From IMG/VR virus record IMGVR_UViG_3300033148_006761, positions 1-38,898 of that record: DNA of 38,898 nt, one strand, 5' to 3'. The DNA comes from a virus. Below are positions 1-38,898 of this stretch, piece after piece (the first letter of the stretch is position 1; every line of letters begins with the position of its first letter). A program made the position numbers and the translations under genes. The notes under the pieces were generated by a model. That model did no database searches, was not told the origin of the DNA, and saw only the letters and a list, made by a program, of their open reading frames with translations.

Positions 1-572
1 GCCTTATCTGCTATCACGTCGGAAGAATGCCCCTCATATTCTGTTCTCTTTCCGTTTTCGACCCACCCGCTCGGACTCTCGTCGCCCATCTCAATAAACT
101 CCGGGTCGTGGTATCTGCCCTGTCCGGGAAGGATAGACCAGTAATCAAGCCCGACAGGATTGGAGTGGAGATGATACTTGCCCACAAAAGCCGTCCGGTA
201 GCCGGCCTTTCGCATGAGTTTCGGCAACGTCGGCTGGCTCTGGTCCAATGCTGTGAACTTGTAAACACCATTGGCATGAGAATACTTGCCGGTAAATATC
301 GCTGACCGGCTGGGAGTGCATATCGAGTTTGTCACAAAACAGTTCTCAAAAAGCATTCCCTCTTTGGCAATCCGGTCAATGTTTGGCGTTGGGCAGACAT
401 CCGCAAGTATCCCGCCGTAAGCGCTGATTGCCTGCGAAGTATGGTCGTCGCTCATAATGAAAAGAATGTTCGGCCTCGCCTGCTTATTCTCACCTGCCCA
501 TATATTTCCCGGCAAAGCCGATGACAATGCACCAACACCAAGAATTCGTAAAAACTCACGTCTGCTATACAT
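1..572 (-). CDS. Sulfatase, Tat-exported, N-terminal part (runs off window)
   Basis: A formylglycine-dependent sulfatase of the arylsulfatase family, hydrolysing sulfate esters, probably of polysaccharides, outside the cytoplasm. Residues 4-9 (SRREFL) form a twin-arginine signal followed by a hydrophobic stretch to about residue 27. RPNILFIMSDDH (33-44) carries the metal-binding Asp pair, and CTPSR (85-89) is the sulfatase signature whose Cys becomes formylglycine. GKYHLH follows as expected. The start at 572 has an AGGGGG ribosome site 8-10 bases upstream. The C-terminal two thirds lie outside the window. The family is recognised with confidence; the substrate cannot be told. It is a host gene, outside the prophage. 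Confidence 0.93.
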   Translation of the reverse strand, partial: MYSRREFLRILGVGALSSALPGNIWAGENKQARPNILFIMSDDHTSQAISAYGGILADVCPTPNIDRIAKEGMLFENCFVTNSICTPSRSAIFTGKYSHANGVYKFTALDQSQPTLPKLMRKAGYRTAFVGKYHLHSNPVGLDYWSILPGQGRYHDPEFIEMGDESPSGWVENGKRTEYEGHSSDVIADK

Positions 573-885
573 AATCAATATCCCCCTGAAACAATTACTA
601 TAACCGCAACCTGTACCTTTTCCGTTTCTACCACAAAGGCATGATACCTCCCCCGTCCTTTTTCGGCAAGGACATTAGATATTAATTAAAACATAGTTGA
701 ATTGAATTTCGCCCTTGATTGGGTCACTCCGAGGAGCGCAGCGGCGGATGGCAGCCTCAAGCAAAGCTTGGGGATGGTCTCTTTCCCTCACTTGTCATTC
801 CCGCGCATTTATCCCTGCTTGTGCCTTAGGTAAGGGAGGCGCCGAATCCAGAAAAAAACAACCCGCGAAGCGGCTCCACCAACGA

Positions 886-969
886 TTCACGAGCCACGAG
901 CCCCGAGTCACGAACCACGCTTCACGAACCACGAGTCACGAAAACCGAGCGACAAGCGACGAGTCACGA
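886..969. repeat. Heptamer tandem repeat, 12 units (NNCACGA type)
   Basis: Twelve consecutive 7-bp units in perfect register, consensus (G/A/T)(T/C)CACGA, with units such as TTCACGA, GCCACGA, GTCACGA and ACCACGA. It lies in host DNA and is non-coding. It has the same period as the heptamer arrays in the prophage but a different sequence. Confidence 0.9.
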
Positions 970-1069
970 AAACACCCCGCGCATTTATCCCTTAGGGAGT
1001 GCTTCCACATTGTTTAGCCTCGGCCCCTGTGGCCGGGGTCATTAACATCTACGCGACGTGCTTCCACAA

Positions 1070-1097
1070 TTTTACATTTTGCATTTTACACTTTGCA
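1070..1097. repeat. Heptamer tandem repeat, 4 units (TTTTRCA type)
   Basis: Four 7-bp units in register: TTTTACA, TTTTGCA, TTTTACA, CTTTGCA. This is a second host array with the same 7-bp period. Confidence 0.8.
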
Positions 1098-1227
1098 TTT
1101 CCAATGTCATCCCGACCGCAGCCGAGGGACCCGCTGAACAGCATCGCCGTAGGCGATATTCCAGCCGTTAATCGTACCAGCCTCAACTCTTGTCCGACTT
1201 TTTATAAAACGCCAAATTCAGACTTTA

Positions 1228-1320
1228 TTACTTCTTCTTAGCCTTCTTTCGAACTTTCTTTTTGGCTTTCTTTGCAGCTTTTTTCTTAACTTTCTTTTTG
1301 TCTTCCTCTTTACTTTTCAA
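1228..1320 (-). pseudogene. Lysine-rich C-terminal tail remnant
   Basis: A 30-codon frame from TTG at 1320 to tandem TAA stops at 1228, almost wholly Lys and Ala (KKKVKKKAAKKAKKK and KKAKKK before the stop). Such tails occur at the C-terminus of histone H1-like or HU-like DNA-binding proteins. No ribosome site or folded domain precedes it, and the frame closes upstream near 1396. It is probably the leftover 3' end of a gene, or chance from a purine-rich tract. Confidence 0.3.
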
Positions 1321-1431
1321 AGCTATTGTTTGAATTTCTTGTTTGCCCTGATCTGACCCCGAATTATGTACCAACCTTGAACGACAAGCGGTTTACAAAA
1401 CCGCACCGCTGAAGCCAAAAAAATCCGTGTT

Positions 1432-1463
1432 AACTTGTGCCCATGTGCCTTAGGTAATAGGTA
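1432..1463 (+). repeat. 32-bp direct repeat, copy 1
   Basis: Identical over 32 bp to 1606-1637, starting AACTTGTGCCCATGTGCC. Part of it (TGTGCCTTAGGTAA) also occurs near 821. No coding frame explains it; it is a dispersed host repeat. Confidence 0.85.
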
Positions 1464-1605
1464 TCTGCGTTCATCTGTGGCTGGTAACCTTCGTGCCAAA
1501 AGGCACATCTGCGCAACCCGCGAAATCCGCGTCTAAATCAAAATTAAAATCTTGAGCTTCGCGAAATCCCGGCGCGCCGGGTCCCCGTCTAATCAAATCT
1601 GCGTA

Positions 1606-1637
1606 AACTTGTGCCCATGTGCCTTAGGTAATAGGTA
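1606..1637 (+). repeat. 32-bp direct repeat, copy 2
   Basis: Second exact copy of the element at 1432-1463, followed like the first by text of the CTGCGT/CATCYGTGGCT type, so the similarity decays beyond the core rather than ending sharply. Confidence 0.85.
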
Positions 1638-1763
1638 CCAGCGAAATCTGCGTCCATCCGTGGCTAACAATCTCCGTCCCCTCGGTGAACTCTGTGGCAA
1701 GTTAAACCACCGCCAAAAAAGCACTTGACGATAGGAATTGTCTATAATAAAAGTGCAAAAAAG

Positions 1764-1825
1764 TGTTAAAAAGTGCGCAGAATTGTTAAAAAACTGTCAA
1801 AAAGTGCGCCGAATTGTCAAAAAAT
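1764..1825. repeat. 31-bp tandem duplication in an A-rich tract
   Basis: Two adjacent 31-bp units of the form TGTYAAAAAGTGCGCMG-AATTGTYAAAAAA, differing at four positions, two T/C, one A/C and the last base. Each unit itself contains two TGTYAAAAA boxes, so the box occurs four times at regular spacing. The regular spacing would suit a protein-binding array, but no gene start is nearby. Confidence 0.75.
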
Positions 1826-2101
1826 GTGATTTTTTGTAATTTTTGCGTTTTCGCCTAAGTCTAATTGCCATAAAGACTTAAAAGAATTTTCACCCCCAAT
1901 CCTATTTACCAGGTGTCCACACGCTCGCCAATTTTCCCACTTTTCAACCAAAAACCCATAATTTCGACTCACTATTCCGTGCCCTGCCGCTGAGCACTAA
2001 CCACCAACTACATGAAAAATACACCCAAATTTTCACTATTGTATAAGTTCCTCTAATACAGACCCATCTAAAAAAATAAAGATTTACAATCTCAAGAAAT
2101 G

Positions 2102-2132
2102 TTAATCCCGCCCCTCCGAGGGGCGGGGTTAA
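2102..2132. terminator. Strong GC hairpin behind proB
   Basis: A 14-bp stem (TTAATCCCGCCCCT against AGGGGCGGGGTTAA, one wobble pair) with a CCG loop, 12 bases beyond the proB stop. There is no T run on either side, so it is a terminator or mRNA-end stabiliser of the non-canonical kind. Confidence 0.6.
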
Positions 2133-2144
2133 TCTACGTAAGCT

Positions 2145-3248
2145 TTAATCTAAAATAACAATATCTTCCGGCGTCGCTACCACGTCTTTACGCTGCGAGC
2201 CTAAAGCTTTTCGTATCTCTGTGCTGTGTTTGCCGGCCAGGGTTTTCAACTCGGCACTTCCCAGGCTCGTGACCGCCTTGGCCACATCGTTAAGCATGAC
2301 CACATCACCTGCTTTGAACACCCCCTCAACCGCGATTACGCCGCTTGGCAACAGGCTTTTACGCCTGCGCACAGCTTCAATGGCCCCGGCATCGATGGCA
2401 ATCGCACCGGCGGGAGCACTGTTTAATATCCACCTTGCACGGTTGCTGAGCTTGCGTCTCGGCATAAAGACTGTGCCGATTGCCCGTCCCGCCAAGATTC
2501 GGCCGATGACATTTCTTGCCCTGCCGTTGGCCAGGACTATCCTGCAGCCGGCATTTGAGGCAATCTTCACCGCTTCGATTTTGGTCTTCATACCCCCTAC
2601 CGCATACTTACTACCTCGCTTGCCGGCGGCACGCATAATCTGGTCGGTTATTCCATAAACCGTACTAATAGCTTTAGCATCAGCGAACTTCCGCGGATCC
2701 CTGTCATAAAGTGAGTCGATGTCGGTAAGCATAATCAGCAGGTCCGCGTCAATCTTGCTGGCAACGAGCGCGCTTAGCTTATCGTTATCCCCAAAGGCCG
2801 AGCCAATCTCATCAGTTGAGACGCTGTCATTCTCATTGAGTATAGGCACAACGCCAAGTTTCAGCAGCGTCTCCACCGAATTGCGAAGATTCAGATATGT
2901 CTTTCTGTTGTTGAGAACCTCAGCGGTCAGCAAGACCTGTGCGACCGGTATTCCATAGCGTGCAAAAGCCTTGCGGTATTCGGCCATCAGCAAAGGCTGG
3001 CCGATTGCCGCGCACGCCTGGCGCATCTTCATTTTCATGTCCAGGACCTGCTTGTTTAATTGCAGTTGTCCTGTGCCCATGCCGATGGCCCCGCTGCTGA
3101 TAATCACGACCTGTCTGCCCGTCGCCAGCAACGAGCCAATTTGCCCAACGATTCGGCGTACGTATGCGCTGTCAATCTTATCATCTTTGGTCAGCGTGTT
3201 GGTGCCGATCTTTATAACTATTCGCTTTGCCAGCTCAAAATCGCGCAT
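2145..3248 (-). CDS. proB: Glutamate 5-kinase
   Basis: First step of proline synthesis: ATP-dependent phosphorylation of L-glutamate to glutamyl 5-phosphate in the cytoplasm. The 367 residues equal the usual length. The amino acid kinase domain covers roughly 7-250, with KIGTNTLT near the N-terminus, SSGAIGMG, the glutamate-binding NENDSVSTDEIG loop and a GGMKTK segment. A C-terminal PUA domain (about 275-355) is present, as in the feedback-regulated enzymes. The start codon overlaps the proA stop by one base (TAATG), so translation is probably coupled. The unusual order proA then proB is a small local point. Confidence 0.97.
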   Translation of the reverse strand: MRDFELAKRIVIKIGTNTLTKDDKIDSAYVRRIVGQIGSLLATGRQVVIISSGAIGMGTGQLQLNKQVLDMKMKMRQACAAIGQPLLMAEYRKAFARYGIPVAQVLLTAEVLNNRKTYLNLRNSVETLLKLGVVPILNENDSVSTDEIGSAFGDNDKLSALVASKIDADLLIMLTDIDSLYDRDPRKFADAKAISTVYGITDQIMRAAGKRGSKYAVGGMKTKIEAVKIASNAGCRIVLANGRARNVIGRILAGRAIGTVFMPRRKLSNRARWILNSAPAGAIAIDAGAIEAVRRRKSLLPSGVIAVEGVFKAGDVVMLNDVAKAVTSLGSAELKTLAGKHSTEIRKALGSQRKDVVATPEDIVILD

Positions 3249-4546
3249 TAGAGTTTATATCCCTTATCGAGCTTCTTGTGAGTGAGTTTCCTTGCCTCTT
3301 TGCCACAGTATCGAGCTACGACATGACCATTACCCAACAAGCGCCACTTGTAAATTAATAAGCCTTCCATACCCACTGGTCCGCGTGCATGAATCTTATT
3401 GGTGCTGATGCCGACCTCGGCACCCAATCCGAAACGGTATCCATCACTAAAGCGGGTGCTGCAATTGAAAAATACATTGGCGGAGTCCACAAGGTCCATG
3501 AACTTTGCAGCATTGGCCTTGTTAGCTGTTACGATGGCATCCGTATGGCCTGAGCCGAACCTGTTTATGTGCTCAATCGCCTCATCGAGACTATTCACCA
3601 TTTTTATCGAGAGTATGTAGTCGAGATATTCCGTCTGCCAGTCTTCTTCGCTGGCTGGGGCAACATCTATTATTTTAACAGTTTCCGCGCATCCGCGGAG
3701 CCGGACACCTTTGGCCTCGAGGGCATCTTTAACCATAGGCAAAAAGTCTTTTGCGATTTCGCGGTGGACTAATAGGGTCTCCATCGCATTACACACCGCG
3801 CAGTACTGGCACTTAGAATCCAGGACTATATCAAGGCCCATATCAAGCTGAGCCTCGGCATCAACGTAAACATGGCATATCCCGTCAGCGTGGCCGAGGA
3901 CGGGGATATTCGTATTATTCATTATATGGCGGACAAATTCATTGCTGCCGCGAGGTACAATCAGGTCGATGAATTCGTCCATACTGAGCATCTCGGCAAC
4001 GTCGGCCCGCGTTTCTAATAGGCCGAGCCAGCCGGCGGGGATTGCGCAGCTTTCAGCTGCCTTGGTGATTATCTCGGCCAATATGCGGTTTGTATGAGCG
4101 GCTTCAGAGCCGCCTTTTAGTAGCACAGCGTTTCCGCTTTTCAGACAAAGGGCTGAAATCTGGACAAGGGCGTCAGGTCTTGATTCGAAGATGACGCCGA
4201 TGACGCCGATGGGACAACTGACTTTGTAAAGCTCAAGGCCATCATCTAACTCGGTAGAGTCGATTGTTCGGCCAACGGGGTCGGGCAGCTTTATCAGGCT
4301 TTCCAGGCCGGCACACGCGTCGGTGAGATTGCCGGCATCAAACTTGAGCCGTTTGAGCAAAGGAGCGGCGAGATTGTCCTTTTTGGCCTGGGCGAGGTCC
4401 TTTTGGTTGGCCCGTACGATGTTGTCTGCGCGGTTTTTGAGTGCAGCAACGATTACCGCAAGGGCCTTATTTTTGAGCTCTGCTTTCGCAGCGGCCAAGT
4501 GTATTGATGCCTGTTTGGCCGATGCTGCGATTTGGGCAATATCCAT
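3248..4546 (-). CDS. proA: Gamma-glutamyl phosphate reductase
   Basis: Second step of proline synthesis: NADPH-dependent reduction of glutamyl 5-phosphate to glutamate 5-semialdehyde. The 432 residues belong to the aldehyde dehydrogenase-like ProA family. Visible landmarks are GVIGVIFESRPDAL (115-127), SGNAVLLKGGSEA (137-149) and the catalytic Cys252 in CNAMETLLV. It is the first gene of a two-gene operon with proB. The substrate is channelled between the two enzymes in known systems. No prophage gene interrupts it, so it is host DNA. Confidence 0.97.
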   Translation of the reverse strand: MDIAQIAASAKQASIHLAAAKAELKNKALAVIVAALKNRADNIVRANQKDLAQAKKDNLAAPLLKRLKFDAGNLTDACAGLESLIKLPDPVGRTIDSTELDDGLELYKVSCPIGVIGVIFESRPDALVQISALCLKSGNAVLLKGGSEAAHTNRILAEIITKAAESCAIPAGWLGLLETRADVAEMLSMDEFIDLIVPRGSNEFVRHIMNNTNIPVLGHADGICHVYVDAEAQLDMGLDIVLDSKCQYCAVCNAMETLLVHREIAKDFLPMVKDALEAKGVRLRGCAETVKIIDVAPASEEDWQTEYLDYILSIKMVNSLDEAIEHINRFGSGHTDAIVTANKANAAKFMDLVDSANVFFNCSTRFSDGYRFGLGAEVGISTNKIHARGPVGMEGLLIYKWRLLGNGHVVARYCGKEARKLTHKKLDKGYKL

Positions 4547-4799
4547 TATGATAAACTCCAGAGATTCAAGATTTATTCTCGGCCATCCCCTGAGCCTATC
4601 GGTTCAGAGGATGTCAATCGTGGGGTGATTGTACCAAATCAGAGATTGTTAGCCAATAGTTTCGATAATAACGAATGTGCGGAATATGTCGTGTGTAGGG
4701 TCAAGCAACCCAGGTAACGCTTGGCTCGCCGTGGGCTATATCCCTGTGCCCCTTTGAGGCTTTGGTGAATTGTTTTGGGCAGCAACGGATTGATTTGGA

Positions 4800-4828
4800 T
4801 TGACAAACGGCGCTGTTTTACGTAACCT
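4800..4828 (+). promoter_or_regulatory. Candidate promoter of tRNA-Gly
   Basis: A perfect -35 box TTGACA (4800-4805), a 17-bp spacer, and a weak -10 TAACCT (4823-4828), placing transcription start about 15 bases before the tRNA. The remaining sequence from 4547 to 4799 shows no gene or strong signal. Confidence 0.45.
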
Positions 4829-4849
4829 TTCATAAATATAAAAACATGT

Positions 4850-4920
4850 GCGGGCGTAGCTTAATGGTAAAGCCCCAGCCTTCCAAGCTGGTCATGTGGG
4901 TTCGATTCCCATCGCCCGCT
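4850..4920 (+). tRNA. tRNA-Gly (anticodon UCC)
   Basis: A complete 71-base cloverleaf: acceptor stem GCGGGCG/CGCCCGC, a D-arm containing TAATGGTA, anticodon stem CCAGC/GCTGG with loop CTTCCAA (anticodon TCC at 4882-4884), and a T-arm with GGTTCGATTCC. The discriminator is T and CCA is not encoded. The integrase gene 110 bp downstream makes the 3' half the likely attB core. If so, the left end of the prophage regenerated an intact tRNA. Confidence 0.97.
4899..4920 (+). other. Probable attL core in the tRNA-Gly 3' end
   Basis: Tyrosine integrases of this kind usually recombine within the T-arm and acceptor 3' strand of a tRNA. The integrase sits directly beside this tRNA, and phage genes begin right after it. 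No duplicate of this segment is found up to 38898, so the site is inferred from position only. Confidence 0.5.
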
Positions 4921-4928
4921 TTTGAGCG

Positions 4929-4953
4929 TAAGTAACGGTGCAAGCGTTGCTTA
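4929..4953. terminator. Hairpin between tRNA-Gly and integrase
   Basis: TAAGTAACG and CGTTGCTTA pair over 9 bp with one wobble and a 7-base loop, starting 9 bases after the tRNA. There is no T run. It may end the tRNA transcript or be an integrase/excisionase arm site. Confidence 0.35.
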
Positions 4954-5029
4954 GCACAATCTGGAAAGCTGAGACCTTTTGTAGAGTGTTGAATTATTCC
5001 AAAGAATGTTCCAAAGTCTGGAGGTCTCG

Positions 5030-6085
5030 ATGGCATCGATACGATATTTGAAAAAAAGGAAACGCTGGCAAGTCCGCTGGCATATTACCAACCCGGAGGG
5101 CAGGGTTGATGTCGGCAGTAAGCTCCTTCCAAGAGGCTTTACACGGCCTGACGCCGAGCGTGAGCAGCGAAAGTACGAGCAATTGGCCCAAGACATCAAA
5201 TACGGCCGAAGGTTCTCACCGGAGAGCATAGGCAACGTTGTGCCCAAATGGCTGATATACAACCAGCGGCATACCGAACGGACACAAAAGCTTTATCAAA
5301 GAGTCATCGGATTGTTTGTTGCCGCCCTGCCGTCGAAGGTGAGATTTGTTGAACAAGTCAGCAGCAGGCATATCCACGATTACTTAGCTGGGATGCACGG
5401 TAGGAAACTGTCCAACCGCACGTGCAACACGCACTTGACGATCATCAAAAGTTTCTGCCGGTGGCTGGCCGAAATCTACCAAATCGACAACGTCGCGGCA
5501 GGAGTCAAGATGCTCAAACAGGATCCGCCCAAGCAACGATTTCTCACACCGGCCGAGTTCGCTACGGTCATGGCTATCGGTGATGAGTGTTTCCAACAGC
5601 GCGCCGGGTTCATTGCTCGTACAGGACTGCGAGCCACCGAATTTTGCTCGCTTACCTGGTCCTGCGTCAATTACGATGATATTGGCAAGATGGCAAGTAT
5701 CACCATCACCGGCAAGGGTCGCAAACGCCGGACGATACCCCTAAACGATGCCGCCCAAAAGATACTTTTGGAACTAAACGCATCAAGCCCAAACAATAAT
5801 ACACATATTTTTATATCAAAGAGCAGTAAAAAATCCATGAGAGGCAAGCCCATCGGGCGTAAGGCTTTTCTGCAGATGTGCATTAAAGTCGCTAATCAGG
5901 CCGGGGTGCCGCACTTCGGCCCGCACGCCTTGCGGCATTGGTTTGCGACTCAGCTTTTGCTCAAAGGTGTCCCTATTGCTCATGTCTCTCGCCTTTTGGG
6001 TCATTCTTCTATCAAAACCACCGAAAATATTTATATACATTTTCTGCCAACCGACTTAGCCGGAGTTACGGACTGTCTTGGTTAG
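5030..6085 (+). CDS. int: Phage integrase, tyrosine recombinase family
   Basis: Site-specific recombinase catalysing prophage integration and excision. The C-terminal catalytic domain (about 170-345) shows all active residues: Arg201 (TGLRATE), Lys229 in the GKGRKRR beta-hairpin, His299 and Arg302 (HALRH), His325 (LGHSS) and nucleophile Tyr335 (TTENIYIHF). Residues about 65-160 are a SAM-like core-binding domain, and the first 60 residues are a basic arm-binding type. I chose ATG 5030 because GGAGGT lies 5 bases upstream; an ATG at 5006 in the same frame has no ribosome site. Its 3' end overlaps the opposing gene at 6056 by 30 bp. Confidence 0.96.
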   Translation: MASIRYLKKRKRWQVRWHITNPEGRVDVGSKLLPRGFTRPDAEREQRKYEQLAQDIKYGRRFSPESIGNVVPKWLIYNQRHTERTQKLYQRVIGLFVAALPSKVRFVEQVSSRHIHDYLAGMHGRKLSNRTCNTHLTIIKSFCRWLAEIYQIDNVAAGVKMLKQDPPKQRFLTPAEFATVMAIGDECFQQRAGFIARTGLRATEFCSLTWSCVNYDDIGKMASITITGKGRKRRTIPLNDAAQKILLELNASSPNNNTHIFISKSSKKSMRGKPIGRKAFLQMCIKVANQAGVPHFGPHALRHWFATQLLLKGVPIAHVSRLLGHSSIKTTENIYIHFLPTDLAGVTDCLG

Positions 6086-6361
6086 GCTCGGCATGGTATG
6101 GGACCGTTCGATAGCATCCTGCGCCTGTTGGCGGTGCCATTCATCCCAGTAGGTTCGGTCCCAGCCCTTGTCCTTTGCTGCCAAGCCCTTTTGGTAGCCG
6201 ACAAGCGGTGGCAATATGCCTCGGCTGATCAACGCATAAATCGTGCGGACATCACAGCCACGCTGCTTTGCAACGTCGGCTACGATAATAAAATCAACCG
6301 TCTGTTTCGACCTCGCCTTGGCTATTGGTCTCATTAAATATTCAACAAATGAAAATTCCAT
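6056..6361 (-). CDS. Small helix-turn-helix protein, possible excisionase
   Basis: A protein of 101 residues with a MerR/AlpA-like helix-turn-helix near residues 24-55 (VADVAKQRGCDVRTIYALISRG). This is the fold used by excisionases and small phage regulators. It is the last gene of the leftward operon and converges on the integrase, overlapping its 3' end, a position typical of xis or of a regulator balancing int. It begins directly after the TAA of the upstream gene, with AAGGAA 9 bases upstream. The excisionase role is inference from fold and position only. Confidence 0.7.
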   Translation of the reverse strand: MEFSFVEYLMRPIAKARSKQTVDFIIVADVAKQRGCDVRTIYALISRGILPPLVGYQKGLAAKDKGWDRTYWDEWHRQQAQDAIERSHTMPSLTKTVRNSG

Positions 6362-6673
6362 TTATGCGGGTTCCTTATCAGATTCCATGCCACAAAAGAT
6401 TTTGATGGCCTCGATAAGCTCCTTCGCTTCTTTTTTTTCTATTTTTTTAAATGCTTCTGTGATTGGGTCATAGTTGATTTCGAGAGCACTATCAAGTATC
6501 CAACGGAGCTGAGTTATAATTAGTATTGGTCTGTTCAAAAGAAGGTAAGCAATGGCGGTGTGTGGGTTGCACCCCTCAAAACTGGGAGACACAATCATTT
6601 CAGATTTCAACACAAAACCATCTTCGCTAAGCCCTTCTATCGTTACTCTATATTGTTTGACTTCTGTATCCAT
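6362..6673 (-). CDS. Unknown small prophage protein
   Basis: A 103-residue protein with no recognised domain. It has no signal peptide or clear membrane segment. Residues 40-60 are hydrophobic (AIAYLLLNRPILIITQL), and the C-terminal third is a charged helix rich in Lys and Glu. It lies in a tightly packed leftward operon, with its stop touching the next start (TAAATG), so it is very likely translated. Confidence 0.6.
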   Translation of the reverse strand: MDTEVKQYRVTIEGLSEDGFVLKSEMIVSPSFEGCNPHTAIAYLLLNRPILIITQLRWILDSALEINYDPITEAFKKIEKKEAKELIEAIKIFCGMESDKEPA

Positions 6674-6678
6674 GCTAT

Positions 6679-6852
6679 TTATGCCCTCTTGTCTCTTGCC
6701 CCGCTTTGCTGGATGTCTTTGTAAATAAGTTCAAAGCTCTTTTTGAGGTCTTTAAGGGCGCAGATAAAACCCCATCGTCTGTGCGGTTCAAACCGTTCCC
6801 TGACATTTATGTATAGATCGCATTCATACATTTTCGCTTGCCGTTTTGCCAT
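6679..6852 (-). CDS. Unknown 57-residue prophage protein
   Basis: A short frame from ATG 6852 to TAA 6679. It starts with a basic segment (MAKRQAK) and includes WGFICALKDLKKSFELIYKDI, probably one amphipathic helix. Its ATG directly abuts the TAA of the upstream gene, and the next start follows 5 bases after its own stop. This regular packing is the main support for it being a gene. No family is recognised. Confidence 0.6.
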   Translation of the reverse strand: MAKRQAKMYECDLYINVRERFEPHRRWGFICALKDLKKSFELIYKDIQQSGARDKRA

Positions 6853-7092
6853 TTATGCCCTCTTTCGTCTGTCGAGTTCCTGGCGGAGCTCAGCCAGGAC
6901 GTTGTGTGAATATAAACGATAATTGCCCGCACGCTGGGCGGGGTTGATTTCGTTTTTCCGTAGAAACCACAAGGCTGTATCTTTGGTGCAATGGGCTGCT
7001 ACTGCCAGATCGCCGACGGTAAGCAGCGGTGGGAGGGATTCTTGTGTTTTTTGATTTTCCTGCCTCTGGCGGCAGTCCGTTGCCGGTTCCAT
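6853..7092 (-). CDS. Small MerR/excisionase-fold DNA-binding protein
   Basis: A protein of 79 residues. Residues 24-65 (LTVGDLAVAAHCTKDTALWFLRKNEINPAQRAGNYRLY) look like a winged helix-turn-helix of the MerR/excisionase class: helix, turn, recognition helix, then a wing ending in YRLY. The polar N-terminus is rich in Gln. It lies in the leftward operon behind the promoter at 7391-7420. It could be the excisionase or a regulator of the divergent switch; the gene at 6056 is an alternative candidate. Confidence 0.7.
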   Translation of the reverse strand: MEPATDCRQRQENQKTQESLPPLLTVGDLAVAAHCTKDTALWFLRKNEINPAQRAGNYRLYSHNVLAELRQELDRRKRA

Positions 7093-7102
7093 TCGATTCT
7101 CC

Positions 7103-7384
7103 TTAAAAGCCGCAGGCCCTTTTCTTCGCCTCGTTGAGGCAGAAGTTTTCTAATCGCTCAAAATAACAGTTCGGGCAAATGTCCACATGCCCGCCCTTTG
7201 GCAAGTCCATGCCGAATGTCAGTCTATCGCAGCTTGGACATGAGTGAATTTTCCAGCTTAATTTTTCTTCAAAATTTTTCTTGACATGTGCCCCGGACGC
7301 TGCTATAATTCCAACAATCTCACGTCCAGGGCCGGACACTTCTTTTGATTCCACTGAAAACGGTTTGGCGGCTGTTTTCATCAT
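7103..7384 (-). CDS. Zinc-ribbon protein, first gene of leftward operon
   Basis: A protein of 93 residues from ATG 7384 (MMKTAAKPF...). Two Cys pairs, CPSC and CPNC, about 25 residues apart, form a likely zinc ribbon in the C-terminal half. The predicted promoter (TTGACA, 18-bp spacer, TACAAT) puts the transcription start on the A of this ATG, so the mRNA may be leaderless. The frame stays open upstream to 7420, but that extension would lie inside the promoter and is rejected. Function is unknown; as the operator-proximal gene it may be regulatory. Confidence 0.65.
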   Translation of the reverse strand: MMKTAAKPFSVESKEVSGPGREIVGIIAASGAHVKKNFEEKLSWKIHSCPSCDRLTFGMDLPKGGHVDICPNCYFERLENFCLNEAKKRACGF

Positions 7385-7390
7385 GCCGGA

Positions 7391-7420
7391 ATTGTACAGC
7401 GTACAACGTGCGTTTGTCAA
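7391..7420 (-). promoter_or_regulatory. Leftward promoter PL-like, sigma70 type
   Basis: On the minus strand, TTGACA (7420-7415), an 18-bp spacer, and TACAAT (7396-7391). Start of transcription is expected 7 bases on, at 7384, the first base of the ATG. It is overlapped by a dyad at 7392-7406. Confidence 0.75.
7392..7406. promoter_or_regulatory. Dyad operator TTGTAC-AGC-GTACAA
   Basis: A perfect 6+3+6 inverted repeat covering the leftward -10 box, a position where a bound repressor would block RNA polymerase. Further TGTAC half-sites occur at 7429-7433 and 7439-7443, and TGTACA at 7460-7465. The cluster suggests the operator of the lysogeny switch or of a local regulator. Confidence 0.6.
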
Positions 7421-7487
7421 TATAAAAATGTACGCTGCTGTACTACCATATGCCTAAAATGTACATAAGTATTTTTATAATAAAGAC

Positions 7488-7515
7488 TTGCAATACAAAA
7501 AAAATTTGATAAATT
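7488..7515 (+). promoter_or_regulatory. Rightward promoter candidate
   Basis: TTGCAA (7488-7493), a 16-bp A/T-rich spacer, and TAAATT (7510-7515). The expected start near 7522 is directly before the ATG at 7523, which has no ribosome site. A TATAAT at 7476-7481 is an alternative -10 but has no matching -35. Confidence 0.4.
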
Positions 7516-7522
7516 TTTAATT

Positions 7523-7903
7523 ATGCCCCGAAAATCTGTTAAGAACGCTGGACGGATTCAGCAAATTACAAATAAAACCGTCTGGAAACGGGCTGATTTC
7601 TATGCGGAAATATGGGGTGTTGGTGGTGCTCTGAGCGCTGGTATTATTGCTCTTGATCTTCTTGATTCTGAGGGGCGTGAAAAGGCAATCAAGATTGCAA
7701 AGGGTCTCGCCGAGGTCGATGGTAAAGTCGACAAGACCGGCACGGCCCGCCCTGCAGTTGTGGATGCTGTGGATATTGTTAAGTATGCAACCGTCCAATA
7801 CAAGCTGCTTTCGAAAGAGGACAAAGAGGCCCTCGATGAGCTTCGCAGGATATTATCCCCACCACCCCCGCCGCCGAGGAAACGCAAAACAAAAACCGGT
7901 TAA
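7523..7903 (+). CDS. Unknown protein with proline-rich tail
   Basis: A protein of 126 residues of unknown family. Residues 1-25 are basic, followed by a mostly helical alanine/glycine-rich middle (WGVGGALSAGIIALDLLD), and it ends with a run of six prolines and a basic tail (RKRKTKTG). Together with the next gene it is transcribed rightward, opposite to all late genes, from the divergent promoter region. It could be the switch regulator or a lysogenic conversion gene. Absence of a Shine-Dalgarno site and the promoter position point to leaderless translation. Confidence 0.6.
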   Translation: MPRKSVKNAGRIQQITNKTVWKRADFYAEIWGVGGALSAGIIALDLLDSEGREKAIKIAKGLAEVDGKVDKTGTARPAVVDAVDIVKYATVQYKLLSKEDKEALDELRRILSPPPPPPRKRKTKTG

Positions 7904-7920
7904 TTGAAAGGGCAGGGGAG

Positions 7921-8334
7921 TTGGAATTAGTCTTTGTGGTATTTTGTGTGCTGCTGCTTTCAATCCTCTTGCCCATTCTTATAACACGGTGGATATTTCG
8001 TGTAAATGTTATAGTGAATTTGCTTGAGAAGATTCGGGGTGAACTCAAGCTGTTAAACGCCAAAATTCCTGACCGGCCTTCGCCAAGAGAGCTCTCTGTG
8101 TTATCGAAATCACTTCCGGCAGAAAACCCTGAAAACTCGCCGCATATTCTTGAACGGGTAAGGATAAAGCCGGAACCAAACAGCTTTTCTGATGTAACCT
8201 GCACTAAGTGTCAATCCAATATTCCGTCAGATGAGCAACCCCATCTTTTCGCGGGCAAGGTGGTATGTAAAAGATGCGACCGAAAACTACGTAAAAAGGC
8301 CGGGCTTGATAATTCGGTTACAACCACTAAATAA
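7921..8334 (+). CDS. Membrane-anchored zinc-ribbon protein, unknown
   Basis: A protein of 137 residues. Residues about 2-24 form one strongly hydrophobic membrane helix, followed by a basic linker, a Pro/Ser-rich middle, and a C-terminal CTKC/CKRC pair (22 residues between) typical of a zinc ribbon facing the cytoplasm. The start is uncertain: TTG 7921 follows AGGGGAG with no spacer, and GTG 7936 is an alternative. It lies 17 bp behind the previous gene, so the two form an operon. The stop abuts the stop of the opposing tail gene at 8335 with no space for a terminator. Expression from the prophage state is possible; function is unknown. Confidence 0.55.
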   Translation: MELVFVVFCVLLLSILLPILITRWIFRVNVIVNLLEKIRGELKLLNAKIPDRPSPRELSVLSKSLPAENPENSPHILERVRIKPEPNSFSDVTCTKCQSNIPSDEQPHLFAGKVVCKRCDRKLRKKAGLDNSVTTTK

Positions 8335-11193
8335 TCAAACCGGCTCGGCGGCGGTGCCTAAGAGCTGCCAGGCGTCCGAGGGTGGCTCATCCGGATCATC
8401 TTCCAGTGCCTTGTAGAAATATCCACCCCACACGACAATATTGCCTGTTACATAATCCTTTTTGGGATTGTATTGATATATTGCGCCCGGGTAAACGGCT
8501 GCCGTGCCTTCAAATGCTATATGATCTTCATCCTCGGTATCGGTTTCGTTGGCAGCTTCCTTCCAATCCATCATGCAACCATAGTTATCTTCGCAGCTTG
8601 CAACAAAGACCGTCTTATAGCCGGGATAATCGGCGTGGTCATCTGTAATATGCTCCCAATTTTCCCCGTTCGGCGGCTTGACTCCGAAATGGGCCCCGCC
8701 CGAAGCAGTTGATGCACCCTCGGTGTCACCGTGCCCCTGCCCAGAGGGTATGTAAAGATACGTATCATCTGGTATTGTATCTTCACATTTAATATACCAA
8801 GTTCGTGTATCATTGTTATAATCCAGTAACTTACCCCAAACCGTTTCGGGAGGAGTTTCTACATTTCTACCAATATCAGTTGGTGTGCAATTTTGATAAC
8901 CTGCTGCGGCAAGAGTAACTATCTGCGTTGCTTCAACGCACTTATACCATTCGCCCTTGCGCAGGCAATATTCGCCTGCTGCAAAAAGATACGTTGACGA
9001 CCAGGTGTCCCAGGGCAATTCCTGCTCTTCCCAGTAAGTTCCGTTCGGGGGCGGATGGCCTGAATGGTTAACCTTGCAGCGGTAACATTTCTGTATCAAG
9101 GAATCATCGTGTTTGATTATGCTTTCACCCGCATGATACGTTCGGTAGTAACTGTAATTGTTCTCGTGCAGCCACATTTGTTCTAACACTATTTCTGACT
9201 GCGGCAGCGAATACTCATGTGTTTTTCCTGGTGGTATGATGATATTGGCGAACATAGAAAACCTGGCTTTATATGATTGCTGGCCGGGGCGTAGCCGTCT
9301 GAACCACCACGTAGATTCAATATCGTTTCGAGTGAATTTCTGCAAATAATATATCCCGTTAAGCGGATGGCTTCCGCCGTCGCCATCCTTGACGCCGTGA
9401 AAAACAAGGGTATATATCTGTGGTGTTGTCCCTTCCAGATTCGCAGGGTCATACTCACCTAAACCACCAAAGCCTTCGAAGCTGTCCCACTTCGGATTTG
9501 GTGCGGTAACTTCTTCATAATATAGGGCTGGCGGTGGAGTTCCTCCAGGAAGCGATGAAGTATATAGCTTGCACCTATAATACTTACCATTACAAAATAC
9601 AAGCGCATTGACATAGTCATACCTATAATCTTCATACCAAAAAGTCACGCTGGTTTTATCTTTATCAGGATAAGGCATAAATGGTTTGGGTGTTACTCTA
9701 CACAATCTGCGAAAGCTCCTCTCGGATTGAATATTTGACCGAGAAGTATATGTCTCATAATTAAAATCACCTTTCGCTTGAAATAGACCGTGGTCAAACT
9801 TGCCGCTCGGGTTACTTGCAAGGGAACTTGTCCGTTGCATATAAAATATGTCATCTTTGTACACTTCTTTTGTGGAGGATTTGTTGTCCCACCATGGGTC
9901 AGTAGGACGTACAAAACAACCTGAATCACGAACTGGAACGCGAGAGTTTTCCCCGGAATAAAGTGACTCAAGCCGCATACCAGTGCATAGTTGCGGGCCG
10001 AAAGGAAAGAACTGCTGTTGCAGACACATTTTAATCCCCTCCAGAGAATATAAATCTGTACCTTCTGACCAAAACCGACTACCCCTATTGATGATAGAAC
10101 CATCAGATTCGTCGCGAAATCTTCTGTTTTCATGGTCGAAAGTATTTGCAAAAAACCGTTTAGAATGAGCAAACGAAATATCTTTACGGGTAAGCCTGAA
10201 ATCAAGGAGTGCCGTAATATCTTTTTCCCAAATACCAGTTAGGTCTGCATCTGTCTTCCAGAGATGGAAAAAATGACTCGGCAGATTTATGTGATGGATG
10301 ATGAGATATAGGTAGCCTTCTTCATCAAAAAACATCTCCGGGACCCAATGCCAATCGTCAGATGTTTGTTCAAGGTAATCCACTACACTACCGCCAGAAT
10401 CGTAAGCCGTCACTATCCAATAGTTGGGGTCATCAAAGTAGGGCCGGTACATACTGAAATAGATTTTATCGTCCGGCGAGACTGCTACCGCGCGACCATT
10501 ATACGAATCGCTTACAGAGGTTTTGCCCCATTTGAAATTCCCATTCGTATCATATTTTTGTAGAACACCTTCTGATTGCAGAGCTGGGTTGCCCCATCTC
10601 TTCCGCGTACAAGTGATAAATATATTATTATTTGAATCGACTGCCACCCGATAACATTCATGTGCTTTTGGATAGCCGCTTTCCCAAATAACCGCACCAT
10701 TGGAAGGATTGACCTTCCACAACTGGTGAGAGTATAGCGGGTCTCCAGGGCCTATGTAATCATAATAACCCACAACAATCAAATTCCCATCGTGGTCAAA
10801 ACACATATCCTTCAGGTGAACATCTGCCCCTCCATAACCAATACGTACTTCCCAAATATCCTCCCATGCTCCAGCTTCCTGTTTATCAAGAGCAACTTTG
10901 AATAAATTAGTACCTGTCCCCGCCTCTCTGAACTCTACGAGAGCATATAAACAATTGCCATCCCATAGAATTTTCTGTACTTCATCCTGGATAGCAAATT
11001 CATCCCATGTATCTCTTAACTTCGAGTCAAATACAATCCCCCCATCGCCGTTCCAGCATTGGATTGAATCTCGGTGGGGAGAGACACTCCATTGATGACC
11101 ATAACCAAACATACGGCCTACGCTTCGCAACAGCTTAGTGCCCTTTCGAGTAAGCAATCTATCGGTTTGACCATGGACAGTAGCAACAGCCAT
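8335..11193 (-). CDS. Large tail fibre or tip protein with beta-propeller-like repeats
   Basis: A protein of 952 residues and the last gene of the late operon. Residues about 40-420 hold repeated strands ending in D-G-N or similar turns (NGDGGIVFDSK, FDHDGNLIVVGYY, VDSNNNIFITC, SPDDKIYFS), like NHL/PQQ beta-propellers. The second half carries several short modules with aromatic residues of the form G-x-Y-Y/W-x-C/A (NGKYYRC, KGEWYKC, GGYFYKALEDDPDEPPSDAWQ), similar to carbohydrate-binding type 5/12 modules. This combination and its place downstream of the tape measure suggest a receptor- or surface-binding tail component. The start overlaps the upstream stop (TAATG). The exact role is inference. 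Confidence 0.65.
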   Translation of the reverse strand: MAVATVHGQTDRLLTRKGTKLLRSVGRMFGYGHQWSVSPHRDSIQCWNGDGGIVFDSKLRDTWDEFAIQDEVQKILWDGNCLYALVEFREAGTGTNLFKVALDKQEAGAWEDIWEVRIGYGGADVHLKDMCFDHDGNLIVVGYYDYIGPGDPLYSHQLWKVNPSNGAVIWESGYPKAHECYRVAVDSNNNIFITCTRKRWGNPALQSEGVLQKYDTNGNFKWGKTSVSDSYNGRAVAVSPDDKIYFSMYRPYFDDPNYWIVTAYDSGGSVVDYLEQTSDDWHWVPEMFFDEEGYLYLIIHHINLPSHFFHLWKTDADLTGIWEKDITALLDFRLTRKDISFAHSKRFFANTFDHENRRFRDESDGSIINRGSRFWSEGTDLYSLEGIKMCLQQQFFPFGPQLCTGMRLESLYSGENSRVPVRDSGCFVRPTDPWWDNKSSTKEVYKDDIFYMQRTSSLASNPSGKFDHGLFQAKGDFNYETYTSRSNIQSERSFRRLCRVTPKPFMPYPDKDKTSVTFWYEDYRYDYVNALVFCNGKYYRCKLYTSSLPGGTPPPALYYEEVTAPNPKWDSFEGFGGLGEYDPANLEGTTPQIYTLVFHGVKDGDGGSHPLNGIYYLQKFTRNDIESTWWFRRLRPGQQSYKARFSMFANIIIPPGKTHEYSLPQSEIVLEQMWLHENNYSYYRTYHAGESIIKHDDSLIQKCYRCKVNHSGHPPPNGTYWEEQELPWDTWSSTYLFAAGEYCLRKGEWYKCVEATQIVTLAAAGYQNCTPTDIGRNVETPPETVWGKLLDYNNDTRTWYIKCEDTIPDDTYLYIPSGQGHGDTEGASTASGGAHFGVKPPNGENWEHITDDHADYPGYKTVFVASCEDNYGCMMDWKEAANETDTEDEDHIAFEGTAAVYPGAIYQYNPKKDYVTGNIVVWGGYFYKALEDDPDEPPSDAWQLLGTAAEPV

Positions 11194-11621
11194 TATGGAT
11201 TATCCCCGATAAAGTCTTCAGTTGAATCTGCAGTAGTAATAAAGCCCCATCGCTCCTCCGGCGTGCCATCGTTGTCGTAAATATATTTGCCCACCCAAAC
11301 CACTTTACCAATAACAAGTTGCGGTGCTATTCTATCCATCCTCGCGCCTCCACATATATCCGCGTAAACATCAATCTCAAATTCATTGCCTTCTGTAGCG
11401 ACTATCCCGGTGGTTTGATTTAAGAGTGAGCACTTGACATGATCCAGGTCTTCAGGGATTTCGGCTATTTGTGCACGCCGCAGACCGCCTCCCGATGACC
11501 CTCCCGGCGGAGCTGACCGGCGGCGGGGTTGCTGGGCTTCCCAGGGTTTCGCGCTAACTATGCGTATAACTTGCTGAAGAATTTCCCGGTCGCTCTTATC
11601 AAGATAAAATTCCTCTCTCAT
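11193..11621 (-). CDS. Unknown tail-region protein
   Basis: A protein of 142 residues with no family recognised. It has a charged N-terminus, a basic Pro/Gly linker (RRRSAPPGGSSGGGLRR, about 33-49), then a beta-rich domain of about 85 residues. The linker suggests a small adaptor joining two parts. It sits between a signal-peptide protein and the large fibre protein and shares a TAATG overlap with the latter, so it is likely a virion accessory or fibre-assembly protein. Confidence 0.5.
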   Translation of the reverse strand: MREEFYLDKSDREILQQVIRIVSAKPWEAQQPRRRSAPPGGSSGGGLRRAQIAEIPEDLDHVKCSLLNQTTGIVATEGNEFEIDVYADICGGARMDRIAPQLVIGKVVWVGKYIYDNDGTPEERWGFITTADSTEDFIGDNP

Positions 11622-12887
11622 TTATCCACTCGTCGCCGTCAGTGTTACGGCGTTATCGGAGTTGACTTTGTTTGTAAGCGTAACGATAGAGGGGTCGTAC
11701 TTTAATTTGCCGCCTTCGTCTAACTTTAATGTCGTTACTGTCCGCGAAGCCGCCGATTTTGAAAAATCAACCGTTCCGCCCGTGATTGTGCAAGTGGTTA
11801 TCGTGCCTGTGGAATTGGCCGTGATAGTGCTGCCTTTGGCGTTAAGCGTCCCTATCGCCCCGCTACCGGCCGTTTGGAGCGTTCCCGCCTCTGTAGTTAC
11901 CGTGGTTGCAGCGCACTGCAGGACAACGTCGCCACCTGTCTGCGTAAGCGTAGTCATTGTAACGCCATCGCCGATATAAACATCCGCATCGGAGGTCGGC
12001 TTGGAAACATAGCTGACTGTGATGGTCCCTACCGTCGCTGTCTCACCGGCCTCGTATGCTATCCCGACCTTACCTTTCAATGCCCGCACGTTTGTCGATG
12101 CATTATTGGCCTTTAATCTGACGGCCGGCATCGTGCCGTTTGTTCCTGAATTATATACGATGATAGTTGATTCGGTTGAACCGACGTCTATATTGATAGG
12201 TGCCGACTCTGAGGGCATACCAGGGCCGTAATATGCACCCAGATTTACAGCCGTTGCCTTGATCTGCAGATATGTTACACCATAACCGGCTGCTGGATTT
12301 GAGCCTATCTGGCTCTGCGAAATATTCAGGCTTGCAAGTGTATTGGCTATGCCGCTTTGGTCAAGGCCGTAGTGAATCGTAGCATCCTCGACATAGACAT
12401 CCTGGCTGGCCGCACCGCCCGGTACCGCGCCGCCCGACCAGTTACCCGTACTGGACCAGTCCTTTGGCCCGGCGTTCGCTGTTATGGCGGCCCGCGTAAG
12501 CGTCGGGGCATCGCCTCCGCTGCCATCATAGACGCTTGATGCCACGGAAAAACCATCACCGGCAGTATCTGCTGTCAATACCAACAGGTAATTCGGGTCA
12601 GCCGTAATCGGCGTGCACAATGAATCGCTTGATGCATTCCAGGCCGCCGCAAGACCATCACAGACCGCCGCTACCGTTTCGGTCCCGGCGACGGTAAAAG
12701 AGATTTGCTCTGTGGTGCCGTCTAGTCCCGTTGCTGTCAAATAATAAATGTCGCCGGTGTTCGGATTTGCCGGTGTGAATCTATCAACCTGTGCGACCAC
12801 AGCGGCGTTGCCGGTAAACCGTACAGTCGCCGCCGATGCCGTGACTGACAAAATCAATATCATCAATATTTCAATTAACTTACGCAT
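11622..12887 (-). CDS. Secretion-signal-bearing tail protein, beta-helix-like
   Basis: A protein of 421 residues. Residues 1-20 are a classical Sec signal peptide (basic MRK, hydrophobic ILMILILSV, then ASAA). The rest is rich in Thr, Ala, Gly and Ser with short repeated strands (TLTQTGGDVVLQCAATTVTTEAGTLQT), typical of fibres and beta-helices. A strong AAAGGAG 9 bases upstream supports this start, so the signal peptide is real and not a mis-called start. It lies between tail genes. Structural phage proteins normally lack signal peptides, so either the protein is exported by the lysogen or it was taken from a surface protein. No enzyme motif is visible. Confidence 0.65.
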   Translation of the reverse strand: MRKLIEILMILILSVTASAATVRFTGNAAVVAQVDRFTPANPNTGDIYYLTATGLDGTTEQISFTVAGTETVAAVCDGLAAAWNASSDSLCTPITADPNYLLVLTADTAGDGFSVASSVYDGSGGDAPTLTRAAITANAGPKDWSSTGNWSGGAVPGGAASQDVYVEDATIHYGLDQSGIANTLASLNISQSQIGSNPAAGYGVTYLQIKATAVNLGAYYGPGMPSESAPINIDVGSTESTIIVYNSGTNGTMPAVRLKANNASTNVRALKGKVGIAYEAGETATVGTITVSYVSKPTSDADVYIGDGVTMTTLTQTGGDVVLQCAATTVTTEAGTLQTAGSGAIGTLNAKGSTITANSTGTITTCTITGGTVDFSKSAASRTVTTLKLDEGGKLKYDPSIVTLTNKVNSDNAVTLTATSG

Positions 12888-12909
12888 TTTACTTTACTCC
12901 TTTCTGCTA

Positions 12910-13815
12910 TTAAACCGCTATAGGCAAATTAAGGGCTGAAAAGGGCAATTTCCTACGTGTTTCAAATTCCAAATAAACAGCAGGTTCCCCGTCTGCCAAT
13001 TTTTTACCTTCACCATCCAAAAGGACCGGCTCACTCAAAACCGTTCCCTCTTTGTCTTTATTTTGCAAAAGCTCTGGAATACCATCAGCGTCAACTCCTG
13101 TTTTTTCTATTCGACCCTCATCTACCAATCTTCTTATCCAGCCAATTTTCGGCGTCCCGGGAATAGGATTGCTTAATCTGAAATGTATTTCATATGTAAC
13201 TTTCCAATAAATCAGGTCTGCTACTCTTGCTCTTTTACCTGATATTTCTATACATTTTGCAAAACCGGGATCAAACCCCAAAAAGATGTCTGAGTTAATC
13301 GCCCCCTTATATTCATGTGCTAACAGGGCGTTGAAAAATTCTTCGTTCCTCGTCATTCTGAATACAAGGTCGTTAAATTCTTCTGATATAGGTGGGTCGG
13401 GAGACTGGCCGGCGGAATTCAGTATTGGATTGCCGTTTATGTCTCTGTCAATTTGTTGATTTGACACGGATTTACCCCATTCGATCTCCGGCTCTAAGTC
13501 GAGGGGATTTTCGATTGAAATATAATTTGCTGTCACTTCGTATATATAAGGTCCTTCGCCCTGTCGGACATCAATTGATTTGACAAAAAGCCACTCCTCC
13601 GGCAAATAGCGGTCCCATTCTTTTGGAATTTTAATACCAGAAAACCGGTCTTTTGCGGTTGCTGCAAGGATAATCCGTTCTTCGGGTGATTCGCCCGGCG
13701 TAAAAACCACGGTAAATCGCTGTGGAACGTCTGCCGATACATGGGTTGTATTTAAATCAACTTCTTTATGATATGTAACTTCTGTATAATCCCTTTTAAC
13801 ACTGTGAACCGGCAT
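12910..13815 (-). CDS. Distal tail or baseplate-type protein, unknown family
   Basis: A protein of 301 residues directly downstream of the tape measure (8 bp gap), the usual place of the distal tail protein. It is mixed alpha/beta with no signal peptide. I recognise no named domain; a segment around residues 95-215 (VSNQQIDRDINGNPIL, then a helical part, then KVTYEIHFRL) looks like a conserved structural core. The ATG at 13815 has AGGTGG 5 bases upstream. Assignment to the tail tip rests on gene order. Confidence 0.55.
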   Translation of the reverse strand: MPVHSVKRDYTEVTYHKEVDLNTTHVSADVPQRFTVVFTPGESPEERIILAATAKDRFSGIKIPKEWDRYLPEEWLFVKSIDVRQGEGPYIYEVTANYISIENPLDLEPEIEWGKSVSNQQIDRDINGNPILNSAGQSPDPPISEEFNDLVFRMTRNEEFFNALLAHEYKGAINSDIFLGFDPGFAKCIEISGKRARVADLIYWKVTYEIHFRLSNPIPGTPKIGWIRRLVDEGRIEKTGVDADGIPELLQNKDKEGTVLSEPVLLDGEGKKLADGEPAVYLEFETRRKLPFSALNLPIAV

Positions 13816-13823
13816 AAATCCAC

Positions 13824-15473
13824 CTATTTATAAAAACTGGCTGGCCTTGGAGGTCTGCCAGTCCGTGATTGGTAAGCCAATCCGCGGGCCATTTTATTTA
13901 AAATATAATTGGTCTTATTGATTGCCTGCACCTCCTCATAAGTGAGTCTTTCGAGTTTTAACAACGGGCTTGGGGCGCCGGGCGCAAACGTCAGGAATGG
14001 TGCCTCACGCATTGTCCGCCCACCCTTCGTGCCCTCTCCAAGTGCAGATAAAATATTGTCCCAAGGTGTTTTTGGATTTATTGGTCTTGGAACATCTTCG
14101 CCGGGACGCTTTCCGCCGCCCCTTAATTCTGCATGAAATTTTTGTTCTCTCTCATTTATCAACCTATAAAGGTCTTTTTCCAAAACCGCTATGGTTTCTT
14201 TTAATGTTTTACCAATAAATTCTTTGCCCGCTATTTTCCGGCCAAGATTGAAAATCAAACCAAGGGGCGTATGCGACCATAAATCATATAAAATTTTGGC
14301 TGCCCTCATCGCCTGTAATGTCATCGATGTCATTGCCGTGTCCCAGGTCAGTTGCATATTCCTGATGTCGAATGCAACACCCTGCAGTGTGATTGTCAGG
14401 TCATCGAGATAGCTTTTGAGCGGACCTTTTTGCATATCATAAAAGGACAGCTTGATGTCACCCAGAACAGATCTGATCCTCGTCAGCGAACCGGCGACGT
14501 TATTTAGTTGCTTCTCGGCTATCTCCTGGGCCGTGCCACCCGCATTGCGAAGGTCCTTTTCATAATCACGAATCGCGGCACTGCCCTCATTCAGCATGGC
14601 CGCCATGCCGGGACCTGCACGTTTGCCGAATATCTGCATAAGCGTCGCCGTCTGTTCGGCCTTGCCCATCCCTGCCATCGACCGATTAAAGTCGTCGATA
14701 ATATCAGCCAGTGGTTTTAAGGCGCCATCCAGCCCCACCGTCTCGATGCCGAGTTTGGCGAGTCCTTTTTCGGCGGCGGTGCTGCCTTTACTTAGTGCCG
14801 TTAATATCTGCCGCAAGGATGTACCCGCCTGCGATGCCTGAACACCGGCGTTACTCATTACCTGTATCGCCGCGGTTAGTTCGACCAGGTCTTTTCCCGC
14901 CGTCCTGCCAATCGGCCCGACATAGCTCATCGCCTCGCCCAACTGGACAAGGTCGGTATTTGCTGTTGTAAACGCCCTTGCCAACACATCTACGGAAAAT
15001 CCCACATCGTCGGCGCTGATACCCAGCCCCTTCATAATCTTGGCTGTGATGTCGGCCGCCTGTGCAATTTCTAATTGACCGGCCGCCGCCAGGTTCAGAG
15101 TAGCCGGCATTGCACGGATTATTTCGTTGACCTTAAATCCGGCCAACGCCAGAAAATTCATACCATCGGCCGCCTCTTTTGCTGTAAAGGCCGTTGTGGC
15201 GCCGAGCCTTTTGGCCGTATCTATAAGGCGCTCCTGATCCTCGGCCGTTGACTGGGAGAGTACTCCGACCCTGCTCATGGTTTTTTCAAATTCCATACCG
15301 AATTTCAGTATTGACCCCACCTGGCGAACGCCGATATATGTAGTAAGCCCCATCGCAAGATATTTGAGATGGCCCCCGAGGGCGCGTGATGATTTTCCGA
15401 TCAAACCCATCTTTCGGCTGGCCTCATCGCGGACCCTAATCAGCATCTCGACTAAATGACTTCTTTTTGCCAT
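13824..15473 (-). CDS. Tail tape measure protein
   Basis: Determines tail length and is ejected with the DNA. The 549 residues show the TP901-type core: amphipathic N-terminal region, then GVLSQSTAEDQERLIDTAKRLGATTAFTAKEAADGMNFLALAGF and LGISADD followed by alanine-rich helices to about residue 310 (MSNAGVQASQAGTSLRQIL). Predicted tail length near 80 nm at 1.5 angstrom per residue, short for a siphovirus. The start overlaps the stop of the chaperone extension (TGATATG), matching the order chaperone-tape measure seen in most long-tailed phages. Confidence 0.93.
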   Translation of the reverse strand: MAKRSHLVEMLIRVRDEASRKMGLIGKSSRALGGHLKYLAMGLTTYIGVRQVGSILKFGMEFEKTMSRVGVLSQSTAEDQERLIDTAKRLGATTAFTAKEAADGMNFLALAGFKVNEIIRAMPATLNLAAAGQLEIAQAADITAKIMKGLGISADDVGFSVDVLARAFTTANTDLVQLGEAMSYVGPIGRTAGKDLVELTAAIQVMSNAGVQASQAGTSLRQILTALSKGSTAAEKGLAKLGIETVGLDGALKPLADIIDDFNRSMAGMGKAEQTATLMQIFGKRAGPGMAAMLNEGSAAIRDYEKDLRNAGGTAQEIAEKQLNNVAGSLTRIRSVLGDIKLSFYDMQKGPLKSYLDDLTITLQGVAFDIRNMQLTWDTAMTSMTLQAMRAAKILYDLWSHTPLGLIFNLGRKIAGKEFIGKTLKETIAVLEKDLYRLINEREQKFHAELRGGGKRPGEDVPRPINPKTPWDNILSALGEGTKGGRTMREAPFLTFAPGAPSPLLKLERLTYEEVQAINKTNYILNKMARGLAYQSRTGRPPRPASFYK

Positions 15474-15474
15474 A

Positions 15475-15825
15475 TCAGAATATCCCTAATTTTCTTTTGT
15501 ACTGGCCCTCAAGATTGAAAATATATTCAGCCGCCTCGACAAACGAGTGCGCCTGGTCAAGTGCACCGCCTGCCACCGGAGGCAGTCCCTTCTCGTATAA
15601 ATGAGCCAGTTTTATTACAAACCAAATATCGCTCGTTATATAATCCAACGGGCAGCAGGCAATCTCGAATTTACCCGTCTCATTACATTCACCACAGCCA
15701 CCGCCGCCGCAGACAACACAGTCATCCGTCAGCGGCTCTATTTGTGTCGGCGGGTCTTTGCACGCTTCTTGGCCCTTGCAGTCTTTGCAGACCTGCCCGA
15801 ACCGGAGCCCGATGGCAACTTTAAT
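15475..15825 (-). CDS. Tail assembly chaperone extension (T part), read by -1 frameshift
   Basis: An open frame of 116 codons, in the -1 frame relative to the preceding chaperone, running from the A9 slippery run to TGA 15475, which overlaps the tape measure start. In the first 59 codons there is no ATG, GTG or TTG, so it cannot plausibly start by itself. The product is Cys-rich: CKDCKGQEAC, then CVVCGGGGCGEC, then CC, suggesting a zinc-binding fold somewhat like the DnaJ zinc centre, followed by a helical domain (ITSDIWFVIKLAHLYEKG). A fusion of 234 residues (118 + 116) is expected, in the role of lambda gpGT, which binds the tape measure protein. Confidence 0.75.
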   Translation of the reverse strand: MKVAIGLRFGQVCKDCKGQEACKDPPTQIEPLTDDCVVCGGGGCGECNETGKFEIACCPLDYITSDIWFVIKLAHLYEKGLPPVAGGALDQAHSFVEAAEYIFNLEGQYKRKLGIF

Positions 15826-16178
15826 TTTTTTTTACTATCAACCGACAGGGTGGATGCACTCGACGTAACAAGCAGTTCCGTTGCCTCGGCTAAAGTCAAT
15901 ATATCCTCTAACGCCTCCGCCCTAAATACTATCGGTTTGCCGGCCAGGTCCATCATGTTCTCCCAGCCGACCAAGCCGACCCTGCAGGCGTCGAAGATTT
16001 TGTCCATAACCTCTTTATTTTTGAATGTTTCCAGCTTGCTCATCACATCCGTAACTTGTTCCCACTGCCTGGCTGTCAGATAGTGATAAATAAAACGCGG
16101 CTGTTCGGCCTCCGGTTTCGCCTTGTCCGATTCAAGAACTATCTTAAATGTCGCTTCCGGGTCAGTTGCTATCGGCAT
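15738..16178 (-). CDS. Tail assembly chaperone (G part)
   Basis: A protein of 146 residues, the counterpart of lambda gpG. Mostly helical (residues 30-105, with ESDKAKPEAEQPRFIYHYLTARQW then helices and an alanine-rich segment). It ends with a Lys/Arg tail after the slippery run (KKLKLPSGSGSGR...). The in-frame product is made most of the time; a -1 shift at codons 116-118 gives the longer GT form. It lies between tail tube and tape measure genes, as expected. Sequence similarity to a named chaperone family is not claimed; position, size and frameshift signal are the evidence. Confidence 0.75.
   Translation of the reverse strand: MPIATDPEATFKIVLESDKAKPEAEQPRFIYHYLTARQWEQVTDVMSKLETFKNKEVMDKIFDACRVGLVGWENMMDLAGKPIVFRAEALEDILTLAEATELLVTSSASTLSVDSKKKLKLPSGSGSGRSAKTARAKKRAKTRRHK
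15825..15833 (-). promoter_or_regulatory. A9 slippery site for programmed -1 frameshift
   Basis: On the minus strand AGT-AAA-AAA-AAA-TTA: nine A residues read as Lys116-118 of the chaperone. Slipping back one base changes TTA to ATT and enters the long extension frame. A-AAA-AAA is an efficient slippery heptamer in bacteria. The chaperone-tape measure position is where such shifts are known to occur. Confidence 0.75.
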
Positions 16179-16371
16179 CTGTTTTGCCTCCTTGTCCTGA
16201 GCTTGCCGAAGGGCTTTTGGCCTTTAATTTTTCGGCATATCTTTTCTTTGTCGCTTCATCCAGCGAGTTCCAGATTCTTAGAATCTGATCATTCGTTGCA
16301 TTCTCGAAACCACCGTGATTTTCGCAAACCATCTGCCGAATCTTCGGATCTAAATTTTTCTTTTTAGCCAT
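16162..16371 (-). CDS. Unknown 69-residue tail-region protein
   Basis: A small basic protein (MAKKKNLDPKIRQM...) with a predicted pair of helices over residues 8-50. The ribosome site GGGAG lies 7 bases before ATG. The last 20 codons are built from a dispersed repeat (CCTGAGCTTGCCGAAGG, 16196-16212), giving SPSASSGQGGK. It overlaps the chaperone start by 17 bp. No family is recognised. Confidence 0.5.
   Translation of the reverse strand: MAKKKNLDPKIRQMVCENHGGFENATNDQILRIWNSLDEATKKRYAEKLKAKSPSASSGQGGKTDADSN
16196..16212. repeat. Dispersed CCTGAGCTTGCCGAAGG element
   Basis: A 17-bp copy, inside the 3' end of the 69-residue gene, identical to 30731-30747; a diverged copy starts at 30055. It shows partial inverted symmetry (CCT...AGG). 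It is a dispersed element seen as inserted text in several places. Confidence 0.7.
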
Positions 16372-16382
16372 AAAACTCCCTT

Positions 16383-16438
16383 CTGTCCTCTGACTTCTGA
16401 CTTCTAACTTCTCACTTCTAACTTCTGACTTCTGTCAT
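16383..16438. repeat. Heptamer tandem repeat, 8 units (CTRACTT type)
   Basis: Eight 7-bp units in register: CTGTCCT, CTGACTT twice, CTAACTT, CTCACTT, CTAACTT, CTGACTT, CTGTCAT. It fills the space between two late genes and ends at the tail tube stop codon. Confidence 0.92.
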
Positions 16439-17373
16439 CACGTTACCGCGATTACAACCGAATCATCGCCCGAATCATGGTTGCACTGGCCAACGTATTT
16501 ATGTGTGACCTGCCCTTCGCGCTCGGCGTGCGGACACTCTACGATCTGGACCTTCGCCAGCGTTACTGTAATCGTATCGGTTCCATCGCTGAATATCGCC
16601 TCAATCGCGTGCTCGGTCCCTGCCCTGCGGATCCCGTCGAAGTCATAGGCTGCCACCAACTCGGCCTCCGGGTCGATTGTAATCTGCGGGTCGTTGTCGG
16701 TTATAATAAAGTGTGCAATTTCAGTTTCCGGCATAACATTCGACCTTAATACCGCAGCCGCGTTCGGGTCGGACCAGGGCACTACGACATTTTGCAGGTT
16801 CAAGCTCAGAGTATGTATCTTTTTGGCAACATTGTTAATCTTGAAGCTTATCAGGTGCATCGGCGCCCCTACCGCCGGCGCGTATTCCGGCAATCCCACA
16901 TCCGTTATCGGTGAAAGCAGCCCGTCGAGTTCACACGCCAGATATGCCCCACCGGCCCTTCCGGCCTCCCAGTCGAGTGTGATATTGCTCATCGCGCCAA
17001 AGAGCCTCTTTTTTATACCATCTATCGAACCATCGAGTGTCAAAGTCTTCCAGTTTGTAACAACACTCGTCACCTGGTACGACTCCGATGTCTTTTTCAG
17101 CCACGCTGTTTGCAGTAGTATCGCACAGCCCAGGCCCATACCGCTTGAGCCCGTACCCATCAAAGGTGTTCGAAACGAGCTGTGGCCCGTCTCGTTGCCG
17201 TGCAAGCCGACCTCTTTATTGCCGATATACAGGCCGCTGCCGGCCCGCTTGACATACTCAGCGGTCGACAATAACGAGAAGTCCTCGGCATAAATCGCCT
17301 GGTCCGGCGTCGTCTCGGCCGTCCCCGACGTCCCTTCTAACTTTATCTTTAACACCTTTTTTCTGTCTAACAT
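16438..17373 (-). CDS. Major tail tube protein
   Basis: A protein of 311 residues, alpha/beta with high beta content, in the position of the tail tube between the tail terminator and chaperone genes. Features include a Gly/Thr-rich N-terminal half (SSFRTPLMGTGSSGMGLGC), a middle ACELDGLLSPITDVGLPEYAP, and a beta-rich C-terminal part (VDFDGI-like AAYDFDGIRRAGTEHAIEAIFSDGTDTITVTLAK) that resembles Ig-like tube extensions. SD AGGGAATAAATC precedes the ATG. Assignment is by size, context and composition rather than by a signature motif. Confidence 0.75.
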   Translation of the reverse strand: MLDRKKVLKIKLEGTSGTAETTPDQAIYAEDFSLLSTAEYVKRAGSGLYIGNKEVGLHGNETGHSSFRTPLMGTGSSGMGLGCAILLQTAWLKKTSESYQVTSVVTNWKTLTLDGSIDGIKKRLFGAMSNITLDWEAGRAGGAYLACELDGLLSPITDVGLPEYAPAVGAPMHLISFKINNVAKKIHTLSLNLQNVVVPWSDPNAAAVLRSNVMPETEIAHFIITDNDPQITIDPEAELVAAYDFDGIRRAGTEHAIEAIFSDGTDTITVTLAKVQIVECPHAEREGQVTHKYVGQCNHDSGDDSVVIAVT

Positions 17374-17393
17374 GATTTATTCCCTTCAAAAAT

Positions 17394-17470
17394 CTGATTT
17401 CTGTTTTCTGACTTCTGTCGCCTGTCCTCTGTTCTCTGACTTCTGATCTCTAACTTCTAACTTCTGATTT
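17394..17470. repeat. Heptamer tandem repeat, 11 units
   Basis: Eleven consecutive 7-bp units in perfect register: CTGATTT, CTGTTTT, CTGACTT, CTGTCGC, CTGTCCT, CTGTTCT, CTGACTT, CTGATCT, CTAACTT twice, CTGATTT. It occupies the whole gap between the tail tube and tail terminator genes; the last unit contributes to the stop codon of the latter. Confidence 0.95.
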
Positions 17471-17948
17471 ATCCCTGCGTATAAGGGTCATTTTCCAGCG
17501 TCCTGTAAGTAACCGCCACCTCAATTGCAATTCCGGTCAGCCCCAATTCTTCGTCATCGAACGGCGCTGCATCGCCGACGTCCGTATCTATTGCATAGCC
17601 ACCACGTGTCGAATCAACCATCAATGCTTTTTCAATGTCCGCGGCCACCTGATTTTGCCTCGTATCTATCGTGACCGATGCAGTAATCGAGTCCATCACG
17701 ATGGCGGTTATTAAAAAATTCTGGACCCTGGTCTTTCTCATAACCTCCGACTCACCGCCGCCTCGGGCCATCTGGCTTACTAATACCGTCAGGTCGTCCC
17801 AGGGTGCGTTTTGAAAATCGACTCGTTTGGGCCGAAGCGCGTTCAGCGTCTGGTTATATTCTTTGCCCTGAACCTCAACACCGGCTATCACACTGTTAAT
17901 GGCATCGTTGACATTCGCGGCAATCTTTTCGACAATCGGCACAGCCAT
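17469..17948 (-). CDS. Tail terminator or completion protein
   Basis: A protein of 159 residues of gpU-like size and position, between GpZ-like and tail tube genes. The N-terminal helix and segment YNQTLNALRPKRVDFQNAPWDDLTVLV, followed by RKTRVQNFLITAIVMDSITAS and a beta-rich end VTYRTLENDPYTQG, fit the head-tail connector/terminator fold. The ATG overlaps the stop of the upstream gene by one base. The assignment is based mainly on gene order. Confidence 0.65.
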   Translation of the reverse strand: MAVPIVEKIAANVNDAINSVIAGVEVQGKEYNQTLNALRPKRVDFQNAPWDDLTVLVSQMARGGGESEVMRKTRVQNFLITAIVMDSITASVTIDTRQNQVAADIEKALMVDSTRGGYAIDTDVGDAAPFDDEELGLTGIAIEVAVTYRTLENDPYTQG

Positions 17949-18559
17949 TATCCCGTCCTCCTTGCACCTTTTACCCTGCCCAAAACGTAATCAAGTTGAC
18001 TGTCAATATTTTTTTCAAGATCAGCGCCCGTCTCGGCCATCATCCCGGCGGCAATCCCCGCCGCCTGTTCAAATACGATTCCGATTGAAGGCCCGAACAG
18101 CTCCCTAATCGGCAATCTTGCCTTGCCCTTTCTCATAAACACGCCCTTGTGCCCCTGCTTTTGTGTGGCGCCTCTGATAGGCATCGTTCGTATGAATGCG
18201 CTCTTGATTCTTTTTCTGCCGGCGGCCTTATCTATCTGGTAGCTGACACCCCGTTTCTTCGACCATCGGGCGCCGAATTGTATAAGTGGAATCCTTCGGC
18301 TTGTAATTCGCAGTGTCGCCTGCCACCGGTCCCTGCGTGCCTTGATTATTGAGACACCCTTTTTGGCCGTTGACACCTTAACCTTTATTTGACCGGCGAT
18401 CTTGCGGGCGGTACGAGTGCGGGCGGTAGATGCCGTTCGGTTGATTGCCCTCGGCATAATCCGTTTCATTGCTCCGGGTATTCCACGGACCATGTGCTCG
18501 ATCCGCTTGAGCTTTCGCTCATCGAACTTGACCTCTATCAAATCGCCCTTAGCCATCAT
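17948..18559 (-). CDS. Prophage minor tail protein Z (GpZ) family
   Basis: A 203-residue basic protein. Conserved features of the GpZ family are visible: AINRTASTARTRTARKIAG (about 38-56), the RITSRRIPLIQFGAR core, GVSYQI, SAFIRTMPIRGATQKQGHKGVFMRKGKARLPIRELFGPSIG (about 125-165). In lambda, gpZ completes tails near the head-tail junction. The gene overlaps the tail terminator gene by one base, so the two are probably translated together. Confidence 0.88.
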   Translation of the reverse strand: MMAKGDLIEVKFDERKLKRIEHMVRGIPGAMKRIMPRAINRTASTARTRTARKIAGQIKVKVSTAKKGVSIIKARRDRWQATLRITSRRIPLIQFGARWSKKRGVSYQIDKAAGRKRIKSAFIRTMPIRGATQKQGHKGVFMRKGKARLPIRELFGPSIGIVFEQAAGIAAGMMAETGADLEKNIDSQLDYVLGRVKGARRTG

Positions 18560-18567
18560 CTTACCTC

Positions 18568-18595
18568 TGACTTCTGTCCTCTGTCATCTGACCTC
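18568..18595. repeat. Heptamer tandem repeat, 4 units
   Basis: Units CTGACTT, CTGTCCT, CTGTCAT, CTGACCT in register, plus a degenerate unit on each side. Located in the 24-bp gap upstream of the GpZ-like gene and running into the end of the head-tail gene. Confidence 0.85.
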
Positions 18596-19039
18596 TATTT
18601 CGCACCACGCACAATCATGTTTCAGAAGCCGCAAAATCGGCCGCCGCTGGGGCGTCTCGCCGAGCCTCTGGGCGATTTTCAGACCATCCTTACCATCATC
18701 GATTTCGCTGCTGATGATTCCCTTTGTTGCATCGTTGGCAACCTGCCACCTGCTGTAAGGCGAGCTTCCCTTCGGCATACCATCTAATCCCCGCGGCAAG
18801 CTGCGCTCAATGGGAATCGCTTTGATCTCTCTTTCGCCGCCACCTGCAGCCATGTAGTAAACCGTCTCGCCGAAGGTTGCCAAAAAATCATCGACCGCCG
18901 CCAAAGCCGCGATGTCAAACTCGTTCTCGGCCGTGATTGACGGCGCCGGTGTAGGTTCTGCCGCCGCCCCTTCGTCCAAATCAAAAGGCGGTGCTATTTC
19001 ATCAATATCGGCAATATCTATTCTATCGGTTCCCGCCAT
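18584..19039 (-). CDS. Head-tail connector protein
   Basis: A protein of 151 residues with an acidic N-terminus (residues 1-45) and a C-terminal beta-rich part, VDDFLATFGETVYYMAAGGGEREIKAIPIERSL, typical of head-tail joining proteins such as lambda FII-like. It has the expected position directly upstream of GpZ and tail terminator. It starts one base into the end of the 1067-residue gene (19039). The last codons, WCEIEVR, are encoded by heptamer repeat sequence. Confidence 0.6.
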   Translation of the reverse strand: MAGTDRIDIADIDEIAPPFDLDEGAAAEPTPAPSITAENEFDIAALAAVDDFLATFGETVYYMAAGGGEREIKAIPIERSLPRGLDGMPKGSSPYSRWQVANDATKGIISSEIDDGKDGLKIAQRLGETPQRRPILRLLKHDCAWCEIEVR

Positions 19040-22000
19040 TACTGCGCAGCTCCTACTATTGTTGTCGTCCCATCATCAGTTACGGTCTGGGTCGTGCGGA
19101 CGGTATTGCCGGAATCATCATAGGTGCGGATTTGTGTTGCGTTTCGGTCAACTTTCTTAAAGAACCGCCGCCAGACCTGCACAAGCATTTCATCCCACTC
19201 ATCCGCCACGCCGCCAGGGTCCGATACCGGTATATTATCCAGCCCCCCTGCGGAAAGTACGACCGTCTCAGAATCCAAGGTCGCCTTGACGTCATTGCCC
19301 GTAAAGCTAAACAGATCCGTCACCGCCTTAATCGCATCAAGGCTTGTTTTGGCCTGTGCTCCAAATGACCCAGCTCCAACATGGCCGCTTGTCGCCTCAT
19401 CCCACACCTGATCGGCAATTCCCGCCTCGATATTTGTTGATGCAGTCAGAGTCCTTGTGCCGTTTGTCCAGACATTACCGGGCAAGGCGGTAATTGATGC
19501 CGGTATGTTGGTAGCTGTGGCTGTATTGATCGCCACAATCAGGTCATATAGTGTTGTTTCTGTATCATTCAGGATGTCTGTTGCTTTTGTGCCTATCATT
19601 CTTTGTGAATCATAAGTAGCATCATAGTTTGAACCACCTGCATCATCGGCCAACTTCGTCAGCATACCACCTAATGTCGCCGATCCGCCGTCTAAGGCAA
19701 CCGGTGTGCCGATATTTGTTATAACCGTATCGATGTCGGTCTTAACTTGTTCGCCGAATGTTCCGCCCGTTGTGTGACCGCTTGTCGCCTCATCCCAAAT
19801 CGCGTCGGCTATACCAGCCTCGATGTTTGTTGAATCGGAAAGCACTCTTGTACCGTATGCCCAAACCGCCGCTGGAGTTGTTCCGGAGCCAGACATGGCA
19901 AGGCCGTAAATTATCCTTACCGTATCGCTTACAGCCGGTGTAAAGGTAAATGCAGTATCGACGGTCACGACCCTGCCCGATGTATAATCGCTGATTCTGC
20001 GGGCTTCCCAGTGGCTGTCATCGCCATCCTGAACGGCCATGATACCGTTATTGTAAGCATCGTTTGCCGCCACACCCGCTGTCATTGTAAATGATGTTGT
20101 CGTATCGCCGACCGCGACATCCGTACTTAATAGATACGTAGCTGCGCTCGGCCCCCAGTTACTGTCGCCCCAGGCCCTTAACCCCTTCAATGAATCATTT
20201 GTCGCGTCAAAAGCTGAACCACCGCTGTCATCTGCGAACTTTGTCAGCATACCACCCAACGTCGCCGCGCCACCATCCAGCGCTACCGGCGTGCCGACGT
20301 TGGTGACAAGTGTATCGATGTCGGTCTTTGCCTGTTCGCCGAATGTACCACCGGTCGTGTGGCCGGTTGTTACCTCATCCCAGACCGCATCGGCCGCATC
20401 TGCCGCACTAAGATCATTAAGAGCACCGACCTCGGTACTTGTCGAGTGTGATTGCACTTCTTCTCCGAAGCTACCGCTGCCGGTGTGACCCGATTTTGGC
20501 TCATCCCAAACCTGATCTGCAATCGCCGCAGCGGTTGGATCGTTCAGGGCACTTATCTCTGCGCTTGTCGCGTGCGATTGTGACTCCTCACCGAAACTGC
20601 CGGCAGCGACATGATCGGCCTTGGCTTCATCCCAAACCTGATCGGCTGTCTGCGCGGCCGTTGGCAAACTTGCATCGGAAATGCCCGTATCAACCTCAGT
20701 ATTAATATCGGCCTTTGCCTCGGCGTCAAGTCCGCCATCGGCGTCGGCGGACCCCATCAAATAGGACTTGCTCGGCAGCTTGGCTACAACTGCATCGATG
20801 TCGGTTTTGGCTTGTTCGCCGAACGTGCCTCCGGTTGTGTGGCCGCTGGTTGACTCATCCCAAACCGCATCGGCCGTATCGGCAGGCATTGAAGCTGTGT
20901 CAGTTAAAATATTTCCAGTATCGGTCTTAGTATCATTCACCCTGTCGCCGAAAGAGTCGGCGGATGTATGATCCGCCGCGGCCTCATCCCAAACCTGATC
21001 GGCAATGCCCGCCTCGATATTTGTTGAATCGGTTAGTACCCTGGTCGCATAAGACCAAATTTCCGCATCACTCGGATCATTTAATGCGCTGATTTCGCTG
21101 CTTAACGAATGTGATTGTATTTCCTCGCCCATACTGCCGGAGTCGGTATGACCGGATTTCGCCTCATCCCATACCGCATCGGCGGCCTGGGCTGCAGTCG
21201 GCAGGCTTGCATCGGATATGCCGGTATCGACCTCCGTGTTTATCGCATCTGTCGCATCGGTCCCCTCGATGGTCGCCACATCGACCCGGCCTGTCGTTAC
21301 TGTTATACTAAGATCCGCAAAATTTGTCGGCAGATCCGCCGGCACAACCGCATCATAATCGGTCACCGCCGTATCGGCCTCGGCGTTCACTTCCGCCTTC
21401 ATCCCTGTTGACATACCGCCAAGATCTGTAAGCCCCGCACCGGCGGTTCCTATCTGCGTTTGCAAGTCCTGCGTATCCGTCTCTATGTCGGTTTGTTTAT
21501 CTCTTTGGGCCTCTTGACTGTCGGTCGTATTATCGTAATCACTCCAGTCGGCAGTCGCACCCTTACTTGCAAGTTTTGCTATGATTGAATCATCGACCAC
21601 ATCGTCGCTGTCGGCAACGGCGACTAAATGGTCGAGCTTGTATGTTTCTATGGCATTATCCACCTCTGTATTTACCTGGGCGGTTGTAACCGTGCTGACC
21701 GCTGTGTCGCCACCAGTAAGGAATGTTCTCATTTCATTTGTAGTATCAACGGCTGCGGTGTCCATGAGAATCGCGTTAATATCTGCGCCGTTGTCATTGG
21801 CCGTTTGTGAGGTTCCGCTTATTTTTCCGACATCGGTACGGCCGCTCGAATCGATTATTGTTTCCTCCGCTGTGCCGTTCCAGACTATCTCGCGCGAGTC
21901 GATATAGTCATCATCCACTTCATTCGGGTCCGTCCCATTTTGTAGCCATAGCTGAATGTAATATCTGCCCGCCGATATATTGGTATCGAAGTCGCCGTTA

Positions 22001-22242
22001 TACATATCCGCTGATTTGTCCGTCATTGAAATGTCGTAGGCCTTTGCGCTGTCGCCATCGTCTGTTCGGTCCGGCCAGTCTTCAAAAGCCTGGTCCGAAG
22101 GATCCCACGCCTGGCCGGCTGAATTGCGGACAATGGCGTATGTGGTTTTTCCGCTAACAAACATAAGCCTTATTTCATTCGCCCCGTTTACAACTGATGC
22201 GAACGCAAGTATCAATAATATTAAAAAGATGTTCTTTTTCAT
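19039..22242 (-). CDS. Giant repeat protein with Sec signal peptide, probable fibre
   Basis: A protein of 1067 residues. Residues 1-20 are a clear signal peptide (MKKNIFLILLILAFASVVNG), then a beta-sandwich-like domain (about 22-120, IRLMFVSGKTTYAIVRNSAGQAW), followed by about 600 residues with eight copies of ADxVWDE-x(3-4)-GH-x-GxFGE (about 355-965), alternating with Asp/Thr-rich coiled segments (TDIDTVVTNIGTPVALDGG), and a C-terminal part ending in VWRRFFKKVDRNATQIRTYDDSG. VWDE/GH repeats are common in phage fibre-like and BppU-type proteins. Start is well supported (CAGGAG 6 bases upstream). Location between capsid and connector genes is unusual for a fibre. Confidence 0.75.
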   Translation of the reverse strand: MKKNIFLILLILAFASVVNGANEIRLMFVSGKTTYAIVRNSAGQAWDPSDQAFEDWPDRTDDGDSAKAYDISMTDKSADMYNGDFDTNISAGRYYIQLWLQNGTDPNEVDDDYIDSREIVWNGTAEETIIDSSGRTDVGKISGTSQTANDNGADINAILMDTAAVDTTNEMRTFLTGGDTAVSTVTTAQVNTEVDNAIETYKLDHLVAVADSDDVVDDSIIAKLASKGATADWSDYDNTTDSQEAQRDKQTDIETDTQDLQTQIGTAGAGLTDLGGMSTGMKAEVNAEADTAVTDYDAVVPADLPTNFADLSITVTTGRVDVATIEGTDATDAINTEVDTGISDASLPTAAQAADAVWDEAKSGHTDSGSMGEEIQSHSLSSEISALNDPSDAEIWSYATRVLTDSTNIEAGIADQVWDEAAADHTSADSFGDRVNDTKTDTGNILTDTASMPADTADAVWDESTSGHTTGGTFGEQAKTDIDAVVAKLPSKSYLMGSADADGGLDAEAKADINTEVDTGISDASLPTAAQTADQVWDEAKADHVAAGSFGEESQSHATSAEISALNDPTAAAIADQVWDEPKSGHTGSGSFGEEVQSHSTSTEVGALNDLSAADAADAVWDEVTTGHTTGGTFGEQAKTDIDTLVTNVGTPVALDGGAATLGGMLTKFADDSGGSAFDATNDSLKGLRAWGDSNWGPSAATYLLSTDVAVGDTTTSFTMTAGVAANDAYNNGIMAVQDGDDSHWEARRISDYTSGRVVTVDTAFTFTPAVSDTVRIIYGLAMSGSGTTPAAVWAYGTRVLSDSTNIEAGIADAIWDEATSGHTTGGTFGEQVKTDIDTVITNIGTPVALDGGSATLGGMLTKLADDAGGSNYDATYDSQRMIGTKATDILNDTETTLYDLIVAINTATATNIPASITALPGNVWTNGTRTLTASTNIEAGIADQVWDEATSGHVGAGSFGAQAKTSLDAIKAVTDLFSFTGNDVKATLDSETVVLSAGGLDNIPVSDPGGVADEWDEMLVQVWRRFFKKVDRNATQIRTYDDSGNTVRTTQTVTDDGTTTIVGAAQ

Positions 22243-22257
22243 TTTTGCTCCTGTTTG

Positions 22258-22935
22258 TTAATGCAACCTTCCACGTAACTGCTTTAGTATTTCCTTTAGT
22301 GACAGTTCTATATTGTTCAGTGTGATCGGAGAGCTGCCATTCACGCTTTTCGTATTTACATCAAGTCGTCCTGGTTCATCACCGTCAGTACAAGCCGTGG
22401 CATTAACTTCTACAAGGTCAACCTCTAACTTCGTATCGCCTCCCGCATAGCCCGTACCATCATACATAGCAAGAAGATTGGCGAGCGCAGCCGCACTCAT
22501 TCCGAGTTCTTTTATATCTGCGGCCACATAATTATCCGAATCGGTGGGGTCTAAATTGTAAATTTTGGCCTGAACCTTAACACTGCTATCCCCATCATTG
22601 CCACTAATAACATTCATTCTTAGCTGGCCAGCACTAATTATATCTGCATCCCTTGCATACAATTCAAAACATACTTGTCCGTTACCACTTGCTGTAATTG
22701 GTAATGTATAAGATATTTCCGGCATCTGAACAGGATTTGTCACGTTGAATATATACGGCTTGAAAGTAAGTACATGGACAGCGGTAGTTTCTAAATCATC
22801 AAACTCCACCACAAAAAGTAGTTTGCCCGGCCCACTCATTGTAATGCCCACACCAGCCGCATTAAGCAACAAGACATGATTTGCTGTTTTAATATCCTGA
22901 CCCGATTCTTCGTTACCTGTATAAAGTAATTTCAT
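22258..22935 (-). CDS. Unknown virion-region protein
   Basis: A 225-residue beta-rich protein of unknown family. It has no signal peptide. The N-terminal half resembles a jelly roll with short strands (GKLLFVVEFDDLETTAVHVLTFKPYIFNV), and the C-terminal part includes acidic DGDEPGRLDVN and a helix at the end. It lies between a metallophosphoesterase and the giant repeat protein, all packed on one strand, so probably a decoration or receptor-recognition component. ATG follows the upstream stop by one base. Confidence 0.5.
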   Translation of the reverse strand: MKLLYTGNEESGQDIKTANHVLLLNAAGVGITMSGPGKLLFVVEFDDLETTAVHVLTFKPYIFNVTNPVQMPEISYTLPITASGNGQVCFELYARDADIISAGQLRMNVISGNDGDSSVKVQAKIYNLDPTDSDNYVAADIKELGMSAAALANLLAMYDGTGYAGGDTKLEVDLVEVNATACTDGDEPGRLDVNTKSVNGSSPITLNNIELSLKEILKQLRGRLH

Positions 22936-22936
22936 T

Positions 22937-23803
22937 TTATGCTACCATCCATTTCGAAACTTCAAAATCTGAACCATATTTACCGTATCCGGTTATCATT
23001 ATTTTTGCCCTTGTTTGGTTGTAACCCTGATAAACATTCGGTGTGATTTCATAGATGTAATAAGCGTTATGAGTTGTATCATCTTCCGCCTCAGCCAGAA
23101 CCGAGCCTCTCGCTGTAATGTAAGGAATGTCATCAACCATGCAAAAGCCACCGTCGTAATGGTGATGACTTTGGATGACCGCCTGGACGATTCCTGAATT
23201 TTTTAATATCGTATGAACCGCCTCGTTATTGGCGACTGCATTTGCCCCGAAATGACTGCCATCGTGACGGATACTGTAATGCGTAACCACTACCACCGGC
23301 AGGGCGGTATCAAGTGCGGTATTTGCGAGCCATGTACTTTCGTCCGAATCCCACGCAGCCGCATACCATAGAACTATAAACCTGAATCCATTTCGGTCGA
23401 AAGTATATGCCCAATTGCCTGATTTTCCTGATGGCCGCCAGCCATTTTCAGTGCCCGCTGGAACGATAGATGATATTCGACTAAAATAGCCAGTAAGGTC
23501 GGCAAACGCGAGATTTTCATGATTGCCTACCACATAATAAATATCATCATTAAGTGCTCCCGCATCACTGACAAAATTCTCTAATCCTCCTTCAGCCCCT
23601 GCAAAGTCGGCAACATCCCCAAGTTGTATATTGAAATTTACACTTTTAGCGTTGACGGTAGCTATGAAAGCTGCAAATCTTGCGGGGGCAGTAGAATAAA
23701 TTCGCCATTCATACAAGCCTCCTCCGCGAGGCCAATGCAAAGGGTCTGCCCCTGGATAATAATGCGTGTCTGTAATTATTCCTATATTTACGGCTTCCGG
23801 CAC
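22937..23803 (-). CDS. Calcineurin-like metallophosphoesterase
   Basis: A 288-residue enzyme with the full set of metal ligands of the family: Asp12 and His14 (TDTHYY), Asp63 (QLGDVAD), Asn94-His95 (GNHE), a later VTHYS, and SHHHYDGG near the end. Two divalent metals at this site hydrolyse phosphate esters. No signal peptide. It starts at GTG 23803 with AAGGAA upstream. It lies inside the virion gene block, so it may ride in or on the particle and cut host surface phosphodiesters, or may be a lysogenic gene. The substrate is unknown. Confidence 0.85.
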   Translation of the reverse strand: MPEAVNIGIITDTHYYPGADPLHWPRGGGLYEWRIYSTAPARFAAFIATVNAKSVNFNIQLGDVADFAGAEGGLENFVSDAGALNDDIYYVVGNHENLAFADLTGYFSRISSIVPAGTENGWRPSGKSGNWAYTFDRNGFRFIVLWYAAAWDSDESTWLANTALDTALPVVVVTHYSIRHDGSHFGANAVANNEAVHTILKNSGIVQAVIQSHHHYDGGFCMVDDIPYITARGSVLAEAEDDTTHNAYYIYEITPNVYQGYNQTRAKIMITGYGKYGSDFEVSKWMVA

Positions 23804-23818
23804 AATTATTTCCTTGAT

Positions 23819-23878
23819 TCAATTCGGAGTTTGTTTTATAAGTGTAGCCCGCACCGGGCCCATACTCAACCGTCTCAT
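23819..23878 (-). CDS. Possible 19-residue peptide
   Basis: A short frame whose ATG overlaps the stop of the preceding gene (ATGA) and which ends 16 bases before the metallophosphoesterase start. It may serve as a translational coupling leader. No other support. Confidence 0.2.
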   Translation of the reverse strand: MRRLSMGPVRATLIKQTPN

Positions 23879-24045
23879 TTTTCGCACCTTTCCAACTGCT
23901 CTTTTTTCAAAACCTTTTTTAGTTCCGCGACCCTTTTCGTCGCCGCCTGCTGAGCCAGTATCGACTCTTTTGTTTTGCAATAATCAAACAGCAAAAACAA
24001 ATACCGATTGATCTCGTTAAAATGCTCTGTCGGTGATCCATCCAT
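23875..24045 (-). CDS. Small coiled-coil protein near holin
   Basis: A 56-residue protein from ATG 24045, with AAAAGG upstream. The frame extends to ATG 24084, but the extra residues (MSFENFMVKKRQL) come from a dispersed ATGAAGGACATGAAG-type repeat, so I use the inner start. The protein is a charged helix (LAQQAATKRVAELKKVLKKEQLERCEK) with a hydrophobic first part (RYLFLLFDYC). It lies just downstream of the holin-like gene, where spanins or lysis accessory proteins often occur, but no lipobox or membrane segment is clear. Confidence 0.5.
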   Translation of the reverse strand: MDGSPTEHFNEINRYLFLLFDYCKTKESILAQQAATKRVAELKKVLKKEQLERCEK

Positions 24046-24061
24046 TAGTTGCCTTTTTTTC

Positions 24062-24129
24062 ACCATGAAGTTCTCGAAGGACATAAAGAAAAATATTTAA
24101 TACTCCATGAACTTCATGTCCTTCATGGT
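24062..24129. repeat. Inverted repeat of dispersed ACCATGAAG/CTTCATGGT type
   Basis: ACCATGAAG (24062-24070) pairs with CTTCATGGT (24121-24129), separated by internal ATGTCC/GGACAT repeats. The upstream half forms the extended start of the small gene above. It is dispersed repeat text rather than a proven terminator. Confidence 0.6.
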
Positions 24130-24169
24130 TAAAAATTCATCTTCTTTTCGGTATAATCCGCTAAAGTAA

Positions 24170-24412
24170 TCAACTATTCCGCAGACAGGGTCGGCTTAAG
24201 AGTTTATCGTGGACCGACCGCAACAGTTTTAGTTCTTCGCCCGTTCGCTTATCCACATCCCGGATTGCATCGGTGTTGTCGCTGATGATTTGGTTCGTCT
24301 TTTCCAGCAGGTCGAGGAGTTTCTTTATCAGCCAGACGAGTATCGCCAATAAAATCCCGCTAAGACCCGCAAAGCCATATTGCACGATGGGCGACAGAAA
24401 ATTCGGCCCCAT
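24170..24412 (-). CDS. Holin-like single-span membrane protein
   Basis: An 80-residue protein with one membrane helix (about 10-31, QYGFAGLSGILLAILVWLIKKL) followed by a polar helical tail with a Thr/Asn/Asp stretch (LLEKTNQIISDNTDAIRD), the shape of small phage holins or of phage-encoded hemolysin XhlA-like proteins. ATG 24412 has AGGGAT upstream; longer frames to 24487 would translate heptamer repeat sequence and are rejected. No endolysin is found beside it. The role is plausible, not proven. Confidence 0.6.
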   Translation of the reverse strand: MGPNFLSPIVQYGFAGLSGILLAILVWLIKKLLDLLEKTNQIISDNTDAIRDVDKRTGEELKLLRSVHDKLLSRPCLRNS

Positions 24413-24427
24413 AGCAATCCCTTTCCA

Positions 24428-24483
24428 ACTTCCGACTTCTGTCTTCCGACCTCTGTCATCTGACCTCTGTCTTCGGACTTCTG
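24428..24483. repeat. Heptamer tandem repeat, 8 units
   Basis: Eight 7-bp units in register, such as ACTTCCG, ACTTCTG, TCTTCCG, ACCTCTG, TCATCTG and TCTTCGG. It lies between the DUF2190-like gene and the holin-like gene. Confidence 0.88.
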
Positions 24484-24497
24484 TCACGGCGCCGGTT

Positions 24498-24519
24498 GGG
24501 GCCGGTTGTAACCGGCCCC
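24498..24519. terminator. GC hairpin between capsid and lysis-type genes
   Basis: GGGGCCGGTT and AACCGGCCCC form a perfect 10-bp palindromic stem with a GT centre. There is no T run directly behind it on the minus strand. It lies downstream of the capsid protein gene and may reduce read-through to lysis genes. Confidence 0.5.
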
Positions 24520-24553
24520 CCCTGCGCTATAGAAAAAAGCCGCCTTGTTTAGC

Positions 24554-25282
24554 TTAGCCTTCCTCGGCCCAGATGCCGCGACTGCCTACGATCGTCCATC
24601 CTTCGGCGCCGTCGCCAATAAGGTGCATCCAGTCGCTGCGTATGGATGTCGTCTTCGTATTGATCTGGTCCTTGTTGTCGGTGCCGGCAATATCCGGCCC
24701 CATGATCTTGTCGTTGGCATTCGGACTGATACTGAGCTTGACCGCACCATCAGCGCCGTCGTTTTGGAATATCACATCTATTCCGGCCGCCGTCGCCGGC
24801 AAGGTAAAAGCCTTGGCATCGGTCGCTATGTGAAGTACCTTGCCATCATCCTCGGCATCAACGGTATAGTTGTCGCTCTTTAGTTCGTGCACACGCTCCG
24901 GCCAGGCTGGCAAGGTCGGGTTGGCCACGTTAAAATTAACGTAAGCTGCCCCATCCGTCGCGGCCAGGGCCGCCGTCAAAGTACCCAGCCAGAAATCGCC
25001 GTCCACTGCCGATGTGGTCAAGGCACCAGAACCGGCCGTCCCGCCTACAGGGTCGCCATCCTCATCCCACCAGACGTTATCACCGGCGTTACCGATTACC
25101 GCAGCAGCCGCGATCTTTAATATACCCTTGACCTGTACCGCACCTTTCTTAGCAGCGGCAATTGCCGTCGCCGCCATTGCGGCAAGACCGGCAACCTGCA
25201 GGAGCTGTCCTGCCGTCAGGGCCGCCGCAGGCGTGTGGTCTATAAAGTTACCTTCCTGATAATTCTGTGCTTCCGTATTCAT
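24554..25282 (-). CDS. DUF2190-like capsid decoration protein
   Basis: A protein of 242 residues. The N-terminal half (about 1-110: NYQEGNFIDHTPAAALTAGQLLQVAG ... KGAVQVKGILKIAAAA ... GDNVWWDEDGDPV) has the layout of DUF2190, a family of phage capsid-associated proteins. The C-terminal part (about 130-242) is an added beta-rich domain with Asp/Asn-rich loops (SPNANDKIMGPD, DNKDQINT) that might bind metal or the host surface. It sits just downstream of the capsid gene. The DUF2190 match is by motif layout. Confidence 0.7.
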   Translation of the reverse strand: MNTEAQNYQEGNFIDHTPAAALTAGQLLQVAGLAAMAATAIAAAKKGAVQVKGILKIAAAAVIGNAGDNVWWDEDGDPVGGTAGSGALTTSAVDGDFWLGTLTAALAATDGAAYVNFNVANPTLPAWPERVHELKSDNYTVDAEDDGKVLHIATDAKAFTLPATAAGIDVIFQNDGADGAVKLSISPNANDKIMGPDIAGTDNKDQINTKTTSIRSDWMHLIGDGAEGWTIVGSRGIWAEEG

Positions 25283-25391
25283 TTGTCACACCTTTCAAAA
25301 AAAGTGATTACAATTTTAATTTTCGACACTGATTCATACAGATACCGCCTATGGTGCAAGCTATGGCATAAATTTACACTGTGTCTTTTTT
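25283..25391. other. Gap with no clear gene
   Basis: A 109-bp gap with A/T-rich, dispersed-repeat-like text (TTTTCGACACTGATTCATAC). No ORF with ribosome site and no strong hairpin is seen. Confidence 0.5.
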
Positions 25392-25748
25392 TTACTCGAT
25401 TTCGTCGCTTGTATCTTCGTCGGCCGTTGTTCTATTCGCTTCTTCGATGGCCTCTAAAATAGCCGCCTTGCTACCCTTCTTTGGCAGTTCGATGTTGTTG
25501 TCCGCAGCCAATACTTTCAATTCTTTCACTGTCATTTCAGAAAGCTCTTTATCTTCGGGTTCCGTCTCATCCAGAGGCTCGATCCTTTCCGCCGCAGCCG
25601 ACACAAACGGCACATGGCAGTTAAAGCACCTGCCTTCGGCGACAGCACTCGATCCGTGCACATCGACATCGTAGCACTCGACACCGGCAATTATGACCAG
25701 GTGTGTCACCTGCCCGCACTTACAAGTTTCCGTTCGTTTTTCCGACAT
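25392..25748 (-). CDS. Zinc-ribbon and HeH-domain protein
   Basis: A protein of 118 residues. Residues 8-47 include CKCG and CFNC, a zinc ribbon like those of small phage zinc proteins. Residues about 70-105 (MTVKELKVLAADNNIELPKKGSKAAILEAIEE) form a helix-extension-helix/Rho N-like module, found in phage head-proximal proteins. SD GGAG lies 9 bases before ATG. It lies between capsid and DUF2190-like genes. Possible roles are DNA or scaffold contact; none is proven. Confidence 0.65.
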   Translation of the reverse strand: MSEKRTETCKCGQVTHLVIIAGVECYDVDVHGSSAVAEGRCFNCHVPFVSAAAERIEPLDETEPEDKELSEMTVKELKVLAADNNIELPKKGSKAAILEAIEEANRTTADEDTSDEIE

Positions 25749-25763
25749 ATCAAAACTCCTTCA

Positions 25764-25791
25764 TCTTCCGTCCTCTGTCCTCTGACTTCTG
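25764..25791. repeat. Heptamer tandem repeat, 4 units
   Basis: Units TCTTCCG, TCCTCTG twice, ACTTCTG in register, with a degenerate unit after them, ending next to the capsid gene stop. Confidence 0.85.
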
Positions 25792-25796
25792 TTTTC

Positions 25797-27335
25797 TTAC
25801 GCCGTGTTCTTTTGCATCGTCCTTTGGTCGAGACTCTTGCAGCCGACATCGTGGTAAACCCGGTAAACAAGCCCTAAGACATCCGGGCCGGGGTTGAACC
25901 TCTCGACCGTCGGCTGTTGTTTGCCGTTCAGGAACGCGACCTCGATAGTATCGCAGACCGCAGGATCGCCCGTCACATACCAGCTCGTCGCCGAATATCC
26001 GGTATAGCCTGAATTCGACAGTCTCGGCTCGACCACTTCCTTAAGAGCTCCTTTGTTGATATTGGCTGAGCCTTTTGTGGTGACGGCGCCGGCGGTGCCG
26101 GCCATGATCATGTAGTCGCTCTGCAGCAGTTGCTTGGCCGTCCCTCTAAGTGCCGGTGGCACCAACAGGAATTTCGGCTCGACGTTGATCGGCTGGCCAT
26201 CCTTGTCGGTCTGGTTCATGTAGGCCGCTATCGCCGCCGTCAGTGTCGCCTCGGCCAAGGCAGATGATGTGTTCAGGTTGCTGTGGTCGGCATGGAAGAG
26301 CGCTACACCATCATCCATATTGCCGTTGGCCAGAAGATGCACATAGACTAATTTGGCTATCAATAGTGCAGCCTTCAAACCCAGCCTCAAGGGTGTCTTT
26401 GTGAAAACGCCCATATCATCGTTGATGATATTCTGGCGGGTAATCCCGAACGTCTTGGCGTAGGTTGCAATGTTGTACTGCTCTTTTTCATCGGTTGCCC
26501 CGCCCTTCGACACCTCACCTGAGTTGCCGACCTCCACTAACTCGCCGGTGTCGGTCAGCCGGGCCCTTGTTATCGTCTTGAAGTCCGGTGCCGAGCCGAT
26601 ATTGCACCATACCTTCCAGGTGTTCGGCGCCGAGTTGTAACCCTTCAGGACGCTCTTGTTGACGATTGCGCCTAATATCGTCGGCAGAGAAGCCGTCGAA
26701 AAGGCCGCCCGAATCGTCTCATCCCGGCCGGGCGGTATCTCGCGACCATCTAATGAGATCGCCATCCGGCACAAATCGAGGACGCTCGTATCACGGTACC
26801 TGTCGGCACGTCCCGCCCTTTCTTCGCCTTCGGCCTCGGCCAAGACGACGTCCTCGAATCCGGCACGCAGGCACATCGCATCGACGAGCATGTCCCTGGT
26901 CACATCGGATGAGTTGACGATGATCCCCGGCCCTGCGCTGACTCCGGCTTCGCGGCCCTGCCGGATGTGCTGCAACACCTGCGTCTGGACGGCCTCGATA
27001 CCGGTTCCATCGGCGATGAACTTATCGACACGCTCTGTGGGCATATCGTCACCGCAAAGCTGTTTAATATCGCTGATGCGCTTGCGCTCAGCCGCCACAG
27101 CCTCAGTCGCCACCTTTGCCGGATCGGGCGCCGTTGCCGTCGCAGTCTGCGCATCGGCCGCGGTCCTCTGCAACTCGGCTGCCACCTCCTGTTCTGCTTT
27201 TAGTTCCGCCTCTTTCTCGGCCGCAGCTCTTGCCTGCTCGGCGTCGAAATCGGCCCGTAAGGCCTCGCGCTGACTCTCCTCAAGTGAGTCATAGTCAAGG
27301 TCCCTTTGCTTTAACCATTCCTTAAATTCGTTCAT
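25797..27335 (-). CDS. Nested scaffold-capsid product (internal start)
   Basis: An internal ATG (residue 209 of the fusion, MNEFKEWLKQ) is preceded by AAGGAG 9 bases upstream and by AGGAACT, giving a 512-residue scaffold plus capsid chain without protease. Lambda Nu3 inside C is the known parallel. The signal is far better than chance, and no other Shine-Dalgarno site is needed for the capsid chain. Confidence 0.6.
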   Translation of the reverse strand: MNEFKEWLKQRDLDYDSLEESQREALRADFDAEQARAAAEKEAELKAEQEVAAELQRTAADAQTATATAPDPAKVATEAVAAERKRISDIKQLCGDDMPTERVDKFIADGTGIEAVQTQVLQHIRQGREAGVSAGPGIIVNSSDVTRDMLVDAMCLRAGFEDVVLAEAEGEERAGRADRYRDTSVLDLCRMAISLDGREIPPGRDETIRAAFSTASLPTILGAIVNKSVLKGYNSAPNTWKVWCNIGSAPDFKTITRARLTDTGELVEVGNSGEVSKGGATDEKEQYNIATYAKTFGITRQNIINDDMGVFTKTPLRLGLKAALLIAKLVYVHLLANGNMDDGVALFHADHSNLNTSSALAEATLTAAIAAYMNQTDKDGQPINVEPKFLLVPPALRGTAKQLLQSDYMIMAGTAGAVTTKGSANINKGALKEVVEPRLSNSGYTGYSATSWYVTGDPAVCDTIEVAFLNGKQQPTVERFNPGPDVLGLVYRVYHDVGCKSLDQRTMQKNTA

Positions 27336-27959
27336 AGTTCCTGTCTCCTTTTTATTTACAAAATTACCGTTAAGCTCTCTATGCTTTGCAGCCTGGTCCG
27401 CACCTATCGGGACAAGGCTGTTTTCCCGCACTTCCCACTCCAGACCGATTCGCAGGTTGCGCTGTGGTGATGCGCTGAACAGGCGACCCGCGACGGTGGC
27501 GGATTTGCCCTTTTCAATCATCACACTGTTTAGAACTCTGTAACCGATTGAGTTGTCCGTCAGATGCCCCTCTCTAATCAGCGTCCAAGCATGGTCCGCC
27601 TCGGCCGAGTTGCTGATAAAATTTCTGCCGACCAGTTCCTTGCCCTCTACGTGGGTGTTTCGCGTAGAGCCAACCTGCCTTTGAATTGAATACCTGTCGT
27701 GTGTATCGAGCAGCGGTACCTGCCCACCTTCCGGTATCCTGACGCCGCTCATAAGGAGTATCTCGTCAATTATCTCGAACCGGCTCCAGTCAACAACCGT
27801 CACCATAGCCTCGGTCGCAATCACCGCCTCGACACTGCGGTTCTCTTGATCTATCGTGCTAAGATTTAGTCGATACTCGCGAGTTGTCAGGTCGCATTGG
27901 ATTTTGTGACCGGTCGCCGCCGGCGGAGCCGCAACTGCAGTTTCTCTTTTTGTCAGCAT
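25797..27959 (-). CDS. Prohead protease-scaffold-major capsid fusion protein
   Basis: A protein of 720 residues. Residues about 20-185 are a prohead serine protease of the S78/U35 type, with PLLDTHDR (His87) and NSIGY (Ser137). Residues 209-290 are a Gln/Glu/Ala-rich coiled coil (scaffold-like, EEAQARAAAEKEAELKAEQE type). Residues about 310-720 are a major capsid protein of the Mu-like gpT type, with KTFGITRQNIINDDMGVFTKTP and GYTGYSATSWYVTGDPAV. Fusion of protease and capsid protein into one chain is known in some prophages. An internal start at 27335 is discussed separately. Confidence 0.88.
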   Translation of the reverse strand: MLTKRETAVAAPPAATGHKIQCDLTTREYRLNLSTIDQENRSVEAVIATEAMVTVVDWSRFEIIDEILLMSGVRIPEGGQVPLLDTHDRYSIQRQVGSTRNTHVEGKELVGRNFISNSAEADHAWTLIREGHLTDNSIGYRVLNSVMIEKGKSATVAGRLFSASPQRNLRIGLEWEVRENSLVPIGADQAAKHRELNGNFVNKKETGTMNEFKEWLKQRDLDYDSLEESQREALRADFDAEQARAAAEKEAELKAEQEVAAELQRTAADAQTATATAPDPAKVATEAVAAERKRISDIKQLCGDDMPTERVDKFIADGTGIEAVQTQVLQHIRQGREAGVSAGPGIIVNSSDVTRDMLVDAMCLRAGFEDVVLAEAEGEERAGRADRYRDTSVLDLCRMAISLDGREIPPGRDETIRAAFSTASLPTILGAIVNKSVLKGYNSAPNTWKVWCNIGSAPDFKTITRARLTDTGELVEVGNSGEVSKGGATDEKEQYNIATYAKTFGITRQNIINDDMGVFTKTPLRLGLKAALLIAKLVYVHLLANGNMDDGVALFHADHSNLNTSSALAEATLTAAIAAYMNQTDKDGQPINVEPKFLLVPPALRGTAKQLLQSDYMIMAGTAGAVTTKGSANINKGALKEVVEPRLSNSGYTGYSATSWYVTGDPAVCDTIEVAFLNGKQQPTVERFNPGPDVLGLVYRVYHDVGCKSLDQRTMQKNTA

Positions 27960-27961
27960 GA

Positions 27962-28072
27962 TTATTTCTCCTGGGCCTCCAGGCCCTTTGATCTAATTAT
28001 TAAAATTCTCTCTATTTTCTCAGTTTCCTCTCCGTAAGGAGTCCCAAGGACTGTGGCCGATTTATTTTTCAT
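27962..28072 (-). CDS. Small protein between portal and capsid genes
   Basis: A 36-residue frame (MKNKSATVLG...) starting at 28072 inside the portal stop region, overlapping it by 11 bases, with GAGG 9 bases upstream. Polar, with no known domain. A larger frame to 28171 overlaps the portal gene and is not used. Confidence 0.4.
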   Translation of the reverse strand: MKNKSATVLGTPYGEETEKIERILIIRSKGLEAQEK

Positions 28073-29822
28073 CTTGCTTATCCTCGTCTTCGGCCTCGGT
28101 ATCGGTCTCGACACTTTTAATCTGAACGGGTGCCACACCCGTCTTGCGGACGGGCACATTACCCCAGTCAACGTCCGGCAGGCCTAATACGTTTCGAACC
28201 TCATTTATCGTTAATACCCCGCTCTCGATGTGATACTGCAGCACATCCTGGTCGTTGAACCTTAATTGCTTTCCTTCCGGTGGTTCCTCTGAAAGTCCCA
28301 AGGCAACCCTTGCCTCACTCACACCGACAGGCACTCCCGCACGAACGGCACGTGCGATATTCTCCATAGCCTCTTTTGCACCCTTTTCATCCAACAGCCC
28401 TAATTCTTTTTGAACCTCAACTTCGCGCGCCAACTGCCTGAGTTTTTCCTCCCAGTCCTGGCCCTTCCTTGCATATTCATCGCTCAGTGTGGTCACCTTG
28501 CTTTTGAGACGAACCTCCTGTGCCTTGGCCTCTTTATAGGGATCAACGTGCTCGATACCCGGCCAGAACCAGTCTATTTTTACCCTCATTGCTTCCGCAA
28601 ACGACAAGCCGCACATATCAATATAGCCGGGGATAAGCAGTGCTTCTTTTAGCCATTGACGAACTACAATGTTGCATTTATTTTTCTCCAAAAATGACTG
28701 ATAACCCGTGATGTATTTCCACCATATCTGTTTGTCTAATCTGCCCGATGCATAGTTGTATTTCGATGAGTCGCCGCTGATGACGTTGTAGGGCATAACA
28801 AATGCCCGGCCGACCTCTTTTAGTTTTTCGGCAACAAACATCTCGTAAGTGGCGGACGGCTGCTTGGGCTCGGCCTGTTTTAACGTCATTCCGCTGGGCA
28901 GCGTAGTAAACGAACCCGTCTCTATCTCCACCGCGTCAAAGGCCTCGTAGCTCTCATCGCTCGATACATCCATTTCCTCGGTCGCCTGTATGACGCCGGT
29001 CAGCCTTGCAAAAATATCCGCCGCAACCAGAACGTTGGCCGTGTAGTCACGCAATTGCGCCAGCGGTTTGAGTGCCGGCGTAAGCAGAGGATACCCCCTC
29101 ACCTGACCCGGCCTTGTATGTCGGCGAAGGTGGATGACATTTTCGGCGGGTACACGTATCGCCTTATTAAGGGCGACTTTGAGGTAATTGCCCGGATGAG
29201 ATTCTCTTATCCAGTATGCAATGGCTTTCCCGTATTTATCCAACTCGACGCCATCGCGGACAGTCACATTGTATATCTTTTCAAACGGTGTCGCCAAACG
29301 GTCCGATTCGACCATAAACAGCCTGAGTTTAATCGGATACCGGTCGCGCGGGCGCGAGCTTAAAATAATTAAAGATTCACCGCTGTCGCACTGCTGATTA
29401 ACGCCGGCCATCCTGACCATTTCCCCGAAATCGTTTTCCGCCCTCATATCACAATTTTTTTTATCCCCTGCCCATTCGGAAAATCTTGCCTCGAAGCTTT
29501 TGTTAAATCCCTTCGACTCGGAAAGTACCTGCAGCCTCGGCCCGGGCCCCACAATCGCATCGGCCAATGTCGTTATCGCACCGGTCGCCCAGCAGTTGTT
29601 TCTTTTCTCGTATCGGCACCGGTTGCGAAGGACCGGCAGTGCCTCGGTAACGATGGTATTTATGTCGCGCCCGTCCGCCTTCAGCCAGTGCTTGTTGTTG
29701 TAGCCGGTGGTTTGAGCCGCCTCGAAGTGCCGGCCCATCTGTCTGGCCCTGGCCTCGCGCATCTTTGCCTGACTGATTGAAAGCTTCATCCTCTCTTTGG
29801 GTTTGTCGGTCCTCGCTATCAT
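28062..29822 (-). CDS. Portal protein, lambda gpB family
   Basis: A 586-residue dodecameric portal that starts head assembly and is the DNA gate. Visible family features are RYEKRNNCWATGAITTLADAIVGPGPRL in the first 100 residues, ESDRLATP and VIHLRRHTRPGQVRGYPLLTPALKPLAQL in the core, then SGDSSKYNYASGRLDKQIWWKY and WFWPGIEHVDPYKEAKA near the C-terminus. It overlaps the gpW-like gene by 4 bases (ATGA). The length is usual for lambda-type portals. Confidence 0.93.
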   Translation of the reverse strand: MIARTDKPKERMKLSISQAKMREARARQMGRHFEAAQTTGYNNKHWLKADGRDINTIVTEALPVLRNRCRYEKRNNCWATGAITTLADAIVGPGPRLQVLSESKGFNKSFEARFSEWAGDKKNCDMRAENDFGEMVRMAGVNQQCDSGESLIILSSRPRDRYPIKLRLFMVESDRLATPFEKIYNVTVRDGVELDKYGKAIAYWIRESHPGNYLKVALNKAIRVPAENVIHLRRHTRPGQVRGYPLLTPALKPLAQLRDYTANVLVAADIFARLTGVIQATEEMDVSSDESYEAFDAVEIETGSFTTLPSGMTLKQAEPKQPSATYEMFVAEKLKEVGRAFVMPYNVISGDSSKYNYASGRLDKQIWWKYITGYQSFLEKNKCNIVVRQWLKEALLIPGYIDMCGLSFAEAMRVKIDWFWPGIEHVDPYKEAKAQEVRLKSKVTTLSDEYARKGQDWEEKLRQLAREVEVQKELGLLDEKGAKEAMENIARAVRAGVPVGVSEARVALGLSEEPPEGKQLRFNDQDVLQYHIESGVLTINEVRNVLGLPDVDWGNVPVRKTGVAPVQIKSVETDTEAEDEDKQDEK

Positions 29823-30034
29823 CTGTTCGCCCCCGCCGTGAATTTATTAAGACTAAAGCCCCGCTTGCCGGCTACCCGAGCCGCCAAGCGAGCATAGTAA
29901 GCGCGTGTATTTCTTAACTCCCCTAATGTGCGATACTTGATGGTCTTATTCTCTACCGAAAGCTCCCCCGGCTTCGACACACCCGCTAAAATCGCCGCAT
30001 CAATCGCATCTACTATCGCACTGTAATCAGCCAT
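29819..30034 (-). CDS. gpW-like head-tail joining protein
   Basis: A 71-residue protein with the size and pattern of gpW: MADYSAIVDAIDAAILAG, then a short beta hairpin (SVENKTIKYRTLGELRNTR), and a basic end with YYARLAARVAGKRG. Lambda gpW joins head to tail and lies between terminase and portal genes. It overlaps the portal start by 4 bases. Confidence 0.82.
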   Translation of the reverse strand: MADYSAIVDAIDAAILAGVSKPGELSVENKTIKYRTLGELRNTRAYYARLAARVAGKRGFSLNKFTAGANR

Positions 30035-30054
30035 GATTCGCCTGTCCTGAACTC

Positions 30055-30068
30055 AGTCGAAGGATCGC
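30055..30068. repeat. Diverged copy of CCTGAGC-GCCGAAGG element
   Basis: TCCTGAACTCAGTCGAAGG is a diverged copy of the element at 16196-16212, located just upstream of the gpW-like gene. Confidence 0.5.
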
Positions 30069-30106
30069 TCAAGCTCCTTCATACACATTCGAAATCCTTT
30101 TCTCAG

Positions 30107-30168
30107 CGCCAAAAAAAACGCGCCGTTACGGGGGTGCGGCCCCGCACGGCGCATTATTTTTTTTGGCG
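30107..30168. terminator. Bidirectional rho-independent terminator
   Basis: Hairpin GCGCCGT/ACGGCGC (30120-30126 with 30146-30152) plus CGGGG/CCCCG inside, loop GTGCGG, flanked by eight A (30111-30118) and eight T (30157-30164), with outer CGCC/GGCG. It can terminate on both strands. It lies between the small gene at 30313 and gpW, in the midst of the late operon. Confidence 0.8.
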
Positions 30169-30242
30169 ATAACCAGTATTAACTTGTCATCTTGATTTTA
30201 CGAACAGGCTTTGTCAAATGGCAACAGAAAAATGACCTCCAT

Positions 30243-30275
30243 AAAAAAACCATGCTATATGTAGCATAGTTTTTG
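30243..30275. terminator. Second hairpin with T runs on both strands
   Basis: ATGCTA TATG TAGCAT (30252-30267) with A7 on the left and T5GT5 on the right. The stem is weak (6 bp), so termination may be partial. With the preceding one it forms a pair in the 278-bp gap 30035-30312, which holds no gene. Confidence 0.55.
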
Positions 30276-30312
30276 TTTTTGCCCTGACTATTGAGTAGAA
30301 TCTGGCTCCTTT

Positions 30313-30486
30313 TCAATCACCTCTTTTGTCCTTATATACTTCTACACTTTTTACCTTCTTTCGGTTATTTAATCTTCGAATGGCTTCGCCTAAATTTGGG
30401 AATTTATCACCCTCATCTCTCATCTCTTTAATTATTCGCCCGAGACGAGGATATAATTTTTCAATTAAAAACGGTGTGCATTTCAT
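30313..30486 (-). CDS. Unknown small protein after zinc-ribbon gene
   Basis: A 57-residue basic protein (MKCTPFLIEKLYPRLGRIIKEMRDEGDKFPNL...) with a TAATG overlap with the upstream zinc-ribbon gene; the longer frame to 30537 overlaps it and is rejected. Mostly helical. No family is recognised. Confidence 0.55.
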   Translation of the reverse strand: MKCTPFLIEKLYPRLGRIIKEMRDEGDKFPNLGEAIRRLNNRKKVKSVEVYKDKRGD

Positions 30487-30770
30487 TATTTTTCGATCAT
30501 CTCTTTTGTCCGAATTCTCTTGCCACAGTTGCGGCAATACTTGTATCTCCTTATCGCACCGGGCAAGGGAACCGTATGAGTTGTAACAAATCCGGCCGGC
30601 ATACCCAACTCATCGCGAAAGTCGGCACACCCGCACTTCGGACATCGCAGACCCTGCGGCTTCTTTTTTTCTTTCGACACGGATTCACACTGATTAACAC
30701 TGTCGGTTCGGCGTTCGGTGTTGAGTTTACCCTGAGCTTGCCGAAGGGATGTTCGATGTTCGACGTTCAT
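30486..30770 (-). CDS. NrdR-like zinc-ribbon protein with repeat-derived N-terminus
   Basis: A protein of 94 residues. The zinc ribbon CPKCGCADF ... KYCRNCGKRIRTKE at about residues 43-91 resembles the N-terminal ribbon of NrdR. The first 40 residues (MNVEHRTSLRQAQGKLNTERRTD...) are translated from heptamer repeats and the CCTGAGCTTGCCGAAGG element, so that region may be non-functional or not translated; the ATG overlaps the terminase stop (ATGA), which favours its use. Role unknown. Confidence 0.6.
   Translation of the reverse strand: MNVEHRTSLRQAQGKLNTERRTDSVNQCESVSKEKKKPQGLRCPKCGCADFRDELGMPAGFVTTHTVPLPGAIRRYKYCRNCGKRIRTKEMIEK
30707..30765. repeat. Heptamer repeat interrupted by the CCTGAGC element
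   Basis: Units TTCGGCG, TTCGGTG, TTGAGTT, then a 22-26-bp insertion containing CCTGAGCTTGCCGAAGG (30731-30747), then TTCGATG, TTCGACG. It lies in the 5' part of a coding gene. Confidence 0.8.
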
Positions 30771-32650
30771 CTGCCCTCCCTTTTTGCCTTTAGCTTTTCC
30801 GACAGCTTCACACGCATCTTGCTCTTAGGCCTCATTCGATAGACTCCTATATGATACGCCGCCGCCGCGGCTAAAACCGCCGTATCTAAAAAGTGATTCC
30901 GCCTGCCCTTAGCGACTAATCGCCAGACATACCTAACCTGCCCCGCCGTCTTGTCGCGGACCTTGACACGGTGCTCGTTGGTAAACTCGTTAAAATATAC
31001 CTGCGGAATCTCGGCATAGTAACTAGTCTGCCTGATATCACCGGCCGCCGCGTCCGCCCAGCCGGTCACCTGGTTCTTGAAATGATACGTATCTATCCAG
31101 TATAAAAGCAGCCCCCTCTTTTGATACCTCTTGTGCGCCGTCTTTTCCAGCGCACTTGTTACAATCGGCGCCCTCTGGTAGTCCTTGCCCTTCGTCGGGA
31201 AGCACAGCCCCGGATGACGCAAACAGAAATCGTAAACATCGGGCGACAAAAAACCCGAATCGATAAAACATATCACCACCGTCAGCTCCGGCTCAGCCTT
31301 GTCCGGATCGCTCCATCGGTACGGCGCAAATAATACATCGTTCTCGAACGCCTCCCAGCTTGTTAAAGAGCCTGATGATATGACCCAATTGCGATAATTG
31401 TATCCGAACCCGCGAACCTCGTAATCAATATGAATATTACCCGCGTGGCCCTTGTGATAATCCGCCCCACAAACCAGCACCTTACAATCCGAAGGCACCG
31501 TATGCTGGCTGAAATCGCCGACATGCTCAGAGAGCTTCGTCGAATCTACATCGATAGCCTCCTCTGTCCATACCTGGACAAGTACCTGGTTCTTAAACTC
31601 CTTCAGCAGTCCTAAAGCGATACCCTCGGGTGTGTTCTTCTCGAACCACTCCGCCAACATCTTATGCCAATGCAGCCACGGACTAATCATCTCATTTATC
31701 CAGTACCCCACATGCCGCCGACTGCGTTTCGGCCTGCCGATTAGTTTTCCTTCGGGTGTTACATGCTGACCTTCGGGACACCACTTGCCATTATCTACCA
31801 TATCGCTTTTTTCATACTGCTCTATACGACCCCCACATACCTGGCATTTATAATATACACACTCATCGCGCCTGATTATCTCCGGGTCCCGTAATTTCGG
31901 CGGATCGACCTTCAATGTCTCTATGCTGAACCGCATCCTGATAAACTCACCGCAACGCGGACAGGGTGTATAATTCTGGCACATATTGGATAGGTTGTAA
32001 GATACGTAAATAAAGCCGTTCTCATCGGTCAGTGTGCAAAGATATACCACCTTAAAATCGCCGTAAGTCGTGCCACGTCGTCCTGCCATCTGTGCGGGAT
32101 TGCCCTCACGCCCGACAAAAAACTTCCATTTGTCCGTCTCATCGCAAAACAATCTGCCTATCGCCTTCGATACCAATGTCGATATTGACTGCGCTGAGCC
32201 GAAATAAAGGCTCATCCGATCTAAAGTAAGTTGCTTTCCCTTCTCGAAGTCCCACGGCCTGCCCGTCATGTGCCGAGCCAGGGCCGGAGATTCCTCGCAC
32301 ATAGGCTTGATTCTATCTGTCGATATGTACCTTGAGTTATCTTCGGTATTAGTCACGTAAAGACAGGGCATCGGGTCGCAGTCTATGGTGTAGCCTATCA
32401 TATTGAAGACAGCCTCCGTCTTTCCGCACTGGGCCGGGCCTGTAATAGTAATCACCTCCACCTCCGGGTCCGTATAGGCGTCCATAATATCCCGAAGGTA
32501 AGGCGTCCGCGATGTCTCCCACGGCCCTGTCTCGGCAGCTCCGGCAATCATACGATTGCTATCGGCCCACTCAGATACCGTTATATCCGGCGGTGGCCGC
32601 CAGGCGGACCGCTCAAGTGGTGTCCAAATTGTACTCGGCTTCGGCGCCAT
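30767..32650 (-). CDS. Terminase large subunit, lambda gpA family
   Basis: DNA-packaging motor and endonuclease, 627 residues. The ATPase part shows Walker A GPAQCGKT (71-78), a LFCDETDK Walker-B-like segment, and the characteristic Cys-rich insert CPRCGEF/CQVCGG. The nuclease part has GADYHKG, FIDSGF and HFLDTAVLAAAA near the end. I chose ATG 32650 (MAPKP...): the upstream frame to 32683 is repeat text (CCACAGAGG type). It overlaps the next gene by ATGA. The tight pack with the portal identifies the packaging module. Confidence 0.94.
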   Translation of the reverse strand: MAPKPSTIWTPLERSAWRPPPDITVSEWADSNRMIAGAAETGPWETSRTPYLRDIMDAYTDPEVEVITITGPAQCGKTEAVFNMIGYTIDCDPMPCLYVTNTEDNSRYISTDRIKPMCEESPALARHMTGRPWDFEKGKQLTLDRMSLYFGSAQSISTLVSKAIGRLFCDETDKWKFFVGREGNPAQMAGRRGTTYGDFKVVYLCTLTDENGFIYVSYNLSNMCQNYTPCPRCGEFIRMRFSIETLKVDPPKLRDPEIIRRDECVYYKCQVCGGRIEQYEKSDMVDNGKWCPEGQHVTPEGKLIGRPKRSRRHVGYWINEMISPWLHWHKMLAEWFEKNTPEGIALGLLKEFKNQVLVQVWTEEAIDVDSTKLSEHVGDFSQHTVPSDCKVLVCGADYHKGHAGNIHIDYEVRGFGYNYRNWVISSGSLTSWEAFENDVLFAPYRWSDPDKAEPELTVVICFIDSGFLSPDVYDFCLRHPGLCFPTKGKDYQRAPIVTSALEKTAHKRYQKRGLLLYWIDTYHFKNQVTGWADAAAGDIRQTSYYAEIPQVYFNEFTNEHRVKVRDKTAGQVRYVWRLVAKGRRNHFLDTAVLAAAAAYHIGVYRMRPKSKMRVKLSEKLKAKREGR

Positions 32651-32723
32651 GATTTTTCGCCACAGAGGAAAAAGAGAATACACAGAGATTTTTAATAATA
32701 GATCAAATGGTCATTTGACCCCT

Positions 32724-33377
32724 CTATTTTCTCTGTGACCTCTGTGGCTTCTTAACCTTTTTACCTGCTAATACATCCAAACATCGATATACTTCCTTCT
32801 TGATAATCTGCTGTATTCGACCCGTCGGCTGCCCTTTAAGGATGGGCGCCAGCTTCCTCGGCATAGCCAACAGCACCCTCTTGGCAGCCGTAATCTTCTC
32901 AATATCACGCCTGCGAACCTCATCAGCGGGTATGAGATCGCGCTTTAAGGCGTCAAGTTGCATTTTTTCTTTCTGCCGCCTGATACTCTTTAGCCCGATC
33001 TCCTCCGTCTTCAATTCTGCGTTAAGCGCATCCCCCTCAGCCATTTTCTTAAACTTGGTAAGCATCGCCTTCGTATAGCCGACCTTCTTGCCACCCAGGT
33101 CGATTACCGGCATCCCCCGCGCCTTCCATCGCTGGATAGTGCGAACATCGACACCGGCATACGCCGCGGCGGCCTTCTGACTGGTAAAGGTGTCACCCGA
33201 CACCTTTGTACCTTTGCCACTTTGTGCCTTTTTACCTTTCTTGGCCTTGGCCATTTCCTCGTACTCTTTCAGTTCAGCCAATTCCGCCGCCGATAGCTTC
33301 TTATTAGCCTTAATCCGCTTAAGCAAATGCAAATGCCGCTGCTTAGTCGCTATCTCGACGGCGTCGAATTCTTTCAA
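32724..33377 (-). CDS. Terminase small subunit, HTH type
   Basis: A 217-residue protein. Residues about 62-95 (FTSQKAAAAYAGVDVRTIQRWKARGMPVIDLGGKKVGYTK) form a winged helix-turn-helix like lambda Nu1, which recognises the packaging site. The long helical middle (AELKTEEIGLKSIRRQKEKM) fits the subunit interface. Ends with KKPQRSQRK, encoded by CACAGAG-type repeat sequence. Directly upstream of the large subunit. Confidence 0.82.
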   Translation of the reverse strand: MKEFDAVEIATKQRHLHLLKRIKANKKLSAAELAELKEYEEMAKAKKGKKAQSGKGTKVSGDTFTSQKAAAAYAGVDVRTIQRWKARGMPVIDLGGKKVGYTKAMLTKFKKMAEGDALNAELKTEEIGLKSIRRQKEKMQLDALKRDLIPADEVRRRDIEKITAAKRVLLAMPRKLAPILKGQPTGRIQQIIKKEVYRCLDVLAGKKVKKPQRSQRK

Positions 33378-33423
33378 CCAATAACCACCTTTTCTCCGAT
33401 ACTTTTGTTAGAATTATGATTTA

Positions 33424-33498
33424 TGCCGATGCGAAAAAATGCCGGGCTGCTCTACCAGCCCGTCAGCCGGTTTAACCTATACTCCGGCCGCATCGGCA
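33424..33498. other. Three-way-junction inverted repeat upstream of terminase
   Basis: A perfect 10-bp outer stem (TGCCGATGCG with CGCATCGGCA) encloses two hairpins: CGGGCTG/CAGCCCG (loop 6) and GCCGG/CCGGC (loop 13). The junction has 9, 3 and 0 unpaired bases. It lies in the 152-bp gap between the methyltransferase and small terminase genes. It could be a packaging recognition site, a structured 5' leader, or an RNA; it is not a tRNA (no T-loop motif). Confidence 0.7.
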
Positions 33499-33505
33499 CC
33501 TACCA

Positions 33506-33519
33506 GGGCCTTCAGGCCC
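33506..33519. terminator. Small GC hairpin after methyltransferase gene
   Basis: GGGCC TTCA GGCCC, 5-bp stem and 4-base loop, between the methyltransferase stop and the three-way element. It lacks a T run. It may be part of the same structured region. Confidence 0.4.
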
Positions 33520-33529
33520 CTTGATCACC

Positions 33530-34951
33530 TCATCGCCCCCGTTTTACCCGCCCTTTCGCACCAGTTCGCCGTGTGGTGGGCTTTTTTCTCTTGGCCAGCC
33601 CTGGTACCCCGTTTTTGCCCGGGTGCCCGCGGGTTGCCCTTTTCGCCTTCTTTCCAGTCCAATCCTCCCAACGCTTGACCGCCACATCACAGAAAACCGG
33701 CTCCACCTCCATCGCAAAGCAACGTCTGTCTAATTTCTCGGCTGCTATGATCTGTGAACCCGAACCGCAAAACGGCTCATAGCAAATATCGCCGACCCTC
33801 GTATGAACCCGCATAGGTATCGCGAATACCTCCACCGGCTTCACCGTTGGATGCTCAAAGCCTGGATTTCTTTTCTTTCCTTCCCAGTCCAATTCCCAGA
33901 CGTCCGTGTAATACTCTGGCTTTGTGGGATCCCCTGATTTGATATATCCGATTGGCCAGACGGTGCCGATCCCTTTGTCTTTTGGTTTGTAGTCCGGTTT
34001 CTGCCCTCGCTTCCACATCAACAGGCATGGTTCATGTCGCCAAGAATAAAACGAGAAGGCAAGTACAACGCACGGCTTGACCCAGATAATCGGTTGATGG
34101 ACTAATATTCCCAATTCATTACAGACCTCGTGGATCTGGATTATACGTTTGGATGCGTGCCACAAATACAGGGCCGTCTTGGATTTAATGAACTTCAATC
34201 CTACACTATAAAACGCTTTTATAAATTCTTTTGCATCCGGAATATCAACTTCATGATAAGTATCAGACCAGTCGTGGCCACCTCCTGGCCTGTCTTTACC
34301 AGTGTAATCCACGCAATATGGTGGGTCCGTAGCAAACAGGCTCGCCTTGTTTCGTCCCATCAACCGATTAACATCTTTCTCCTTGGTGCTGTCACTGCAC
34401 AAGAGTCTGTGCCTGCCCAAAATCCATAGGTCCCCGGGCCGCGTAATCGCCTTCTTGGGCGGCTCCGGAATATCATCATCGAGAATCTTGCCCTGTTTTC
34501 CCGATTCGCCGAACTCGGCCCTCAGAAGGTCAATCCGCAAACTAAGAAAATCCGCCTCGCTGATCTGAGCGCGAAGCTTATCGATGTGCTCGGCCAAACC
34601 CTTGATGAATTGGCCCTGGGCATGAGGATTATTCAGCGTGATGTTTAATACCTTCTCATCCGCCTTTTTCAGGTCCACTGTAACGCATAGGCAATCTTTC
34701 ACACCCGCCTCCTGCAGGACCTTGTAGCGCTGATGTCCGCCGACGATTGTGTTTTTACCACCCCGGATATTGACGACAATCGGCTCGACGCACCCGAAAC
34801 GCTCCATTGATTTCGCCAGACCCGCCAACGCCTCGTCAGAAATCGTCCTCGGATTATATCCCGCCGGCTTAATATCCTTCAATTTGAACCGCTTAATCTT
34901 CACTGGTGCACCGCACCGGCTTGGATCGAATTGTTTACGTTTTTTTTTCAT
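33530..34951 (-). CDS. ParB-domain DNA methyltransferase fusion
   Basis: A 473-residue fusion. The N-terminal 110 residues form a ParB/sulfiredoxin-like nuclease domain with GGHQRY (71-76). The methyltransferase part has ATDPPY (207-212), HPTVKP and PFCGSGS (393-399), the order DPPY before FxGxG typical of beta-class adenine methyltransferases. The C-terminal 50 residues are basic. Such fusions are frequent in phages, and their modification may protect phage DNA or act in plasmid-like partition. No partner endonuclease is seen. Confidence 0.87.
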   Translation of the reverse strand: MKKKRKQFDPSRCGAPVKIKRFKLKDIKPAGYNPRTISDEALAGLAKSMERFGCVEPIVVNIRGGKNTIVGGHQRYKVLQEAGVKDCLCVTVDLKKADEKVLNITLNNPHAQGQFIKGLAEHIDKLRAQISEADFLSLRIDLLRAEFGESGKQGKILDDDIPEPPKKAITRPGDLWILGRHRLLCSDSTKEKDVNRLMGRNKASLFATDPPYCVDYTGKDRPGGGHDWSDTYHEVDIPDAKEFIKAFYSVGLKFIKSKTALYLWHASKRIIQIHEVCNELGILVHQPIIWVKPCVVLAFSFYSWRHEPCLLMWKRGQKPDYKPKDKGIGTVWPIGYIKSGDPTKPEYYTDVWELDWEGKKRNPGFEHPTVKPVEVFAIPMRVHTRVGDICYEPFCGSGSQIIAAEKLDRRCFAMEVEPVFCDVAVKRWEDWTGKKAKRATRGHPGKNGVPGLAKRKKPTTRRTGAKGRVKRGR

Positions 34952-35071
34952 CTCTTTTTCCTCTGTGGCTAATACTTTCTGTGAAATTTATGCCCAAGGT
35001 ATCTGCGAAATCTGCGAAATCTGCGTCTAATTTTAATTTCTTTGACGCTGATTACGCTGTTTACGCTGCGT
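34952..35071. repeat. Intergenic dispersed repeat text
   Basis: Contains three ATCTGCGAA units (35001-35026) and a TCTGCGTCTAATTTTAATTTC phrase close to host sequence at 1521-1547. No gene. Confidence 0.6.
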
Positions 35072-35848
35072 CTAATTTACTTTTCTCGTATCTGTATTAC
35101 GAAACCCCACACCCGACAGATACTTAGCCAAATCTTGCTTGATGTAATAGCTCTTTCCGTAAAATTCACACAAAGTAATCGCCTCTTTTCCGAACCGGCG
35201 CCAATCGACCGGTACCGGTGGTTCTATATAGTTGAGCTTACCGATTTTGTAATGGTCAACAAAATCATGTGTCTGACTGATAATCTTCAATGACTCCCAA
35301 ATATCTATTACCGGCTCAAGGCTAACCCAAGTCTGAATCCCGGCTTCTTTAGCTATCTTGATAGCGCTGACGCGCTCATCCGGCAGAGCTGCGCGCGGTT
35401 CCCAAATCTCGGAATAGCATGGTTGCATAAACGTCGGTTGCATAAACGTCATTGTCGTCGCAAACGCATCCCATTTTTCGTACAAATCGAAGTCCCTGGC
35501 CGCCCGCATACCACCTTTTGTGAGAATTTGAAAGGGCACCCGATGCTTTTTCAGGATTTGCAGGACCTGGCGCGTGAGCTGTAGCTCATCGTCCAAGGGT
35601 TGATACGGGTCGCAGGTGAAACACAGAAGCACACGTCTGTCCGTACAGGCCAGAGCGGCCGCCTCCTTTTCTATCTGTTTTACAACATCTTTTCTTGCGG
35701 CAACTTCGGTATGAAACTTCTCTTTATCCATCCTCAATACGCCGGGTGCATAGCAGTATAAGCAGCCATGACTACAGCCAGTATAAAGATTCGCCGCCAA
35801 CAGCGAATACTCTTTCGCACGGCCTTTTGGTTCGTAAATTATCGACAT
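35072..35848 (-). CDS. Radical SAM protein, spore photoproduct lyase-like
   Basis: A 258-residue protein with Cys25-x3-Cys29-x2-Cys32 (GCSHGCLYCYAP), which binds the 4Fe-4S cluster that cleaves S-adenosylmethionine. The pattern YTGCSHGCLYCYAPG, LLCFTCDPYQPL and QILTKGG are typical for the SplB/Rv2578c-like group, which repairs UV spore photoproduct. A tandem duplication gives TFMQPTFMQP near residue 140. SD GGAG lies 9 bases before ATG. In a prophage it may repair phage DNA; the substrate is not certain. Confidence 0.82.
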   Translation of the reverse strand: MSIIYEPKGRAKEYSLLAANLYTGCSHGCLYCYAPGVLRMDKEKFHTEVAARKDVVKQIEKEAAALACTDRRVLLCFTCDPYQPLDDELQLTRQVLQILKKHRVPFQILTKGGMRAARDFDLYEKWDAFATTMTFMQPTFMQPCYSEIWEPRAALPDERVSAIKIAKEAGIQTWVSLEPVIDIWESLKIISQTHDFVDHYKIGKLNYIEPPVPVDWRRFGKEAITLCEFYGKSYYIKQDLAKYLSGVGFRNTDTRKVN

Positions 35849-35866
35849 ATCAAACTCCTTTCTGTT

Positions 35867-35920
35867 ACAGAAGTCAGAGATTAGATGTCAGATGTCGGAT
35901 TTCTGACTTCTGACTTCTGT
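35867..35920. repeat. Heptamer repeat folding into an inverted repeat
   Basis: Units change direction in the middle: AGAAGTC, AGATGTC then CTGACTT. ACAGAAGTCAGA (35867-35878) pairs perfectly with TCTGACTTCTGT (35909-35920). The right arm supplies the stop codon of the clamp gene. It separates the clamp and radical SAM genes. Confidence 0.88.
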
Positions 35921-37470
35921 CACGTCTTCACCGGCATAATCACATGAACCGTCTCACTTGCCGCGTCGGAGCCCTGCGGCGATGGGTCATCTCTTAATAC
36001 CAGCGGCTTATCGGCGCCTGTTACCTCTAACCGAAATTTACCCCGCCCACCGGCGGCGGAGCCAAATGTCTTCAGCGCCTCGAGTAGATACTTACTGCGA
36101 ACATCGATTTGAAAATCGCCTGACCCATTCTTTTCGCCTTCGGCGAGTTTAAGTGTCATCTCGGCCTTGCCTATTTCGACGTTTTCCGCATCGAAAAGGA
36201 GCGTACCATCGGCTGAACTGATTGTGATATTCCTCATATTCTCCTCGTCGCACTCTAAAATCTTTGCCCTGCGGACCTGCTTGGCAGTCGCCGCCGCATC
36301 TAAGGCGATACTATGGGCGCAACCGGCTGGTATGATGTCCTCGTATTTCGGAAACTGACCCGCCAAAACAATCCCGCAAAGGTAGGTAGTGTCGGTGGCG
36401 GCAAAGAAGTTGCTCTCGGCAATCTCTATCCTGACGGTCGTATTATCTCCGCTCGTGGACGCCTTACGGTGGTCGCCGGGCAGATGAGATAAAATCTCCA
36501 TCGTCTTTTTACTAATCACGACCCTGTTTCCGCCTCTGTCCTCCGACCTCTGTCCTCTGACCTCTGTCCTCTGTCCTCTGACCTCTGTCTTAAGGCTCGT
36601 CTTAGCTAATCGCCGACCATCCGTCGCCACTAAGTTAAGCCCGCCCGCTACCGGCTCCCACAACACGCCGTTTAAGGCATACCGGGTTGACCATTTCGCC
36701 GCCGCATAAATAACCCTGCCGATTGCCTCTTGCAATTTTTTTAGATTCAGCTCACACCCTTTGATTTCATCGAACCCGAACCGAATCGTTGGAAATTCGT
36801 TTACATCAACCAGGCAAAACTCATAACGACCGTCCGATGTAATGAGCTGTATGCTTTTGTCGCCCTGTTTAAGCGTAACCGTCTCATCTTCGCACTCAGC
36901 CACAGCCTTTGTAAATTCGGCCGCCGGCAGTGCTACATAGCCCTCGGCCTTGGTCTCCGACTGGACAACCTGAATATCCAGTCCCACCTCGTTATCAGTC
37001 GCCCGAATGTTGACGATGTCCATTGCCGCACGAATCAATACATGTTTCAAAATATACTTCGGACCCGACTTAGCCGCCGCCAGTGATGCCAGCTTCAACG
37101 CCTCCAATAGCGCCTCCCTGTTAAACACAACCTCCATATTCGACGTTGGATGTTGAGCGTTGGACGTTGGACGTTTTTTTGTTTTTTGCTTTTTACCCAT
37201 TTTACGCCTTCCTTTCTTTTTTGTTAATTCTAAATGAAAAACAAACTTACTTATCTCATCGTGCCGCCACGTCAGGCCCGTCAATTCTTCTAACTTCAAC
37301 CTGAACTTTTCCGATTCAGCCTTCGGCGGCCTGCTATTATTTGCAATAGCAACGCACCATTTTCGCTTTGAGCCGTATGTCGGCGGTTCTAAAACCAGAT
37401 CACTCTCCAGACCGCCGCAAATATCAGCCGGAAAATCATCGGCCCTCAAAACTATCTGTCCTGCTTTCAA
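35920..37470 (-). CDS. dnaN: DnaN-like DNA sliding clamp with repeat insertion
   Basis: Homodimeric beta clamp tethering polymerase to DNA. Clamp core begins near residue 112 (MEVVFNREALLEALKLAS) and shows TRYALNGVLWEP, VATDGRRLAKT, GQFPKYEDIIP and the terminal ETVHVIMPVKT. Two oddities: heptamer DNA inside the gene (36534-36589) adds TEVRGQR-TEVRGQR-SEDRGG in frame, in a loop between two beta strands, and residues 1-90 form a separate N-terminal module of unknown nature (LRADDFPADICGG...). A strong ribosome site (GAAAGGAAGG) before ATG 37200 (MGKKQ) could start a shorter form without this part. The stop lies in the flanking heptamer array. Confidence 0.85.
   Translation of the reverse strand: MKAGQIVLRADDFPADICGGLESDLVLEPPTYGSKRKWCVAIANNSRPPKAESEKFRLKLEELTGLTWRHDEISKFVFHLELTKKKGRRKMGKKQKTKKRPTSNAQHPTSNMEVVFNREALLEALKLASLAAAKSGPKYILKHVLIRAAMDIVNIRATDNEVGLDIQVVQSETKAEGYVALPAAEFTKAVAECEDETVTLKQGDKSIQLITSDGRYEFCLVDVNEFPTIRFGFDEIKGCELNLKKLQEAIGRVIYAAAKWSTRYALNGVLWEPVAGGLNLVATDGRRLAKTSLKTEVRGQRTEVRGQRSEDRGGNRVVISKKTMEILSHLPGDHRKASTSGDNTTVRIEIAESNFFAATDTTYLCGIVLAGQFPKYEDIIPAGCAHSIALDAAATAKQVRRAKILECDEENMRNITISSADGTLLFDAENVEIGKAEMTLKLAEGEKNGSGDFQIDVRSKYLLEALKTFGSAAGGRGKFRLEVTGADKPLVLRDDPSPQGSDAASETVHVIMPVKT
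36534..36589. repeat. Heptamer tandem repeat, 8 units, inside clamp gene
   Basis: Eight 7-bp units in register: CTCTGTC, CTCCGAC, CTCTGTC, CTCTGAC, CTCTGTC twice, CTCTGAC, CTCTGTC. Because 3 units are 21 bp, expansion by three stays in frame, giving seven-residue protein repeats (TEVRGQR). Confidence 0.93.
37139..37173. repeat. Heptamer tandem repeat, 5 units (TTGGACG type)
   Basis: TTCGACG, TTGGATG, TTGAGCG, TTGGACG, TTGGACG, followed by a T run. It lies within the clamp reading frame, between its N-terminal module and core (residues KRPTSNAQHPTSN). Confidence 0.9.
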
Positions 37471-38309
37471 AATAAACCCTTCTCAATGTTCTGATTCACC
37501 AACAATACTTCCACCTGCCGTTTTCGGGCCTTTTTCTTGGGGCCCCTGGCGGCAATCTCAACCCGACTGAAACCCTCATACAAACTCTCAAGTCTGGGGT
37601 CATCATAGTAGCTGACAATAACGCGGGCTTTTTCAAACCTCTGCAGGGATTTTGCTAATTGCTCGTGTTGCTCTGGTGTGAAGTCATGTACGTATTTGTC
37701 GCTTTTCTCGAAATATGGCGGATCGCAATAAACAACCACACCACCCTCATCCTTGATCTTGTCTAATACCTCGAACGCATCCCTTTGTATAATCACCACA
37801 TTTTGAAGTCTCTTGTGCCAGGCGGGCATTGAATCTATTACACTCCTCCATCGCCGCGCCCCTTGGCCGCCGCCCCTAACCCATCTTATTGCAAATTGAT
37901 AATTATATCTTGCAGTACCTGACACTCCGTTTATGCCCATCCAGGAGGCCACGAAGTAATCATAGGCCCTGTCTATATCCGGTTCGCTTGTATCATAAAT
38001 TTGTGATATCCACCTTTCTTTTGATTCTCTCCAAAACCGCTCGGCGTATAATGTCCGGCTCAGCTTATCGTATAGCTCAAAGCCTAATTCTTTGTCCTGA
38101 ATCACCCGGGCTAAGTTAATCAGATCCCCATGCAGGTCGTTGACCGTCTCCATTTCACAGGGCCGCTTTAGCATGAGTACCGCCATGGACCCGCAAAACG
38201 GCTCCCAGTAAACCCGGTGCTGCCCGATGATTTCGACAATCCGCGGCGCAATCTTTCGCTTACTGCCAAACCAGGGCGCTATAGCCTTAATTTTCATTGC
38301 CTCAAACAA
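37467..38309 (-). CDS. D12-class N6-adenine DNA methyltransferase
   Basis: A 280-residue Dam-like enzyme that methylates adenine-N6. PWFGSKRK (12-19), EPFCGS (36-41, AdoMet-binding) and CDPPY (195-199, catalytic) are in the alpha-class order. It begins at TTG 38309, where GAGG lies 6 bases upstream; an in-frame ATG at 38297 has GAGG only 2 bases before it. It ends four bases into the clamp gene, so they are co-translated. The recognition sequence is not visible. It may protect phage DNA from restriction. Confidence 0.9.
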   Translation of the reverse strand: MFEAMKIKAIAPWFGSKRKIAPRIVEIIGQHRVYWEPFCGSMAVLMLKRPCEMETVNDLHGDLINLARVIQDKELGFELYDKLSRTLYAERFWRESKERWISQIYDTSEPDIDRAYDYFVASWMGINGVSGTARYNYQFAIRWVRGGGQGARRWRSVIDSMPAWHKRLQNVVIIQRDAFEVLDKIKDEGGVVVYCDPPYFEKSDKYVHDFTPEQHEQLAKSLQRFEKARVIVSYYDDPRLESLYEGFSRVEIAARGPKKKARKRQVEVLLVNQNIEKGLF

Positions 38310-38379
38310 CTAACACCTCAATCTTTTTCATTCTTTTTTAGCCATAGAGCCCACAGAGTTTTAATCAGTAACTTTTAAT

Positions 38380-38407
38380 TTCGACATTCGGTGTTCGGTG
38401 TTCGATA
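38380..38407. repeat. Heptamer tandem repeat, 4 units (TTCGRTG type)
   Basis: TTCGACA, TTCGGTG, TTCGGTG, TTCGATA in register, in the 110-bp gap between the methyltransferase and the last gene. The gap also shows CATAGAGCCCACAGAG-type dispersed text. Confidence 0.88.
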
Positions 38408-38419
38408 TTCCTTTTCCGC

Positions 38420-38893
38420 TCATCCATCTGTCGCCTCGATTTGCTCAATACATGAAACCGCCGATTGACGCATAGATTCAACTATCGCCAATACCCTTTG
38501 TGCCGTGCTTTTCAGGTTCGCATATCTGGCCCTGTTCTCTATATACTTGGTTACCGCTTTGCCAAGGTGCTCGCCGTTGTAACTCTCGATTTTCAAGCCG
38601 CTTGCCTCTTCAAAATCCGCCACGGACCGTGCCAGTCGCTGGCTTTCCCTGACGACAGAGTCCGCGGCGGCCTTCTGACCGTCGCCATAACCCTCCCGGT
38701 ATTTATCGTTTAACAGTCTCGCCTGTTGTGTTTTTTCCCTCTCGAATGTTTTGGCGTAATTCAATATCATAGAAATCGCAAATCTTTTCGGCCAGGGCTG
38801 CGGTGTTAGTTTTGCCGCCGGGCGATATACCCTGAAAGTCTTTTTTGTCGGGTACATCACACCCCATACCGCCGGCAGCCTTTGCAAATCCAC
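38420..38893 (-). CDS. Coiled-coil protein of unknown function (start uncertain)
   Basis: A 157-residue helical protein rich in Arg, Glu and Ala (REKTQQARLLNDKYREGYGDGQKAAADSVVRESQRLARSVADF). No signal peptide or domain is recognised. GTG 38893 is the first start in the window and the frame is still open at the edge, so the true start may be outside. It is upstream of the methyltransferase in the same direction. Confidence 0.5.
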   Translation of the reverse strand: MDLQRLPAVWGVMYPTKKTFRVYRPAAKLTPQPWPKRFAISMILNYAKTFEREKTQQARLLNDKYREGYGDGQKAAADSVVRESQRLARSVADFEEASGLKIESYNGEHLGKAVTKYIENRARYANLKSTAQRVLAIVESMRQSAVSCIEQIEATDG

Positions 38894-38898
38894 AATTG

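Follow-up and report, generated by a model that had tools for sequence, protein, structure and literature searches.

The closest described counterpart of the locus reported here is the G/GT pair of phage lambda, in which T is a -1 extension of G reached via a slippery heptamer, G_GGA_AAG, and stays open to near the start of the tape measure gene that follows. In lambda, the tape measure protein is bound by G as well as by GT, T attaches to the major tail protein, and neither G nor GT is part of the virion (PMC5009743). Frameshifting in two phage tail chaperone genes amounts to 6-7%, and A runs in another gene family gave 10% with seven A, 40% with nine and 63% with eleven (PMC3711429); runs of nine A also cause transcript slippage (PMC5009743). 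Little is understood of the structure of tail chaperone T domains, which are short and divergent. Here we describe an IMG/VR virus record (IMGVR_UViG_3300033148_006761; all of its 38,898 nucleotides are called the window below) with overlapping frames that, judged from their sequence, very likely form a G/GT frameshift pair. Its T resembles that of lambda in position and in the heptamer that leads into it, but carries two four-Cys sets and is matched by no tail family in the libraries searched.

Gene order and junction geometry

The genes in question belong to a minus-strand module that comprises a terminase-like ORF, a portal, a prohead protease/capsid fusion, genes for the neck and the terminator, a probable major tail gene and then G, T and the tape measure (Table 1). 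The calls for terminase and major tail protein come from ORF reading or position, without a strong family match. The order is that of a G/GT pair, with overlapping ORFs. Family matches identify the gene directly downstream as the tape measure, and the upstream gene (16438..17373) is assigned to the major tail protein by its position only, its product having no family match in PHROG, Pfam and NCBIfam searches.

G itself is matched by PHROG 313 (tail assembly chaperone) with E=1.1e-4, as is G in 4 of 18 relatives. Its AlphaFold model (pLDDT 77, with residues 11-110 above 80) has the HK97 tail assembly chaperone 2ob9 as its top Foldseek match (E=0.1), and the predicted fold is alike, the match being a modest one (VIA Z 5.3, rmsd 4.5 over 89 residues, 8% identity). 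The family match and the modelled fold agree with each other and with the position of the gene, and provide modest but consistent evidence that G is related to known tail chaperones.

The initial annotation had proposed a -1 frameshift in the G/GT arrangement at a run of nine A in codons 116-118 of the chaperone, and the run lies where it was placed. The frame behind it, described there as open and devoid of early ATG, GTG or TTG codons, is open for 118 codons up to a TGA (15477..15475), and the first such codon is a TTG at 15648, 58 codons past the run. The TGA had also been said to overlap the tape measure start; this was incorrect, as the tape measure ATG is at 15473 and one base separates the two. 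Three -1-frame stops stand ahead of the run, the TAA contributing its two A to the start of it, and ribosomes that initiated upstream in this frame would not reach T. The open T frame is not due to chance, and mono-nucleotide shuffles of the stretch keep it open in 0.14% of cases. A -1 shift at the run would fuse G and T into a protein of 234 aa (computed length). Downstream of the junction no conserved stimulatory RNA structure was detected (window z 0.11; alignment energy -0.5), and no Rfam family was found; A runs of this kind may not need such a structure.

Table 1. Coordinates of the features discussed (window positions unless a cultured phage is named).
Feature	Position	Strand	Basis or remark
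proB/proA-like ORFs	2145-4546		
tRNA	4850-4920		
Integrase-like ORF	5006-6085		reading of ORF
Tape measure protein, 549 aa	13824..15473	-	TIGR01760 (E=8e-64); PF10145; PHROG 1533
T, -1-frame extension with TGA stop	15475..15831	-	N half rich in Cys; C half helical, bearing LPPVAGGALDQ
Core set, last Cys and Pro (CP)	15649..15654	-	T residues 60-61; 70/71
Ribbon-like set, CVVCGGGGCGEC	15685..15720	-	T residues 38, 41, 46, 49; absent as a block in 9
Core set, first part (CxxC...C)	15760..15789	-	T residues 15, 18, 24; conserved in 69-70/71
Slippery run A9	15825..15833	-	AAA_AAA_AAA in 0-frame; -1 heptamer A_AAA_AAA; G codons 116-118
-1-frame stops TGA, TAG, TAA	15832..15840	-	offsets 338, 341, 344
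G, tail assembly chaperone, 146 aa, 0-frame	15738..16178	-	PHROG 313, fold and position before tape measure gene
69-aa ORF	16162-16371		overlaps G start; no convincing family match
Probable major tail protein	16438..17373	-	position only, between tail terminator-like gene and G
Tail terminator-like gene	17469-17948		PHROG 4204
Fusion of prohead protease and major capsid protein	25797-27959		NF045541, 483 bits, slightly below cut-off of 525
Portal		-	TIGR01539
Rhodobacter phage RcZahn (L243), probable frameshift extension	1327-1749		A_AAA_AAC in register
Alteromonas phage P24 (L244, MK241539), probable frameshift extension	1345-1683		A_AAA_AAC in register
Agrobacterium phage JP1 (L245), probable frameshift extension	1267-1728		A_AAA_AAC in register
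Microcystis phage Mae-JY22 (L152), probable frameshift extension	2348-2701		A_AAA_AAC in register

Slip site and open frame in relatives

Relatives were collected by one protein scan (21 loci) and an alignment-based scan (307 relatives matched, 80 loci kept); further prophages of Planctomycetota and Pseudomonadota came from whole-genome profile searches, and cultured phages were reached via a prophage query. After removal of duplicates, 71 distinct T sequences were left, the window's included. A slip site was scored when a 0-frame X_XXY_YYZ lay no more than eight codon positions from the junction. Such a heptamer is found in 70 of the 71, compared with 12 occurrences at the 6745 upstream codon positions that served as background, and in 69 it is a clean in-register -1 heptamer (L229 is excluded for its different relative frame, and L186 has none). 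The initial annotation had suggested that conservation of the slip site and of the open frame be looked for in relatives, and both are kept.

The heptamer is A_AAA_AAA in 53 sequences (L229 among them), A_AAA_AAC in 13, G_GGA_AAA in three (L185, L228 and L240), A_AAA_AAG in one (L178) and missing in one, counts that are not independent because the sequences are related. These forms are dispersed over divergent loci, the heptamer being retained while its letters changed. G_GGA_AAA differs by one base from the lambda site, and A_AAA_AAC is built on six or seven A in L179, L182, L175, Mae-JY22 and RcZahn. A9 is the commonest form among the window's close relatives and is invariant in a 12-locus DNA alignment; all Lys codons within A9 runs are AAA, versus 172 AAA and 131 AAG (43% AAG) elsewhere in the same genes. 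The extension evolves as a protein in its own frame, under purifying selection, with pN/pS in the T frame of 0.30 between the window and its closest relative (L002), 0.14 between L005 and L006 and a median of 0.49 over 136 pairs, in which synonymous sites are near saturation.

The fusion could be produced by the ribosome or by the RNA polymerase, and the A9 of the window cannot decide between them because runs of nine A are known for both frameshifting and transcript slippage. If the polymerase were mainly responsible, slippage on A9 would yield mRNA with an added A, and the GT product would be identical. Bacterial RNA polymerase is known to slip on runs of nine A (PMC5009743, PMC3711429), A9 prevails close to the window, and L229, with A10 and the other frame, is explained most easily by transcript slippage. 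However, the relatives in which six or seven A are followed by C (A_AAA_AAC) or G (A_AAA_AAG), or which have G_GGA_AAA, carry tandem-slip heptamers that are poor polymerase slip sites, and ribosomal tandem slippage is therefore favoured for the family. A fusion made mainly by the polymerase is thus unlikely, and transcriptional slippage could still contribute at the A9 of the window.

It is far less probable, and indeed very improbable, that T is translated on its own, after reinitiation or from an internal start, and never fused to G. The initial annotation had expected no separate start for the extension, which proved true of most relatives, in which no usable early start is present, but not of L224, L226 and a freshwater group. 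The first two have AAAATGATGAGG at the junction and could reinitiate at an ATG in T, the freshwater group has an ATG or TTG next to the G stop, seven codons inside T, and database records start T internally in Mae-JY22, RcZahn and JP1. In the window, however, no ATG, GTG or TTG occurs until beyond all Cys of both sets, a start there would delete the conserved Cys region, and the slippery heptamer is conserved.

Some junctions, all near 3001 of their loci, deserve mention. The G stop and two T ATG codons of L224 and L226 overlap at the slip site (AAAATGATGA), and a switch from frameshift to reinitiation is possible there. In L229 the run is A10 and T lies in the +1/-2 frame with respect to G, which may reflect a homopolymer assembly error or the use of a different shift by this phage. 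L186 is the sole relative with no clear slippery heptamer. In several relatives, the downstream ORFs gave no tape measure match.

Cysteine sets and structure of T

The Cys richness pointed out by the initial annotation takes the form of eight Cys in two sets, a core set at T residues 15, 18, 24 and 60, conserved in 69-70 of the 71 sequences, and a ribbon-like insert at residues 38, 41, 46 and 49, conserved in 61-62. Nine sequences are without the ribbon-like set and keep the core, namely L173 (a main-group sequence from the contig of L016), four Pseudomonadota prophages (L236-L239), Mae-JY22, RcZahn, P24 and JP1. Conversely, L121 keeps only the ribbon-type CxxC...CxxC pair, as read by eye (the automatic alignment placed its Cys differently). 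Such two-way loss of the sets as blocks would be expected of two four-Cys metal sites that are independent of each other. The insert has two conserved CxxC knuckles with partner Cys, and the loop between the knuckles varies in length (L182, L186 and L228), both as in a zinc ribbon. The conserved pattern and the block-wise loss suggest that the eight Cys likely form two zinc sites.

The Cys could instead bind an iron-sulfur cluster, form disulfides or act as a redox switch. Four-Cys sets can hold iron-sulfur clusters, and some hosts may be anaerobic sediment bacteria, judging from the relatives of the window's proA. On the other hand, the Gly-containing CxxC knuckles and the ribbon spacing resemble the Cys motifs of phenylalanyl-tRNA synthetase (PheRS) alpha and DnaJ, disulfides are unlikely in a cytoplasmic assembly factor, and each set is lost as a block; we regard a role other than zinc binding as rather improbable. 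The resemblance extends to a local CxxCxGxGCxxC...C shared by the ribbon stretch with PheRS alpha and the DnaJ CXXCXGXG motif. For PheRS alpha, the ribbon stretch of the T profile resembles the Cys motif with E=7e-4, with genome matches in PheS-like ORFs. The likeness is limited to this stretch, with a weak structural match (2rhq, Z 2.0), and is probably convergent.

The AlphaFold model of T has a pLDDT of 87.9 and no Foldseek match below E=1, and no solved fold matches it, the weak structural matches being 2rhq and anti-TRAP (2zp9). Searches of Pfam, NCBIfam and PHROGs gave no tail family match for T, and PHROG 25876 and PHROG 19003, both of unknown function, match it weakly. The C-terminal LPxxGGxxDQ part occurs also in Rhodococcus phage Mbo2, in a protein annotated as a frameshifted TMP chaperone (a weak match with E=8; the gene position agrees), whose T part, unlike that of the window, is free of Cys. 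Since the motif is present in a Cys-free T, we think that the general T domain is the helical C-terminal part, to which the Cys part has been added at the front.

By analogy with lambda, G of the window would bind the tape measure protein and T the major tail protein. A minority of ribosomes translating G would slip back by one base on A_AAA_AAA and make the 234-aa GT besides the 146-aa G, with RNA polymerase slippage at A9 possibly adding to GT. G would coat the tape measure protein, and GT would recruit the major tail protein through its T part. C15, C18, C24 and C60 would hold a structural zinc that ties an N-terminal linker to the helical T domain, the optional C38, C41, C46 and C49 would hold a second one, and the two sites would probably lend stability to the surface with which T binds the tail tube protein. 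We consider this explanation as a whole, with a -1 slip, lambda-like roles and two structural zinc ions, quite probable. A more speculative proposal, which we regard as doubtful, is that the zinc modules are an exchangeable docking or sensing element, in which the optional ribbon, acquired or lost as one block of four Cys, sets which tail tube protein is recruited or makes assembly dependent on zinc or redox state. The Cys-rich T offers a small, probably well-folded domain for studies of zinc, structure and tail tube binding.

Cultured relatives and host range

The core four-Cys T is present in at least four cultured phages, Rhodobacter phage RcZahn (gp28), Alteromonas phage P24, Agrobacterium phage JP1 and Microcystis phage Mae-JY22, which were reached via weak matches and the prophage query. 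As in the window, each has the CxxC...C...CP core, a C-terminal motif close to LPxxGGxxDQ and a tape measure gene next. Unlike the window, they have no ribbon-like Cys set. None of them is annotated as frameshifted, the extensions being unannotated or, in the database records of Mae-JY22, RcZahn and JP1, annotated from internal starts. The conserved Cys sets and the C-terminal motif thus provide a sequence handle for frameshifted chaperones that annotation has missed, as in these four. A match to Mycobacterium phage Saguaro gp16 was discarded, as no tape measure gene adjoins it. The eight-Cys form gave no matches or only sub-threshold ones in the cultured-phage collection (tblastn with the T part and several relatives).

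In whole-genome profile searches, four T loci were found in 392 genomes of Planctomycetota, four in 299 of Pseudomonadota and none in 289 of a third phylum, and a scan of genome contigs with one peptide pattern found none. About 95 remaining matches of a looser search were set aside; most cover the ribbon stretch only, and the two that were inspected are PheS-like. The initial annotation had called a zinc T domain unusual. We found no report of one in the open-access literature, and in that sense the remark stands, but prophages of Pseudomonadota share the core with the cultured phages above, and many uncultured phages have the eight-Cys form. The Cys-rich, zinc-type T is apparently a broad, widespread and undescribed variant that is not peculiar to the phage of the window, since the core Cys set is found in cultured phages as well.

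The window is probably a prophage of a planctomycete, because its proA ORF is nearest to Planctomycetota genomes (79% identity to L040). Its proB/proA-like ORFs, tRNA and integrase-like ORF, together spanning window 2145-6085, suggest a prophage junction.
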